A program made the position numbers and the translations under genes. This document shows, one piece after another, positions 1 to 64,000 of a stretch of 64,000 nucleotides of DNA. The notes under the pieces are model-generated. The model saw only the letters and a list, made by a program, of their open reading frames with translations, searched no databases and was not told where the DNA came from. Positions within the stretch are counted from its first letter, which is position 1. Each line of letters starts with the position of its first letter. This stretch comes from Caulobacter hibisci (GTDB taxonomy: Bacteria; Pseudomonadota; Alphaproteobacteria; Caulobacterales; Caulobacteraceae). The DNA is taken from contig NZ_JADWOX010000002.1 of NCBI RefSeq assembly GCF_016135805.1, positions 434,001 to 498,000 on the forward strand. Reading direction: 5' to 3'.

Positions 1-1332
1 CCCGGGCGGGGCGTCTTGCAGCACGCGCTTCCAGTGGGCGACGCGCCCGGGACCGGGCGTCAGGAAGCGCTCGCGCGGCGGGAAGGCCTCGGCGGTCGGG
101 CGGAAGGCGCGCAGCAGCGAAGCCATCGGAACCCAGCAGTCGATCTTCGACCAGTCCTCGACGAAGGGGGCGTTGCGATAGGTGCGGCCCTCGTAGGCGA
201 CGGTGCGGTGCGCCGTGACGTCGATGCCCGGAAAGCTGCGCTCGAACAGCGGGATCAGGCGGCGCTCGACCACCAACGACAGGGCGCCGTCGGGCCCCAG
301 GGCCTCGATGACGTCGGGCAGGGTGTTGGCGAACATCACCTCGTCGCCCAGGCCCTGTTCGGCCAGCACCAGCAGGCGCTTGCCGGCCAGGTCCTCGCCC
401 GTCTCCCAGGCGCGGACGGGCATCGGATAGTGCGGCGCGCCGGGCAGGTCGGGGTCGAGGCGGGCCTTGTAGGCGTCCCAGCCGTCGGCCACGCGGCCCA
501 GGGCCAGCAGGATGGTCGAGTGGGCGAAGCGCATGGTCGCCAGGTCCTCGACCGAATCGGCCGAGGCGATACCGGCCTCGCAGTCGGCCAGGGCGCCTTC
601 GACGTCGCCGAGGTCCAGGCGGGCGAAGGCGCGGTTGTGATGGCCCTTGCCGAAGTTCGGGGCCAGGCGAAGCGTCTCGTCGAAGAAGGTGAGGGCGGTG
701 CGGCCCTCGCCGAGGCTGCACATCACCGTGCCCAGGGTGTTCCACAGGGCCGGAACCTCTGGGTTGGCCTGGATCGCGGGCTTGAGCACGTCGATCGCCG
801 CCGATTCCTGGTTCAGGTCGCGTAGGGCGCAGGCCAGGTTGTTGACCCCCTCCAGGTCGCCGGGGCGCTCCTTGAGGTAATGCATGAACAGCTTGGCGGC
901 GATGTCGGGCATCTCCAGCCGGAAGGCCAGGCGGCCCAGATCGCCCGCCACCGCGCCTTCGCTGGGCAGAAGTTGCAGCGCCGCCTCGTAGCACTGCATC
1001 GACGAGGCGAAGTCGCCGAGCTTCTCGCGGGCCACGGCCAGGACGTGCCAAGCCACGCCCGTGCGTTCGTCCTTTTTCAGAGCCTTCAGCGCCTGCTTCT
1101 CGGCGTTGGCGTAGTCGCCGTTCTGCACGGCGACGATGGCCTTGTTGAGCAGCTTTACGCTCTGCTGGTCGCGGACCGCGCGGGCTTCGCGATTCAGCCG
1201 GGCGATCGAATCGGAGGAGGCGGAATCACCCAGTTGCGCGGCCCGCAGGCCCAGATGCACGCCTTGACCGGCCGCCTCGTCGGCGGCGGCGAGGGCGGCG
1301 GCCGAGATTCCTGAGCCGAGATTGCGGGTCAT
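1..1332 (-). CDS. flmG: FlmG/FlbA flagellin glycosyltransferase with TPR domain (3' end outside window)
   Basis: The minus-strand frame opens at ATG 1332-1330 (start MTRNLGSG) and runs 444 codons without a stop to the window edge, so the C-terminus is missing. About the first 280 residues are helical tetratricopeptide repeats (for example AWHVLAVAREKLGDFASSM and WNTLGTVMCSLGEGRTALTF). A glycosyltransferase-like region follows with LLVLAEQGLGDEVMFANTL. In Caulobacter a protein of this build (FlmG, older name FlbA) attaches a pseudaminic-acid-type sugar to flagellins. It is divergent from flbT and lies in the flagellin cluster, which supports the call. The general family is clear; the symbol rests on synteny and domain order. 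Confidence 0.82.
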   Translation of the reverse strand, partial: MTRNLGSGISAAALAAADEAAGQGVHLGLRAAQLGDSASSDSIARLNREARAVRDQQSVKLLNKAIVAVQNGDYANAEKQALKALKKDERTGVAWHVLAVAREKLGDFASSMQCYEAALQLLPSEGAVAGDLGRLAFRLEMPDIAAKLFMHYLKERPGDLEGVNNLACALRDLNQESAAIDVLKPAIQANPEVPALWNTLGTVMCSLGEGRTALTFFDETLRLAPNFGKGHHNRAFARLDLGDVEGALADCEAGIASADSVEDLATMRFAHSTILLALGRVADGWDAYKARLDPDLPGAPHYPMPVRAWETGEDLAGKRLLVLAEQGLGDEVMFANTLPDVIEALGPDGALSLVVERRLIPLFERSFPGIDVTAHRTVAYEGRTYRNAPFVEDWSKIDCWVPMASLLRAFRPTAEAFPPRERFLTPGPGRVAHWKRVLQDAPPG

Positions 1333-1523
1333 GCGGTCACCTTGGCGATTGGGAGGCTTCATCCACTGGGCGAGTATGCTTAATTGAGTCCTAAGCTGCG
1401 ACTTACGGTCGCGCGGTCGGCAATAGGGCGTTAACCCACGGCGACCTAGGGTCCGATCCGAACGCCATTCCGGCGAACCGCCACTATGGCGGACGGGCGC
1501 AGCGATGGAAGGAGCGGCCAAAA

Positions 1524-1949
1524 GTGCCTTTGAAGCTGTCGCTGAAGCCCGGCGAGAAATTCGTGTTGAACGGGGCGGTCGTGCAAAACGGCGATCGTCG
1601 CGGCGTGCTGGTCCTCCAGAACAAGGCCTCGGTGCTGCGTGAGAAGGACATCATGCAGCCGGACCAGGTCACTACGCCATCTCGTCGCATCTACTTCCCG
1701 GTCATGATGATGTATCTGGAAGAAGCTGGAGCGGAAAAATACTACGACGAGTTCGCCACCCGCCTGACCGAGTTCATGGGCGTGGTGCGCAATTCGGCCG
1801 TTCTGGCCGACTGCATCGCGATCTCGAAACACGTCATGGCGCGCGAGTACTACAAGGCGCTCATGCTGAGCCGTAAGCTGATCGATTACGAAGACGAGAG
1901 GTTGGGGAATGTCTCTTCGGGCCTACCAACAGGCGGCGACCAGGACTGA
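1524..1949 (+). CDS. flbT: FlbT, post-transcriptional regulator of flagellin synthesis
   Basis: The product is 141 residues ([20 protein letters not shown]), the usual length of Caulobacter FlbT. FlbT is a small cytoplasmic protein known to act on the 5' untranslated region of flagellin mRNA and lower its translation and stability until the hook is complete. The start is GTG, with AAGGAG about nine bases upstream, which favours it over later ATGs. Its last 41 nt overlap the start of flaF in another frame, so the two are cotranscribed and probably translationally coupled. It is divergent from flmG. Identification from sequence and context is firm. Confidence 0.92.
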
Positions 1950-2271
1950 GAATCCGCGTGAGGTCGAGTACCGTCTGTTCGGACAGGTGACTCGGGCCCT
2001 CATGGAGGCTTCCCAGGCTGACGAGAGCGATATCCAGACGCGCATCAAGGCGCTGGACTGGAACCGTCGTGTCTGGTCGGCGCTGGCGACCGATTGCGCG
2101 CTGCCTGAGAACACCATGACGAAAGAGCTCCGCGCGAGCATCATCTCGCTGAGCATCTGGGTGGGTCGCCACTCGAGCCTGGTCATGCGCAAGGAAGAGG
2201 ACTTCGAGCCTCTGATCGAGATCAACCGCATGATCATGCAGGGGCTGGCCGGCCGCGCCGAAGCGGCCTGA
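1909..2271 (+). CDS. flaF: FlaF, flagellin synthesis/secretion activator
   Basis: The 120-residue product ([20 protein letters not shown]) is a typical FlaF, a small alpha-helical protein of alphaproteobacteria. FlaF is required for flagellin production and secretion and opposes FlbT. The ATG lies inside flbT, giving a 41-nt out-of-frame overlap, so stoichiometry with FlbT may be set by coupling. A strong hairpin terminator follows 67 bases after the stop and separates flbT-flaF from the flagellin genes. The typical Y-X-A-A helix at the N-terminus and the WxGRHSSLV region support the family. Confidence 0.92.
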
Positions 2272-2337
2272 TCCCACGCCCTCCGGCATCCCACGGCGCC
2301 GCTCGGCGCCGATTGCCGCCTCTCCCGGAAAAACCTG

Positions 2338-2376
2338 CCGCCCGGCGAATGTTGCATTCGCCGGGCGGTTTCGTTT
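2338..2376 (+). terminator. Intrinsic terminator after flaF
   Basis: A perfect 14-bp stem (2338-2351 with 2355-2368) has a three-base loop and is followed by TTTCGTTT. It ends the flbT-flaF transcript ahead of the first sigma-54 flagellin promoter. Confidence 0.8.
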
Positions 2377-2405
2377 CCGGTCTGCCGCTTCACATTTCCC
2401 TTTAA

Positions 2406-2418
2406 TTTCAAGGCATTG
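2406..2418 (+). promoter_or_regulatory. IHF-like site upstream of first flagellin promoter
   Basis: TTTCAAGGCATTG matches the IHF consensus WATCAA-N4-TTR with one mismatch. It ends 26 bases before the -24 element at 2445. The second flagellin promoter has the same TTTCAA-N4-TTR arrangement at nearly the same distance, which makes chance less likely. Caulobacter sigma-54 flagellar promoters are known to use IHF between enhancer and promoter. Confidence 0.45.
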
Positions 2419-2444
2419 CGATTTGGCGCCGAGGTGGTCCGAGC

Positions 2445-2459
2445 TGGCCCGCCGCTTGC
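2445..2459 (+). promoter_or_regulatory. Sigma-54 promoter of first flagellin gene
   Basis: TGGCCC-GCCGC-TTGC is a near-perfect -24/-12 element with GG and GC in the required spacing. It predicts a transcript start near 2470, right at the first leader hairpin. Late Caulobacter flagellin genes are known to be sigma-54 dependent. Confidence 0.85.
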
Positions 2460-2470
2460 GATGGTTCCCG

Positions 2471-2501
2471 CGGGCAAAACGCCCGGCCGGCAAAATGCCG
2501 G
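2471..2501 (+). promoter_or_regulatory. Tandem leader hairpins of first flagellin mRNA
   Basis: Two adjacent 5-bp hairpins occur: CGGGC-AAAAC-GCCCG at 2471-2485 and CCGGC-AAAAT-GCCGG at 2487-2501. Both put an A-rich pentaloop on a GC stem, and they sit at the predicted mRNA 5' end. The second flagellin gene has the same loop pair. A FlbT-responsive mRNA element is the natural inference, since FlbT is known to act on the flagellin 5' leader. Confidence 0.65.
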
Positions 2502-2528
2502 GGCTCTCCACCAAAACGGTAGGTTCCT

Positions 2529-3353
2529 ATGATCGCCAACTCCATCAACACCAATGCCGGCGCGATGATCGCGCTGCAGAACCTGAACGCCACCAACTCG
2601 GAGCTGACCACCACCCAGCAACGCATCAACACCGGCAAGAAGATCTCGAGCGCTAAGGACAACGGCGCGATCTGGTCGATGGCTGAAATGCAGAGCGCGA
2701 CGTCGAGCTCGTTGAACGCCGTGAAGGATTCTCTCCAGCGCGGTCAGTCGACGATCGATGTTGCTCTGGCTGCAGGCGACACCGTCACCGATCTGCTGGG
2801 CAAGATGAAGGAAAAGGCTCTGGCCGCCTCCGACACCTCGCTCAACACCGCCTCGTTCAACGCCCTGAAGGCGGACTTCGACTCGCTGCGTGACCAGATC
2901 ACGAAAGCGGTGACGAATGCCAAGTTCAACGGCGCCAGCGTTGTCGACGGTTCGACGACCAAGCTCGAGTTCCTCGCGAACGAAACGGGCTCGGCCTTCA
3001 CCGTCTCCTCGCGGACCCTGTCCCTCACGGGCATCGGTCTGTCGGCGACCACGAGCTTCACGAGCGCCGCCGCCGCCAAGACGATGATCGCCACGATCGA
3101 CACTTCGCTGCAGACGACGACGAACAAGCTGGCTTCGCTCGGCACCAACTCGGTCGGCCTGGACATGCACTTGACCTTCATGGGCAAGCTGCAGGACAGC
3201 CTGGACGCGGGTGTCGGCAACCTCGTCGATGCGGACATGGCCAAGGAAAGCGCCAAGCTGCAGTCGCTGCAAACCAAGCAGCAACTGGGCGTGCAGGCAC
3301 TGTCCATCGCCAACCAGGCGCCCCAGTCGATCATGTCCCTGTTCAAGGGCTGA
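2529..3353 (+). CDS. fljL: Flagellin (FljL-like)
   Basis: The 274-residue product carries both conserved flagellin ends. The N-terminal D0/D1 region reads [20 protein letters not shown] and [14 protein letters not shown]. The C-terminal D1/D0 region reads [20 protein letters not shown] and ends MSLFKG. The variable middle is short, as in Caulobacter flagellins. It follows a sigma-54 promoter and a structured leader, and TAGG lies just before the ATG. It is about 80% identical by eye to the next flagellin. The symbol is assigned by position in the cluster; which copy is FljL and which FljK is not certain from sequence alone. Confidence 0.9.
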
Positions 3354-3380
3354 TCGAAGAAGCGCCAGAGCGGCGGCAAG

Positions 3381-3420
3381 CGCCGGGCGATCGCAAGATC
3401 GCCCGGCGTTTTCTTTTTTT
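3381..3420 (+). terminator. Intrinsic terminator after first flagellin
   Basis: A perfect 12-bp stem (3381-3392 with 3397-3408) has a GCAA tetraloop and is followed by a T-rich run to 3420. It ends the monocistronic flagellin transcript. Confidence 0.88.
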
Positions 3421-3472
3421 CCGATCAGGTTCCGTGGGCGGACTTTCGGTGAGCACTGGTCGATTTTCAGAT

Positions 3473-3519
3473 GGGCAAAACGGTCGCATCTGCTGAAACC
3501 TGCCCGGCAAATATTGCCG
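3473..3519 (+). repeat. Probable decayed copy of the flagellin leader hairpin pair
   Basis: GGGCAAAACGG at 3473-3483 and CGGCAA-ATA-TTGCCG at 3505-3519 echo the two leader hairpins at 2471-2501, in the same order but further apart. No open frame resembling a flagellin start follows, and the live promoter of the next gene lies 100 bases downstream. It looks like the remnant of a lost or duplicated flagellin promoter-leader region. Confidence 0.4.
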
Positions 3520-3585
3520 ACGGGCGCTCAAAGTAGGCAGGAAGTGCCGGGTGACGGCATCCTAAACGAACATATAACGCAGTAA

Positions 3586-3598
3586 TTTCAACGACTTA
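3586..3598 (+). promoter_or_regulatory. IHF-like site upstream of second flagellin promoter
   Basis: TTTCAACGACTTA matches WATCAA-N4-TTR with one mismatch, the same mismatch as in the site at 2406. It lies in an AT-rich patch and ends 25 bases before the -24 element at 3624. Confidence 0.45.
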
Positions 3599-3623
3599 AA
3601 AATTTTGCGCGAGTGGGCAGGTT

Positions 3624-3638
3624 TGGCCCGGTAGTTGC
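3624..3638 (+). promoter_or_regulatory. Sigma-54 promoter of second flagellin gene
   Basis: TGGCCC-GGTAG-TTGC is a near-perfect -24/-12 element. It predicts a transcript start near 3649-3651, immediately before the leader hairpins. Confidence 0.85.
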
Positions 3639-3651
3639 TTCCTAGTTCAGC

Positions 3652-3681
3652 GAGCAAAACGCTCCCGGCAGTCAAAATGAC
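3652..3681 (+). promoter_or_regulatory. Tandem leader hairpins of second flagellin mRNA
   Basis: GAGC-AAAAC-GCTC at 3652-3664 and the weaker GTC-AAAAT-GAC at 3671-3681 repeat the loop pair and order of the first flagellin leader. The stems differ in sequence while the loops are identical, the pattern expected of a conserved RNA element rather than simple duplication. Confidence 0.6.
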
Positions 3682-3713
3682 GTCGGACAACCTGAAATAG
3701 GAACATATTCGTT

Positions 3714-4535
3714 ATGGCGCTGAACAGCATCAACACGAACTCGGGCGCGATGATCGCCCTGCAAAACCTGAACTCGACCAACAGCGATCTCGCCGTTACG
3801 CAACAGCGTATCAACACCGGCAAGAAGATCGGTAGCGCCAAAGACAACGGCGCCATCTGGGCCACCGCCAAGAACCAGTCGGCCACCGCCTCCTCGATGA
3901 ACGCCGTGAAGGACTCGCTGCAACGCGGTCAATCCACGATCGACGTCGCTCTGGCCGCCGGCGACACCGTCACGGACCTGCTCGGCAAGATGAAGGAAAA
4001 GGCCCTGGCCGCTTCCGACACCTCGCTGAACACTGCCTCGTTCAACGCTCTGAAGTCTGACTTCACCTCGCTGCGCGACCAGATCACCAAGGCCGTGAGC
4101 AACGCCAAGTTCAACGGCGCCAGCATCATCGACGGTTCGACCACGAAGCTCAGCTTCCTGGCCAACTCGGACGGCACCGCCATCACGGTGAACTCCAAGA
4201 CCCTGTCGCTGGCTGGTATCGGCCTGAGCACCAGCACCACCTTCGCGGACGCCGCTGCTGCCAAGACGATGATTGCGACCATCGACACGGCCCTGCAAAC
4301 GACGACCAACAAGCTGGCTTCGCTGGGCACCAGCTCGACCGGCCTGGACACCCACCTGACCTTCGTCGGCAAGCTGCAAGACAGCCTCGACGCGGGCGTG
4401 GGCAACCTGGTCGACGCCGACCTGGCCAAGGAAAGCGCCAAGCTCCAAGCTCTGCAAACCAAGCAGCAGCTCGGCATCCAGGCGCTGTCTATCGCCAACC
4501 AGTCGACCGGTACGGTCCTGAGCCTGTTCCGATAA
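3714..4535 (+). CDS. fljK: Flagellin (FljK-like, main 25-kDa type)
   Basis: This 273-residue flagellin has the conserved N-terminus [20 protein letters not shown] and C-terminus [20 protein letters not shown], ending SLFR. It differs from the upstream flagellin mainly in the central surface region. The gene has its own sigma-54 promoter, structured leader and terminator, so it is transcribed alone. FljK is the major filament flagellin in Caulobacter and the known target of FlbT control through its mRNA leader. The FljK/FljL naming is by order only. Confidence 0.9.
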
Positions 4536-4545
4536 GGAACGAGCA

Positions 4546-4580
4546 GGGGGCGGTCCTCACGGGCCGCCCCCGCCTTTCTT
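4546..4580 (+). terminator. Intrinsic terminator after second flagellin
   Basis: An 8-bp GC stem (4546-4553 with 4564-4571) is followed by GCCTTTCTTC. It sits directly after the flagellin stop. Confidence 0.7.
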
Positions 4581-4631
4581 CGGCCTTCGCCGGGGAGGGG
4601 ATAACAGAGGCGCCGCCGAGAACCGGCGGCG

Positions 4632-4994
4632 ATGGGAGAGATGGAAAGCCAAGCCGCGCTGACGGCTCCTGTTCAAGAGATGTCCGCGCAAAACCCGATC
4701 GTTCCGCCCACCGTCCCAGGCAAGACCTCGGACGGCGAAGTCGTGTCCGACGTCCGCCAGGCCGAGGCCCGCAAGGGCTCCGCCAGCGCCGCCGAGCAGA
4801 AGGTCGACAACGGCCCTCAGCCGGGCGACCTGCGCCTGGTGATCGAGGAGGACGCCGACAGCGGCGTCTACGTCTACAAGACGGTCGACCGGCGCACCGG
4901 CGAGACGCTGAAGCAGTACCCGCGTGAAGACGTGTTGAGGTTCAAGGACAACGCGTCCTACGGCCCCGGCGCGATCTATGACGGCCTGACCTAG
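4632..4994 (+). CDS. flaG: FlaG family protein
   Basis: The 120-residue product has a disordered, Pro/Ala-rich first half. Its C-terminal half has the FlaG pattern LRLVIEEDADSGVYVYKTVD followed by RRTGETLKQYPREDVLRF. FlaG proteins are small flagellar accessory proteins linked to filament length or assembly in other bacteria; the exact role in Caulobacter is not settled. The gene lies between two flagellin genes, as in the Caulobacter cluster. A second ATG at 4641 is possible but has GGGAGA too close in front, so the first ATG is used. Confidence 0.8.
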   Translation: MGEMESQAALTAPVQEMSAQNPIVPPTVPGKTSDGEVVSDVRQAEARKGSASAAEQKVDNGPQPGDLRLVIEEDADSGVYVYKTVDRRTGETLKQYPREDVLRFKDNASYGPGAIYDGLT

Positions 4995-5167
4995 GGGCGT
5001 TCGCGCCCAAAGGCCTGTCGAGCAAGGGTTTTCCGGATCACGCTTGCGGCGCGACGTCGCAGGCGCGTTATGGTTTACGCGCGTTAACCATATTCTTACT
5101 CCCTCAGCCGCAAGTTCACGGTCGATCCGCTCGGCCGCCGAATCGCGTACCGAGCTCCCTCGTAAGT

Positions 5168-5181
5168 CGGCGAGAACGCCG
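5168..5181 (+). promoter_or_regulatory. Small hairpin in leader of third flagellin
   Basis: CGGCG-AGAA-CGCCG forms a 5-bp hairpin just ahead of the GGAG ribosome-binding site. It is a single hairpin with a different loop from the AAAAC/AAAAU pair of the other two flagellins. Confidence 0.35.
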
Positions 5182-5194
5182 TTCGGAGATCGTG

Positions 5195-6031
5195 ATGACG
5201 CTGAGCGTGAACACCAATCAGCCTGCGCTGATCGCCCTGCAGAATCTGAACAAGACCAACGACGAGATGCAGGGCGTCCAGACCCGCATCAACACCGGCC
5301 TTGCGATCTCGAGCGCCAAGGACAACGCCGCCGTCTGGTCGATCGCCCAGGACCAGCAGGCCGACCGTTCGGCCCTGTCCTCGGTCAAGATCAGCCTCGA
5401 CCGCGCCACCTCGATCGCCGACGTCGCCCTGACCGCCGGCGAGACGGTCTCCGACCTGCTCAACCAGATGCGCGAGAAGGTGGTCGCGGCCAAGGACAGC
5501 TCGCTGTCGACCTCGTCGCGCAAGGCCCTCGACGCCGATTTCCAGGGGCTGCTGAGCAACCTGAGCCAGGTTGTCGACAGCGCCACCTTCGACGGCGCCA
5601 ACATCCTCAACGGCAGCCAGACCAGCGCCATCACCTTCCTGGCCGACGCCGACGCCCAGACGGTCATCTCGCTGAACCTGCAGACCCTGTCGCTGGGCAG
5701 CCCCAACAACAGCCTGGTCGCCGGCGACAGCATCTCGACCCTGACCCAGGCCACCAACGTCCTGGCGCGTCTCGACGCGACCATCGCCTCGGTCAACCAG
5801 GCGGTCGGTTCGATCGGCTCGCAGGCCAAGCAGATCGACGGCCACAACACCTTCGTCTCGAAGCTTTCGGACGTGCTGGAGACCGGCGTGGGCAACCTCG
5901 TCGACGCCGACATGGCCAAGGAAAGCGCCCGCCTGCAGGCCCTCCAGGTCAAGCAGCAGCTCGGCGCCCAGGCGCTGTCGATCGCCAACGGCGCGCCGCA
6001 ACTGATCCTGTCGCTGTTCGGCAATAGCTAA
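5195..6031 (+). CDS. fljJ: Divergent flagellin (FljJ-like)
   Basis: This 278-residue flagellin keeps the family ends ([40 protein letters not shown]; end ILSLFGNS) but is clearly less like the other two than they are like each other. In Caulobacter the separate 29-kDa flagellin FljJ acts mainly in regulation, working with FlbT to hold back flagellin translation until it is secreted. The gene lacks the sigma-54 element and paired hairpins of its neighbours, which fits a different control. ATG 5195 is preferred to GTG 5192 because GGAG lies six bases before it. Confidence 0.85.
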   Translation: MTLSVNTNQPALIALQNLNKTNDEMQGVQTRINTGLAISSAKDNAAVWSIAQDQQADRSALSSVKISLDRATSIADVALTAGETVSDLLNQMREKVVAAKDSSLSTSSRKALDADFQGLLSNLSQVVDSATFDGANILNGSQTSAITFLADADAQTVISLNLQTLSLGSPNNSLVAGDSISTLTQATNVLARLDATIASVNQAVGSIGSQAKQIDGHNTFVSKLSDVLETGVGNLVDADMAKESARLQALQVKQQLGAQALSIANGAPQLILSLFGNS

Positions 6032-6120
6032 GGCGCTCGAAGCCTAGGCATGCGCGCCTGACGACGCGCCGCGCGCCGCAAATATCCGCGAGCGTCGCTC
6101 TCCTAACGTAATTGTACGAT

Positions 6121-6152
6121 AGAACGCCGGTCTTGCCCTAGGCCGGCGTTCT
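6121..6152 (+). terminator. Terminator-like hairpin after third flagellin
   Basis: A perfect 10-bp stem (6121-6130 with 6143-6152) has a 12-base loop. No T-run follows, so it could stop transcription inefficiently or protect the mRNA 3' end. Confidence 0.4.
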
Positions 6153-6201
6153 GCACGTCGGTACTGTTACCCAGGGCGATGTGTGTGGGGATTCGCGCGG
6201 C

Positions 6202-6756
6202 ATGATCGATCTGCGGGACTTGAAGGACGAAGACGAGGCGGTGCTGTTTCGCTGGCGCGCCGAGCCCGAGGTCGATCGCTGGATGTCCGACGCGGCGTTC
6301 CCCAGCCGCGACGCCCACGCCGCCTGGTTCGAGGCGCTGCGCCGCGATCCCGACATGCAGGGCTGGATGATCGTGCGGGGCGGCGAGCCGGCCGGCCTGC
6401 TGACCCTGACGGGCCTTTTGTCGCACCATCGCCGCGCCGGCTGGAACTGGTTCGTCGGCGCCGCCGACGCCCGCCGTCGCGGGGTAGGGCGGGCCGCCCA
6501 GGTGCTGGGTCTCGACAAGGCCTTTGGCGAGCTGGGCCTGCACAAGGTCTTCGCCGAGGTCATGGCCGACAACGACGCGGCGCTAAAGGCCCAGTCCGCC
6601 TCGGGTTTCCGCCGCGAAGGCTATCTGCGAGGCCACGTGCTGAAGAACGGCGAGCCGCGCGACGTGGTGCTGCTGGGCATCCTCGCCGAGGAGTGGGCGA
6701 TCCTGCGCGAAGAGGCCCGGCGCTCGCTCAGCGACGCCCACCTGATCGCGGCCTGA
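6202..6756 (+). CDS. flmH: FlmH-like GNAT N-acetyltransferase for flagellin sugar
   Basis: The 184-residue product (MIDLRDLKDEDEAVLFRWR) is a GNAT acetyltransferase. The acetyl-CoA loop is RRRGVGRAAQVLGLD, followed by the usual HKVFAEVMADNDAALKAQSA segment. The start of the domain resembles PseH/FlmH enzymes, which acetylate the amino sugar intermediate of pseudaminic-acid synthesis. Position next to the flagellins and opposite flmG supports a part in flagellin glycosylation. A GTG at 6181 would add seven residues; ATG 6202 is used because the domain begins there and GGGG precedes it. A general GNAT call is secure, the substrate is inferred. Confidence 0.75.
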   Translation: MIDLRDLKDEDEAVLFRWRAEPEVDRWMSDAAFPSRDAHAAWFEALRRDPDMQGWMIVRGGEPAGLLTLTGLLSHHRRAGWNWFVGAADARRRGVGRAAQVLGLDKAFGELGLHKVFAEVMADNDAALKAQSASGFRREGYLRGHVLKNGEPRDVVLLGILAEEWAILREEARRSLSDAHLIAA

Positions 6757-6862
6757 TCTGGGGCCTCGGGCCGAATTCGATTCACACGTCTTAACGAAAC
6801 GTCAGCGTTCATAACCGTAGATTGCCGCTGTGTGGCGCATTGCGCCTTCCGTGGAAGCTGTC

Positions 6863-9700
6863 GTGATCACTTTCGACACCAGTTCGTTGCTGAGCTACTA
6901 TCAGGCCAAGGTCGGCCTGACGGGCGCCAGCACGTCCACGGCCACGACCGGCACCACCTCGTCCTCGTCCAGCAAGAAGGCCATTCCGGCCGCGCCCTGG
7001 ACCACCGTCAGCACCCAGGCCAGCGATCTGGTCAAGTCGGCGCTGAACGGCCGCAAGTTCGTCGACGAAGGCGCCGCCGAGGCGGCCTCGCCGGGCATCA
7101 GCGGCGACTACAAGAAGCTTTTCACTGCCTACCAGGCGCTCAACACCCTGACGGCCCTGGCCAGCCGGTCCAGCGAGAAGAACGTCTCCGACAGCGAGAT
7201 CAAGCGCCTGCAGACGGCGATGACCAAGGGGCTGACGGAGCTGACCAACTACGTTCAGAACCTGAACGGCGAGAACATGCGCCTGACCACCGGCGCGGCC
7301 ATGACCACCGACAAGTCCACCGTCGGCATTCCCAAGAACGTCTATGGCTACGTCACCAGCACGCTCTATACCGGCCAGGTCGACGACGAGGTCCCGCAGT
7401 TCAAGGGCAATGTCAGCTTCGACATGGCGGTGACCAAGTTCGGCGAGACCACGACGCTGAAGATGGACCTGTCGGAGATGGGGACCAAGCCGCGGACCAT
7501 GGCCAACGTGGTCAGCTTCTTCAACGAGAAGCTCTCGACGGCCGGCTACAACACCACCTTCGCCGTCGAGCGCACCGCCGGCGTGGCGCGCACCACCACG
7601 GTCAACGGCCAGACGGTGAAGCTGCCGGCCACCGGCGACGACTTCGCTCTGCGGATCCGCGGCGACTCGATCGAGAAGGTGAATTTCACGGCCACGGCGA
7701 CCAAGCCCGCCATCTACGTCACCACCGAGGCCGGCAACCCCGACCCGGACAAGGACACCAAGACCGACGACGCGGTCATCGAGAACACCCTGACCAAGTA
7801 CGGCGCCGGCTCGGGCGCGACGGCCGGCACCAAGGTGTTCTCCGACACGCTCGAGGGCACGGTCGCCAAGGTCCACAAGACCGTGACCGGAGCCGACGGC
7901 TCGATCTACGTGTTGGCCGACGTCGAAAAAAGCGTCGAGAGCCAGACCATCAAGGGCGACCAGGACGTCGCCCTGCTGAAGTACGACTCGGCCGGCAAGC
8001 TGCTCTACGCCCGCAGCCTGGGCGCGGCCGACACCGCCACCGGCTATTCGATCGCCGTGTCTAGCGACGGCAAGGTGGCCGTGGCCGGCTCCGTGGCCGG
8101 GACCCTGACCGGCGCCACCACCGGCCCGATCAACTCCGACAGCAACGGCACGGTCACCGACAGCTTCGTCTCGCTCTACGACGCCGCCGGCGACGAGGCC
8201 TGGACGGTGCGTCGCGGCGGCCTGCTGGAAGACGAGGCCACCGCCGTCGCCTTTGGCCAGGACGGCGTCGTCTACGTGGCCGGCCGCACCAAGTCGGACC
8301 TGCCCGGCGCGACCGGCTCGGCCTCGAAGGGCGGCTACGACAACTATCTGACGGGCTTTGCGACCGACATCGCGGGCACGCCCAAGGCGCTGTTCACGAC
8401 CCATTTCGGCAGCGCCGAGAACGACACCGTCTCGGGCATGGTCGTCGATGGCGGCAAGGTCATCGTCGCCAGCAAGGAAGGCAGCGAGGCGATGCTGCGC
8501 AGCTTCAACGTCGCCACCACCGTGGTGACCGAGAACCGCACCGCGCTGAACTCGGCCGGGGCCTACGAGACCAAGCCGGTCACCTACACCAAGGCCGCGA
8601 CCATGACCGTGGGCGCGACGCGCGACCTCGGCACGCTGAAGGGCGGCGACATCGCCGGCCTGGCCATCGACAACGGCCAGCTCTATGTCGGCGGCTACAC
8701 GACCAACGGCTCGCTGGCCGTGAACAACGTCAAGTCGGCCGCCTCGGGCGGTTCGGACGGCTTCGTGGCCCAGCTGTCGCTCGACCTGACCAACACCTCG
8801 GGCGACACCCTGGCCTATTACGGCGGGACCGGCGACGACACGGTCACCGGCATGGCGGTCTCCAACGGCCAGGCCTGGCTGGTCGGCTCGGCCGGCAAGG
8901 ACCTGGCGGGCCAGGCGACGGTCGGCACCAAGGACGGCTATGTCGCCCAGATCGACATGGCCACCGGCGACGCCACCTGGGAACAGCGCCTGACCGGCAA
9001 GGACGGCTACGCCACCCCGACCTCGATCGCGGTCGACGCCTCCGGCTCCAGCGCCCTCGACATCTTGGGCCTGCCGCGCGGGACGATGAACTACGTCCAG
9101 TCGGATAAGATCGTCTCGGCGACCTCGGCCCGTCCTGGCGACACCTTCCAGATCCGCACGCGCGAGCGCGGCCCGCTGACCACCATCACCATCGGCGCCG
9201 AAGACACGCTCGACACCCTGGCCGACAAGATCCGCCGGGCCTCGGGCTACGCCGCCAAGGTGTCGATCTCCAGCGACGGCAACATGCGCAAGCTGAAGAT
9301 CACCCCGGCCTACAACACCTCGACGGTGGAAGTGCTGCCGGGCAAGGGCGACAGCAACGTGCTCAGCGCTCTGGGCCTGGCCTCCGGCATCGTGCGCAAC
9401 ACCAAGACCGACGACGGCCGCACCGTCTCGGCCGACGGCAAGGGGCCGGTCTACGGCCTGAAGCTGCCGACCGAGCTCAGCCTCGTCGACGAGACCGCCC
9501 GCGCGACCACGGCCGACCTGCTGAAGTCGGCCACGGCCGCCATCCGCAACGCCTATCGCGAGATGGCCGACATCGCCAACGGCGTGAAGGCCGACGGCTC
9601 GACCGCGACCTCGGGCAAGACCGGCGGCACCGCGCCCGCCTATCTGACCAACCAGATCTCCAACTACCAGGCCGCCCTCGACCGTCTGACCGGCGGCTAA
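6863..9700 (+). CDS. flaEY: FlaEY-like flagellar regulatory protein with SBBP propeller
   Basis: The 945-residue product has no classical signal peptide (MITFDTSSLLSYYQAK). The N-terminal third is Ala/Thr-rich and helical. Residues about 330-720 hold repeats such as DGVVYVAGRTKSDLPGATGS, typical of seven-bladed-propeller SBBP repeats. The C-terminus is helical with RNAYREMADIANGVKADGS, resembling flagellin-like ends. Caulobacter FlaEY (about 970 residues) lies beside the flagellin cluster and affects flagellin and chemotaxis gene expression; this gene has the matching place and size. GTG 6863 is preferred to GTG 6830 because GGAAG lies just before it. Its mechanism is not known from sequence. 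Confidence 0.75.
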   Translation: MITFDTSSLLSYYQAKVGLTGASTSTATTGTTSSSSSKKAIPAAPWTTVSTQASDLVKSALNGRKFVDEGAAEAASPGISGDYKKLFTAYQALNTLTALASRSSEKNVSDSEIKRLQTAMTKGLTELTNYVQNLNGENMRLTTGAAMTTDKSTVGIPKNVYGYVTSTLYTGQVDDEVPQFKGNVSFDMAVTKFGETTTLKMDLSEMGTKPRTMANVVSFFNEKLSTAGYNTTFAVERTAGVARTTTVNGQTVKLPATGDDFALRIRGDSIEKVNFTATATKPAIYVTTEAGNPDPDKDTKTDDAVIENTLTKYGAGSGATAGTKVFSDTLEGTVAKVHKTVTGADGSIYVLADVEKSVESQTIKGDQDVALLKYDSAGKLLYARSLGAADTATGYSIAVSSDGKVAVAGSVAGTLTGATTGPINSDSNGTVTDSFVSLYDAAGDEAWTVRRGGLLEDEATAVAFGQDGVVYVAGRTKSDLPGATGSASKGGYDNYLTGFATDIAGTPKALFTTHFGSAENDTVSGMVVDGGKVIVASKEGSEAMLRSFNVATTVVTENRTALNSAGAYETKPVTYTKAATMTVGATRDLGTLKGGDIAGLAIDNGQLYVGGYTTNGSLAVNNVKSAASGGSDGFVAQLSLDLTNTSGDTLAYYGGTGDDTVTGMAVSNGQAWLVGSAGKDLAGQATVGTKDGYVAQIDMATGDATWEQRLTGKDGYATPTSIAVDASGSSALDILGLPRGTMNYVQSDKIVSATSARPGDTFQIRTRERGPLTTITIGAEDTLDTLADKIRRASGYAAKVSISSDGNMRKLKITPAYNTSTVEVLPGKGDSNVLSALGLASGIVRNTKTDDGRTVSADGKGPVYGLKLPTELSLVDETARATTADLLKSATAAIRNAYREMADIANGVKADGSTATSGKTGGTAPAYLTNQISNYQAALDRLTGG

Positions 9701-9757
9701 GCCCCGCAAACCCTCGCGGCGCTTGAAACCGTCATCGACGCGTCGTAGCCAGGGGGC

Positions 9758-10441
9758 ATGGAACTTCTCAAAGATCGACGCGTGCTGCTGGGCGGCGGAG
9801 CGGCCCTGGCGGTGATCGCTGGCCTGGCCGTGGCCTTCGGCCTGATGGGCGGCAAGGATCGCAAGCCGGCCGAGGATCCGCCGGCCTCGCGCGGCGGCCT
9901 GATCGTCGAGACCGGCCGTCCCGACGACGGCAAGCTGAACGATCCCGCCCGTCCGCTGCGCTGCTTCGTCGGCGGCCAGTTCGTCGGCGAGACCACCCTG
10001 GCCGACTGCGCCAAGAAGAACGGCGTGGCCACCGGCGCCCTCGACGTCGGCGTTGACGAGACCGGGGCCCTGGCCGCCGCCGACCAGGCCGGCACGGTGC
10101 TGACCCCGCTGCCGCCGCCGACCGTGGCCGCGCCCGTCGCCACGCCCGCGCCGACGCCCACCGCCTCGGGCGCGATCCCGGCCTCCAGCGCCCCCCTGGG
10201 CGTCTGCCAGCGCTATGCGGGCGGCCAATGGAACAAGCTGCCGGGCGAGATCACCCAGAACGCCTGCATCCAGCAGCTGTTCGCCGGCAAGTGCGAGCGC
10301 CCGGGCGGCGCCACCTACGGCCGCTGGGGCGACGAGACCCTGCGCCTGCTGCCGGGCCGGGTGGAGGCCTCGTCCGACAACCGTTCGTTCCACCTCGTCG
10401 TGGAACAGGCCGCCACCTGCGCCATTCCCAGCGTCGGCTGA
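9758..10441 (+). CDS. Membrane-anchored protein of unknown function
   Basis: The 227-residue product has a short basic N-terminus and one membrane segment at about residues 10-31 (LLGGGAALAVIAGLAVAFGL), so it is a signal-anchor protein with the rest in the periplasm. A Pro/Thr/Ala linker at about residues 120-145 leads to a C-terminal domain with four cysteines (VCQRYAGGQW, NACIQQL, KCERPGG, ATCAIP) that could form two disulfides. I do not recognise the family. CAGGGGGC precedes the ATG. It lies between flaEY and a small lipoprotein gene on the same strand. Confidence 0.75.
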   Translation: MELLKDRRVLLGGGAALAVIAGLAVAFGLMGGKDRKPAEDPPASRGGLIVETGRPDDGKLNDPARPLRCFVGGQFVGETTLADCAKKNGVATGALDVGVDETGALAAADQAGTVLTPLPPPTVAAPVATPAPTPTASGAIPASSAPLGVCQRYAGGQWNKLPGEITQNACIQQLFAGKCERPGGATYGRWGDETLRLLPGRVEASSDNRSFHLVVEQAATCAIPSVG

Positions 10442-10532
10442 GCGCGCCTTGGGGCGCGCCCAGGCGCGCTCCAGCTATCTGAATAAAGGTCCTTCCCGTC
10501 GGGAGGGGCTCTTGGGCCTAAGGAGTTTTCCG

Positions 10533-10922
10533 ATGCGCGTTTTCCCCATCGTCGCCGTCCTGGCCCTGGGCGTCGCGGCCGCCGGCCTGTCGGGCTGCGT
10601 CAAGGCCACCCCCGCGCCTTTCGACCAGGGCGTCTGCAACCACGTGGTCGAGAAGAAGGACGGAACGCTGCAGTTCAACCCCGTCGAGCGCAACGTGCCG
10701 AACATGGAGACCTGCGCGGCCACGCTCGAGGGCATGCGCATCCGCTTCCTGCGCATGGGTCTGCGGAAGGAGCAACTGACCGGCTCCTACCAGGGCAAGT
10801 TCATCTTCGTGGAGCGCGAAGGCATCTATCTGGGCGACAGCTACGAGGGCGCCCGGTTCATGTCGCTGGTGCGCACGGGTGACGGCCGCCTGGCGGTGCC
10901 GGGCGCGCTGCCGGCCCGCTGA
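10533..10922 (+). CDS. Small lipoprotein of unknown function
   Basis: The 129-residue product begins MRVFPIVAVLALGVAAAGLS and has a lipobox LSGC at about residue 22, so it is a predicted lipoprotein. The mature part contains NHVVEKKDGTLQF and two cysteines but no motif I recognise. AAGGAG lies eight bases before the ATG, which fixes the start; the longer upstream reading overlaps the previous gene and lacks such a site. A hairpin terminator follows the stop. Confidence 0.75.
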   Translation: MRVFPIVAVLALGVAAAGLSGCVKATPAPFDQGVCNHVVEKKDGTLQFNPVERNVPNMETCAATLEGMRIRFLRMGLRKEQLTGSYQGKFIFVEREGIYLGDSYEGARFMSLVRTGDGRLAVPGALPAR

Positions 10923-10944
10923 GGCGTCGACCGCGAGGCGAGGA

Positions 10945-10967
10945 GAGGGCGGTGGATAACCGCCCTC
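10945..10967 (+). terminator. Hairpin after lipoprotein gene
   Basis: A perfect 9-bp stem (10945-10953 with 10959-10967) has a GGATA loop. No clear T-run follows, so it may be a weak terminator. The loop region also reads TGGATAAC, close to a DnaA-box core, probably by chance. Confidence 0.5.
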
Positions 10968-10976
10968 TGTTCACAG

Positions 10977-10991
10977 GAACGTTTAGTGAAC
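10977..10991 (+). promoter_or_regulatory. LexA (SOS) box upstream of ssb
   Basis: GAAC-GTTTAGT-GAAC is an exact match to the alphaproteobacterial LexA site (GTTC-N7-GTTC read on either strand). It lies 92 bases before the ssb start. SOS control of ssb has been described in Caulobacter-type bacteria. Confidence 0.7.
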
Positions 10992-11082
10992 AATTCTTGA
11001 TTTCCGCCTTGCTGAGTCGTTAACGTCTCCGCTCGAGATTCCGGCGCATAGGGTCGCCGGGCGAGAACAGGGCATTCGCCAA

Positions 11083-11616
11083 ATGGCTGGCAGCGTCAAC
11101 AAGGTCATCCTCGTCGGCAACCTCGGGGCCGACCCCGAGATCCGCACCCTCAATTCGGGCGACCGCGTCGCCAACCTGCGCATCGCCACGTCCGAGACCT
11201 GGCGCGACCGCTCCAGCGGCGAGCGCAAGGAAAAGACCGAGTGGCACCGCGTCGTGATCTTCAACGACAACCTGGTGAAGGTGGCCGAGAGCTACCTGCG
11301 CAAGGGCTCGACCGTCTACATCGAGGGCGCGATCCAGACCCGCAAGTGGACCGATCAGCAAGGCCAGGAAAAGTACTCCACCGAGATCGTGCTGCAGAAG
11401 TTCCGCGGCGAACTGACGATGCTGGGCGGCCGCGGCGACGGCGCCGGCGCCGCGCCGGGCGGCGGCTATGACGAGGGTTACGGCCAGGGCGGCGGTGGCG
11501 GCGGCTACGGCGGCGGCCAAGGCGGCGGCAACTTCGGCGGCGGCGCCCCGCGCAGCCAGCCCAGCGGCCCGCGCGAGAGCTTCTCGGCCGACCTGGACGA
11601 TGAAATCCCGTTCTAG
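11083..11616 (+). CDS. ssb: Single-stranded DNA-binding protein SSB
   Basis: The 177-residue product has an N-terminal OB fold (about 1-110: [55 protein letters not shown]). A Gly-rich linker follows, then the acidic tip DLDDEIPF, which binds partner proteins. SSB tetramers coat single-stranded DNA in replication, repair and recombination. The LexA-type box upstream suggests SOS induction, and a strong terminator follows. The length and tip are normal for the family. Confidence 0.97.
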
Positions 11617-11644
11617 AGCCGGACAAGGCTCGAACGACAGACAG

Positions 11645-11682
11645 GCGGCCGGTTCCCCGCGGGACCGGCCGCTTTTTCTTTG
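11645..11682 (+). terminator. Intrinsic terminator after ssb
   Basis: A 12-bp GC stem with one bulged T (11645-11657 with 11661-11672) is followed by TTTTTCTTT. Confidence 0.88.
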
Positions 11683-12049
11683 CGCGTCTTCCCTGGGCGT
11701 TCCGACGCCTCCGGCGCCGTGGCGAGCGGCATCGGGAGATGATCCGTGTGGGGAGCGATGTCGGCCTTTGACGCGGCCGGCGTGGCGGGTTGGACTGGCG
11801 TCGCCTCGATCCCGCGAGACAAGCCGGATTTCAGGTTAGAGCGAACTGTTTCCCGTATGCGTTCAATACGCGCGGCGGGATCGCCATACTCTGTTGCCCG
11901 CTGTCGAGTAATGGTGGGCTTGCATATTAAATCATCTCGTTTGTCACGCGGGGCGACACCCAGAAAAGTGGGCTGAAGTAATGGCGATTTCTGTTTTTTG
12001 ACCTGCGGTCGGGAGCCAGGCTCGCCGGGGTCAACAGCAGGGGATAGCC
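11683..12049 (+). other. Intergenic region ahead of TonB-dependent receptor
   Basis: No gene is supported here. A 76-codon open frame at 11746-11976 lacks a ribosome-binding site and recognisable protein features. The stretch near 11895-12000 is AT-richer than its surroundings (for example GCATATTAAATCATC) and probably holds the receptor promoter, but I could not assign a specific site. Confidence 0.4.
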
Positions 12050-14377
12050 ATGATCCAAGCCGTGTCGAACCATCGGGGCGACGTCCGCCGCCTCAGAGCC
12101 GCCTTGCTCGCCGCCAGCGTTCTTGGCGTGGCGACGCCCGCCCTGGCCGCCGAGCCCGACCCGGATCCCGCCGAGGTCGAGGCCGTGGTCGTCACTGGCC
12201 GGCGGGTTTCGGAGGCCAGCGTGGCCATCGGCACCGACCAGGCCACGGCCACCGTCTCGATCACCCGCGACGCGCTGCTCTCGGCCCCGGCCGGGGTGAC
12301 CGGCCTGAAGATGCTGGAGAGCTTGCCGGGCTTCAACGTCCAGGCCAATGACGCCCTGGGCATGTACGAGTTTGGCAACTCGGTGTCGGTGCGGGCCTTC
12401 AACTTCCAGCAGATCGGCTTCCTGCTCGACGGCATCCCGATGGGCCGCAGCGACCAGTTCGGCGGCAGCCCGATCTATCGCTATGTCGACAACGAGAACC
12501 TGGGGCGTGTGCAGGCCTCGGCCGGGGCCGGCGACGTCTCCCTGCCCAGCTACGCCTCGCTGGGACCGATCGTCGACTACTTCACCAAGACGCCCGACGT
12601 CGACGCCGGTGGCTCGATCAGCCAGACCCTGGGCGAGGACAATCTTCGTCGCAGCTTCCTGCGCCTCGAAAGCGGCAAGATCGGCAATCTGTCGGGCTAT
12701 GTCGCCGGATCGTGGATCAAGGGCGACCTGTGGCGCGGCCCAGGCTTCATCAAGCGCGAGCACTACGAGGGCAAGGTCGACTACGCCTTCGAGAGCGGCG
12801 GGAACCTGACGTTCCAGACCGTGCACAACGATTATTACGACTACGACTCCCCGTCGATCACCAAGGCCCAGTACCTGGGAACCACCCCCACGCCCGACAC
12901 CTTCGGGCGCAAGGGCCGCGACTTCGCCTATCTCGGCTATGTGCCGCTGCTTGCGGAGACCACCGCCGGGGTGAAGTATTCGAACGCGGCTTACAACCAG
13001 TACTACAAGTTCGCGGTCAACGCCCGGCAGGACCACCTGTACGGCCTGTCGCTGAACAAGCCGATCGGCGAGGCCTTCGAGATCCGCTCGACGGCCTATT
13101 ACGAGGACAAGGGCGGCTACGGCGTCTCGCCCGAGGCCTATTCGGTCTCCAAGACCAGCTACGACAACGAGAAGGCCTATGTCTCGGGTCTAACCGCGCC
13201 CAAGGGCCTGCAATACGGCCTCTCGGGCGTCGACGGCATCCGCAAGGGCGTCACGGTCGGCGGGACCTGGCGGACGGGCGTCCACACCGTCCAGGCCGGC
13301 GTCTGGCTGGAGAAGGACGACTACCACCGCACCCAGGCGCGCTATAATACCGTCAATGGCGACCCGGACGGGGTGCCGCTGCTCAACGAACCGGTGCACC
13401 TGCAGCGCAACTACGTCTCGACCCGCGAGACCACCCAGTTCTTCCTCAAGGAGACCGTCAAGCTATTCGACGAGCGCTTGAAGGTCGAGCTCGGCTTCAA
13501 GTCCACCGACATCGACTACAAGATCAGCGGCTACCGCAACCCGGCCGACTACATCGCCCAGCGCAGGCCGACGATCACCGACAACTGGAAGGACGGCTTC
13601 CTGCCGCAGGTGGGGCTGGTCTATTCGATCAACAGCCGCGACCAGGTGTTCACCTCCTATTCGGAGAACCTGGCCCTGCCGCGCGGCGCCGATGACATCT
13701 TCTCGGCCGCCAGCCCGACCGTGCCCGGTCCCGAGCCGGAAACCTCGCAGAACCTCGAGGTGGGCTATCGCGCCAACCGCGCGACCTTCAACGCCTCGGC
13801 CGTGATCTACTACACCGCCTTCGACAACCGGCTGCAGTCCTACGCCTCGGTGGTGCCGGGCAGCACGACGACCGAAACCTTTTACCAGAACGTCGGGGCC
13901 GTGGAGGCGCACGGGGCCGAATTCAGCGGTCAGTGGAAGCCCGAGCTCTTGGGCGGCAAGATCTATTTCAACGCCAACCTGTCGTACAACCGCGCCGAGT
14001 TCGAGAACAACTTCGGGACCAACGCCATCGCCGGCAACACGCTGCCCGACTTCCCGACCTGGCTGTTCCAGAGCGGGGTGACCTGGGAGCCGGTCGACTG
14101 GGCCGTGGTCAACGTCTCGGCCCGCCACCTCAGCGACCGCTACACCAACATGACCAACACCGAGAAGACCGACGGCTACACGGTCTGGAACGCCTATGTG
14201 GATCTCGGCGACGGCTTCGGCGTCGGGCCGCTGAAGCAGGTCAAGGCCCGCGTCAACGTCGACAACATCTTCGACGAGGACTACCTGGGCACGATCACTA
14301 CCACGGTCAGCACCGCCGCCACCTTCCGGCCCGGCTCGCACCGGACCTTCCAGGTGACGCTGTCGGCCGACTTTTAG
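12050..14377 (+). CDS. TonB-dependent outer-membrane receptor
   Basis: The 775-residue product has a signal peptide (cleavage near ALAA), a TonB box-like EVEAVVVTGRR at about residue 44, and a plug domain with FLLDGIPMGRSDQFGG. A long beta-barrel ends in the typical terminal phenylalanine (LSADF). Such receptors import scarce ligands across the outer membrane using TonB energy. The ligand is unknown; its end overlaps the convergent oxidoreductase gene by four bases, and the biotin genes follow. GGGGA before the ATG supports the start. Confidence 0.93.
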   Translation: MIQAVSNHRGDVRRLRAALLAASVLGVATPALAAEPDPDPAEVEAVVVTGRRVSEASVAIGTDQATATVSITRDALLSAPAGVTGLKMLESLPGFNVQANDALGMYEFGNSVSVRAFNFQQIGFLLDGIPMGRSDQFGGSPIYRYVDNENLGRVQASAGAGDVSLPSYASLGPIVDYFTKTPDVDAGGSISQTLGEDNLRRSFLRLESGKIGNLSGYVAGSWIKGDLWRGPGFIKREHYEGKVDYAFESGGNLTFQTVHNDYYDYDSPSITKAQYLGTTPTPDTFGRKGRDFAYLGYVPLLAETTAGVKYSNAAYNQYYKFAVNARQDHLYGLSLNKPIGEAFEIRSTAYYEDKGGYGVSPEAYSVSKTSYDNEKAYVSGLTAPKGLQYGLSGVDGIRKGVTVGGTWRTGVHTVQAGVWLEKDDYHRTQARYNTVNGDPDGVPLLNEPVHLQRNYVSTRETTQFFLKETVKLFDERLKVELGFKSTDIDYKISGYRNPADYIAQRRPTITDNWKDGFLPQVGLVYSINSRDQVFTSYSENLALPRGADDIFSAASPTVPGPEPETSQNLEVGYRANRATFNASAVIYYTAFDNRLQSYASVVPGSTTTETFYQNVGAVEAHGAEFSGQWKPELLGGKIYFNANLSYNRAEFENNFGTNAIAGNTLPDFPTWLFQSGVTWEPVDWAVVNVSARHLSDRYTNMTNTEKTDGYTVWNAYVDLGDGFGVGPLKQVKARVNVDNIFDEDYLGTITTTVSTAATFRPGSHRTFQVTLSADF

Positions 14378-15261
14378 GCCGTCAGTTCGGAGACCACCGC
14401 CTCGCACAGGCGGTGGGTTTCCAGGGCGTCCAGGGCCGGCAGCCGGCGGCCCTCGCGCACGGCCGAGAGGAAGTGCTCGACCAGGCCTTCGAAGCCGCGC
14501 TGGCGGCCGACCGAGGTCCAGTTGCCGCGCCGGGTCAGGCGTTCGCCGCCGGCGTAGTCGATGACGTCGGACAGTTCGGCGACCCGCAGCTTGGCGCCGC
14601 CGCCCGAGACCTCCAGAACCTCCTCGTCGGCGCCGCTGTCGCGGTTCATGATCGCGAAGGCGTCGACGCCTGGGCCGGACAGATGCAGGCTGGCGTGCAG
14701 CATCTTGCCGTCGACCGCGTGGCCGCTGATCCGCGCCCGCGTCGCCATCGGCGCGAGAAAGCGGATGGTGTCGATCACGTGGATGAAGTCGTCGAACACC
14801 GCCCGGCGCAGGCCGTCGGGATAGGCGCGGCGATGCTTCTGCATCACCACCAGCGGCGCCTTGAGGTCGGCGGCGGCGAGATAGGGCGGGGCGAAGCGAC
14901 GGTTGAAGCCGACCGCCAGCGACACGCCACGGGTTTCGGCGAGATCCACCAGGGCCTCGGTCTGCGCCAGGGTGTCGGCGATCGGCTTGTCGACCAGGGT
15001 CGGCACGCCGGCCTCGACCAGCCGGCGGACGATGTCTGGGTGGGCGCTTGTAGCGGCATGGACGAAGGCGGCGTCGATACCCTGGGCCAGGGCCTCGTCC
15101 AGATCGGTGTGAAGGCGATCCACGCGCCAGGCCGCGCCCAGCTCGTCGAGGGGGGCGGTGTTGCGGGTGACGAAGGCCAACTGCACGTCGGGACGGACGC
15201 CCAGCACCGGCAGGTAGGCTTTGCGGGCGATGTCGCCCAGGCCGATCATCGCCACGCGCAT
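14374..15261 (-). CDS. Gfo/Idh/MocA-family oxidoreductase
   Basis: The 295-residue product begins MRVAMIGLGDIARKAYLPVL, a Rossmann NAD(P)-binding start with GLGDIA. It carries the family signature TLVDKPIADTLAQTEALVDL, where the EKP-type lysine (here DKP) is the usual catalytic residue. The C-terminal half is the alpha/beta dimerisation domain. The substrate is unknown; these enzymes act mostly on sugars or cyclitols. It starts five bases after the bioD stop on the same strand, so it is probably in the bioF-bioD operon, although it has no known step in biotin synthesis. Confidence 0.85.
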   Translation of the reverse strand: MRVAMIGLGDIARKAYLPVLGVRPDVQLAFVTRNTAPLDELGAAWRVDRLHTDLDEALAQGIDAAFVHAATSAHPDIVRRLVEAGVPTLVDKPIADTLAQTEALVDLAETRGVSLAVGFNRRFAPPYLAAADLKAPLVVMQKHRRAYPDGLRRAVFDDFIHVIDTIRFLAPMATRARISGHAVDGKMLHASLHLSGPGVDAFAIMNRDSGADEEVLEVSGGGAKLRVAELSDVIDYAGGERLTRRGNWTSVGRQRGFEGLVEHFLSAVREGRRLPALDALETHRLCEAVVSELTA

Positions 15262-15266
15262 GCGTT

Positions 15267-15929
15267 TCAGAGCCCCTTGGTCAGGTGTTCCGCCAGAGCC
15301 TTTGCGTCCCAATGTTCGTCGCGCGGCGCAAGGAAGATCGGGGTCTCGCGTTCGAAGGCGCGCAGGGCGTCGGCGGTCTGGAAGAGGTCGGGGGCGTCCA
15401 GGCTCTCGCTCATGACGATGGCGGCGATGGCGACGTTTCGCGCGCGCAGGGCGACCAGGGCCGTCAGCACGTGGCTGATCGTGCCCAGGTAGGAGCCGGC
15501 GATCAGCAACACCGGCAGATCCAGGGCGGCGATCAGGTCGAGATTGGTGGCCTCGTCCGTGAGGGGCGACATCACCCCGCCGGCGCCTTCGACCAGCATC
15601 AGCTCGTGGTCGCCGGCCAGGGCCGCGCGGCAGTCGGCGGCGAGGTCTTCGAGGGCGAGGGTGTCGCCCTCCAGCCGCGCGGCGAGGTTCGGGGCCAGCG
15701 GCGCGCGGTAGCGGCGGGGCGAGATGCGGGGCAGGGCGGCTGGGTCGCCCAGGGCTTCGGCCAGGCGGGCGGGATCGCTGGCGGCGGGGGCCTCGGGATC
15801 GAAGCCGCTGACGACCGGTTTGAAGGCGTCCACTGCGACGCCGCGCGCCTTGAGAGCCCGGATCAGGGCGCAGGCGACGTGGGTCTTGCCGATGTCGGTG
15901 CCGGTTCCGGCGACGAACAGGGCGGTCAC
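15267..15929 (-). CDS. bioD: Dethiobiotin synthetase BioD
   Basis: The 220-residue product starts with the BioD P-loop FVAGTGTDIGKTHVACAL and has the conserved MLVEGAGGVMSPLTDEATN region. It makes dethiobiotin from 7,8-diaminononanoate, CO2 and ATP. The start is GTG at 15929-15927, whose bases overlap the bioF stop (GTGA), showing translational coupling. It lies between bioF and the oxidoreductase gene on the minus strand. Confidence 0.95.
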   Translation of the reverse strand: MTALFVAGTGTDIGKTHVACALIRALKARGVAVDAFKPVVSGFDPEAPAASDPARLAEALGDPAALPRISPRRYRAPLAPNLAARLEGDTLALEDLAADCRAALAGDHELMLVEGAGGVMSPLTDEATNLDLIAALDLPVLLIAGSYLGTISHVLTALVALRARNVAIAAIVMSESLDAPDLFQTADALRAFERETPIFLAPRDEHWDAKALAEHLTKGL

Positions 15930-17080
15930 TGGCCGGCCTCGACATAGGGGCGGACCAGGGCGGCCAGGCGCAGGACCTCGTCGTCGGGGTGGTCGGCGCT
16001 GAAGGCCAGGCGCAGACGGGCCGTGCCGGCCGGCACGGTCGGCGGCCGGATGGCGACGACCAGAAAGCCCTCGGCCTCCAGGGCGGCGGAGGCGGCCAGG
16101 GCCGCGTCGGCCTCGCCGATCACCACCGGCACGATCGGGCTCTCGGCAGGCGGCAGGCCGGCGGCTTTCGTGAACAGTCGGGCCTTGCGCAGCGGCTGGG
16201 CGGCGAAGGCGGGATCGGCCTCGATGAGGTCGATGGCGGCGATGGCGGCGGCCGCCGAGGCCGGCGGCAGGCCGGTGGTGTAGACGACGGTGCGGGCCCG
16301 GGTCTTCAGGAAGTCGACCACGCTCTGCGAGGCGCACAGATAGCCGCCGTACGAGCCGAGGGCCTTGGACAGGGTGCCCATCTGCAGCGGGATCGCCGCG
16401 TCGGGGAACAGGGCGGCCGTGCCCTTGCCCTCGCCCAGCACGCCCACGCCATGGGCGTCGTCGACCAGCAGCCAGGCGTCGTTGGCCTCGCAGACGGCCG
16501 ACAGCCAGTCCAGCGGCGCGACGTCGCCGTCCATCGAGAACACCCCGTCGGTGGCGACGATGGCGTGGCGGAAGGCCGAGCGGTGCTCCGCCAGCAGCTC
16601 GGCCAGGGCGTCGCTGTCGTTGTGCGGGAAGCTGACCACCTTGGCGCCGGACAGCTGCGCCCCGGCCCAGATGCAGGCGTGGGCCAACTCGTCGACGAAG
16701 ACGACGTCCTGCTTGCCGGCGAAGGTCGGGATCACCCCGGTGTTGGCCAGATAGCCCGAGCCGAACACCACGCAGGCCTCGGTTCCCTTCAGGCGGGCCA
16801 GGCGACTCTCCAGTTCCGAGATCAGCGGGCTGTCGCCGGTGACCAGTCGCGAGGCGCCCGAGCCCGCGCCGTAGTCGGCCACGGCGGCCTGGGCGGCGGC
16901 GATCACCGCCGGATGCTGCGACAGGCCCAGATAGTCGTTGCAGGAGAAGGACAGCAGCCGCTTGCCGTCGCGCTCGACGATCGCGCTGGGCAGGCGGCGG
17001 GTGGGCTTCAGCCGGCGGCGCAGGCTCATGGCCTCCAGGGCCGCGAGCTTGCCGCTCGCGAAGGCGTCCAGACTGTGCAT
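15926..17080 (-). CDS. bioF: 8-amino-7-oxononanoate synthase BioF
   Basis: The 384-residue PLP enzyme joins pimeloyl thioester and alanine in biotin synthesis. Markers are SCNDYLGLSQHPAV, the Gly-rich GSGASRLVTGDSPL, the cofactor-binding LVDDAHGVGVLG, and the Schiff-base lysine in MGTLSKALGSYGGYL. Length is normal for the family. It is divergent from bioA across an 81-bp spacer and coupled to bioD. bioB and bioC are not in the window. Confidence 0.95.
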   Translation of the reverse strand: MHSLDAFASGKLAALEAMSLRRRLKPTRRLPSAIVERDGKRLLSFSCNDYLGLSQHPAVIAAAQAAVADYGAGSGASRLVTGDSPLISELESRLARLKGTEACVVFGSGYLANTGVIPTFAGKQDVVFVDELAHACIWAGAQLSGAKVVSFPHNDSDALAELLAEHRSAFRHAIVATDGVFSMDGDVAPLDWLSAVCEANDAWLLVDDAHGVGVLGEGKGTAALFPDAAIPLQMGTLSKALGSYGGYLCASQSVVDFLKTRARTVVYTTGLPPASAAAAIAAIDLIEADPAFAAQPLRKARLFTKAAGLPPAESPIVPVVIGEADAALAASAALEAEGFLVVAIRPPTVPAGTARLRLAFSADHPDDEVLRLAALVRPYVEAGQ

Positions 17081-17161
17081 GCCGATTCAGATTCCCGTTT
17101 GCCCTTGGGGGGCAAGTGGCTCTAGGCAAGCGGCCCCCTCGGCGCAACGCAAAGGATCGCC
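17081..17161. promoter_or_regulatory. Divergent bioF/bioA control region
   Basis: The 81-bp spacer must hold promoters for both directions. It contains the imperfect palindrome TTGCCCTTGGGGGGCAA at about 17099-17115. I found no BioR-type TTATnnATAA site and no BirA half-sites, so the regulator is unknown. Confidence 0.4.
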
Positions 17162-18448
17162 ATGACCACCCCAGACTGGCTCGCCGAAGGCGCCAAGCAC
17201 GTGTGGCGGCCCTACTGCCAGATGAAGACGGCCCCGGCGCCGCTTCCGGTGGTGCGCACCCATGGCTCGAGGCTCGTGCTGGCCGACGGGCGCGAGCTGG
17301 TCGACGGCATCGCCAGCTGGTGGACGGCCTGCCACGGCTACAACCACCCCCACATCGCCGCCGCCGTGCGCGAGCAGCTGGAGGCCATGCCGCACGTGAT
17401 GTTCGGCGGCCTGGCCCACGAGCCCGCCTATCGCCTGGCCGCGCGGCTGGCGGCCATCCTGCCGGGCGAGCTGGACCACGTGTTCTTCGCCGAGTCCGGC
17501 TCGGTCTCGGTCGAGATCGCCATGAAGATGGCGCTACAGTTCCACATCAATCGCGGCGAGACCGGCCGCACGCGGTTCCTGTCGTTCCGCGGCGGCTATC
17601 ACGGCGACACCCTGGCGACGATGACGGTCTGCGACCCGGAGGAGGGGATGCACAGCCTGTTCTCGGGCGTGATGCCCAGCCAGGTGATCGCCGACCTGCC
17701 GCTGGACGATGCAAGCGAAGCCGCCCTCGACGCCCTGCTCGCCGAACGGGGCGGGGAGATCGCCGCCATGCTGACCGAGCCCCTGGTGCAGGGCGCCGGC
17801 GGCATGCTGTTCCACGACCCCGAGGTGCTGCGCCGCCTGCGCCGCCTGGCCGACAGGCACGGCGTGCTGCTGATCTTCGACGAGATCTTCACCGGCTTTG
17901 GCCGTACGGGCACGCTGTTCGCCATGCAGGCGGCCGGGATCGAGCCCGACATCGTCACCCTGTCGAAGGCCCTCACCGGCGGGACCCTGCCGCTGTCGGC
18001 GGCCGTGGCCTCGCGCAAGGTGTTCGAGGCGTTCTGGTCTAACGAGGCGGGCGCGGCCCTGATGCACGGCCCGACCTATATGGGCAACGCCCTGGCCTGC
18101 GCCGCCGCCAACGCCTCGCTCGACCTGTTCGAGACCGGCGCGTGGGAGGCCGACGTGGCGCGGATCTCGGCAGCTCTCACGGAAGGGCTGGAGCCCTGCC
18201 GCAGCGCGCCTGGCGTCGTCGATGTGCGGGTGCTGGGGGCGATCGGGGTGGTCGAGTTCGAGACCCCGGTGGCGGTCGGCGCGCTGTGCCAGGCCTTCGC
18301 GGAGAAGGGCGCCTGGATCCGGCCGATGGGCAAGGTGGTCTATCTGACCCCGGCCTTCACGACGCCCGACGCCGACCTGGACATCCTGCTGGCGGCCATT
18401 CGCGACGTCATCGGAGCCGGTGGGGTTGAAGGAACCGGCGGGGTCTGA
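17162..18448 (+). CDS. bioA: Adenosylmethionine-8-amino-7-oxononanoate aminotransferase BioA
   Basis: The 428-residue class-III aminotransferase makes 7,8-diaminononanoate using S-adenosylmethionine as amino donor. Markers are HVWRPYCQMK near the start, ELVDGIASWWTACHGYNHP, the PLP aspartate in LIFDEIFTGFGRTG, and the lysine in VTLSKALTGGTLPLSA. The two N-terminal tryptophans (SWW) are typical of BioA. It is divergent from bioF and leads into the EamA transporter gene 12 bases later. Confidence 0.95.
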   Translation: MTTPDWLAEGAKHVWRPYCQMKTAPAPLPVVRTHGSRLVLADGRELVDGIASWWTACHGYNHPHIAAAVREQLEAMPHVMFGGLAHEPAYRLAARLAAILPGELDHVFFAESGSVSVEIAMKMALQFHINRGETGRTRFLSFRGGYHGDTLATMTVCDPEEGMHSLFSGVMPSQVIADLPLDDASEAALDALLAERGGEIAAMLTEPLVQGAGGMLFHDPEVLRRLRRLADRHGVLLIFDEIFTGFGRTGTLFAMQAAGIEPDIVTLSKALTGGTLPLSAAVASRKVFEAFWSNEAGAALMHGPTYMGNALACAAANASLDLFETGAWEADVARISAALTEGLEPCRSAPGVVDVRVLGAIGVVEFETPVAVGALCQAFAEKGAWIRPMGKVVYLTPAFTTPDADLDILLAAIRDVIGAGGVEGTGGV

Positions 18449-18460
18449 TCCAAGCGCGGC

Positions 18461-19357
18461 ATGACCGCCTCCACCGGCCCCCTGACGACGCTCGAGCGTC
18501 TCGCGATCCTGGCGATCATCCTGACCTGGGGGCTGAACAACGCCGCGGCCAAGGTGGCGACCGCCGCCCTGCCGCCGATGATGGTGGGCGGCCTTCGCTT
18601 CCTGCTGGCCCTGGCCTTCCTGTTCCCGTTCGTGCGGCCGCCGTTCCCGCACTGGAGGCGGCTGCTGCTGATCGTGCTGCTTTCGGGGCCGATCCACTTC
18701 GCGATCATCTATCTGGCCTTCGGCATGGCCAAGTCGCTCAGCCCCCTGGTCGTCGCCACCCAGCTGTGGATCCCGTTCACGGCCCTGTTCGCCTGGCGCA
18801 TGCTGGGCGAGACGATGCGGCTCCCCGCCGTCGCCGGACTGGCCGTCGCCTTCGCAGGCGTCGCCTGGATGAGCCTGGACCCGCACGGCGCGGCCGACCT
18901 GCCGGCCATCGTCCTGGGCGTGATCGCCGCGGCGATCTGGGCGGTCGCCACCGTGCTGGTGCGCAAGACGCCGGGCGTGAAGCCATTGAAGGTGCAGGGA
19001 TTGACGGCCTTCATCGCCGCCCCGGTGCTGATCGCCCTGTCCTTCGCCTTCGAGCCGAACGTGATCCCGCGCGTCACGGCCGCGCCGCCGATCGCCTGGG
19101 CCTGCGTGGTGTTCGCCGGCGTCGTCTCGACCATCGGGGCCAGCGCCCTGCTGTTCTGGCTGGTGCAGCGGCGCGAGGCCGGGCGTGTGACGCCCTATTT
19201 CCTGCTGACGCCGCTGGTCTCGTGCACGATCGGGGTGCTGTTCATGGGCGACGACCTGTCGCCGCAGCTGGTCATCGGCGGCGGGGCGACCATGCTGGGC
19301 GTGGCCCTGGTGGCCCTGACCGAGAAGAAGACCCCGCCGGTCGTCGAACCGGCCTGA
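18461..19357 (+). CDS. EamA/DMT-family transporter
   Basis: The 298-residue product has about ten hydrophobic segments and the two-fold EamA repeat (first half AAAKVATAALPPMMVGGLRF, second half after DLPAIVLGVIAAAIWAVATV). Such inner-membrane proteins export or import small metabolites. It starts 12 bases after bioA on the same strand, so it is probably cotranscribed; transport of biotin or an intermediate is possible but only inferred. Confidence 0.88.
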   Translation: MTASTGPLTTLERLAILAIILTWGLNNAAAKVATAALPPMMVGGLRFLLALAFLFPFVRPPFPHWRRLLLIVLLSGPIHFAIIYLAFGMAKSLSPLVVATQLWIPFTALFAWRMLGETMRLPAVAGLAVAFAGVAWMSLDPHGAADLPAIVLGVIAAAIWAVATVLVRKTPGVKPLKVQGLTAFIAAPVLIALSFAFEPNVIPRVTAAPPIAWACVVFAGVVSTIGASALLFWLVQRREAGRVTPYFLLTPLVSCTIGVLFMGDDLSPQLVIGGGATMLGVALVALTEKKTPPVVEPA

Positions 19358-19424
19358 AGCTCTAGGCAGGGCGAACCAAAGCGCGGCAAGCGGCGTTGAG
19401 CCTCCACACATGGAGCTCTACCGC

Positions 19425-19661
19425 ATGAACCTGACCCGTCCGCTTTCCCTCGTCGCTGTCGCCGCCGTCGCGCTGCTAGGCCTTTCCGCCTGCGACAAGG
19501 ACGCCGGCAAGACCCAGAAGACCACCGGCAAGGTCGAGTCCGCCGTCGGCACGATCACCGGCGACAAGGAACTCAAGAAGGAAGGCAAGAAGGACAAGGT
19601 GGTCGGCGGCGTGCGCTCGGGCGACCTGGAAGGCGCGGTGAAGGACGCCAAGAAGAACTGA
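19425..19661 (+). CDS. Small CsbD-like lipoprotein
   Basis: The 78-residue product (MNLTRPLSLVAVAAVALLGL) has a lipobox LSAC at about residue 24. A short Lys/Gly-rich helix-forming part follows (KTTGKVESAVGTITGDKELK), which resembles CsbD stress-protein repeats. ATG 19425 is preferred to ATG 19410 because GGAG lies nine bases before it and the signal peptide then starts correctly. The function of such small stress-linked lipoproteins is not known. Confidence 0.7.
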   Translation: MNLTRPLSLVAVAAVALLGLSACDKDAGKTQKTTGKVESAVGTITGDKELKKEGKKDKVVGGVRSGDLEGAVKDAKKN

Positions 19662-19680
19662 CGGTGGAGGTGGAGAGGCC

Positions 19681-19920
19681 TCAGTCCTCTCCGCCATCCC
19701 TCCAGCGCCAGGGCGCGTCGCTGGTCTTCCAGGCGATCCAGACCACGCCCAGGGTGGACGTGATCACCACGATCGACAGCGGAAGAGGGCGGCCCGTCAG
19801 GAGCGCGGAGGCGGCGATCAGCAAGGCCAGGTGGGCGGCCAGAACGACCCAGCCCTGCCACGCGCAGGGCAACCCCGCGCCGTAGCCGAACCGCTTGACC
19901 CTGAACCACGGCTTGGCCAT
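19681..19920 (-). CDS. Small two-TM membrane protein
   Basis: The 79-residue product (MAKPWFRVKRFGYGAGLPCA) has two hydrophobic segments at about residues 24-42 and 47-63 and a charged tail ending RDGGED. The start FRVKRFGYGAGLPCAWQGW is distinctive, but I cannot name a family. It lies 24 bases after the DUF815 ATPase gene on the same strand and could share its transcript. Codon use looks like real coding sequence. Confidence 0.7.
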   Translation of the reverse strand: MAKPWFRVKRFGYGAGLPCAWQGWVVLAAHLALLIAASALLTGRPLPLSIVVITSTLGVVWIAWKTSDAPWRWRDGGED

Positions 19921-19944
19921 GGCCGCGCCTCCCCCGATGTTCTC

Positions 19945-20784
19945 TTATGCGGGCAAATGTACGCCCAGTTCGCCGGCCAGGTCGCGCACGAACTGCCAGG
20001 CCACCCGGCCCGAGCGGGCGCCGCGCAGCTGAGACCACTGCAGGGCCCGGCGCTCCAGGTTCTCGACCTTGAGGCCGAAGCGATCGGCATAGGCGTTGAT
20101 CGCCGCCAGATAGGTCGGCTGGTCCATCGGCGGGAAGCCGATCCACAGGCCGAAGCGGTCGGAGACGCTCATCTCCTCCTCGGCGTCCTCGGCGGCGGCG
20201 ATCGCGCCCTGGCTCTCGGCGTGATCGCGCGGCATCAGGTGACGGCGGTTGGAGGTCGAGACGAACAGCACGTTCTCCGGCGGGCCGGCCACGCCGCCTT
20301 CCAGCGCCGACTTCAGGGCCTTGGCCGCCGCCGCGCCGTCCTCGAACGACAGGTCGTCGCACAGCACCACGAAGCGCTCGGACCGCACGCGCAGGGCGTC
20401 GAACAGCGGGGGCAGGGCGGCGACCTCGTCGCGATCCACCTCGACCAGCTTCAGATCGGGATATTCGGCGGCCAGGGCCATGAAGGCCGACTTGGTCAGC
20501 GAGCTCTTGCCCGTGCCGCGCACGCCCCACAGCAGCACGTGGTTGCAGGGCAGGCCGACGGCGAACCGGCGCAGGTTCTGCACGAAGCGGTCCTTCTGGC
20601 GCTCGATCCCGACCAGCAGCTCGATGTCCATAGCGTAGTCGGGCGCGGCCACGAAGGCGCCGGCGACCGGGTCGTGACGGAACAGCCGCGCGCCCGAAAA
20701 GTCGGGGGCGAGCGGGGCTGGCGGGGCCAGGCGCTCCAGGGCGTCGGCGATGCGGGCGAGCAGGGGCAGGGCGGCGTCGGTCAT
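19945..20784 (-). CDS. DUF815-family AAA+ ATPase
   Basis: The 279-residue product has a Walker A motif GVRGTGKSSLTKSAF at about residue 88 and Walker B-like FVVLCDDLSFEDG. The segments VLFVSTSNRRHLMPRD and SDRFGLWIGFPPMDQPTYL are characteristic of DUF815 ATPases. The biochemical role of this cytoplasmic family is unknown. The small membrane protein gene downstream may be in the same operon. Start ATG is at 20784. Confidence 0.88.
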   Translation of the reverse strand: MTDAALPLLARIADALERLAPPAPLAPDFSGARLFRHDPVAGAFVAAPDYAMDIELLVGIERQKDRFVQNLRRFAVGLPCNHVLLWGVRGTGKSSLTKSAFMALAAEYPDLKLVEVDRDEVAALPPLFDALRVRSERFVVLCDDLSFEDGAAAAKALKSALEGGVAGPPENVLFVSTSNRRHLMPRDHAESQGAIAAAEDAEEEMSVSDRFGLWIGFPPMDQPTYLAAINAYADRFGLKVENLERRALQWSQLRGARSGRVAWQFVRDLAGELGVHLPA

Positions 20785-20936
20785 GGCTTGGCTCCTTACC
20801 CGCCGCGCTCCCGTTGCAAAAGGCTCCTGATTACAAAAGCGCGCTCATTGCAAATGGCTAGGTGAACGCATAGCTTCCGCCGACTTGGCGGGACCCCTAT
20901 TTCAGGCGACCCGCCCGCAGATATTTTGGAGTCGAT

Positions 20937-21245
20937 ATGGATCCCGCCCTGCAACAGCAGATCGTCGGCATTGCGCCGATCATCCTCATGGTCGTGCTGT
21001 TCTACTTCATGCTGATCCGCCCGCAGCAGAAGCGCGCCAAGGAACATCAGGCGACGCTCAACAACATCAAGCGCGGCGACAACGTCGTGCTGTCCAGCGG
21101 CGTGCTGGGCAAGGTTGTGCGCGTCGAGGAAAAGGAAGTCGGCGTCGAGATCGCTCAAGGCGTCACGGTGAAGGTCCGCAAGGGCATGATCACCGAAGTC
21201 ACCGCCAAGGGCGAACCGGCCCCGGCCAACGACCCGAAGAACTGA
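20937..21245 (+). CDS. yajC: Sec translocase accessory subunit YajC
   Basis: The 102-residue product has one membrane helix near the N-terminus (IVGIAPIILMVVLFYFMLI) followed by the family mark RPQQKRAKEHQATLNNIKRG. YajC associates with SecDF at the inner membrane. GGAG lies six bases ahead of the ATG. It heads the yajC-secD-secF operon; secD follows after 62 bases. Confidence 0.95.
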   Translation: MDPALQQQIVGIAPIILMVVLFYFMLIRPQQKRAKEHQATLNNIKRGDNVVLSSGVLGKVVRVEEKEVGVEIAQGVTVKVRKGMITEVTAKGEPAPANDPKN

Positions 21246-21307
21246 GACTTAACGTCCAAGACCTAGCCCGCCCTGGCGCCCCGGCGTCGTCGAGAGCCCC
21301 GTAGTCC

Positions 21308-22897
21308 ATGCTGAGCCTATCCCGCTGGAAGATCGCCATCGTCACCTTGTCGGTGATCTTCGGCATCGTCTTCACCCTGCCGAACCTGCTTCCGCAGAAG
21401 ACGCTAGACGCCCTGCCGGGATGGGTTCCCAAGCAGAAGCTGAACCTGGGCCTCGACCTCCAGGGCGGGTCGTACCTCCTGTATGAGGTCGACACCGCAG
21501 CCCTGCGCAAGGAGCGCCTGAGCAACCTCGTCGAGGACTCGCGCACCAGCCTCCGCACGGCCGGAATCAGCTTCAACGGCCTGGGCGAGGCCAATGGCGT
21601 CATCTCGGTGCGCATCGACGATCCGTCGAAGGTGGGCGCGGCGGTCACCGAGCTGAACAAGCTCGGCAGCCAGATCCAGGGCACGCTGACCAAGGACGTC
21701 GTCGTCTCGACCAAGGCTGACCAGCGCATCGAGCTGACCTTCGCGCCGGAAGCCGCCAAGGCCGACGCCGCCAAGGCGGTCGAGCAGTCGATCGAGACCA
21801 TCCGTCGCCGTATCGACAGCATGGGCACCAAGGAGCCGACGATCACCCGCCAGGGCGCCGATCGCATCGTCATCCAGGCCGCCGGCGAAAGCGATCCCGA
21901 GCGTCTGAAGGCCGTGATCGGCAAGACCGCCAAGCTGACCTTCCAGATGGTCGACGAGACGGTCACCCAGGAAGAAATGGCATCGGGCCGCATGCCTCCG
22001 GGCACGGTGCTGGTCGCCGGCGACCGCTTCGCGCCCTACTACGCCCTGAAGAAGCGCGCCCTGGTCTCGGGCGACGACCTCGAAAGCGCCGACCAGTCGT
22101 TCGACCAGAACGGCGCGGCGGCCGTGTCCTTCCGCTTCAAGGGCCCCGGCGCGCGCAAGTTCGGCGACGCCACCGCCCGCAACATCGGCAAGCGCTTCGC
22201 CATCGTCCTCGACAACAAGGTGATCTCCGCCCCGACCATCAACGGCGCGATCCTCGGCGGTTCGGGCCAGATCACCGGCAGCTTCACCGTCGAAAGCGCC
22301 TCGGAACTGGCCCTGCTGCTGCGCTCCGGCGCCCTGCCGGCCCAGTTGAACATCGAAGAGCAACGCACCGTCGGCGCCGAACTGGGCGCGGACGCGGTCA
22401 AGGCCGGCGCCATCTCGCTGGCCATCGGGGCTGCGGCGATGTTCGTCTTCATCATCCTGGCCTACGGCCTGTTCGGCGTCTTTGCCGCCCTGGCCCTGAT
22501 CGCCAACGTGCTGCTGATCGTCGGCATCATGTCGTTCACCCAGGCGACCCTGACCTTCCCGGGCATCGCCGGCCTGATCCTGACCCTGGCCGTGGCGGTC
22601 GACGCCAACGTGCTGATCTACGAACGGATGCGCGACGAGGCCGCGGCGGGACGAACGCCGATGTCGGCGGCCGACACCGGCTACCGGCTGGCGCTGGTGT
22701 CGATCCTCGACGCCAACATCACCAGCCTGATTTCGGCCGGCATCATGTTCAGCTTCGGCTCGGGCCCCGTGAAGGGCTTCGCCTGGACCCTGGCGATCGG
22801 CGTGTTCACCTCGCTGTTCACCGCCATCATCATCACTCAAGTGCTCATCGGTTGGTGGTTCAAGGCCACCAAGCCGAAGAAGCTGCCGATCGCGTAA
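21308..22897 (+). CDS. secD: Protein translocase subunit SecD
   Basis: The 529-residue RND-type membrane protein uses proton motive force to help secreted proteins leave the SecYEG channel. It has an N-terminal membrane helix, LNLGLDLQGGSYLLYEVD, a large periplasmic domain, and five C-terminal helices including LTLAVAVDANVLIYERMRDE, the conserved D-A-N-V-L-I-x-E motif. Length is normal for a separate SecD. secF follows 12 bases later. Confidence 0.96.
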   Translation: MLSLSRWKIAIVTLSVIFGIVFTLPNLLPQKTLDALPGWVPKQKLNLGLDLQGGSYLLYEVDTAALRKERLSNLVEDSRTSLRTAGISFNGLGEANGVISVRIDDPSKVGAAVTELNKLGSQIQGTLTKDVVVSTKADQRIELTFAPEAAKADAAKAVEQSIETIRRRIDSMGTKEPTITRQGADRIVIQAAGESDPERLKAVIGKTAKLTFQMVDETVTQEEMASGRMPPGTVLVAGDRFAPYYALKKRALVSGDDLESADQSFDQNGAAAVSFRFKGPGARKFGDATARNIGKRFAIVLDNKVISAPTINGAILGGSGQITGSFTVESASELALLLRSGALPAQLNIEEQRTVGAELGADAVKAGAISLAIGAAAMFVFIILAYGLFGVFAALALIANVLLIVGIMSFTQATLTFPGIAGLILTLAVAVDANVLIYERMRDEAAAGRTPMSAADTGYRLALVSILDANITSLISAGIMFSFGSGPVKGFAWTLAIGVFTSLFTAIIITQVLIGWWFKATKPKKLPIA

Positions 22898-22909
22898 GGA
22901 TCAAAGCTC

Positions 22910-23866
22910 ATGGCTGCTTGGCCCCTCATCCGCCTGATCCCGCGCTCGACCCACTTCCGCTTCGTGCGTTGGGCGCCCGTCGCCGCCGTCATCTCGGTTC
23001 TTCTGATCCTGGGATCCGGCGTCTCCTTCTTCACCCAGGGCCTGAACCTGGGCATCGACTTCAAGGGCGGCGTCGCCCTTGAAGCTCGTACGCCCGCGAC
23101 CGCGCCCATCGACCTCGACAAGCTGCGGGCCGTCGCCAAGGGCACCGGCGCGCACGACGTGCAGGTCCAGGGCTTCGGCGCGCCGAATTCGGCGATGGTT
23201 CGCTTCCTGCCCACCGAGGGCGGCAACGCCACGCTCGAGGCCAACCGCATCAAGGCCGAGATCGTCTCGAAATTCCCCGGCATGACCATGCCGGCCCCGA
23301 CCGTCATCGGCGCCAAGGTCTCGGGCGAGCTCCTGCTGGGCGGCTTCAAGGCGCTGGGCATCGCCCTGCTGCTGATGCTCGGCTACATCTGGTTCCGCTT
23401 CCAGTGGCAGTTCGGCGTCGGCGCCGTCGTGGCCGTGTTCCACGACATCATCCTGACCCTGGGCATCCTGTCGGTGATGCAGATCGAGTTCTCGATGACC
23501 TCGGTCGCGGCCCTGCTGACGGTCATCGGCTATTCGATGAACGAAAAGGTCATCACCTTCGACCGCCTCAAGGAAAACCTGCGCAAGTACAAGTCCACGC
23601 CCCTGCGCGAGATCATCGACCTGTCGGAGAACGAGCGTCTGTCGCGGACGATCATCACCGGCTCGACGGCGCTGCTGGCCCTGGGCGGCACGATGATCTT
23701 CGGCGGCCCGGTGCTGTTCCCGCTGGTCTTCACCATGGTGTTCGGCATCATCATCGGCACCTATTCGTCGATCTACATCGCCCTGCCGATCATCCTGGTC
23801 TGGGGTCTGAAGCGCGGCGACGAGGAAGCCAAGCCGGTCAAGCTCGGCGCGGCCAGCCGCCCGTGA
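22910..23866 (+). CDS. secF: Protein translocase subunit SecF
   Basis: The 318-residue partner of SecD has LNLGIDFKGGVALEARTPAT and the conserved membrane motif TVIGYSMNEKVITFDRLKEN (D-R-x-x-E type). AAGGATC precedes the ATG. Its stop overlaps the GTG start of the next gene (GTGA), so the Mth938-like protein is translationally coupled to it. Confidence 0.95.
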   Translation: MAAWPLIRLIPRSTHFRFVRWAPVAAVISVLLILGSGVSFFTQGLNLGIDFKGGVALEARTPATAPIDLDKLRAVAKGTGAHDVQVQGFGAPNSAMVRFLPTEGGNATLEANRIKAEIVSKFPGMTMPAPTVIGAKVSGELLLGGFKALGIALLLMLGYIWFRFQWQFGVGAVVAVFHDIILTLGILSVMQIEFSMTSVAALLTVIGYSMNEKVITFDRLKENLRKYKSTPLREIIDLSENERLSRTIITGSTALLALGGTMIFGGPVLFPLVFTMVFGIIIGTYSSIYIALPIILVWGLKRGDEEAKPVKLGAASRP

Positions 23867-24234
23867 GCCAGGCGCTGACACCGCGCCAGCCGCCGTCGAT
23901 CGACGCCTGGGGCGGCGGCGGTTTCCGGGTCTCCGGCGTCTGGCGGCCCGGTTCGCTGCTGGTCATCGACGACCAGCCGCTGGATTGGGGCGTCGCCAGC
24001 CTGGCGGACCTCACGCCGGAGTCCTTCGACCCGGTGCTGGCGGCCGGGGGCGCGGTCGAGTTCGTGCTCCTGGGCATGGGCCTGGCCAACGCCCTGCCGC
24101 CGCGCCCGGTGCGCGACTTCCTCAAGGCCTCGGGCCTGGGCCTGGAGTTCATGAGCACCGAGGCCGCGGCCCGCACCTACAACGTCCTGGCCAGTGAAGG
24201 CCGCCGCATGGCCGCGGCCCTGATCGCGGTCTGA
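23863..24234 (+). CDS. Mth938-like domain protein (DUF498/NDUFAF3 type)
   Basis: The 123-residue product starts at GTG 23863 overlapping the secF stop. It has the Mth938-like core (SIDAWGGGGFRVSGVWRPGS, EFVLLGMGLANALPPRPV, LEFMSTEAAARTYNVLASEG). Members of this fold include mitochondrial complex I assembly factor NDUFAF3, and in alphaproteobacteria the gene is often found after secF. The biochemical role in bacteria is not settled. A squalene-synthase-like gene of the type related to NDUFAF6 lies 1 kb downstream, an interesting parallel. Confidence 0.85.
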   Translation: MSQALTPRQPPSIDAWGGGGFRVSGVWRPGSLLVIDDQPLDWGVASLADLTPESFDPVLAAGGAVEFVLLGMGLANALPPRPVRDFLKASGLGLEFMSTEAAARTYNVLASEGRRMAAALIAV

Positions 24235-24242
24235 TTTTGCGA

Positions 24243-24412
24243 CCCTCCCCCTGATGGGGGAGGTGGCCCGAAGGGCCGGAGGGGGAAGTCTCTTCGGCCT
24301 TTGCGGCGCCTGAACCTCCGAAGACACATCCCCCTTCGTCGGCGGAGTTTATCCTCGGGCCGGTCTACGACCGGACCCGGGGGCCGACACCTCCCCCTTC
24401 AGGGGGAGGATC
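24243..24412. repeat. Mirrored intergenic repeat (CCTCCCCC type)
   Basis: CCTCCCCCTGATGGGGGAGG with a GGCCCGAAGGGCC hairpin occurs at 24243-24275. An inverted partner CCTCCCCCTTCAGGGGGAGG lies near 24390-24410. The stretch between shows no gene. The same module type recurs at 33.2, 49.2, 56.7 and 57.4 kb. Confidence 0.7.
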
Positions 24413-24466
24413 ATTTTCCCGACTCCCCCTATCCTGCGCGCCACGCAACGGCTTCAGGGGGCTGAA

Positions 24467-25081
24467 TTGTCCGGGATCCTCACCAATTTCCGCAGCACCA
24501 TCATCGTCAGCTTCGTGCTGGCGCTGGTCATGGTGTTCGGCTTCGGCCACAGCCCCAGCGGCTTCCACGGCGCCTATTTCCAGGCCGTGTTCCGCTGGTT
24601 GCACGTGCTGTTCGGCATCCTGTGGATCGGGCTGCTCTACTACTTCAACTTCGTGCAGATCCGGGTGATGCCGACCATCCCGGCCGAGCTGAAGCCGGCG
24701 GTGACCAAGTACATCGCCCCCGAAGCCCTGTTCTGGTTCCGCTGGGCGGCCCTGGCGACCTGGCTGATGGGCATGATCCTAGCCTTCAGCCGCGGCTACC
24801 TGATGGAGGCCATCACCTTCGGCGCCTGGCACGGCTACGAGCGCGGCGTCGACATGGGCTTCACCTTCATCGGCATGGGCATGTGGCTGGCGACGATCAT
24901 GTTCATCAATGTCTGGGGCGTGATCTGGCCGAACCAGAAGCGCGCCCTGGGCCTGGTTCCCGCCGACGACGAGACCAAGGCCAAGGCCGGCAAGATCGCC
25001 ATGCTGTTCTCGCGCATCAACACGCTGCTCAGCATCCCGATGCTGGTGACGATGACGATGTACCAGACGCTGTTCGGCTGA
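24467..25081 (+). CDS. PuuD-like membrane protein (urate oxidase N-terminal family)
   Basis: The 204-residue product has about five hydrophobic segments and conserved HVLFGILWIGLLYYFNFVQI, EALFWFRWAALATWLMGMIL and NVWGVIWPNQKRALGLVP, which match the membrane part of PuuD-type urate hydroxylases. The separate C-terminal cytochrome domain of full PuuD is absent, as in many short alphaproteobacterial members, so urate activity should not be assumed. The start is TTG at 24467; AGGGGG five bases upstream supports it over internal ATGs. A terminator follows. Confidence 0.78.
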   Translation: MSGILTNFRSTIIVSFVLALVMVFGFGHSPSGFHGAYFQAVFRWLHVLFGILWIGLLYYFNFVQIRVMPTIPAELKPAVTKYIAPEALFWFRWAALATWLMGMILAFSRGYLMEAITFGAWHGYERGVDMGFTFIGMGMWLATIMFINVWGVIWPNQKRALGLVPADDETKAKAGKIAMLFSRINTLLSIPMLVTMTMYQTLFG

Positions 25082-25104
25082 TCGGGCCTGCGCGGACGAG
25101 ACAG

Positions 25105-25136
25105 AAGGCCCGCCCGACCGGCGGGCCTTTTTCTTT
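25105..25136 (+). terminator. Intrinsic terminator after PuuD-like gene
   Basis: A 10-bp stem (25105-25114 with 25120-25129) with loop CGACC is followed by a T-run TTTTTCTTT. Confidence 0.88.
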
Positions 25137-25201
25137 GGCTCCACGGCTCGCCGGTATGGCGGGCCTTCCTCTTCGAGCGGGGGAGGGGCATAAGCCGCGC
25201 C

Positions 25202-25933
25202 ATGTCCGCCGCCCCCGACAACCCCTACGATTCCGGCCTCGACGACCTGGTCCGCCGCATGGATCCGGACCGCTGGCTGGCTAGCCGCTTCGTGGCCGAC
25301 CCGGCGGCGCTGGCCGACGTCGTGGCGCTCTACGCCTATAACTACGAGCTGGCCCGGGTGGCGGGCGGCGTCACCAACGCGCTGATGGGCGAGATCCGCC
25401 TGACCTGGTGGCGCGAGGCGGTCGAGGAACTGGCGGCCGGCAAGCCGCCGCGCAAACATCCCACCGTCGAGGCCCTGGCCGTCTCGGGCCACGATCTTGG
25501 CCTGCTCGCGGCCATGGCCGAGGCGCGCCTCGCGGATCTCGAGGCCGAACCGTTCGCCGACGAGGCCGCGGTGCTGGACTATCTGGACGCCACCGCCGGC
25601 CGTGTCGCGATCCTGGCCGCGCGGCGGCTCGATCCGTCGGCGCAGGTCTCGGCGGTGCGGGCCGCCGCGCGCGCCTACGGCCTTGCCGGCCTCTGGCGCC
25701 TGGCCCTGGCCGGTCGGTCGCGCCTGCCGGCGGGTTGGAGCGCGGCGGACGTCCAGGCCCGCGTCGCGCAGCAGCGTCGGCTTGCTCGCGAGGAGCTTAA
25801 GGCCCTGCCGGTGGCGGCGTTTCCCGCCGTCGCGCCGGCGGCCCTGGCCGGCGTTCATTCGCAAGGTCGCGAGGCGAGCGCCCTGGAAGTGCGCGCCCGC
25901 CTCACCCTGGCCGTCGTGCTAGGCCGCGTTTGA
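25202..25933 (+). CDS. Squalene/phytoene synthase family protein
   Basis: The 243-residue product shows the trans-isoprenyl-synthase pattern (DPAALADVVALYAYNYELAR, GEIRLTWWREAVEEL, DYLDATAGRVAILAARRL, AARAYGLAGLWRLA). The aspartate-rich motifs of true squalene or phytoene synthases (DxxxD) are not clearly present, so it may be of the NDUFAF6-like type whose catalytic role is doubtful. No carotenoid or hopanoid genes are nearby. It ends in a 15-base convergent overlap with the unknown membrane protein gene. Confidence 0.8.
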   Translation: MSAAPDNPYDSGLDDLVRRMDPDRWLASRFVADPAALADVVALYAYNYELARVAGGVTNALMGEIRLTWWREAVEELAAGKPPRKHPTVEALAVSGHDLGLLAAMAEARLADLEAEPFADEAAVLDYLDATAGRVAILAARRLDPSAQVSAVRAAARAYGLAGLWRLALAGRSRLPAGWSAADVQARVAQQRRLAREELKALPVAAFPAVAPAALAGVHSQGREASALEVRARLTLAVVLGRV

Positions 25934-27010
25934 CGGCGCCGTGGCCTTAGTAGGCCTAGCCGCCTTGGTGAGACGGTCGAGTACATCGGGCACCAGCTGT
26001 TCGGAGAACCCGCCGATGAACGCCCAGACGAGCATCTTTGCGGAGTCCACATGTGTCTCGAAGCGCAGCGGGTGGCTCATGAAGCTGATTTGCGCCGCCG
26101 AGTACTGTTGCGGCGCTTTGATCAGCGGGAACAGCGCAGCGGCTGCGTCGCCGAGCAACTTGCCGCCTGTGGCAAGGCCGCTGGCGAAAAAGGCCAGGAG
26201 TACGAAGGACACCGCCGCGCCGACAAAGGCTGAGATCAGTACGGCCGTCCTGCCGTGTCGCAGGGCGCTCACCTGGCGGACCGGATCGATCTCGGAGGAG
26301 GCCGACGCCATTGCAGTCTCGGCGCGACGTAGGATCGAAACCATGGCGCCGGCGGCCCCGACAACGGCGATGACGGCGTAGTTCGAGAAAATCTCCGCCG
26401 ACGCAAATATGGGCGTGCCTGCGGTCAGGCGCGGCAGTACCAGAGTTGGGAGCAGGGCGACAAACAGCACGGCAAGCAGCCACAGGGCGCTGTACCGCAT
26501 GCGAGTGGTAAGAAGTTCACGTTCGCTGCTCAGCGTATAGAGCAGCTTGAGGCTTTCGAGCAGCGAAAGCGCTTCGGCGCGTCGCGCGGGTTCGCTGTCG
26601 GACGGTGAGGCGCCGGTCGATGGAACCGAAGCCTGGGCCGCGGCGTGCTTGGAACCCGTGCCCACCGCCAAGACATAGCGCTCGCGAAGATAGGTGAGCA
26701 TATAGAAAAGCTGCTCGCCCTCGTACCCTTGAACCTGGGTCTTCTTCAGATCGACGGCCGCCGCGATCTGCTCGCTTGGGTGGCGGCTGAAAAAGCCTTC
26801 CTCAAGTCGAGCGAAGCGCTTGTCGCACTTCTCGTAAGCAGCGGGGTCGGTCAATTTGGACAGCGTATCCATGCGCGCCAGATCGAGATCGACATCGGCT
26901 GCCAGCACTCTGGCCTCGGCGCAGCGGCCGTCTACAGAGAGTTTATTGGCGAGTTTTCGCGACGCGTGGGCCTCGGCTCTCTGCTCGTCGACGTTGACAT
27001 GCATGTTCAT
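25919..27010 (-). CDS. Unrecognised four-TM membrane protein
   Basis: The 363-residue product has a hydrophilic N-terminal half (about 1-165) and four hydrophobic segments (LWLLAVLFVALLPTLVL; NYAVIAVVGAAGAMVSIL; a long one near AVLISAFVGAAVSFVLLAFF; MLVWAFIGGFSEQLVPDVL). I do not recognise the family. The start ATG 27010 has AGGGGG at the right distance, but that site lies within a strong hairpin at 27015-27049. Rare codons (AGA, AAA, GTA, AAT) are more common than in neighbours, suggesting transfer. An earlier in-frame start at 27052 would precede the hairpin and has no ribosome-binding site. Confidence 0.75.
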   Translation of the reverse strand: MNMHVNVDEQRAEAHASRKLANKLSVDGRCAEARVLAADVDLDLARMDTLSKLTDPAAYEKCDKRFARLEEGFFSRHPSEQIAAAVDLKKTQVQGYEGEQLFYMLTYLRERYVLAVGTGSKHAAAQASVPSTGASPSDSEPARRAEALSLLESLKLLYTLSSERELLTTRMRYSALWLLAVLFVALLPTLVLPRLTAGTPIFASAEIFSNYAVIAVVGAAGAMVSILRRAETAMASASSEIDPVRQVSALRHGRTAVLISAFVGAAVSFVLLAFFASGLATGGKLLGDAAAALFPLIKAPQQYSAAQISFMSHPLRFETHVDSAKMLVWAFIGGFSEQLVPDVLDRLTKAARPTKATAPSNAA

Positions 27011-27014
27011 GGAA

Positions 27015-27049
27015 AGCCCCCTAAGATAACAACGATATCTGAGGGGGCT
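27015..27049 (-). promoter_or_regulatory. Hairpin sequestering ribosome-binding site
   Basis: A 14-bp stem with one mismatch (27015-27028 with 27036-27049; outer arms AGCCCCCT/AGGGGGCT, inner AGATA/TATCT) has a seven-base loop. In the minus-strand mRNA the 3' arm contains AGGGGG six bases before ATG 27010. It could hold translation off or stop read-through from the upstream peptidase gene; no T-run follows. Confidence 0.6.
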
Positions 27050-27072
27050 CAAAAATGCAATCTATGGAAGTT

Positions 27073-29166
<2,094 letters not shown>

Positions 29167-29455
29167 GGAAGCGTGGTCCAGGCGGCTCTGATGCCAGAAA
29201 ACCGCGCGACACTAACGGCGCCGTGCGCCCTAGGCCAGTCCGAAGGGCAAGGCCTTGCGCATGCTGCGGCGCCGTTTGCGAGTGTGGCGGAATTGGGCCT
29301 CCGAAATGGCGAAAACGCCTTATCCGACAAGGCTTTGAGGAGGTAACAATCAGAAACAGGACTTGCATTGCTGCGGCGCGGCGAAGCTCGTAGACGGTAA
29401 ATGGGGACGAATAGGTGGCCGCTAGAGCCGCTCCCAAGTTTTACAAAGGTTTCTC

Positions 29456-30352
29456 GTGTCGGTTTCGCCTTACTTCCAGCACACGGTCGCAGGACCGGTG
29501 ATCTTCGCAGGGATCGGCCTGCACACGGGCGCGCACGTGCGCGTCGCCGTGCGCCCCGCCGCTCCCGACAGCGGGATCGTCTTCGTGCGCACCGACGTCC
29601 AAGACCGCGACAACCGGGTGCCGGTGCGCGGCGACGCCGTGGTGCAGACCCAGCTGGGCACCGTCATCGCCAACGCCGCCGACGTGCGCGTCTCGACCAT
29701 CGAACACCTGATGGCCGCCCTGGCCGCCCTGTCGGTCGACAACTGCGTGGTCGAGCTCGACGGTCCCGAAGTGCCGATCATGGACGGCTCTTCCGAGCCC
29801 TTCGTGCAGATCCTCGACCGCGCCGGTCGCCGCAAGCAGGAAGCCGCGCGCCGCTACATCGAGATCCTGTCGCCGATCGAAGTGATCGAGGGTGACAAGC
29901 GCGCTGCCCTGACGCCGTCCGACTCGTTCGAGGTGGCCTTCGAGATCGCCTTCGCCAGTAAGGCCATCGGCCGCCAGCGCGTCGACCTGGTCATCGATGA
30001 GGACAGCTTCCGTCAGGAACTCTCCAACTGCCGCACCTTCGGCTTCCTGCGCGAGGTCGAGGCCCTGCGCGACATCGGCCTGGCCCGTGGCGGCTCGATG
30101 GAGAACGCCGTGGTTATCGACGGCGACCGCGTGCTCAATCCCGAGGGCCTGCGCCGCTCGGACGAGTTCGTGCGCCACAAGGCCTTGGACGCGGTCGGCG
30201 ACCTTTATGTCATCGGCGCTCCGATCCTTGGCAGGTTCGAAGGAATCCTGGCCGGTCACGGCCTCAATAACGCCGCGGTTCGTGCGTTGATGGAGCAACC
30301 GCGCGCCTGGCGCTGGCGCGCCTATGCGTCGGAGCTCGCCGAAGCGGTCTGA
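29456..30352 (+). CDS. lpxC: UDP-3-O-acyl-N-acetylglucosamine deacetylase LpxC
   Basis: The 298-residue zinc enzyme carries out the committed step of lipid A synthesis. Metal and active-site motifs are visible: STIEHLMAALAAL, PIMDGSS, RHKALDAVGDLYV and ILAGHGLNNAAVRAL. The start is GTG at 29456, giving MSVSPYFQHTVAGPV. The 289-bp region upstream shows no gene and must contain its promoter; an AGGAGGT at 29338-29344 is not followed by a start codon. Confidence 0.96.
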   Translation: MSVSPYFQHTVAGPVIFAGIGLHTGAHVRVAVRPAAPDSGIVFVRTDVQDRDNRVPVRGDAVVQTQLGTVIANAADVRVSTIEHLMAALAALSVDNCVVELDGPEVPIMDGSSEPFVQILDRAGRRKQEAARRYIEILSPIEVIEGDKRAALTPSDSFEVAFEIAFASKAIGRQRVDLVIDEDSFRQELSNCRTFGFLREVEALRDIGLARGGSMENAVVIDGDRVLNPEGLRRSDEFVRHKALDAVGDLYVIGAPILGRFEGILAGHGLNNAAVRALMEQPRAWRWRAYASELAEAV

Positions 30353-30469
30353 TCAATCGGGGGACGCTCCCGCCGCTTCTTCGGCTTTCATTTGCGCCCG
30401 CATCGACGTGGTGTAGAAGCCTGGGGTTCGGCGCGGGGGCGCGCTAATGCTTCTAGGGTGAGAGAGTCC

Positions 30470-31384
30470 GTGCTTCGCAATATCTCGGGACGTTCGGCCG
30501 TCATCGTCGCCGTGCTCGCCGCCCTGTCGGTGACCGCCTGCGCCGGCAAGCCCAAGAAGCCGACCCTCGTCTATGAGGAACGCCCGGTCGAGCTGCTCTA
30601 TTCCACCGGCGCCAACCGCCTGGATCGCGGCAGCTGGAACGAGGCCGTCGACTACTTCCGCGAGGTGGAGCGTCAGCACCCCTATTCGGAATGGTCGCGC
30701 CGCTCGATCCTGATGACCGGCTTCGCCCACTATCAGGGCAACCAGTATTCGGAAGCCATCGGCGACGCCGACCGCTTCATCTCGCTGTATCCGGGCAATC
30801 CGTCGGCCTCCTACGCCTTCTACCTGAAGGCCGTCTGCTACTTCGAGCAGATCGTCGACGTGAACCGCGACCAGGCCGCCACCGAGCAGGCGCTCGCGGC
30901 CCTGCGCGACGTCGTCCAGCGCTATCCCAACAGCGAATACGCCCAGGACGCCCGCCTGAAGATCGACATGGTCAACGACCAGCTGGCCGGCAAGGAAATG
31001 GCCATCGGCCGCTGGTACCTGCGCGACGGCAAGACCCTGGCCGCCATCGGCCGCTTCAAGGCCGTGGTCGACCGCCACCAGACCACCTCGCACACGCCCG
31101 AAGCCCTCTACCGCCTGGTCGAGGCCTACCTGACCCTGGGCCTCAACGAAGAGGCCAAGCGCAATGGCGCGGTGCTGGGCTACAACTTCCCGGGCGACCG
31201 CTGGTACGCCGACGCCTACCGCCTGCTCAACGACGCGGGCCTGAAGCCGGCCGTCGAGCCGCTGAAGGCCGGCAACAAGCGCAACCTGCTCGAGCGGGTC
31301 CTGACCCACGACAAGGGCGCGACCCTGGCGCCTCCGGGCGAGAAGAAGAAAAAGGGCGGCCTGATGGGCGTCCTGGGGATGTAG
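30470..31384 (+). CDS. bamD: Outer-membrane assembly lipoprotein BamD
   Basis: The product of about 304 residues has a lipoprotein signal (ISGRSAVIVAVLAALSVTAC with the lipobox cysteine) and TPR repeats starting ELLYSTGANRLDRGSWNEAV, with YPGNPSASYAFYLKAVCYFE. BamD binds BamA and guides beta-barrel insertion. GTG 30470 is chosen because GGTGAG lies seven bases upstream; GTG 30458 is an alternative with no good site. The Lys/Pro-rich C-terminal tail is a common feature of alphaproteobacterial BamD. A terminator follows. Confidence 0.93.
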   Translation: MLRNISGRSAVIVAVLAALSVTACAGKPKKPTLVYEERPVELLYSTGANRLDRGSWNEAVDYFREVERQHPYSEWSRRSILMTGFAHYQGNQYSEAIGDADRFISLYPGNPSASYAFYLKAVCYFEQIVDVNRDQAATEQALAALRDVVQRYPNSEYAQDARLKIDMVNDQLAGKEMAIGRWYLRDGKTLAAIGRFKAVVDRHQTTSHTPEALYRLVEAYLTLGLNEEAKRNGAVLGYNFPGDRWYADAYRLLNDAGLKPAVEPLKAGNKRNLLERVLTHDKGATLAPPGEKKKKGGLMGVLGM

Positions 31385-31402
31385 GCAGAGACTTCAGACA
31401 AG

Positions 31403-31430
31403 CGGGCCGTTGCAAAACGGCCCGTTTTTC
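31403..31430 (+). terminator. Intrinsic terminator after bamD
   Basis: A 9-bp stem CGGGCCGTT/AACGGCCCG with a GCAA loop at 31403-31424 is followed by TTTTTC. Confidence 0.92.
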
Positions 31431-31495
31431 TTTTGTTCTCAATCGGCTGTCGCGACCCCTTTGAAAAACTGCGATTCCCGGTGATCCTCGCGACC

Positions 31496-33193
31496 ATGCT
31501 GATCGGTCTCTCCATCCGCGACGTCGTGCTCATCGAGAGCCTCGACCTGGCCATCGGGCCGGGCCTGACCGCGCTGACCGGCGAGACCGGCGCCGGCAAG
31601 TCGATCATCCTCGACGCCCTGGGCCTGGCCACCGGCGCCCGCGCCGACGCCGGCCTGGTGCGCCGCGGGGCGGCTGGCCACGCCAGCGCCACGGCGATCT
31701 TCGCCCTGGCCCCCGACCATCCCGCCTTCGCCTATCTCGACGACAAGGGCCTGGACTACGCCCGCGACGAGGATCTCGTTTTGCGCCGCCAGCTGTCGCC
31801 CGACGGCCGCTCGCGCGCCTTCGTCAACGACCAGGCCACCAGCGTCGGCGTGCTCAAGGATCTGGGCGGCCTGCTGCTCGAGGTGCACGGCCAGCACGAG
31901 ACGGTCGGCCTGCTGGATCCGCGCACCCACCGCACCCTGCTGGACGCCTATGGCCAGGTCAGCATCGGGGCCGTGTCCTCGGCCTGGAGCGGCTGGCGCG
32001 CCGCCCGCGAGACCGCCGCCGAACTGAAGGCCCTGTCCGACCGCGCGGCGGCCGAGACCGAGGAACTGACCCTTCGCCTGTCCGAGCTCGACCGCCTCGA
32101 CCCGCGCGACGGCGAAGAGGCGGCCCTGGCCGACGAGCGGGCCCTGCTGGGCTCGGCCGAGAAGGCCCTGGCCGATATCGCCTCGGCCCAGGACGCCCTG
32201 GGCGGCGACAACCTGTCGGGCAAGCTGGCTTCGGCCTTCCGCGCTCTCGAGCGAGCGCGCGACCGCGCCGCCAGCGCCGGCGCGCCGGCCGACGGCCCGG
32301 CCATGACCCGCCTGGCCGCCGCCTGCGAGGCCGTCGATCGCGCTCTTGTCGAAGCCCAGGAGGCCGTCGCCGCCATCGACGCGGCCGCCGAGAGCTTCGA
32401 GTTCGAGCCCGACCGCCTGGAAAAGACCGAGGAGCGGCTGTTCGCCCTGCGCGGCATGGCCCGCAAGCTCAACGTCCTGGTCGAGGACCTGCCGGCCACC
32501 CGCGCCGACTTCGCCGCCCGCCTGCAGGCCATCGAGACCTCCGGCGAGGCCCTGGTCGCCGCCGAGGCCGAGGCCGACGCCGCCCGCGAGGCCTATCTCT
32601 ACGCGGCGGGCGCCCTGTCGGCCGAGCGCCGCGCGGCCGGCGACCGTCTTGCCAAGGCCGTCGAGGCCGAGCTTGGCCCGCTGAAGCTGGAAAAGGCCCG
32701 TTTCCGCGTCGGGCTCGACACGCTCGACGAGGACAAGGCCGGCCCCACGGGCCTGGACCGCATCGCCTTCGAGATCTCGACCAATCCCGGCGCGCCGTTT
32801 GGCCCGATGGAGGCCATCGCCTCGGGCGGCGAACTGGCCCGTTTCGCGTTGGCGCTGAAGGCGGCGCTGGCCGGCAAGGGCGGCGGCCCGCAGCCGCTGA
32901 TGATCTTCGACGAGGTCGACCAGGGCGTCGGCGGCGCCGTGGCCGACGCCGTGGGCCTGCGCCTCAAGCGCCTGGCCTCCAACGCCCAGGTGCTGGTCGT
33001 CACCCACTCGGCCCAGGTCGCCGCGCGCGGCGACGCTCACTGGCGCATCTCCAAGTCCGGCGACGACACCTCCACCCGCACCAAGGTCGAGCCCCTGTCG
33101 CCCGCCGAACGCGAGGAAGAGATCGCGCGGATGCTGTCGGGCGCGGAAGTCACCGAAGCCGCCCGTGCGGCGGCGCGGGCGCTGATCGGGTAA
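31496..33193 (+). CDS. recN: DNA repair protein RecN
   Basis: The 565-residue SMC-like ATPase aids double-strand break repair. Walker A is GLTALTGETGAGKSIILDAL, and a long coiled-coil region rich in Ala/Glu/Arg runs from about residue 150 to 350. The C-terminal ATPase half has SGGELARFALALKAAL and the Walker B FDEVDQGVGGAVADAV. ATG 31496 is preferred because RecN proteins start directly with this MLIGLSIRDVVLIESL strand. No LexA-type box was found upstream. Confidence 0.95.
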   Translation: MLIGLSIRDVVLIESLDLAIGPGLTALTGETGAGKSIILDALGLATGARADAGLVRRGAAGHASATAIFALAPDHPAFAYLDDKGLDYARDEDLVLRRQLSPDGRSRAFVNDQATSVGVLKDLGGLLLEVHGQHETVGLLDPRTHRTLLDAYGQVSIGAVSSAWSGWRAARETAAELKALSDRAAAETEELTLRLSELDRLDPRDGEEAALADERALLGSAEKALADIASAQDALGGDNLSGKLASAFRALERARDRAASAGAPADGPAMTRLAAACEAVDRALVEAQEAVAAIDAAAESFEFEPDRLEKTEERLFALRGMARKLNVLVEDLPATRADFAARLQAIETSGEALVAAEAEADAAREAYLYAAGALSAERRAAGDRLAKAVEAELGPLKLEKARFRVGLDTLDEDKAGPTGLDRIAFEISTNPGAPFGPMEAIASGGELARFALALKAALAGKGGGPQPLMIFDEVDQGVGGAVADAVGLRLKRLASNAQVLVVTHSAQVAARGDAHWRISKSGDDTSTRTKVEPLSPAEREEEIARMLSGAEVTEAARAAARALIG

Positions 33194-33359
33194 ATTCCTT
33201 CTCCCCTTGCGGGAGAAGGTGTCGCCGTAGGCGACGGATGAGGGGTCTCTCAAAAGCAAAACGCCGCGACAGCTGATCAGCCGTCGCGGTGTTTCCGTAT
33301 GTGCGACCCCTCACCCGACCTCCTTCGGAGGCCACCCTCTCCCGCAAGGGGAGATGGGG
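33194..33359. repeat. Mirrored intergenic repeat with recN terminator-like hairpin
   Basis: CTCCCCTTGCGGGAG near 33200 and the inverted CTCCCGCAAGGGGAG near 33340 flank the stretch, with GGTGTCGCCGTAGGCGAC beside the first. In the middle, 33266-33296 forms a stem of CCGCGAC with GTCGCGG around AGCTGATCAGC, flanked by AAAAC and GTTT, which could end recN transcription. No gene is present. Confidence 0.65.
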
Positions 33360-35459
33360 TTACAGATCCAGATCGTCCGCCGCGAAGGCCGCATTCTCCT
33401 GGATGAACTTGAAGCGCAGCTCGGGCTTGCGGCCCATCAGGGTCTCGACCAGGTCTTCCACCGACTCCTCGTGGCGCGGCAGGGTCACGCGCGCCAGGGT
33501 GCGGACGGCCGGGTCCATGGTGGTTTCCTTCAGCTGGGCGGCCATCATCTCGCCCAGGCCCTTGAAGCGGCCGATCTCGGGCTTCTTGCCCTTGAACATC
33601 GTGGCCAGCAGCTCGTCCTTGTGGGCGTCGTCGCGGGCGTATTCGGTCTTGCCGCCGTGGCTCAGGCGGTAGAGCGGCGGCAGGGCCAGATACAGCCGCC
33701 CGGCGCGGATCAGGTCCGGCATGGTGCGGTAGAAGAAGGTGATCAGCAGCGAGGCGATGTGGGCGCCGTCGACGTCGGCGTCGGTCATGATGATGATCCG
33801 CTCGTAGCGCAGATCCTCTTCACGGTACTTGCTGCCGCCCTGGGCTCCCAGGGCCAGCATCAGGTCCGACAGTTCCTTGTTGGCCGTGAACTTCTCGCCC
33901 GAGGCCGAGGCCACGTTCAGGATCTTGCCGCGCAGGGGCAGGATCGCCTGGTTCTTGCGGTTGCGGGCCTGCTTGGCCGAGCCGCCGGCCGAGTCGCCTT
34001 CGACGATGAACAGCTCCGCGCCGTCCACCGCGCCGCCGGCGCAGTCGGCCAGCTTGCCAGGCAGGCGCAGCTTGCGGGTCGCCGAGGCGCGGGAGACTTC
34101 CTTGTCCTTGCGGCGCTTGAGGCGTTCTTCGGCGCGCTCGACGACGAATTCCAGCAGGGCCTGGGCGGCCTTGGGGCTGGCGGTCAGCCAGTGGTCGAAT
34201 GGGTCGCGCAGGGCGTTCTCGACGAAGCGCTGGGCCTCGGTCGTCGACAGCTTTTCCTTGGTCTGGCCCTGGAACTCGGGGTTCTTGATGAACACCGAGA
34301 TCAGCGCGCCGGCCTGGGCCACCACGTCGTCGGCGGTGATGATCGCGCCGCGCTTCTCGCCCTTCAGTTCGGCATAGGCCTTGAGGCCGCGGGTCAGGGC
34401 GGCGCGGAAGCCGCTTTCGTGCGTGCCGCCCTCGGGGGTCGGCACGGTGTTGCAGTACGACTGCATGAAGCCGTCGTGTTCGCCGAAGCCGCGTGGGGTC
34501 CAGGTGACGGCCCACTCTACGGCGCCGGCCTCGCCCTGGCGCTCGATGCGGCCCGAGAAGCTGGTCGGGGTCACCGTCTCCAGCCCCTTGGTGCGCTCGG
34601 CCAGGAAGTCAGCCAGGCCGTTGGGGAAGTGGAAGGTCGCCTCGGGCGGGGTCTGGTCGTGGATGCGCTCCGGAGCGCAGGACCATTTGATCTGCACGCC
34701 GCGGAACAGATAGGCCTTCGACCGGGTCATCCGGTACAGGCGCGCCGGCTTGAAGGCGCAGCCCTCGCCGAAGATCTGCTCGTCGGGCTTGAAGCGCACC
34801 ATGGTGCCGCGCTTCTTGCTGGGCTGGATCTTCTCGACGCCGCCCAGCGGCTTGCCGCGAGCGAAGCTCTGGCGGTGCTCGAAGCCGTCGCGCCAGACCG
34901 TCACCTCGACCAGTTCCGACAGGGCGTTGACGACGCTGGCGCCCACCCCGTGCAGGCCGCCCGAGGTCTCGTAGGCCTTGCCGCTGAACTTACCGCCCGC
35001 GTGCAGGACGGTCATGATCACTTCCAGCGCCGACTTGCCCGGATGCTTGGGGTGGGGATCCACCGGCATGCCGCGACCGTCGTCCTTGACCGACAGGTAG
35101 CCGTCAGCGTCGAGCTTGACCTCGATCAGCTTGGCGAAGCCGGCCACGGCCTCGTCCATCGAGTTGTCGAGCACTTCGGCGAACAGGTGGTGCAGGGCCC
35201 GCTCGTCGGTGCCGCCGATGTACATGCCCGGACGCATGCGCACGGGCTCCAGCCCTTCCAGCACCTCGATCGAGCTGGCGTCGTAGCCGCCCGAGGAGGG
35301 GGCGGCGGCCGGCTCGGCCTTGCCTGGAGGGGGCGGAGGCGGCGGCTGCGGCTTGGGCTCGGGATGGGGTTCGCGGGCGGGCAAGGGCGGGGCGCTCGGC
35401 GGCGCCAGGGCGTCGTCGTCGAACAGCGAGAACAGCGAGTTGGGATCTTTGGACGACAT
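33360..35459 (-). CDS. parE: DNA topoisomerase IV subunit B ParE
   Basis: The 699-residue product has a Pro-rich N-terminal extension (to about residue 55). A GHKL ATPase domain follows (EVLDNSMDEAV, DDGRGMPVD, GGLHGVGASVVNALS), then the transducer and a TOPRIM domain (FIVEGDSAGGSAKQARNR, MTDADVDGAHIASLL). With ParC it separates daughter chromosomes. The Q-A-R-N-R context and the length fit ParE rather than GyrB. ATG 35459 is used; upstream sequence has no supported coding. Confidence 0.94.
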   Translation of the reverse strand: MSSKDPNSLFSLFDDDALAPPSAPPLPAREPHPEPKPQPPPPPPPGKAEPAAAPSSGGYDASSIEVLEGLEPVRMRPGMYIGGTDERALHHLFAEVLDNSMDEAVAGFAKLIEVKLDADGYLSVKDDGRGMPVDPHPKHPGKSALEVIMTVLHAGGKFSGKAYETSGGLHGVGASVVNALSELVEVTVWRDGFEHRQSFARGKPLGGVEKIQPSKKRGTMVRFKPDEQIFGEGCAFKPARLYRMTRSKAYLFRGVQIKWSCAPERIHDQTPPEATFHFPNGLADFLAERTKGLETVTPTSFSGRIERQGEAGAVEWAVTWTPRGFGEHDGFMQSYCNTVPTPEGGTHESGFRAALTRGLKAYAELKGEKRGAIITADDVVAQAGALISVFIKNPEFQGQTKEKLSTTEAQRFVENALRDPFDHWLTASPKAAQALLEFVVERAEERLKRRKDKEVSRASATRKLRLPGKLADCAGGAVDGAELFIVEGDSAGGSAKQARNRKNQAILPLRGKILNVASASGEKFTANKELSDLMLALGAQGGSKYREEDLRYERIIIMTDADVDGAHIASLLITFFYRTMPDLIRAGRLYLALPPLYRLSHGGKTEYARDDAHKDELLATMFKGKKPEIGRFKGLGEMMAAQLKETTMDPAVRTLARVTLPRHEESVEDLVETLMGRKPELRFKFIQENAAFAADDLDL

Positions 35460-35668
35460 GGGGTGATTTTGCGGCGATTCGGGACTCTCGCCCCGTATGA
35501 CCCGAGGCGCTCCCCAAGGAAAGCGTCGCCACGCGCTCGGCTGCACGTTTCCGGCGCGCGCACAAGCTTGACAACTATCACGTGTATTTGGGTTGTCTTG
35601 CCTCAGGGTTGATTCGATCGTCCCTCCACCGGCCCGCGCGACGGCCGGATCCAAGGGAGGAACAAGCC

Positions 35669-36055
35669 ATGAGCACGCTGGAAGCGTCCGCCGGGGTCGA
35701 CGACTTCACCACCACCGACTGCGGCTCCACCAACGGCACGGCCAACGGCAATCTGTCGGTCGGCGACGCGGTGTCGATCAACAACAACCAGGACCTCAGC
35801 TCGTGCATCGTCGGCAACAGCGAGGGCAAAGTCTACGGCATCCGGCTGGTCCCCAATTCCGGCATCTACAGCTACCGCGTCGACGTCGACGCCCAGGGCC
35901 CGGCCGGCATCGGCTCGGGCAGCATCAACCTGGCCTTCACCGACAAGACCGGCGACACCTACAAGCTGGCCATCACCAGCAGCCGCCGCTCGGAGCACAC
36001 GGTCTCCTACAACAGCGACAACCCGACCATCGTGAAGATCACCTGGTCGACCTGA
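35669..36055 (+). CDS. Small protein of unknown function
   Basis: The 128-residue product (MSTLEASAGVDDFTTTDCGS) has no signal peptide or membrane segment. It is rich in Ser, Thr, Asn and Gly and predicted to be mostly beta (VYGIRLVPNSGIYSYRVDVD, NLAFTDKTGDTYKLAITS), ending IVKITWST. Two cysteines are present. It may be a small beta-sandwich protein, but I do not recognise the family. GGGAGG nine bases before ATG 35669 fixes the start. Two strong hairpins follow the stop. Confidence 0.75.
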   Translation: MSTLEASAGVDDFTTTDCGSTNGTANGNLSVGDAVSINNNQDLSSCIVGNSEGKVYGIRLVPNSGIYSYRVDVDAQGPAGIGSGSINLAFTDKTGDTYKLAITSSRRSEHTVSYNSDNPTIVKITWST

Positions 36056-36063
36056 TCCGGCCT

Positions 36064-36089
36064 GGAGCCGCCCGTGCCTGGGCGGCTCC
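36064..36089 (+). terminator. Hairpin terminator after 35669 gene
   Basis: A perfect 10-bp stem (36064-36073 with 36080-36089) with loop GTGCCT starts eight bases after the stop. There is no T-run. Confidence 0.55.
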
Positions 36090-36112
36090 GACGGTCTATG
36101 ACTTCAAGGACG

Positions 36113-36137
36113 AGCCGGCCCTGGGTCAGGGCCGGCT
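36113..36137 (+). terminator. Second hairpin before M23 peptidase gene
   Basis: A perfect 10-bp stem AGCCGGCCCT/AGGGCCGGCT has loop GGGTC. It could be part of a double terminator or the leader of the next gene. Confidence 0.45.
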
Positions 36138-36209
36138 GTCGGCGTCCGGTGCATACTGAATTTGATGAGGCGCTCCCCTGGAAGGCGCGCCCGAAACGGG
36201 AGGGTGTCG

Positions 36210-37510
36210 ATGCGTGCGATCTTGGCGCCGGCGGTCTGCGCCGGTCTTCTGGGCCTGATGGCCCTTCCGTCGCCGGTTACGGCCGATACGGGCTATGCGG
36301 GGGTCTGGCGGCCGGGCGGCGGCGCCCAGTGGTGGCGATCGGGCATGACGCTCGACCAGTTCAAGGCCCAGGACAAGACCCACTTCGACAATGGCCTGCG
36401 CCTGCGTCGGTGTCGGTGAAGGGCGGCCGCTACGCCGCGATCTGGCGGCCCGGCAGCGGAACCCAGTGGTGGCGCGCGGGCATGACCCTGGACGAGCTGA
36501 AGGCCCAGGACACCACCTACTTCAACCAGGGCCTGAGGTTGACGGCGCTGGAGCTCGACGGCGGCCGCTTTACCGCCGTCTGGCGTCCGGGAAACGGCGC
36601 GCAGTGGTGGCGCACGGGCATGACGGTCGACCAGTTCAAGGCCCAGGACAAGACCCACTTCGACAATGGCCTGCGCCTGACCCTGCTGGAGGTCGACGGC
36701 GGCCGCTACACCGCCGTCTGGCGGCCGGGAAACGGCGCCCAGTGGTGGCGTTCGGGCATGACCGGGGCCGAGATCGAGGCCCAGGACCAGACCTATTTCA
36801 ACCAGGGCCTGCGGCTGACCGCCCTGTCGGCCGACGGCGACCGCTACGCCGCCGTCTGGCGGCCCGGCTCGGGAACCCAGTGGTGGAGCCGCCGCCGCTG
36901 TGTCGTGGACTTCAAGACCGAGGACGCCGCCCATTTCGCCGACGGCCTGCGGATGGACTTCATCGAGCAGGAGGACAATGCCGTCGGCGCCTACCGCTAT
37001 CCGTGGAAGAGCGGCGACAGCCGCAATGTCGGCCAGGGCAACAACAACGCCGGCGGTTCGCACACCGGCAGCCAGGCCTTCGCCTTCGACTTCTCGATGC
37101 CGGCCGGCACCCAGATCCGCGCGGTGCGCGGCGGTACGGTCGAGTGGCTGCAGGAAAGCCAGACCACCACCTACAACCCCAACGCCGCGACCACGCCCAG
37201 CAACACCCCATTCCCGGGCGGCAGCTTGCAGAACTGGGGCAATGCGGTGCGCATCCGCCATCCCGGCGGCTTCACCAGCTGGTACTTCCACATCCAGCCT
37301 AACGGCGTGCTGGTGAACGTCGGCGACACCGTCCAGCGCGGCCAGCCGATCGCCACCTCTGGCAACACTGGCCGCACCTCCGGCCCGCACCTGCACTTCC
37401 AGGTCCAGGCGGACTCGACCAACTGGGGGCAGTCGGTGGCGATCAGCTTCAACGACTGCCAGGTCCCGACGGGCGGCGACAGCGTGACGTCCAACAACGT
37501 CTGGCCGTAG
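36210..37510 (+). pseudogene. M23 metallopeptidase with five tandem repeats, broken by a -1 frameshift
   Basis: The reading begins at ATG 36210 (after GGGAGGG) with a signal peptide (MRAILAPAVCAGLLGLMALP), then the first of five repeats of about 46 residues with VWRPGGGAQWWRSGMTLDQF and NGLRL. The frame ends at 36419 soon after the first repeat. The other four repeats and the M23 domain continue in the next frame to 37510. Adding one base near 36405 restores L-R-L-T-S-V-S-V-K across the joint. Zinc motifs H-(n)-D (SHTGSQAFAFDF) and HLHF are intact. Repeats resemble bacterial tandem repeat domain 1. It is either a recent pseudogene, a slippery site, or a sequencing error. Confidence 0.75.
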
Positions 37511-37516
37511 GAGAGG

Positions 37517-37933
37517 CTAGCCGGTCTTGGCGGTCAGGGCCTCGCGTCGGGCGAAGACGCGGGTGACCTCGGCCATGTTCTCGGTGCCCCAGGTGCAGAG
37601 GGGCACGAGGGCCTGCGCCAGGCTGACACCCAGGGGCGTGAGGCTGTAGTCCACCCGCGGCGGCACCTCCTTGTAGTCGGTGCGCTTCACCAGGCCGTCG
37701 GCCTCCAGCTCCTTGAGCTGCTGGATCAGCATCTTGTCGCTGACGTCGCGCACGGCCCGGCGCAACTCGCCGTAGCGGGTGGGGCCGCCCTGGGCCAGGA
37801 AGTAGAGGATCAGCGGCTTCCACTTGCCGGCCACGACCCGCAGCGTGGCGTCGAGGCCGCAGGTGAAGCCCGGCAGGGTCGGGGTGCAGCTCTGGACCGG
37901 CTGCGAGACGGGGTCTGAACGATCTGACGACAT
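37517..37933 (-). CDS. HxlR-family transcriptional regulator
   Basis: The 138-residue winged-helix protein has the family pattern CGLDATLRVVAGKWKPLILY, FLAQGGPTRYGELRRAVRDV and DKMLIQQLKELEADGLVKRT, with the conserved cysteine near residue 25 sometimes used for redox or aldehyde sensing. It is divergent from the SDR gene, so it probably represses or activates that gene. The convergent M23 gene ends six bases away. Confidence 0.92.
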   Translation of the reverse strand: MSSDRSDPVSQPVQSCTPTLPGFTCGLDATLRVVAGKWKPLILYFLAQGGPTRYGELRRAVRDVSDKMLIQQLKELEADGLVKRTDYKEVPPRVDYSLTPLGVSLAQALVPLCTWGTENMAEVTRVFARREALTAKTG

Positions 37934-37939
37934 TTCTGA

Positions 37940-37985
37940 GCACTTACCAAAAGGTGCATACTTGTCGATAGGTGGGTAGCTCTCC
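37940..37985. promoter_or_regulatory. Candidate HxlR operator in divergent promoter region
   Basis: The 84-bp spacer contains CTTACCAAAAGGTGCATAC and a second AGGTGGGTA 18 bases further, giving an imperfect palindrome and a direct repeat AGGTG. This is typical of the place and shape of HxlR sites, but the exact site is not proven. Confidence 0.4.
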
Positions 37986-38017
37986 AGCTCAGTGCAACCT
38001 CAGTGAAGGAGCACATC

Positions 38018-38752
38018 ATGAGCAGACTACAGGGCAAGACCGCGGTGATCACCGGCGGCGCGACCGGCATCGGCCTGGGCGCCGCCAAGCGGTTCATCGA
38101 GGAAGGCGCGTTCGTTTACCTCTTCGGTCGCCGACAGGAGCAACTCGACGCCGCCGTGGCCGAGCTTGGTCCCAACGCCCGCGCCGTGCAGGGCTCGGTG
38201 ACCGATCTGGCCGATCTCGACCGCCTCTACGAGACGGTGAAGGCCGAACGCGGCGGGCTCGACATCCTGCTGGCCAACGCCGGCACGGGATCGTTCGTGC
38301 CGCTCGGCGAAATCACGCCGCAGCACTACGACCAGATCTTCGACGTCAATGTGAAGGGCCTGGTGTTCACGGTGCAGAAGGCCCTGCCGCTGATGGGGCA
38401 GGGCGGCTCGATCATCCTGACCGGGTCGAGCACCGGGGTCATGGGCACACCGGCCTTCAGCATCTACAGCGCCACCAAGGCGGCGGTTCGCAACCTGGCG
38501 CGCAGCTGGGCGCTGGACCTGCGCGGCACGGGCGTTCGCGTCAACGTGCTGTCGCCGGGGCCGATCACGACCGAGCTGGCGCTGGAGGTCCTGGGCGACG
38601 ATGGGATCGCCGCCATGGGCGCCTCGACCGTGCTCGGCCGCATGGGCGAGCCGTCGGAGACCGGCGCGGTGGCCGCGTTCCTGGCTTCTTCAGACAGCAG
38701 CTTCATGACCGGCGGCGAGGTCTTCGTCGACGGCGGCCTGGCCCAGGTCTGA
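38018..38752 (+). CDS. SDR-family oxidoreductase
   Basis: The 244-residue short-chain dehydrogenase has the cofactor loop VITGGATGIGLGAAKRFIEE, LLANAGTGSFVPLG (NAG motif), the catalytic serine in ILTGSSTGVMGTP, and the Y-x-x-x-K pair in YSATKAAVRNLARSW. It likely reduces a small carbonyl compound with NADPH (GRRQEQ after beta 2). ATG 38018 has AAGGAG six bases before it, so it is preferred to GTG 38003. It is controlled, by inference, by the divergent HxlR regulator. Confidence 0.93.
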   Translation: MSRLQGKTAVITGGATGIGLGAAKRFIEEGAFVYLFGRRQEQLDAAVAELGPNARAVQGSVTDLADLDRLYETVKAERGGLDILLANAGTGSFVPLGEITPQHYDQIFDVNVKGLVFTVQKALPLMGQGGSIILTGSSTGVMGTPAFSIYSATKAAVRNLARSWALDLRGTGVRVNVLSPGPITTELALEVLGDDGIAAMGASTVLGRMGEPSETGAVAAFLASSDSSFMTGGEVFVDGGLAQV

Positions 38753-38783
38753 GGCCTCCAGGTCTGAGCCTCTAGGGCGCCAG

Positions 38784-39314
38784 TCAGGCGGGGGCGTAGA
38801 TCAGCTTGATCACGCCCTCGCCGATGCGGTCGCTGGAGACCAGACGCAGCGGCGGCCGCGGACCGGCGAAGAACGGCGCGCCGCCGCCCAGCACGACGGG
38901 GTGGAGATAGATCCGGTACTCGTCGATCAGGCCAAGCTCGGTCAGGCTGCGCGCCAGGATCGGGCCGCCGACCTCGATCTCGCCGTCGACCGTCGCCTTC
39001 AGCTCGTGGACCGCCGCCGCGAGGTCGCCCTCGATCAGCGTGGCGTTGGGACCGACGGTCTTCAGCGAGCGCGAGACGACCCACTTGGGCTTGCTCCGCC
39101 ACGCGGCCGCGAAGTCGCGCCGGGCTTCGTCCCACTCGGGACGATCCTCGTCCCAATAGCTCATGATCTCATAGAGGCGACGACCATAGAGGCTGCCCGC
39201 CAGGCCGCGCGTCTGGTCGATGAAGTGCTGGAAGAGCGTCGCGTCCGGGCCAAACCCTGTGTGGTCGACGTAGCCGTCCAGGGACTGGTTCATTCCGAAC
39301 ACCAGCTTCGCCAT
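38784..39314 (-). CDS. Dihydrofolate reductase-family protein (RibD C-terminal type)
   Basis: The 176-residue product begins MAKLVFGMNQSLDGYVDHTG, the start typical of the dihydrofolate reductase/RibD_C family. GSLYGRRLYEIMSYW and GEIEVGGPILARSLTELGLI (cofactor-binding GG) follow. These small reductases are abundant and mostly uncharacterised; true folate activity should not be assumed. GGAG lies nine bases before ATG 39314. It is convergent with the SDR gene. Confidence 0.88.
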   Translation of the reverse strand: MAKLVFGMNQSLDGYVDHTGFGPDATLFQHFIDQTRGLAGSLYGRRLYEIMSYWDEDRPEWDEARRDFAAAWRSKPKWVVSRSLKTVGPNATLIEGDLAAAVHELKATVDGEIEVGGPILARSLTELGLIDEYRIYLHPVVLGGGAPFFAGPRPPLRLVSSDRIGEGVIKLIYAPA

Positions 39315-39481
39315 GCCGCAAGTCTCCATCCCGCCGCGGGAATCCTGGGCGACGGTGCGCGGAAACCGGGGGCGGCGCAATCGGCTCGCGGTTCGGTCGG
39401 TCAATGACCGTGAAGCGTTGGCGAAGGCGGTCTTCCACTCTACCGTTGCTTGAACAGGGCGTCGCACGGTGGGGAGTGTAG

Positions 39482-39886
39482 GTGGAGGATCTTTGGCTTG
39501 AGCATGTTCCGGAAGATCGCCTGAAGGAACTGTACGATCTCTATGTCCAGGAGTGGTGGACGCAATCGCGCCAGTTCGACGACGTGGTCAAGATGATCTC
39601 CCACTCTGATATCGTTCTGACCCGGTATTCCGAAGACGGCTGTATCATCGCCTTCGCCCGTGTGCTCACCGATTTCACGTTCAAGGCGATGATCTACGAC
39701 GTCATCATCGCGGCCGACCATCGGGGAAGTGGCCTCGGCCAGGCGATCGTCGAGAAGATATTCAACCATCCGCTCCTGAGCACCGTCAAAAGCTTCGAGC
39801 TGTACTGCCCCGAACGCCTGATCCCGTTCTACGAGAAGCTCGATTTCAAGCGCGGGACCTCGGTCATCATGTCCCGCAAGCGCTAG
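39482..39886 (+). CDS. GNAT-family acetyltransferase
   Basis: The 134-residue product has the GNAT core YDVIIAADHRGSGLGQAIVE with the HRGSGLGQ acetyl-CoA loop and a C-terminal FELYCPERLIPFYEKLDF. The substrate is unknown. The start is GTG 39482 with GGGAG a few bases upstream. Codon use is slightly less GC-rich than its neighbours. Confidence 0.88.
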   Translation: MEDLWLEHVPEDRLKELYDLYVQEWWTQSRQFDDVVKMISHSDIVLTRYSEDGCIIAFARVLTDFTFKAMIYDVIIAADHRGSGLGQAIVEKIFNHPLLSTVKSFELYCPERLIPFYEKLDFKRGTSVIMSRKR

Positions 39887-39930
39887 GCCGGATCGACCTT
39901 CAGCAGCCTGAGTTCATTTTTCACCGCGCA

Positions 39931-40024
39931 TCCCCGCGAAGGCGGGGATCCAAGCCGAGTCCGCGGATGGCGCACGGCCGCGCCGCCTCCGGAAAGTCAG
40001 CTTGGATCCCCGCCTTCGCGGGGA
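39931..40024. repeat. Long inverted repeat of GATCCCCGCCTTCGCGGGGA type
   Basis: A perfect 25-bp inverted repeat (39931-39955 with 40000-40024) has a 44-bp centre, and each arm is itself a small hairpin (CCCCGC-CTTC-GCGGGG type). It lies between the GNAT gene and the convergent amidohydrolase gene. Such REP-like elements are frequent in alphaproteobacteria. Confidence 0.8.
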
Positions 40025-40125
40025 AAACGGAGGTGAGGGCAGGCCAAACGGTCAACGGTCTCCACCCAAGAAAAAGCCGCGACGCCTGGAAGCGTCGCGG
40101 CTCTCGTTCAGTACCGAAACCGACC

Positions 40126-41480
40126 CTAGCGGTAGGCTGGCGGCAGGCCGTTGTCGCCGGCGGCGTAGCGGTCGCGCAGCTGGGTCTGGCGGCTGTCGGC
40201 GGGCTGTTCGACGCCGCCGATGAACACCTTTTCGGCCCAGGTCGTGGTCTCCAGCGGATCGCCGGTCCAAAGCACCAGGTCGGCGGTCTTGCCGACATCG
40301 AGGGATCCGATCTTGTCGGCCATGCCCCAGATCTTGGCCGGCGTCAGGGTGATCGCCGCCAGGGCGGCCGGGTAGGGCAATCCGTTGGCGACGGCGAGGC
40401 CGGCGTTCAGCCGCTCCTGGCGCAGGTTGTTGAAGTCCCGCGCGCCGTTGATCGCCACGGTGACGCCGGCCGCGTTCAGGCGGGCGGCGTTGTCGAGGCG
40501 CGAGCCCAGGGTCTCGAAGCTGTCGGGCAGGTCGGCCTGGGTGTCGACGATCACCGGCACGCCGGCGCGGGCGATCTCCGGCGCGACGATCCAGCCTTCC
40601 TCGGCGCCTTCCAGCACGATCCTGATCTTCTCCTCGGCCGCCAGCTTGAGGGCCAGGCGGATGTCCGAAGCGCGGTGGGCGCGGATCAGCAGCGGGGTCT
40701 TGCCCTGCACCACCGGGACCAGGGCCTCCAGGTCGAGGCGCGAGAGGCCGTAGTCGCGGGTCGCGCCCTGCTCGAAGGCGGCGCGGTTGCGGGCATAGGC
40801 GCGGGCGTCCTCCAGGGCCGACTTGACCAGCACGATGGCCGCGCCGCGCGAGCCGCCGGCGGCGCGCGCCCCGGCCTCGCCCAGCGACAGGGTCACGGCT
40901 GTCTTGGACTTGGCGACGATGTCGGCCTCGCCGGCCTTCAGGCGAACGAAGGCGGCCTGACCGCCGAACAGCGGCGGATCGCCGCCGCCGTCCTTGCCGG
41001 CGGTCATCTCCTCGACCACGCCGTCGTCGGCATGCTCGTGGGCGCCGCCGCCCGCGCCCGACAGGATGGGGGTCACGGCCGAGGCGGTGACGCCGCCGTC
41101 GCGGGCCAGGCCGATCATCGGCGAGGCCGGGTTGACGCCATAGGCGATGTCGAAGCCAGCCGACAGCGCCGTGCCGGTGCCGTCGTCACGGGTCTCGCGC
41201 ACGCCGCCGATCTCGGAGGCGCCGATATTCGACGACGGAGCCACCAGGCCCGGGGTCACGACCCCGCCCTTGGCGTCGATCACCGTGACGCCGGCAGGGA
41301 CGGCCAGCCCGGCGCCGACGGCGGCGATCTTGCCGTCACGGACGACGATGGTCCCCGACGGGATGGCCGCGCTCGACACCGGCTCGATGCGGGCGTTGAC
41401 GATGGCGAAGGTCTGGGCCGAAGCCGAGCCGGCCGCGAAGGCGCACAGGGCGGCGCCGGCGAGAAGAACCGAACGGATCA

Positions 41481-41481
<1 letters not shown>
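40126..41481 (-). CDS. Amidohydrolase-like protein lacking metal ligands
   Basis: The 451-residue exported product has a signal peptide (AAGSASAQT) and the amidohydrolase fold (AIPSGTIVVRDGKIAAVGAG; GKTADLVLWTGDPLETTTWA). The usual metal-binding HxH after the first strand is replaced (VVTPGLVAPSSNIGASEIGG), and the later H and D ligand region reads GVTVAINGARDFNNL. It is therefore probably not a standard metal-dependent hydrolase. Its start overlaps the stop of the upstream intact paralog (TGATG), so both are coupled and may form a pair. Confidence 0.85.
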
Positions 41482-42944
<1,463 letters not shown>

Positions 42945-43105
42945 GAACTTTCCCCGACTCTCGGAAGAGGCGGCGAGGACAGACTAAATCAGACCCCTGA
43001 TCAAGCCGATCCGCGCCCCATTTTTCCCCGATCGCGACGTTTGTCTGTCGCTTGCGCTTCGTGCGAAGGTCGCGTCCTGACGTTGAATCGATGCGGGAGG
43101 AGATC

Positions 43106-43474
43106 ATGAGCTTGCGATCCTGGATCGGCCTGGCGGCCGCCGTCCTGCTCACCGCCTGCGCGGCCCAGCCTGCCGGTCCGTCCGCGCCTGCGCCCGGCGC
43201 CCCGCCGCCGATGTCGCGCGTCCCGGTCGCCGAGGGCGGCATGTGCGGCGGCATCGCCGGCTTCCAGTGCCAGGCGGACCTGTCCTGCGTCATGCCGGCC
43301 GGCGCCTGCAGGACCGTGGCCGACGCCTCGGGGATCTGCCGCAAGCGGCCTCAGGTCTGCACCATGGACTACCGCCCCGTCTGCGGCTGCGACGGCAAGA
43401 CCTACGGCAACGCCTGCGGCGCGGCCGGCAAGGGCGTCAGCGTCGCCCACGAGGGCGAGTGCAAGCCGCAATGA
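43106..43474 (+). CDS. Kazal-domain lipoprotein
   Basis: The 122-residue product starts at ATG 43106 after GGGAGGAG. It has a lipobox LTAC at about residue 20, a Pro-rich linker, and a C-terminal Kazal-type protease-inhibitor domain (CTMDYRPVCGCDGKTYGNAC with the following EGEC). An additional upstream Cys-rich stretch (MCGGIAGFQCQADLSCV) is common in bacterial Kazal proteins. It would inhibit serine proteases at the cell surface. Its stop overlaps the next start (ATGA). Confidence 0.9.
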   Translation: MSLRSWIGLAAAVLLTACAAQPAGPSAPAPGAPPPMSRVPVAEGGMCGGIAGFQCQADLSCVMPAGACRTVADASGICRKRPQVCTMDYRPVCGCDGKTYGNACGAAGKGVSVAHEGECKPQ

Positions 43475-43860
43475 GCGACATGCTGACAGGAATGGACCGG
43501 CGAACGGTGCTAGTCGCCGCCGCCGCCGCCGCGCTGACCCCATCGCTGGCCGCCGCAGGAGAAAAGACGATGTACGGACTGATCGGCCAGATGAAGGCCG
43601 CCCCCGGCAAGCGCGACGACCTCGTGGCCATCCTCAAGGAAGGCACGGGGAGCATGCCCGGCTGCCTGTCCTACATCCTGGCGCTCGACCCGACCGACGC
43701 CGACGCGATCTGGATCACCGAGGTCTGGACCGACAAGGACAGCCACGCCGCCTCCCTGAAGCTGCCGTCCGTGCAGGCCGCCATCGCGAAGGCCCGCCCG
43801 ATCATCGCCGGCTTCGGCCATCGGTTCGAGACGACGCCGGTGGGCGGGGTGGGGATCTGA
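43471..43860 (+). CDS. Exported antibiotic-biosynthesis-monooxygenase (ABM) domain protein
   Basis: The 129-residue product starts at ATG 43471 overlapping the Kazal gene stop. It has a Tat-like signal (MDRRTVLVAAAAAALTPSLA) and a small ABM ferredoxin-like domain (YGLIGQMKAAPGKRDDLVAI; AIWITEVWTDKDSHAASLKL). Such domains are found in heme-degrading or quinol oxygenases, but many have no known activity. Translation is coupled to the Kazal lipoprotein. Confidence 0.82.
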   Translation: MSDMLTGMDRRTVLVAAAAAALTPSLAAAGEKTMYGLIGQMKAAPGKRDDLVAILKEGTGSMPGCLSYILALDPTDADAIWITEVWTDKDSHAASLKLPSVQAAIAKARPIIAGFGHRFETTPVGGVGI

Positions 43861-43903
43861 TCCCCACATCCGAGACGCGTCCCCTATCCATGTCGGAGAC
43901 ACC

Positions 43904-44407
43904 ATGATCGCAGCCCTGCTTGCCGCCATCGCCCTCGACGGTTCGGCCTTGCCGCCCGGTGATCCCGGCGCAGAGGTCCGGTCGTCGATCGCTGTTGCGA
44001 GCTCGGCGCCGCAAGCGCTCGACCCGACCATCGTCAAGGCGGTCGAGGCCGCCGCCTATGACTATGTGGACGGCCAGCTGGAAGGCGATGCCGCCCGTGT
44101 CGCCCGCATCCTGCACCCTGACCTCGCCAAGCGCGCCGTGCGGTCGCGGCCCGATCCGGACGAGGTGCTGGGCCTCAGGCGCATGAGCCGCGACGAGCTG
44201 GTGGACCTGACGCGGCAGGGCGCGCTGAAGACGCCGCGCGAGCAGTGGGACCGCAGCGTGCGGGTCCTGGACGTCGCCGGCAACGCGGCGGTGGCGCGGG
44301 TCGAGACGCCCTGGTTCGTCGACTACCTCAATTTCGGCCGGTTCGAAGGTCGCTGGGTGATCGTCAACGCGCTGTGGTACGCCAAGCCCAAGCCCGTGAA
44401 GTCCTAG
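43904..44407 (+). CDS. NTF2-like (lumazine-binding-type) protein
   Basis: The 167-residue product has a hydrophobic start (MIAALLAAIALDGSALP) that may be a signal peptide. An NTF2-like cone domain follows (AYDYVDGQLEGDAARVARIL, HPDLAKRAV; VDYLNFGRFEGRWVIVNALW), close to the putative lumazine-binding DUF family. No catalytic residues can be assigned. Its end overlaps the convergent GFA gene by four bases. Confidence 0.82.
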   Translation: MIAALLAAIALDGSALPPGDPGAEVRSSIAVASSAPQALDPTIVKAVEAAAYDYVDGQLEGDAARVARILHPDLAKRAVRSRPDPDEVLGLRRMSRDELVDLTRQGALKTPREQWDRSVRVLDVAGNAAVARVETPWFVDYLNFGRFEGRWVIVNALWYAKPKPVKS

Positions 44408-44757
44408 TCCACATATCGCTCCGTCACCGCCCCATCCAGCCGCCGCACCCGCGCGGCCGCCAAAACCTCCGGCTCCATTAGCCGGGCGTTGACGCCCATC
44501 TTGTCGCGCGCCGGATCGTTCGAGCTCCAGTGGGTGACGCAGCCGCAGGCGCGGCAGCGGTGGAAGGCGATCGAGCGGTCGTCCCATTCGTAGGTGTCGG
44601 TTGGGCCGCCATCGACGCGGCGCACCAGCGTCGGGCTGTAGTAGGCCCACAGCACGCCGTAGCGGCGGCAGATTGAGCAGTTGCAGTCGGTGACCTCGTT
44701 CGGCGCGGTCTCGATCTCGAAGGCCACGGCCCCGCAGTGGCAGCTGGCGACGATCAT
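44404..44757 (-). CDS. GFA-family zinc-binding protein
   Basis: The 117-residue product has the family cysteines (SCHCGAVAFEIETAP, DCNCSICRR, HRCRACGCVTHW) that bind zinc in glutathione-dependent formaldehyde-activating enzyme-like proteins. The physiological substrate of most members is unknown. A second GFA paralog of similar size lies at 61153. It is downstream of the glnA terminator on the same strand. Confidence 0.9.
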   Translation of the reverse strand: MIVASCHCGAVAFEIETAPNEVTDCNCSICRRYGVLWAYYSPTLVRRVDGGPTDTYEWDDRSIAFHRCRACGCVTHWSSNDPARDKMGVNARLMEPEVLAAARVRRLDGAVTERYVD

Positions 44758-44769
44758 GTTCGGCTCTCC

Positions 44770-44804
44770 AAAAGGAAAGGGCCCGAAGCTTGCGCTCCGG
44801 GCCC
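44770..44804 (-). terminator. Intrinsic terminator after glnA
   Basis: An 11-bp GC stem with one G-U pair (44794-44804 with 44779-44789 in mRNA order) is followed on the minus strand by TTTCCTTTT. Confidence 0.82.
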
Positions 44805-44831
44805 CGCCCCTAGTGCATCAGGCCGTAAGGC

Positions 44832-46241
44832 TTAGCACTTGTAGTACATCTCGAATTCGACCGGGTGCGGGTGCAGTTGCAGACGCATCACTTCTTCCAT
44901 CTTCAGCTCGATGTAGCTGTCGATGAAGTCGTCGTCCATGACGCCGCCGGCCTTCAGGAAGGCGCGGTCCTTGTCCAGGCTTTCCAGGGCTTCGCGCAGC
45001 GAGCCGCAGACTTCCGGGATCTTCTTCTGCTCGCGGGGCGGCAGGTCGTAGAGGTTCTTGTCGGCCGGAGCGCCCGGGTCGATCTTGTTGATGATGCCGT
45101 CCAGGCCGGCCATCAGCAGGGCGACGAAGGTCAGGTACGGGTTGCCCATCGGGTCGGGGAAGCGGGCTTCCAGACGCTTGGCCTTCGGCGAGTCGACGTG
45201 CGGGATGCGGATCGAGGCCGAGCGGTTGCGCGACGAGTAAGCCAGCTTCACCGGGGCTTCGTAGCCCGGCACCAGGCGCTTGTAGCTGTTGGTGGTCGAG
45301 TTCGAGAAGGCGTTGATGGCCTTGGCGTGCTTGATGATGCCGCCAATGTACCACAGGCACTCTTGGCTCAGGCCGGCGTACTTGTCGCCGGCGAACAGCG
45401 GCTTGCCGTCCTGCCAGATCGACTGGTGCACGTGCATGCCCGAGCCGTTGTCGGCGAACATCGGCTTGGCCATGAAGGTGGCCGTCTTGCCGTAGGCGTG
45501 GGCCACGTTGTGGATCACGTACTTATAGAGCTGCATGCGGTCGGCCATGGTGACCATGGTGTCGAACTTCAGGCCGAGCTCGTGCTGGGCGGGCGCCACT
45601 TCGTGGTGGTGCTTTTCCGGCTTCATGCCCAGCTCGCCCATGACGGCCAGCATTTCGCCGCGCAGGTCTTGAGCCGAGTCGACGGGGTTGACCGGGAAGT
45701 AGCCGCCCTTGGGGCCCGGGCGATGGCCCATGTTGCCTTCCGGATAGACCTTGCCCGAGTTGACCGGCAGTTCGCTCGAGTCGAACGAGTAGCCGGTGTT
45801 TTCCGGAGCGGTCGACCAGCGCACGTCGTCGAAGATGAAGAATTCGGCTTCCGGGCCGAAGTAGACGGTGTCGCCCACGCCCGCCGACTTCACGTAGTTC
45901 AGCGCGGCCTTGGCGATCGAGCGCGGGTCGCGGTTGTAGGGGGTGCCGTCGTCCGGGTTCACGACGTCGCAGAACAGCGCCAGGGTGGTCTGCTGGTAGA
46001 ACGGGTCGATGATGGCCGAGGTCAGGTCCGGACGCAGCTTCATGTCCGACTCGTTGATGGCCTTCCAGCCGGCGATCGACGAACCGTCGAACATCGTGCC
46101 GTCGTTGAGGAAGTCGTCATCGACCAGGTCGATGTCGAAGGTCACGTGCTGCATCTTGCCGCGAACGTCCGTGAAACGAACGTCGACGTACTTCACGTCC
46201 TTTTCCTTGATCAGGTCCAGGATTTCCTTGGCGGTGCTCAT
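44832..46241 (-). CDS. glnA: Glutamine synthetase type I GlnA
   Basis: The 469-residue enzyme makes glutamine from glutamate, ammonia and ATP. Metal and substrate motifs are [43 protein letters not shown] and [20 protein letters not shown]. The adenylylation tyrosine lies in [17 protein letters not shown]. Length fits the dodecameric GS-I beta type. It lies 43 bases after glnB, so the operon is glnB-glnA, and activity should be controlled by PII-directed adenylylation. Confidence 0.97.
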
Positions 46242-46284
46242 TGATATCCCCTTTGAGCGAGTAAAGTCTGAGGATTGCCGTTGA

Positions 46285-46870
<586 letters not shown>

Positions 46871-47125
46871 ATGCGCGACGAGACGTTGGTTTTGATCGGC
46901 GCGGGCCAGTTCACGTTTCGGGGATCAGCCGAAAATTCGCCCTCCGTGCTGGAATTGCTGAGAATTGCGGCGAAATGCGCTGTCGCGGGCAGCCGCCTGC
47001 GGGGGATGGTTCTTGCGCGTTTGCAGGCTCTGGTGGTCGTAGCGTTCGGCGGCGAAGCCGCGAGCGGGGTTTCGGGGCCGCCGCGTTCCTGCCTTCTGAA
47101 ACACCTCGCCGCGAGGGCCGCCTGA
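46871..47125 (+). CDS. Possible small protein coupled to phosphatase gene
   Basis: An 84-codon reading (MRDETLVLIGAGQFTFRGSA) has a good ribosome-binding site (GGGGGTGAAC before ATG 46871). It ends at TGA 47123-47125, overlapping the ATG of the phosphatase gene (TGATG). The protein has no recognised motif, and third codon positions are less GC-rich than real genes here. It may be a leader peptide or no gene at all. Confidence 0.3.
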   Translation: MRDETLVLIGAGQFTFRGSAENSPSVLELLRIAAKCAVAGSRLRGMVLARLQALVVVAFGGEAASGVSGPPRSCLLKHLAARAA

Positions 47126-47697
47126 TGGGCGGCCGCGTGCAGGTCATCCGTCACGGCAAGCCGGCCGCGACCTGGGGCGGCGACGACGAGGATCCGGGCC
47201 TCGACGCCGTGGGGCAAGAACAGGCGAGGGCGGTCGCCGCCGTCCTGGCCGCCCTGCCGACCGCCGAGCGTCCGACCCGAGTCGTCTCCTCGCCCCTGCG
47301 CCGCTGCCGCGAGACCGCCGCGCCGCTGGCGGCGATCCTGGGCGTCGCGGTCGAGATCGAGCCGGCCGTCGGCGAGATCCCCACGCCCGCCGCTCTTTCA
47401 ACCGAAGCGCGGCCCGCCTGGCTGAAGCAGGCCTTCGCCGGCGACTGGGCCGACATCGAGGGCGATCGCGACTACCTGGCCTGGACCCGCGAGGTCGCCG
47501 CCGCCCTGGCGCGATACGAGGGATGCGCGGTCTTCAGCCACTTCGTCGCCCTCAACGCCGCCGTGGCGGCGGCGGAAGGAACGGCCGCCGTCCTGGCCTT
47601 CCGGCCCGACCATGCCAGCGTCACGACCTTCGAAGTCGTCGACAACGCCCTGCGGCTGATCGACAAGGGAAGGGAAGCCTCCACCGGCGTTCTTTGA
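47125..47697 (+). CDS. Histidine phosphatase family protein
   Basis: The 190-residue product starts MGGRVQVIRHGKPAATWGGD with the catalytic RHG motif. It has SSPLRRCRETAAPLAAILG and the second catalytic histidine in AVFSHFVALNAAVAAAEG. It hydrolyses phosphate esters, but the substrate is unknown. The next gene, nnr, starts 10 bases after its stop and the two are likely cotranscribed. Confidence 0.88.
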   Translation: MGGRVQVIRHGKPAATWGGDDEDPGLDAVGQEQARAVAAVLAALPTAERPTRVVSSPLRRCRETAAPLAAILGVAVEIEPAVGEIPTPAALSTEARPAWLKQAFAGDWADIEGDRDYLAWTREVAAALARYEGCAVFSHFVALNAAVAAAEGTAAVLAFRPDHASVTTFEVVDNALRLIDKGREASTGVL

Positions 47698-47707
47698 TGG
47701 AGCCACC

Positions 47708-49189
47708 GTGTCCCGCCAGATCATGCCCCGCCACATCATGAGCGTCACGGAGATGAAGGCGGCCGACGCGGCGGCTGTGGCGGCGGGAACCCCGGCGACG
47801 ACGCTGATGGAGCGGGCTGGCCAGGGCGCGGCCGACGCTATCCGCGCCCGCTGGGCGCGCCGGCCCGTCGTCATCTGGTGCGGTCCCGGCGACAACGGCG
47901 GCGACGGCTATGTCATCGCCCGCCATCTGCGCCGGCGCGGCTGGCCCGTAAGGGTCGAGGCCCTGGCGCCGCCGGCCTCCACCTCGTGTCGCTGGGCCGC
48001 CGAGCGCTGGCGCAGCGAGGTCCATGCCCTGAACCCCGCCGTTACGCCGGCCGACCTCTATATAGATGCGCTGTTCGGCGCGGGCCTGTCGCGGCCGCTG
48101 GAGGGCGCCGCCGACGACCTAGCGCGGGCCGCCGAGGGGCTGTCGGCGCGCATCGTCGCCATCGACACGCCCAGCGGCATCCATGGCGACACCGGCCGGC
48201 CGATCGACGGCCGCGCCCTGGCGGCGGCGCTGACCGTCACCTTCCATCGCCGCAAGCCCGCCCACGTCCTTGCGCCCGGCCGCGCCGCTTGCGGCGAGGT
48301 CGAGGTGATCGACATCGGTCTGACCGACGTCGCCGCGGGAACCCTGTTCGAGAACGATCCGTCGCTGTGGGGCGCGCGCTTTCCCTGGCCCTCGACTGAC
48401 GCCCACAAGCATGCGCGCGGCCGCCTGTTGGTGGTCAGCGGCGAAGCCTGGAGCACCGGCGCGGCGCGGCTGTCGGCGCGGGCCGGTCTGAGGATCGGGG
48501 CCGGGGTCGTCACCCTGCTGTCGCCGCCCGGCGCCCTGGCGATCAACGCCGCCCACCTGGAAGCCGTCATGCTGGCCCCATTCGAGACCGACGCTGAACT
48601 GGCCGAACGCGCCGCCAACGCCGCCGCGGCGGTGATCGGTCCGGCGGCCGGGCTGGGGGAGGCGACGGCGCGCAACCTCACGGCCCTGGCCGGCACGGGC
48701 GCGGCCCTGGTGGTCGACGCCGACGCCCTGACCAGTTTCGCCCACGCGCCCGACCAGCTCTTCGCCCGCCTCGACCGCGACGACGTGCTGACCCCGCACC
48801 CGGGCGAGTTCGAGCGGCTGTTTCCCGGCCTGCTGAAGTCCGCGCCCGAACGCATCGCCGCCGCCCGCCAGGCTGCTCGGCAAGCCGGGGCGATCGTGCT
48901 GCTGAAGGGCCCCGACACGGTGATCGCCGCTCCCGACGGCCGCGCGGCGGTGAACCTCAACGGCGCGCCCTGGCTGGCTACGGCAGGTTCCGGCGACGTG
49001 CTGGCCGGCTTCATCGCTGGCCTCGCCGCCCAAGGCATGGACAGCTTCGACGCCGCCTGCGCCGGGGCGTGGATCCATGCCGAGTGCGGGGCGGCGCATG
49101 GGCCGGGGTTGATCGCCGAGGACCTGCCGGGCCTGGCCCCGGCGGTGTTGAAGCGGCTGTGGGACCAACGCGCCAACCCTCTCCCATAG
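47708..49189 (+). CDS. nnr: Bifunctional NAD(P)H-hydrate epimerase/dehydratase
   Basis: The 493-residue fusion protein repairs damaged NADHX/NADPHX. The N-terminal YjeF epimerase domain (about 10-215) shows ATTLMERAGQGAADAIRARW and CGPGDNGGDGYVIARHLRRR. The C-terminal ribokinase-like dehydratase domain (about 225-490) shows GAALVVDADALTSF, DVLTPHPGEFERLFPG and ATAGSGDVLAGFIAGLAAQG. GTG 47708 has TGGAG five bases before it; internal ATGs at MPRHIMS are alternative starts. Confidence 0.93.
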   Translation: MSRQIMPRHIMSVTEMKAADAAAVAAGTPATTLMERAGQGAADAIRARWARRPVVIWCGPGDNGGDGYVIARHLRRRGWPVRVEALAPPASTSCRWAAERWRSEVHALNPAVTPADLYIDALFGAGLSRPLEGAADDLARAAEGLSARIVAIDTPSGIHGDTGRPIDGRALAAALTVTFHRRKPAHVLAPGRAACGEVEVIDIGLTDVAAGTLFENDPSLWGARFPWPSTDAHKHARGRLLVVSGEAWSTGAARLSARAGLRIGAGVVTLLSPPGALAINAAHLEAVMLAPFETDAELAERAANAAAAVIGPAAGLGEATARNLTALAGTGAALVVDADALTSFAHAPDQLFARLDRDDVLTPHPGEFERLFPGLLKSAPERIAAARQAARQAGAIVLLKGPDTVIAAPDGRAAVNLNGAPWLATAGSGDVLAGFIAGLAAQGMDSFDAACAGAWIHAECGAAHGPGLIAEDLPGLAPAVLKRLWDQRANPLP

Positions 49190-49350
49190 GGAGAGGGAGG
49201 GGCCCATGCGCAGCATGGGAGGGTGAGGGGTTACAAACTTTCCGGACCGGGCAGGGGGGGGCAAGAGCGTCAGACGGCGTACGCCCTCACCCTCCCATCC
49301 CGACATGCGTCGGGACGGGCCCCTCCCTCTCCCCACGGGAGAGGGGCTGA
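49175..49350. repeat. Mirrored intergenic repeat (CTCTCCC type)
   Basis: CTCTCCCATAGGGAGAGGGAGGGGCCC near 49180-49206 is mirrored at 49321-49345 by GGGCCCCTCCCTCTCCCCACGGGAGAGG; each contains a hairpin. CCCATGCTGCGCATGGG-type palindromes adjoin both sides. The element separates nnr and metA, which are convergent. Confidence 0.65.
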
Positions 49351-49352
49351 AG

Positions 49353-50270
49353 TCAGCCCCCGATCGCGTCCATCTCGAACGGCGTGGTCTGGTAGACTTC
49401 GTTGAGCCAGTTGGCGAATAGCAGGTGGGCGTGGCTGCGCCAGCGGTTGCGGGGCGCGCGGGTCGGGTCGTCCCCCGGGAAGTAGTGGGCCGGCGGCGGC
49501 GTGGTCGGGTCGATCAGGCTGTCGCGGGCGTATTCGGCCGCCAGGGTGCCGGTCTCGTATTCCGGATGGTTGAACATGTATAGCCAGCGGCGGCGGATGT
49601 CCTCGAGCAGGCACAGGCCCGATTCCTCGGACTCGAGCAGCACGCGCAGGGAGCCATCGGCCGGCAGGTCCTCGGGCCGCACCTCGGTCCAGCGCGACAC
49701 CGGAATGTCGATCTCGTCGGCCAGGCCGCGTAGATAGGGCGAGGCCGGTTCGAGATTGGCGTGCGGAAAGACGCCGGAGCATTTTTTCGAGAGCACATGC
49801 TTGGGCACGCCGTGGAAGTGCCTCACGCCGGCCTGGGCGCCCCAGCACACCGCCAGACCCGCATGCACGTGGGTCTGGGTCCAGTCGAAGATCTGGGTCA
49901 GCTCGTCCCAGTAGCCGACCTCCTCGAAGGCCAGGGTCTCGACCGGCGCGCCGGTGACGATCAGCCCGTCGAAGCGCTCGCCCTTCACCTCTTCCCAGGG
50001 GCGATAGAAGGCCAGCATGTGCTCGGCCGAGGTGGTCTTGGGCGAATGGCTGGACAGCTGGATCAGCGACAGCTCCACCTGCAGCGGGCTGGCGCCCAGC
50101 AGACGCGCGAAGTGCCGCTCGGTGGCCGGCTTGTCGGGCATCAGGTTCAAGAGGCCGATGCGCAAGGGGCGGATGTCCTGGCGGGCGGCTTCGGTGTCGG
50201 CCATCAGCGACAGGCCTTCGGCTTCCAGCAGGGCGCGGGCCGGCAGGTTGTCGGGAATCTTGATGGGCAT
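49353..50270 (-). CDS. metA: Homoserine O-acyltransferase MetA (predicted acetyl-CoA type)
   Basis: The 305-residue enzyme starts MPIKIPDNLPARALLEAEGL. The acyl-enzyme cysteine is in AGLAVCWGAQAG (about residue 142), and the catalytic His/Glu are in LYMFNHPEYETGT. Residue 111 is glutamate in GLIVTGAPVETLAFEEV, where E. coli succinyltransferases carry glycine; this residue was shown to decide acyl-CoA choice in the family, so the acetyl donor is more likely here. It begins methionine synthesis. Its mRNA leader is highly structured (50303-50416). Confidence 0.93.
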   Translation of the reverse strand: MPIKIPDNLPARALLEAEGLSLMADTEAARQDIRPLRIGLLNLMPDKPATERHFARLLGASPLQVELSLIQLSSHSPKTTSAEHMLAFYRPWEEVKGERFDGLIVTGAPVETLAFEEVGYWDELTQIFDWTQTHVHAGLAVCWGAQAGVRHFHGVPKHVLSKKCSGVFPHANLEPASPYLRGLADEIDIPVSRWTEVRPEDLPADGSLRVLLESEESGLCLLEDIRRRWLYMFNHPEYETGTLAAEYARDSLIDPTTPPPAHYFPGDDPTRAPRNRWRSHAHLLFANWLNEVYQTTPFEMDAIGG

Positions 50271-50302
50271 GGCTTGCGTCCGTCCGTCAGAAAACAAGAC
50301 TC

Positions 50303-50416
50303 GGGACGGCTTTAGGGGTCACCCGTTTCGTTGCCGTCTCGGCCGCATCCCCCCGACGGGGCGCCACCTTGCTCGGGAAGCAGGTTGGCGTTGGGCGAGC
50401 CCAACTCTTGATGCAG
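50303..50416 (-). promoter_or_regulatory. Candidate SAM-sensing riboswitch (SAM-I-like reduced form) of metA
   Basis: In the mRNA, stem P1 pairs CTGCATC (50416-50410) with GATGCGG (50349-50343). Inside lie AAGAG, a hairpin at 50405-50390 (GTTGGG-CTCG-CCCAAC), an 11-position stem at 50389-50363 whose ends read GCCAACC and GGTGGC, and CCCC-GTC-GGGG at 50361-50351. AAGAG and the CAACC/GGTG pair are characters of SAM-I class aptamers, but the usual long P2 is missing. Downstream, GACGGC (50338-50333) can pair either with an upstream GCCG or a later GCCGTC (50310-50305), a possible switch. Class and ligand are inferred. Confidence 0.5.
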
Positions 50417-50488
50417 GGGCGGCTTTAACGGCGCCGCTCTCCGATCGCAAGAGGACGTGGCGTCGCGGTCGCTGGACGGAGAGGGGCG

Positions 50489-50665
50489 TCAGGCCTCCAG
50501 GCGGTGCAGCACGATCTCGGCCCGCACGCCCTCGTCGAAAAGCCGGCTGCCATAGTCGAGCGCGGCCTGGAACGAGCGTTGCTCAGGCAGGTCGTTGAAC
50601 AGCACCCGCTGATCGCAGGTGACTTCCCATCCGGCCTCGGTCTCGGTGACCTCGATCGTCCGCAT
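50489..50665 (-). CDS. Small 58-residue protein of unknown function
   Basis: A 58-codon frame starts at ATG 50665 (MRTIEVTETEAGWEVTCDQR) and ends at 50489. It contains LPEQRSFQAALDYGSRLFDE, then IVLHRLEA. The composition and codon bias are those of a real gene, and the sequence looks like a small alpha/beta protein. I cannot name a family. It lies just upstream of the metA leader on the same strand and could share a transcript or end before it. Confidence 0.65.
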   Translation of the reverse strand: MRTIEVTETEAGWEVTCDQRVLFNDLPEQRSFQAALDYGSRLFDEGVRAEIVLHRLEA

Positions 50666-50969
50666 ACGCTGCTCTCCACGCTCACGGCGCAGTTAACCAT
50701 CGCTGGGTGGAATGGTTGCGTGCGAATCCACGAGAATTCAAGCGCGACGTCCGTGCGCTGAAGAATCCGAATTGGGGGAGGGGGAAGAGGGGAAAACCGG
50801 CCCGGGCGTCAGTCGGGGGGGCAAGGCCCGGGCCGGTTTAATGTCTCGTGGCTATGCGCTCGACGGGACACGAGGAAAACGACGATGCCGCCGGGCGGTT
50901 CCGCGTCTGGTGAAAATTCTTCGTCGAGACTTCAAATCTCCCGCGACCACGGCTAAGGCTCGCCCCGTC
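50666..50969. other. Intergenic region with several hairpins ahead of tRNA-Leu
   Basis: No protein gene is supported in this 304-bp stretch. It contains an AACCAT/ATGGTT repeat near 50696, a strong terminator-like hairpin at 50794-50839 and a CTCGTG/CACGAG repeat at 50844-50875. A promoter for the tRNA should lie in the last part. Confidence 0.4.
50794..50839 (+). terminator. Strong hairpin, possible small-RNA terminator
   Basis: A perfect 14-bp stem (50794-50807 with 50826-50839) has an 18-base G-rich loop and ends in TTT. No gene ends just before it on either strand, so it may end an unannotated small RNA. Confidence 0.45.
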
Positions 50970-51054
50970 GCGGATGTGGCGGAACTGGTAGACGCACTGG
51001 ATTTAGGTTCCAGCGCCGAGAGGCGTGGAGGTTCGAGTCCTCTCATCCGCACCA
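50970..51054 (+). tRNA. tRNA-Leu (anticodon UAG)
   Basis: An 85-nt tRNA of class II shape: acceptor GCGGATG pairs with CATCCGC, the loop TTTAGGT gives anticodon UAG, a long variable arm (CGCCGAGAGGCG) is present, the T-arm is GGTTCGAGTCC, and CCA is encoded. It reads CUN leucine codons. Confidence 0.95.
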
Positions 51055-51055
51055 T

Positions 51056-51087
51056 GTCGACGCGCGCAGCGTTTTGCGCGCGTCGAC
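51056..51087 (+). terminator. Long hairpin after tRNA-Leu
   Basis: A perfect 13-bp stem (51056-51068 with 51075-51087) with a six-base loop begins two bases after the CCA end. There is no T-run; it may mark 3' processing or termination. Confidence 0.55.
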
Positions 51088-51223
51088 GCCATACCCTTTG
51101 ATCGACGCGAAGTGTCGTGACATAAGGGCGCTCTTTCGCCGCCCCCGGTGACGTGGGCGGCTATGATTTTTTGACCCCTGGGGCGGACGACGGGCGCGGG
51201 CGCCCGGATCCGAGAAGCTAAGA

Positions 51224-52588
51224 ATGTCGATGCAGATCGTTGAAAAGTCGGGCGAAGGCCTCAGCCGGGTTTACGGCGTTACGGTTCCCGCCAGTGAGCT
51301 GGCCACGCGTTTCGAGGCCCGTGTCGCCGAAGTCGCGCCGCAGATGAACGTCAAGGGCTTCCGCCCCGGCAAGGTGCCGACCGCCCACGTCCGTCGCCTG
51401 TACGGCAAGGGCCTGATGGGTGAAGTCATCGAGCAGGCGCTCAACGAGACCACCCAGAAGATCCTGGACGACAACAAGCTGCGTCCGGCCGGTCAGCCCG
51501 ACCTGAAGCCGACGTCCGACATGGACAAGGTCATCGCCGGCGGCGAAGATCTGGTCTTCGAACTGGCCGTCGAGCTGATGCCGGACTTCGAGCCGATCGA
51601 CCCGTCGTCGATCGAGCTGGTCAAGCCGGTCTACAAGATCGCCGACGCCGAAGTCGAAGAGGCCCTGGGCGAACTGGCCAAGCAGGCCCGCACCTTCGAG
51701 CCGCGCAAGGGCAAGAGCCTGAAGGCCAAGGACGGCGACCAGCTGGTCATCGACTTCGTCGGCACCATCGACGGCGTGGCCTTCGCCGGCGGCACGGCCA
51801 ACGACGCCGAGCTGGTGCTCGGTTCGGGCCAGTTCATCCCGGGCTTCGAAGAGCAGCTGGTCGGCGCCAAGCCGGAAGACGTCGTCACCGTGAAGGTCAA
51901 CTTCCCGGAAGACTACCAGGCCGCCGAACTGGCCGGTAAGGCCGCCGAGTTCGCCACCACCGTCAAGGAAGTGCGCGCCCCGGTCGACGCCGAAGCCGAC
52001 GACGAGCTGGCCAAGCGCCTGGGCCTGGCCGACCTGGCCGCCCTGAAGGACCTGCTGAAGTCGAACCTGGAAGGCCGCTACGCCAACTCGAGCCGCTTCA
52101 AGCTGAAGCGCGCCCTGCTGGACGTGCTGGACACCAAGCACGACTTCCCGCTGCCGCCGCGCATGGTCGACGCCGAGTTCGCCGGCATCTGGCAACAGGT
52201 CCAGGCCGACAAGACCCAAGGCGGCCTGCCGCCGGAAGACGCCGACAAGACCGAAGACCAGCTGAAGGACGAGTACCGCAAGATCGCCGAGCGCCGCGTG
52301 CGCCTGGGTCTGGTGCTCGCCGAGATCGGCCGCAAGAACGACGTGGTCGTCACCGACCAGGAACTGAACGAAGCGATCGTCCGCGAAGCCCGCCAGTACG
52401 GCGCCCAGGCCCAGCAGGTGTTCGACATGTACCGCCAGCGCGCCGACCTGCAGGCCTCGCTGCGCGCCCCGATCTACGAAGACAAGGTCGTCGACCTGAT
52501 CTTCGACAAGGCCAAGGTCGAGGAAAAGGAAGTCTCCAAGGAAGAGCTCCTGGAAGAAGACGACCTGCCGGAAGGCTACGGCGGCTGA
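51224..52588 (+). CDS. tig: Trigger factor
   Basis: The 454-residue ribosome-associated chaperone has the ribosome-binding signature [20 protein letters not shown] at residues 42-61. A PPIase (FKBP-like) domain at about 150-240 follows ([36 protein letters not shown]), then a helical C-terminal arm with an acidic end. It folds new chains before ClpXP-linked quality control. It leads to the clpP-cicA-clpX block. A terminator follows the stop. Confidence 0.97.
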
Positions 52589-52618
52589 GGCCGTCGTCCC
52601 TTCGGGTGACGAAATCGG

Positions 52619-52650
52619 GGGCGCGGATCGCAAGGTCCGCGCCCTTTTTC
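52619..52650 (+). terminator. Intrinsic terminator after tig
   Basis: A perfect 9-bp stem (52619-52627 with 52636-52644) with loop TCGCAAGG is followed by TTTTTC. Confidence 0.92.
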
Positions 52651-52772
52651 GTTTCAGCCCAGTTTGAGGGGCGCACCTTGCAACCTGTTAAGCGCCACGC
52701 GATATGCGTCAGGGGCGAGTGCGCGACGGTGATTCGCGCCCGCAAAGACATTCTGAGAAGGGCGAACCCCAC

Positions 52773-53402
52773 ATGATGTACGATCCGGTTGCGACGGCGA
52801 TGAACCTGGTTCCGATGGTGGTCGAGCAGACCAGCCGGGGCGAGCGCGCCTTCGACATCTTCTCGCGCCTGCTCAAGGAGCGGATCATCTTCCTGACCGG
52901 TCCGGTCGAGGACGGCATGGCCTCGCTGATCTGCGCGCAGCTGCTCTTCCTGGAGTCCGAGAACCCCAAGAAGGAAATCGCCATGTACATCAACTCGCCG
53001 GGCGGCGTGGTGACGTCGGGCCTGGCGATCTACGACACCATGCAATACATCAAGAGCCCGGTCTCGACGGTGTGCATGGGCATGGCCGCCTCGATGGGCA
53101 GCCTGCTGCTCTGCGCCGGCGCCCCCGGCCAGCGCATCGCCCTGCCGAACGCCCGCATCATGGTCCACCAACCGTCGGGCGGCTTCCGCGGCCAGGCCTC
53201 GGACATCGTCCGCCACGCCGAGGACATCTCGAAGACCAAGCGTCGCCTCAACGAGATCTACGTCAAGCACTGCGGCCGCACCTATGACGAGGTCGAGCGC
53301 GACCTGGACCGCGACAACTTCATGAGCGCCGAGGAAGCCAAGGCCTGGGGTCTGATCGACCACATCAACGAAAACCGCGACGCTTCGGAAGCTGGCGCCT
53401 AA
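52773..53402 (+). CDS. clpP: ClpP protease subunit
   Basis: The 209-residue serine peptidase has the catalytic serine in [15 protein letters not shown], the histidine in [17 protein letters not shown], and later aspartate in [20 protein letters not shown]. With ClpX or ClpA it degrades proteins, and in Caulobacter it controls the cell cycle (for example CtrA removal). ATG 52773 ([20 protein letters not shown]) gives the usual length; the following in-frame ATG is an alternative. A terminator follows. Confidence 0.97.
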
Positions 53403-53427
53403 GCCGCCTTCGACGTCCGAAGATCAA

Positions 53428-53460
53428 GCCGCCGGCCGCGAGGTCGGCGGCTTTTTCTTT
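53428..53460 (+). terminator. Intrinsic terminator after clpP
   Basis: A 7-bp stem GCCGCCG/CGGCGGC (53428-53434 with 53445-53451) is followed by TTTTTCTTT. Confidence 0.88.
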
Positions 53461-53601
53461 GCCGGCGGCCTTTTCACCACCGTCTCAGGCGCCTCGCTTT
53501 AGCCACGCGCGCGCGATGAGGCGAAACAAGCCAGCCCTACAACGGCCGGGCGACGCGCCCACAAGGCGAGGATGAACAATCCCAGCCCCCGGAGCCCGGC
53601 C

Positions 53602-54126
53602 ATGACCGTCCGCCTTCTGTCCCTCAGCGCCGTCGCCGCGGGCGTCCTGGCGCTTTCCGCCGTCTCCGCCCAGGCCCAGCAGGCCCCCCAGCATGGCGTC
53701 GCCACCATGCGCCTGGCCGTCAGCCCCGAGCAGGTGCAGCAGATCGTCTCCGACCGCCTGCTGCAGGACGGCGTCACGGCGGGCCTGGCCACCCTGCGCC
53801 AGAACCTGTCCCTGACCCCCGCCCAGCAGAGCCGCTGGCGCGACTTCATCCTGGCCTCGAACGCCAAGCCCTCGGGCTTCGTCCTGGCCGTGGTCGCGCC
53901 CGAGGACGAGACCCCCCTGGCCCAGGCCCGCGCCGGCCTCGTCCTGCAACGCGAGCAACTGGCCTTCGAGGCCCGGCGGGTGAAGACGATGGCGCGGCTC
54001 TACAAGTCGCTCGACGACAACCAGCGGGCGGTCTTCGACCAGGCCTATTCGGTGATCGGCAGCCTGTCGGTCAGCACCCAGGCGACGGCTGGATTCGCGC
54101 AGGCCGCCGGGGCGGGTGTGGAGTAG
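53602..54126 (+). CDS. Periplasmic Spy/LTXXQ-like protein
   Basis: The 174-residue product has a signal peptide (cleavage near VSAQA). The mature helical part contains LRQNLSLTPAQQSRWRDFIL, where LTPAQQ resembles the LTxxQ motif of Spy/CpxP periplasmic chaperones, and later LYKSLDDNQRAVFDQAY. It may bind unfolded proteins or metals. GGAG lies seven bases before ATG 53602, so this is preferred to the upstream ATG 53572. Confidence 0.75.
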   Translation: MTVRLLSLSAVAAGVLALSAVSAQAQQAPQHGVATMRLAVSPEQVQQIVSDRLLQDGVTAGLATLRQNLSLTPAQQSRWRDFILASNAKPSGFVLAVVAPEDETPLAQARAGLVLQREQLAFEARRVKTMARLYKSLDDNQRAVFDQAYSVIGSLSVSTQATAGFAQAAGAGVE

Positions 54127-54160
54127 TGGGGAGGCGAGACGGCCCTAGCTAGTTTCTTCT

Positions 54161-54291
54161 CGTCATTCCCGCCCTTGTGGCGGGAACCCCTCTGTCGGCC
54201 GCAAGGGCGGTAGAGGCGGATCGCCGGCGATCCGCTTGCGCCTCACGTGTCAGCGGAACCAGGGCTTCCCGCCACAAGGGCGGGAATGACG
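54161..54291. repeat. Long inverted repeat (CGTCATTCCCGCC type)
   Basis: A perfect 26-bp inverted repeat (54161-54186 with 54266-54291) has a 79-bp centre, which has its own GGATCGCC/GGCGATCC hairpin. It lies between two convergent genes. A similar but not identical element is at 39931-40024. Confidence 0.8.
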
Positions 54292-54317
54292 GGAGGTAAG
54301 ATTGAGGTCCTCGTTTC

Positions 54318-54989
54318 TTACCCCGGCTTGCCCTTGAAGATCCGGTAGCCGCGCTCCTGGGCGATGGCCAGCATCTCGGTGTCGCCCGAGGTGTCGCCAT
54401 AGGCGGCCGCCAGCTTCACGTGCTCGCCGAAGGTGTCGCGCAGGCGCACGACCTTCTCGGGGCCCCGGCAGTTGGGGCCGGCGAGGGCGCCGGTGACCTT
54501 GCCGTTGAGGTCGAAGGCCAGCTTGCTGCCGATCAGGAGGTCGGCGCCGATGCCGCGCGCGAACGGGGCCACCACCAGGTCGGGCGAGGCGGTGACGATG
54601 ACCAGCTTGGCGCCCTGGGCCCGCCAGCGCCGCCACACGGCCAGGGCGTCGGGGCGGAACAGGCTCTGGGCGTGGGTCTCGGCGAAGGTGCGGGCCTGGG
54701 CCTCCAGCCGCGCCTGCGGCACGCCCTTGAGGAACTCGCGCACGGCGGCGGCCTTGATGCGGCCCCGGTCGCGGTGGAACAGATAGGAGAGGGCGGCCGG
54801 CGCCAGGCGGATCATGCCCAGCATCCAGCGTCCGCCGCCGACCCGCCACTTCAGGAAGGCCGTGAAGCTGTCGCGCACCGTCAGGGTGCCGTCGAAGTCG
54901 AAGGCCACCAGCGGCGGGCTGGCTTCGGTGTGCGTCAGGATGTGGGCGTGCTCGGACGCCCCCGTCGGCGTATCTTGGGTATCGGCCAT
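54318..54989 (-). CDS. cicA: HAD-family phosphatase CicA
   Basis: The 223-residue HAD-IB enzyme has the nucleophile motif VAFDFDGTLTVRDSFTAFL, motif II VIVTASPDLVVAPFA, and motif IV AAYGDTSGDTEMLAIA, the phosphoserine-phosphatase-like pattern. In Caulobacter the cicA gene sits between clpP and clpX, and its overproduction disturbs the cell cycle; this gene has that position. The physiological substrate is unknown. ATG 54989 has GGAGACGAG ahead of it. Confidence 0.88.
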   Translation of the reverse strand: MADTQDTPTGASEHAHILTHTEASPPLVAFDFDGTLTVRDSFTAFLKWRVGGGRWMLGMIRLAPAALSYLFHRDRGRIKAAAVREFLKGVPQARLEAQARTFAETHAQSLFRPDALAVWRRWRAQGAKLVIVTASPDLVVAPFARGIGADLLIGSKLAFDLNGKVTGALAGPNCRGPEKVVRLRDTFGEHVKLAAAYGDTSGDTEMLAIAQERGYRIFKGKPG

Positions 54990-55333
54990 CTCGTCTCCGC
55001 CCGTGGGGCGAACTCCTTTTGCGGCGCCGCTTGCAGCACGATTCCGGCTGTGTTCGAAAAGCTTAGAGCCTGCGTCGATGTTCCACACCCCGTCAGACGC
55101 TTGCTTTGGCCTACAGTCGTCCCATCTAGGGATGGAATCCCATGATCAGAACCGAAACATCCACGAACTTGGCGCCGGAAACGGGCTCCAAGGCTTGTGC
55201 CGCGCGTTCGGATCGGGGAATGTCAAGGATTAGACAACTCCCCTTGGGTATCCTGATGCTTCGGTGGCGGGATACGCGTGTGGAGTCGGCGTAAGCGGCT
55301 TTCGCCGTAAACGCCCTAGCGTGAGAAGCGACC
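54990..55333. other. Divergent cicA-clpX intergenic region
   Basis: No protein gene is supported in this 344-bp gap. It must carry the cicA and clpX promoters. Small open frames here have no ribosome-binding site or protein features. Confidence 0.45.
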
Positions 55334-56596
55334 ATGACGAAAGCCGCCAGCGGCGACGCCAAGAGCACCCTGTACTGTTCTTTCTGCGGAAAGAGCCAAC
55401 ATGAAGTGCGCAAGCTCATCGCCGGACCGACGGTGTTCATCTGCGATGAATGCGTCGAACTTTGCATGGATATCATCCGCGAAGAGCACAAGATCGCGTT
55501 TGTGAAGTCCAAGGATGGTGTTCCGACGCCGCGCGAGATCTGCGAAGTCCTGGACGATTACGTGATCGGCCAAGGTCACGCCAAGAAGGTGCTCGCGGTC
55601 GCGGTGCACAATCACTACAAGCGCCTGAACCACGCGTCGAAGAACAACGACGTCGAACTGGCCAAGTCGAACATCCTGCTGGTCGGTCCGACCGGCACGG
55701 GTAAGACCCTTCTGGCCCAGACGCTGGCCCGAATCATCGACGTGCCGTTCACGATGGCCGACGCCACCACCCTGACCGAAGCCGGTTATGTGGGTGAAGA
55801 CGTCGAGAACATCGTGCTGAAGCTGCTGCAAGCCGCCGACTACAATGTCGAGCGCGCCCAGCGCGGCATCGTCTACATCGACGAAATCGACAAGATCAGC
55901 CGCAAGTCCGACAACCCGTCGATCACCCGCGACGTGTCGGGAGAAGGCGTGCAGCAGGCCCTGCTGAAGATCATGGAAGGCACCGTCGCCTCCGTGCCGC
56001 CGCAGGGCGGGCGCAAGCATCCGCAGCAGGAGTTCCTGCAGGTCGACACGACGAACATCCTGTTCATCTGCGGCGGCGCCTTCGCGGGCCTCGAGCGCAT
56101 CATCTCGGCCCGCGGCGCGGCCAAGTCGATCGGCTTCGGCGCCAAGGTCGCCGATCCGGAAGACCGTCGCACCGGCGAGATCCTGCGCGGCGTCGAGCCC
56201 GACGACCTGCAGCGCTTCGGCCTGATCCCGGAATTCATCGGCCGTCTGCCGGTGATCGCCACCCTGGAAGACCTCGACGAGGCCGCCCTGGTGAAGATCC
56301 TGACCGAGCCGAAGAACGCCTTCGTCAAGCAGTACCAGCGCCTGTTCGAGATGGAGAACATCGGCCTGACCTTCACCGAGGACGCCCTGCACCAGGTCGC
56401 CAAGAAGGCCATCGCCCGCAAGACCGGCGCCCGCGGCCTGCGCTCGATCATGGAAGGCATCCTGCTGGAGACCATGTTCGAACTGCCCAACTACGAGGGC
56501 GTCGAGGAAGTGGTGGTCAACGCCGAGGTCGTCGAAGGCCGCGCCCAGCCGCTGCTGATTTACGCCGAGAAAAAAGGCGGCGCCGCCTCGGCCTGA
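55334..56596 (+). CDS. clpX: ClpX ATPase subunit
   Basis: The 420-residue AAA+ unfoldase has a C4 zinc-binding domain at the N-terminus ([29 protein letters not shown]), Walker [21 protein letters not shown], Walker [17 protein letters not shown] and the pore loop [15 protein letters not shown]. It feeds substrates to ClpP. Length and start ([13 protein letters not shown]) are standard. A strong terminator follows. Confidence 0.98.
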
Positions 56597-56623
56597 CCGC
56601 CGGCGACATCGCTAGAGACTAAG

Positions 56624-56656
56624 AACGGCGGGCTCGAAAGAGCCCGCCGTTTTTCT
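56624..56656 (+). terminator. Intrinsic terminator after clpX
   Basis: A perfect 12-bp stem (56624-56635 with 56640-56651) has a GAAA loop and is followed by TTTTCTTT. Confidence 0.93.
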
Positions 56657-56659
56657 TTG

Positions 56660-56870
56660 CCCCTCTCCCTCTGCGGGAGGTGGCCCGGAGGGCCGGAGGG
56701 GGGCGTTTTCAGCTTCCGCTGCCCCAAAAGCCCTTCCCCCTCGATGGGGGAAGGGTTGGGATGGGGGTGATGCTGCGGGTCCGCCGCACGGTCTTTTCAA
56801 GCTGAACCGCCGCAACCACCCCCAACCCCGGCCCTTCCCCCATCAAGGGGGAAGGGAGAAGAGGCGCTAC
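56660..56870. repeat. Mirrored intergenic repeats after clpX
   Basis: CCCTTCCCCCTCGATGGGGG with its continuation forms a hairpin at 56731-56755. A near-identical inverted partner is at 56832-56856 (CCCTTCCCCCATCAAGGGGG). A GGCCCGGAGGGCC hairpin lies close to 56685. This is the same module type as at 24.3 kb. Confidence 0.7.
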
Positions 56871-57998
56871 GCACACTGCTCACACGGCGAAATCGCAAAA
56901 GAGTCCAACAAACTCAAAGCCCTGAACTTTCTCGACCCCAATCGATCCCCACCCACTCAAACCGCCCCCATACTCAAACCCATCCCAGCCATGGGGAGGG
57001 CTCTTGGTACCGGCCCAAGTTGCGGCTGTGATCGCATCGAGCGGGGCCGCTTGGAGCGTCATGGGAAGGGCGGGTTTGCAGGATCGCTCAGAAGGCGTGA
57101 TTGGGCCGTCAGCCGTTCCGTGACGCGACAAGCGGGTCGACAGGCCGGGAACGTTCAAACCGGTTCAACAGGATCAGCCGAGGCCGCGCCGGATTACCGC
57201 GGGGCTGTCGATCCTGCCCGTCCGAGGGCTAGCCGGGCCAATGGCTGAAATAGCGCCTACGCCCCCGGTCCTTCGAGCCAACGATGCGGCGGAGCGGTCT
57301 GACGAAGCCGAAACGCTAAAACCCATCACGGTCTCCGGGCTCCGCCCGGCCGCTCCGCGCCTTCCCGACCTAACGCGCATTCGCGCGGGAGACTGCGAGC
57401 CCATGCCTCAAGAAACCTCCCCCTGTGGGGGAGGCGATCGCGCAGCGATCGGTGGGGGGAGTGATTGCGAAGCAGGCCAACGCCTCGAAAGCTGAAACCG
57501 TCCCCCCACCGGCCTTCGGCCGCCTCCCCCACGGGGGGAGGTTCGCATCTCAAGATCCTCCCCCTGAAGGAGGAGGTGGCTCGGAGTGCCGGAGGGGTCT
57601 TCTCCGTTGACGACGCACCGCTGATTTCCAGGCAATGTGGTCCACGCATCGCTGCACGATCACCTTCGCAACGACTGGAAGTTCCCAAATCTGACGGAAG
57701 CCAGCCCCCTCCCGCACCGCAGCGCAGAAAGGTTCTGCCGCCTCAACACCGGCCAAGCCGACGAAACCGCCATGGCGCAGCCCGCCATCCGGCGGAAACA
57801 TCCAGCGTCACCACCGATGCGCGACTCGTCGCCGCTGGCAGGCGAGCACGCTTGAACCGCGTCGCAAAAGGTCCACATAAATAACGACCATCCGCCCAGT
57901 CCCGGGCGGACGGACTGTACGACTCAGGCGCATCGTCTGAAGTGACGGCAGTCCGCGTGGCAAGGCGCGAGTTTCACGCGCCGGCCGGGAGTGAAAAC
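56871..57998. other. Long non-coding region between clpX and lon
   Basis: About 1.1 kb shows no supported gene. All open frames are short, lack ribosome-binding sites and have no recognisable protein. It contains another CCTCCCCC-type repeat group at 57416-57600 and stretches of degraded-looking sequence. The last 100 bases should contain the lon promoter. Confidence 0.5.
57416..57600. repeat. Mirrored intergenic repeats before lon
   Basis: CCTCCCCCTGTGGGGGAGG at 57417 and CCTCCCCCACGGGGGGAGG near 57523 face each other, with GGCCTTCGGCC beside the second. A third CCTCCCCCTGAAGGAGGAGG with GGCTCGGAGTGCC follows. They carry the same module seen at 24.3 kb and 56.7 kb. Confidence 0.7.
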
Positions 57999-60398
57999 AT
58001 GTCTGAGATCCGTACGCTTCCTGTGTTGCCCCTGCGGGATATCGTTGTGTTCCCGCACATGGTGGTGCCGCTGTTCGTGGGCCGCGACAAATCCGTCCGC
58101 GCCCTCGAGGAAGTGATGCGCGGCGACAAGCAGATCCTGCTCGTCACCCAAAAGAACAGCGCCGACGATGATCCGGCGCCGGGCGACATCTACGAAGTCG
58201 GCGTTCTGGCCACCGTGCTGCAACTGCTCAAGCTGCCTGACGGCACCGTCAAGGTGCTCGTCGAGGGCAAGGGCCGCGCCGCCGTCGTGCGCTTCACCGA
58301 TCAGGAGGCCTATTACGAGGCCCAGGTCGGCGAAGTGTCCGAGGACCAGGGCGCGGGCCCCGAGGCCGAGGCCCTGTCGCGCGCCGTCGTCGAGCAGTTC
58401 GAGAACTACGTCAAACTGAACAAGAAGGTGCCGCCGGAGGCCCTGGCGTCGATCCCGCAGATCGCCGAGCCGGGCAAGCTGGCCGACAGCATCGCCGCCC
58501 ACCTGTCGGTGAAGATCGGCGACAAGCAGCACCTGCTGGAAATCTTCGACGTCACCAAGCGCCTGGAAAAGGTCTTCGCCCTGATGGAAGGCGAGATCTC
58601 GGTGCTGCAGGTCGAGAAGAAGATCCGCTCGCGCGTGAAGCGCCAGATGGAGAAGACCCAGCGCGAATATTACCTGAACGAGCAGATGAAGGCGATCCAG
58701 CGCGAGCTGGGCGACCCCGACGATCAGCGCGACGAGCTGATCGAGCTCGAAAAGCGCATCAAGAAGACCAAGCTGTCCAAGGAAGCCCGCACCAAGGCCG
58801 AAGGCGAGCTGAAGAAGCTGCGCAACATGAGCCCGATGTCGGCCGAGAGCACGGTGGTCCGCAACTATCTGGACTGGCTGCTGTCGATCCCGTGGGGCAA
58901 GGCCAAGACCAAGAAGATCGACCTCAACGAGTCCGAGCAGATCCTCGACGCCGACCACTACGGCCTGGACAAGGTCAAGGAGCGGATCCTCGAGTACCTG
59001 GCCGTGCAGGCCCGGACCAATTCGCTGAAGGGCCCGATCCTGTGCCTCGTCGGCCCTCCGGGCGTCGGCAAGACCTCGCTGGGCAAGTCGATCGCCAAGG
59101 CCACGGGACGCGAATTCGTGCGCATGAGCCTCGGCGGCGTGCGTGACGAGGCCGAAATCCGCGGTCACCGCCGCACCTACATCGGCTCGATGCCCGGCAA
59201 GGTCGTCCAGTCGATGAAGAAGGCCAAGACCACCAACGCCTTCGTCCTGCTCGACGAAATCGACAAGATGGGCAGCGACTATCGCGGCGACCCGGCCTCG
59301 GCCCTGCTGGAGGTGCTGGACCCGTCGCAGAACTCGACCTTCGGCGACCACTATCTGGAGGTCGACTACGACCTGTCGCAGGTGATGTTCGTCACCACGG
59401 CCAACAGCCTCAACATGCCTCAGCCGCTGCTGGACCGCATGGAGATCATCCGCATCCCCGGCTACACCGAGGACGAGAAGCTGGAGATCGCCAAGCGCCA
59501 CGTGCTGCCGAAGCTGGCCAAGGACCACGGCCTGAAGGACAGCGAGTTCATCGTCCCGGAAAAGGCGATCCGCGACCTGATCCGCTACTACACCCGGGAA
59601 GCCGGCGTGCGGTCGCTGGAGCGGGAACTGGGCGCCCTGGCCCGCAAGACGGTGCGTGACCTTTCGCGCGAGAAGCTGACCTCGATCACGATCGACGACG
59701 AGCGTCTGGCCAAGTACGCCGGCGTCAAGAAGTACCGCTACGGCGAGACCGACGAGGTCGATCAGGTCGGCATCGTCACCGGCCTGGCCTGGACGGAGTT
59801 CGGCGGCGACATCCTGACCATCGAAGCCGTGAAGATGCCGGGCAAGGGCCGCATGACGGTCACCGGCAACCTCAAGGAAGTGATGAAGGAGTCGATCTCG
59901 GCGGCCAACAGCTACGTCCGCTCGCGGGCCACCGCGTTCGGTATCAAGCCGCCGATCTTCGAAAAGACCGACGTCCACGTGCACGTGCCCGACGGCGCCA
60001 CGCCCAAGGACGGTCCGTCGGCCGGTATCGCCATGGCCCTGGCCATGGTCTCGGTGCTGACCGGCATCCCGATCCGCAAGGACATCGCCATGACCGGCGA
60101 GATCACCCTGCGCGGCCGGGTGACCGCCATCGGCGGCCTGAAGGAGAAGCTGCTGGCGGCCCTGCGCTCGGGCGTGAAGACGGTCCTGATCCCGCAGGAA
60201 AACGAGAAGGATCTCGTCGACGTGCCGCAATCGGTGAAGGCCGGCCTGGAGATCATCCCGGTCTCGACGGTCGACGAAGTGCTCAAGCACGCCCTCACCG
60301 GGCCGCTGACTCCGGTCGAGTGGAGCGAATCGGAGGAGCCCCTGGCGAGCCCGGCGAAGGCCGACGACGCCGGAGACGACGCGGTTCTCACGCACTAA
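57999..60398 (+). CDS. lon: Lon ATP-dependent protease
   Basis: The 799-residue enzyme starts [20 protein letters not shown]. An N-terminal substrate-binding domain is followed by the AAA+ domain with [20 protein letters not shown] and the Walker [17 protein letters not shown]. The C-terminal protease domain has the Ser-Lys dyad: serine in [20 protein letters not shown] and lysine in [13 protein letters not shown]. Lon degrades misfolded proteins and in Caulobacter also CcrM and DnaA. GGGAG precedes ATG 57999. Confidence 0.98.
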
Positions 60399-60544
60399 CA
60401 GTAACTTATTGTTGATAACTGGGGCGGCGCGGGAATTTTCCGCGCCGCCTTCGTTTGACGGGGCAAGCGATCCCCGCATACTTCCCGGCGAGCGAAGCGG
60501 CGTAAGCTGTTGCAAAGCCGCCGCTTAATGGCTGGGAGACAAAA

Positions 60545-60823
60545 ATGACCACAAAAGCCGAACTCGTCACGGCGATCGCCGAAAAGGCGGGCATCAACAA
60601 GAACCAGGCGAAGGACGCCCTGGAAGCTTTCATCGACACCGTCACCGCTTCGCTGAAGTCGGGCTCGGACGTGCGTCTGGTGGGCTTCGGCACCTTCAAG
60701 GCCGTGACCCGCGCCGCGGGCACCGCGCGCAACCCGCGCACCGGTGAAACCGTCGAGCGTCCGGCCTCCAAGACCGCCCGCTTCCAGGTCGGCGAAGGCC
60801 TGAAGACCACCCTGAACGGCTAA
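60545..60823 (+). CDS. hup: HU family DNA-binding protein
   Basis: The 92-residue protein (MTTKAELVTAIAEKAGINKN) has the DNA-binding beta arm of HU (VRLVGFGTFKAVTRAAGTAR, RNPRTGE). HU binds and bends DNA without strong sequence preference and organises the nucleoid. It follows lon, as in many proteobacteria. A terminator follows. Confidence 0.96.
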   Translation: MTTKAELVTAIAEKAGINKNQAKDALEAFIDTVTASLKSGSDVRLVGFGTFKAVTRAAGTARNPRTGETVERPASKTARFQVGEGLKTTLNG

Positions 60824-60844
60824 TCCCGTTTTCGGTCTTCAAAG

Positions 60845-60879
60845 GGGCGGGGCGTCCTAGCGACGGCCCGCCCTTTTTC
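60845..60879 (+). terminator. Intrinsic terminator after hup
   Basis: A 7-bp stem GGGCGGG/CCCGCCC (60845-60851 with 60867-60873) is followed by TTTTTC. Confidence 0.85.
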
Positions 60880-60986
60880 ATGCGCGCTTCCCAGACCGCC
60901 GTTGGGCGGCTAGAAGCGCGGACCCTAAGGAAGCGCGCGGGCGAAAGTGCATGCGGTTTCGCCCTTCCGGCGTGCTTCCCAAAGGA

Positions 60987-61061
60987 GGGCGGTTAGCTCA
61001 GCGGTAGAGCGTCTCGTTTACACCGAGAGGGTCGGGGGTTCGATCCCCTCACCGCCCACCA
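60987..61061 (+). tRNA. tRNA-Val (anticodon UAC)
   Basis: A 75-nt tRNA: acceptor GGGCGGT pairs with ACCGCCC, the anticodon loop TTTACAC gives UAC, the T-arm is GGGGTTCGATCCCC and CCA is encoded. Confidence 0.96.
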
Positions 61062-61152
61062 GGGACCTGCGAAGTCACGCATGCTGACACCAGGCTGTCA
61101 GCGGACCTTCGGCAATCTCCCCGGCGTTCCACACGCCGAAAGGGAGACCGTC

Positions 61153-61521
61153 ATGCCCGTCAAGGGAAGCTGCCACTGCGGCGCCACCCAGTTCGAGGTC
61201 GAGACCGCGCCGACCGAGATCACCGAATGCAACTGCTCGTACTGCTCCAAGCGGGGCAATCTGGCGGCCTACTACACGCCGGAGACCTTCAGGCTGCTGA
61301 CCGCCCGGGATCGGGTCTCGACCTACCAGTTCGGCCATTACCTGGGCTCGCATCATCACTGCGCCATCTGCGGCTGCGGGACCTACAGCGAGTTTCCCGA
61401 CTTCAGCACTGGCAAGCCGGACTACGACAAGCCCCGCGTGTCCATCAATGCCCGCCTGCTCGACGACTTCGATCCCGCGCCCGTCCAGCGCCGATACGTC
61501 AACGGTCGCGACGACTGGTGA
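61153..61521 (+). CDS. GFA-family zinc-binding protein (second paralog)
   Basis: The 122-residue product (MPVKGSCHCGATQFEVETAP) has the same zinc-cysteine pattern as the GFA protein at 44404 (CHCG, CNCSYCSKRGNLAAYY, HCAICGCGTYSEF). The two share the opening segment closely but differ in the middle. AGGGAGA precedes ATG 61153. The convergent glycosyltransferase gene ends three bases after its stop. The substrate is unknown. Confidence 0.9.
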   Translation: MPVKGSCHCGATQFEVETAPTEITECNCSYCSKRGNLAAYYTPETFRLLTARDRVSTYQFGHYLGSHHHCAICGCGTYSEFPDFSTGKPDYDKPRVSINARLLDDFDPAPVQRRYVNGRDDW

Positions 61522-61524
61522 GCC

Positions 61525-62775
61525 TCAGGCCAGGGCCTCCAGCGCCTGGGCGGCGCCGCGGCCCTTCGCATCGGCCGTGATCCCGTCGCCCAGGGCCTTG
61601 GCCGCTTCGCGCCAGGCCGGCTCGTCCAGCAGCCGGCTCAGCGCCTGGCCGATCTTCTCGGGCGCGGCGTCCGGCGAGAGCGTGATCGCTGCGCCCCGGT
61701 GGGCCGCCCGCATCGCATTGTCGTTCTGGTCGCGGCCCATCGGCAGGCACAGCAGCGGAACCCCGGCCATCAGCGGCCGCAGGGTCGAGCCGTGCCCCGC
61801 GTGGGTCACGAAGGCGGCGGCGTTTTCCAGCAAGGCGCCGTGCGGGGCGCTGCGGACCACTTCCACATTGTCCGGGGCTTCGAACTCGGCCGGGTCCAGC
61901 GTCGGGCCTGTCGTGACCAGGGCGCGGACGGGCAGGGCGCCTAGAGCCGTCAGCACGTTGCGGAGCGTCGCTTCCTGCGCCTGATAGAGGCTGGAGAACG
62001 ACACAAGGACCAGCGGCGCTTCGCCCGAGGGAAGGCCGACGGTCTCCACCCAGGCCGGATCGGCCAGATAGGGCCCGACATGAACGAACGGGGCGGGCAG
62101 GGGATCGGGCGCGAAGTCGAAGGCCGGGCTGGTCGCCAGCAGGATGGCGTCGGCGGCGTCGTACTGTTCGAACAGGTCGGGCAGTTCGGCCAGGCCGTGC
62201 TCGGCGCGGGCGGCGTTCAGCGCCGGCAAACCGGACTGGAAAAGGCCGCGCGCCATCTGGGCGACCATGGCGTGCATGGCCCGCTCCTGATCGTCGACCG
62301 CCGGGGCCATGCCCGCGCCGAACGGCGGCGCGCCGGGCAGGTTGGGCAGCGACCAGATGTTGGCGGCCAGCAGGGCCAGCTTGGTTCCCCGCGCCTGGGC
62401 CGCGACCATGACGCCAAGCAGCAATTCCTGGCTCACCACCACGTCGGCGGGAAAGGCGTCGAGCGCCTCGAGCGTGTCTCGGGCGTAGGCGGCGGCGGGG
62501 CCAGTCATCACCCGGTCGAGCAGGCGCTCGATGACGGCGAGCGGGCTGTCGGCCTCGAAGTCGCGCAGGCGGTCGTCGTCGCGGGTCTTGCCGGTCTGGA
62601 ACGGTGCGGTCTTCCAGGCGCGGAACGGCACGCCCAGCGCCCTGGCGTCAGCGGCGTTGGCCGGGTCGCTGATCGCCAGCACCTCGTGGCCACGCGCGGC
62701 GAGTTCGGCGGCGACCATCAGCAGCGGCTGCACATGGCCGCCGCCTTCCCAGGTCGTGAACAGATAGCGCGCCAT
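61525..62775 (-). CDS. GT1-type (MGT-like) glycosyltransferase
   Basis: The 416-residue product begins MARYLFTTWEGGGHVQPLLM, typical of the N-terminal domain of UGT-like enzymes. The C-terminal donor-binding signature is FVTHAGHGSTLRPLMAGVPL followed by LPMGRDQNDNA. Such enzymes glycosylate small hydrophobic molecules, for example natural products or carotenoids; the acceptor is unknown. ATG 62775 gives a normal-length protein; upstream sequence in frame has no supported coding. Confidence 0.88.
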   Translation of the reverse strand: MARYLFTTWEGGGHVQPLLMVAAELAARGHEVLAISDPANAADARALGVPFRAWKTAPFQTGKTRDDDRLRDFEADSPLAVIERLLDRVMTGPAAAYARDTLEALDAFPADVVVSQELLLGVMVAAQARGTKLALLAANIWSLPNLPGAPPFGAGMAPAVDDQERAMHAMVAQMARGLFQSGLPALNAARAEHGLAELPDLFEQYDAADAILLATSPAFDFAPDPLPAPFVHVGPYLADPAWVETVGLPSGEAPLVLVSFSSLYQAQEATLRNVLTALGALPVRALVTTGPTLDPAEFEAPDNVEVVRSAPHGALLENAAAFVTHAGHGSTLRPLMAGVPLLCLPMGRDQNDNAMRAAHRGAAITLSPDAAPEKIGQALSRLLDEPAWREAAKALGDGITADAKGRGAAQALEALA

Positions 62776-62962
62776 GATTTTCCGTCCCCGCTGTCGTCTG
62801 GCGGGTCTCGTATCAGATGTTTTTGCGCCTGGCGCGGGCTCGACGTAGGGTGGCGCGCGAGCCGCTGGACAGCGGCAAAGCTTCGGGGGAACCTCCGGTC
62901 GTTCGAGCACCTTAACGCTTGGCGGCCGCGTAGACGGCCCCGCTGCAGTAGCGAGGTACGGC

Positions 62963-64000
62963 GTGATCGATCTTCTGCCCTCTTCCCCGCCGAGCGAAGA
63001 CGCCGGCGCGCCGCGAGACCAGATTCGATCCGTTCCCGGTCGTCCCGCTCGTCTGATCGACACCACCATGCTCTACGCGCCGCGCAGCGGCGGCGTGCGC
63101 CGCTATCTGAACGCCAAGCGCGCCTGGCTGGCGGCCAACAGGCCCGAGGTGCGGCATACCTTGGTGGTGCCCGGTCCGCGCGACGCCCATGACGGCCATG
63201 GCCGTGTGTCGATCTATGCCGCGCCCCTGCCGTTCGGCGACGGCTATCGCTGGCCGATCGGCAAGACCAGCTGGATGGAGCGGCTGATTCGCCAGCGGCC
63301 CGACGTCATCGAGGCCGGTGATCCCTACACGCCGGGCCTGGCGGCGCTGAAGGCGGGCGACGCCATGGGCGTGCCGGTCGTCGGCTTCTGCCATACGGAT
63401 CTGGGCGCCCTGGCGGCGCTGCACATCGGCGAGTGGGCCGAAAAGCCGGTCCAGAAGCGCTGGGCGGCGATCTATCGCCAGTTCGACCAGGTCGTTGCTC
63501 CCAGCCACTTCATCGCCGGCCGCCTGATCGAGGCCGGGGTGCGCGACGCCATCGGCTTGCCGCTGGGCGTCGACGTCGACACCTTCAATCCTTCCCGTGG
63601 CGACCGCGCGGCCCTGCGCAAGCGCCTGGGCCTGACCGAGCAGCACCGAATCCTCGTCTTCGCCGGTCGTCCGGCTCGCGAGAAGAAGCTCGATATCCTG
63701 GTCGACGCCGTCGAGAAGCTCGGTGAGCCCTATGTGCTGCTGCTGATCGGTGCCGGGGCGGGCGCGCGGCCCAGCGACCGGGTGATCTCGATGGACTATC
63801 AGCGCGATCCCGAGGCCCTGGCCGCGGTGCTGGCCGGCTGCGACGCCTTCGTCCACGCCAATGACAACGAGCCCTTCGGTCTGATCGTACTGGAGGCCAT
63901 GGCCTGCGGCCTGCCGGTCGTCGGCGTCGCCGCCGGCGGCGTGGCCGAAAGTGTCGACGAGCAGGTCGGCGTGCTGGCCCAGGCCTCTGAAGGCGGTGTG
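62963..64000 (+). CDS. GT4-type glycosyltransferase (3' end outside window)
   Basis: The open frame starts at GTG 62963 (MIDLLPSSPPSEDAGAPRDQ; GAGG lies about seven bases upstream) and continues 346 codons to the window end without a stop. The N-terminal domain has SGGVRRYLNAKRAWLAANRP and VVGFCHTDLGALAALH. The C-terminal domain shows RILVFAGRPAREKKLDILVD and the donor-site EPFGLIVLEAMACGLP with V-G-V-A-A-G-G-V, all GT4 features. It probably makes a glycan or glycolipid at the inner membrane. A later ATG at 63068 is an alternative start. Confidence 0.88.
   Translation, partial: MIDLLPSSPPSEDAGAPRDQIRSVPGRPARLIDTTMLYAPRSGGVRRYLNAKRAWLAANRPEVRHTLVVPGPRDAHDGHGRVSIYAAPLPFGDGYRWPIGKTSWMERLIRQRPDVIEAGDPYTPGLAALKAGDAMGVPVVGFCHTDLGALAALHIGEWAEKPVQKRWAAIYRQFDQVVAPSHFIAGRLIEAGVRDAIGLPLGVDVDTFNPSRGDRAALRKRLGLTEQHRILVFAGRPAREKKLDILVDAVEKLGEPYVLLLIGAGAGARPSDRVISMDYQRDPEALAAVLAGCDAFVHANDNEPFGLIVLEAMACGLPVVGVAAGGVAESVDEQVGVLAQASEGGV

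Follow-up and report, generated by a model that had tools for sequence, protein, structure and literature searches.

The metA locus and its leader

The window analysed here, a 64-kb (64,000-nucleotide) stretch of the Caulobacter hibisci genome, carries on its minus strand metA, encoding a homoserine O-acyltransferase, and, ahead of it, a structured leader whose 3' end lies 46 nucleotides from the metA start codon (Table 1). The metA product matched Pfam PF04204 with 404.5 bits and NCBIfam NF047918 with 420.8 bits, below the cut-off of the latter (460.5); the acetyl and succinyl MetA models of NCBIfam both matched it below their cut-offs. Two tRNA genes are encoded on the plus strand of the window (50970-51051 and 60987-61058).

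The leader was matched by the Rfam model RF01725 (SAM-I-IV) from 50419 to 50317, over model positions 1-99 of 99, scoring 58.3 bits against a gathering threshold of 41.1 (cmscan; E = 5e-7 for the whole window and 5.5e-9 for the local stretch 50000-50700). Across the 5.57-Mb genome this model had no other match at E <= 0.001 (E = 1e-8 for the leader); neither RF00162 (SAM-I) nor RF00634 (SAM-IV) matched the genome at that threshold. The original prediction, made from the sequence alone, was thus right that a structured, SAM-I-related leader precedes metA, and the covariance-model search that it had suggested, with RF01725 among the models, returned the class. SAM-II (RF00521), whose fold differs from that of SAM-I/IV, had been judged a poor fit; its model gave no match above gathering in the window and was absent from the list of matches with E <= 10 for 50000-50700, from which one lower-scoring clan overlap (unnamed) was omitted, and SAM-II was rejected. 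SAM-II (SAM_alpha) also precedes metA in some alphaproteobacteria, according to the part of PMC4239095 that deals with it.

Table 1 Features of the metA leader, in coordinates of the window.
Feature	Coordinates	Strand	Evidence
metA, homoserine O-acyltransferase (HTS family), ATG start	49353..50270	-	Pfam, NCBIfam
SAM-I/IV aptamer (RF01725)	50317..50419	-	cmscan
P1 5' strand GCAUC	50410..50414	-	Rfam alignment
P2 hairpin, UUGGG-CUCG-CCCAA plus outer G-C	50390..50405	-	Rfam alignment, segmentation, pairing tests
P3 hairpin, core CCAACC...AGGUGGC	50363..50389	-	Rfam alignment, segmentation
PK2 5' strand CCCG, P3 loop	50374..50377	-	Covariation tests
P4 hairpin CCCC-GUCG-GGGG	50350..50361	-	Sequence; unpaired in Rfam model
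P1 3' strand GAUGC	50345..50349	-	Rfam alignment
P5 hairpin GCCGAGACGGC	50333..50343	-	Rfam alignment, re-cut pairing test
PK2 3' strand CGGG, downstream of P5	50322..50325	-	Covariation tests
GCCGUC, candidate alternative partner of P5 3' arm GACGGC (50333-50338)	50305..50310	-	Partition function; weak comparison
GGACGG before metA start, candidate partner of CCGUCC (50304-50309) in folded aptamer	50280..50285	-	p = 0.29

Architecture of the aptamer

P1 of the aptamer has 5 bp in the Rfam model and is followed by AAGAG; the 7-bp closing stem proposed originally would have to draw on bases that precede P1 and on others within or adjoining P5. Three internal hairpins had been described, and P2, P3 and P4 are all present: P2 is, as predicted, a continuous 6-bp hairpin with a tetraloop and neither internal loop nor kink-turn, P3 carries the expected CAACC and GGUGGC elements, and P4 has only 4 bp in this leader (CCCC/GGGG). 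A fourth hairpin, P5, had been overlooked. It is followed by AACGAAA and then by CGGG, the partner of the P3-loop CCCG in PK2; the prediction was correct that the SAM-I pseudoknot is missing and had missed PK2.

What sets the leader apart from SAM-I has been published as characteristic of SAM-I/IV. According to Weinberg 2010 (PMC2864571) and PMC6890682, P2 of this class is undivided and has no internal loop, PK-1 is absent and a P4 hairpin is present; the latter (Zhang et al. 2019), in its comparison with SAM-IV, gives for SAM-I/IV an unsplit P2, a missing PK-1 and the presence of P4. RNA-Puzzles III (PMC5393176) gives the sequence of the SAM-I/IV RNA crystallised as 4L81 and labels its P5 and PK2; compared by eye, that sequence has its parts in the same order as the metA leader and shares with it AACGAA after P5. 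Given the full-model match to RF01725, the lack of matches to RF00162 and RF00634 at E <= 0.001 and the presence of these published features, the leader is assigned to SAM-I/IV both in class and in architecture. It resembles the class in P1, the undivided P2, P3 (CAACC...GGUG), P4, P5 and PK2, differs from it only in sequence details and loop sizes, and is a chromosomal example from Caulobacteraceae; as an ordinary representative of a known, crystallised class it is no new kind of switch. The original SAM-I/IV structure paper is reportedly that of Trausch in 2014.

The leader had first been read as a SAM-I aptamer of a minimal or variant form not yet described, a reading that draws on the AAGAG, CAACC and GGUGG motifs common to SAM-I, and the leader does share with RF00162 the P1/P3 core and the P4 hairpin. 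It lacks, however, the P2 kink-turn or internal loop and the P2-loop pseudoknot of SAM-I, and has instead P5 and PK2, which typify SAM-I/IV and SAM-IV but not SAM-I in the parts of PMC5393176 and PMC6890682 that treat them. As RF01725 scored far above gathering and RF00162 found nothing in the genome at E <= 0.001, a SAM-I variant is contradicted and was rejected as highly improbable. Membership of SAM-IV, which would account for P5 and PK2 (both present in SAM-IV according to the portion of PMC6890682 concerned), is more improbable still and was likewise rejected, since the leader has a P4, no P2a/P2b split and a 4-nt P2 loop too small for the SAM-IV PK-1, and RF00634 did not match the genome at E <= 0.001.

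The metA of this genome is thereby assigned a SAM sensor of known type, which settles the question raised by the original prediction, and leaders that look like SAM-I without a kink-turn should be compared with RF01725 before novelty is claimed. In the open-licence literature retrievable under SAM-I-IV or RF01725 (the spelling with a slash is unsearchable), no title dealt with metA of Caulobacteraceae.

Covariation in related aptamers

RF01725 matches were found in 42 of 199 Caulobacteraceae genomes, all of them above gathering (the search filters may lose weak matches). Full-length MetA, defined as a match of more than 360 bits, was found in 17 of these 199 genomes, and the riboswitch lies just upstream of 15 of the 17 genes; the two without it (G053, G088) encode the lowest-scoring MetA proteins of the 17.

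The aptamers compared were taken from 48 model matches and 80 of at least 119 genome stretches that fitted a pattern. The pattern loci were chosen by their core motifs and not individually scored with RF01725, so that conservation of these motifs in them is by construction. Eight loci were not segmentable (G036, G030, G084, L050, L064, L090, L103, L113); two of these, L064 and L103, have by eye the appearance of true SAM-I. Segmentation, which required at least four of five P1 pairs and three P5 pairs, gave 45 aptamers from the family and 75 from named genomes. After removal of two mis-segmented loci (L051, L101) and of two judged to duplicate G075 and G029 (L094, L104), and collapse of six repeats, 110 distinct aptamers remained (40 family, 70 named). 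Relatives inflate covariation tests, and the set was therefore thinned until all members were less than 80, 75 or 70% alike, which left 51, 36 and 23 aptamers, respectively.

P2, P5 and PK2 exceeded their shuffled controls in the 110 aptamers. Depending on the position, P2 is paired in 77 to 109 of the 110; at the five inner positions none of 1000 column shuffles reached the observed pairing, and at the outer pair 44 of 1000 did. After thinning, most P2 positions, though not all, remained significant: the innermost pair was weak (39, 140 and 12 of 1000 shuffles reached the observed value with 51, 36 and 23 aptamers, respectively), and in the smallest subset 77 of 1000 did so at the fourth pair. 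The score of PK2 was reached by 0 of 300 permutations in the whole set and by none of 500 in any of the thinned subsets, and its strands change in step (CCCG/CGGG, UCCG/CGGA, UCCCA/UGGGA and others). A P4 stem of at least 4 bp forms in 74% of the aptamers versus 33% of shuffled segments. The first-pass pairing of P5 (110 of 110 at positions 1-3) was forced by the cutting rule; when P5 was re-cut with no pairing demanded, positions 1 to 4 paired in 110, 105, 107 and 74 of the 110 aptamers, and 0 of 1000 shuffles reached the observed values at positions 2-4, position 1 being invariant. The outer pair of P1 forms in 98 of 110, a count that is biased because the rule demanded P1 pairs and, as P1 also varies little, is not a strong test.

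Proposed control of metA

SAM would be held by the SAM-I-type core, that is by P1 and P3 with AAGAG, CAACC and GGUGG, in an aptamer closed by P5 and by PK2; its binding would stabilise P1, P5 and PK2 and lower metA expression. From the riboswitch class we infer that the metA leader binds SAM, and the role of the gene suggests that plentiful SAM most likely represses it. That the metA mRNA leader is a SAM-I/IV riboswitch is in our judgement almost certain. Repression would most likely act by masking the start region, which lies about 60 nucleotides beyond P5: by eye the leader shows no clear U-tract terminator, so translational control is favoured.

The original prediction had also proposed mutually exclusive pairings of GACGGC, here the 3' arm of P5. 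The pairing with GCCGUC exists and dominates the unconstrained fold, with a probability of about 0.9 in RNAfold; in the same model, which includes neither pseudoknot nor ligand, P1 and the CCGUCC/GGACGG helix each reach about 0.08. These modelled values would fit a three-way switch, and the GACGGC/GCCGUC pairing is a possible switch element, although weakly supported by comparison. One tentative scheme, which we think may well be wrong, places the switch in P5 and not in P1: in the absence of SAM GACGGC would pair with GCCGUC, and with SAM bound P5 and PK2 would free GCCGUCC to pair with GGACGG, blocking translation.

When the P1b-P5-PK2 strand was paired with the spacer, the duplexes averaged -17.3 kcal/mol, no better than dinucleotide shuffles (-18.4), and were among the best 5% in 2 of 110 leaders; nor were they better than those with swapped partners, which gave a mean of -17.7 kcal/mol, the own partner being the better one in 47 of 110. 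In 16 metA leaders of Caulobacteraceae the loop and 3' arm of P5 find a partner of 4-8 bp, with p values of 0.11 in the window, 0.006 in G142 and 0.004 in G086 and above 0.4 in eight of the 16; 115 of 2000 permutations of the partners attained the observed sum, and the Fisher value of 0.0016, which treats relatives as independent, was not relied on. The anti-start helix was not significant, either in the window (p = 0.29) or in the leader with the lowest value of the 16 (p = 0.067). Spacer hairpins had z values from -1.9 to +1.5 in the 16 leaders (-1.1 in the window) and from -2.2 to -4.3 in five metA leaders of other groups (L065, L073, L084, L088, L115).

This failure of the comparison to reveal switching helices, together with the lack by eye of a strong Shine-Dalgarno sequence before the metA ATG, would fit a decayed or non-functional riboswitch. 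Against such decay, the core is intact and several relatives in the genus keep a near-identical aptamer before metA, with a varying spacer, and we regard it as very improbable. These metA leaders, near-constant in the aptamer and varied in the spacer, offer a natural set for studying how SAM-I/IV controls expression.

Genes and subtypes at other SAM-I/IV loci

The open reading frames (ORFs) that follow SAM-I/IV aptamers elsewhere encode, among others, a Cys/Met PLP enzyme, a homoserine dehydrogenase and a MetX-like protein. The largest group of downstream ORFs (37 of 111, two being repeats of the same locus) encodes a PLP enzyme with the beta-eliminating lyase fold (among others G029, G042, G098, L108, L109 and L122); PF01212 was found in the one member scanned, and another was matched by the NCBIfam low-specificity threonine aldolase model far below its cut-off. 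A literature search combining riboswitch, threonine aldolase and S-adenosylmethionine gave no title on SAM control of the PLP enzyme. An ORF of about 100 amino acids follows SAM-I/IV at eight loci of the family (G012, G014, G114, G119, G137, G149, G005b, G142b); the one tested, that of G005b, had no Pfam or NCBIfam match.

A divergent SAM-I/IV subtype without P4 (GTCAAGAAGGGCA...) was observed at L038 (G030), L046 (G084) and L031 (G036), its pattern occurring in 3 of the 199 family genomes; a related exact pattern matched no viral contig. By eye, the possible downstream strand of PK2 in this subtype appears to be the Shine-Dalgarno sequence itself (AGAAGGAG in G030). In G036 (contig C24) two RF01725 matches of different subtypes, 12143-12251 and 12375-12473 (L031), follow one another on one strand, separated by 123 nt, and precede an ORF that by eye resembles an AAA+ ATPase.
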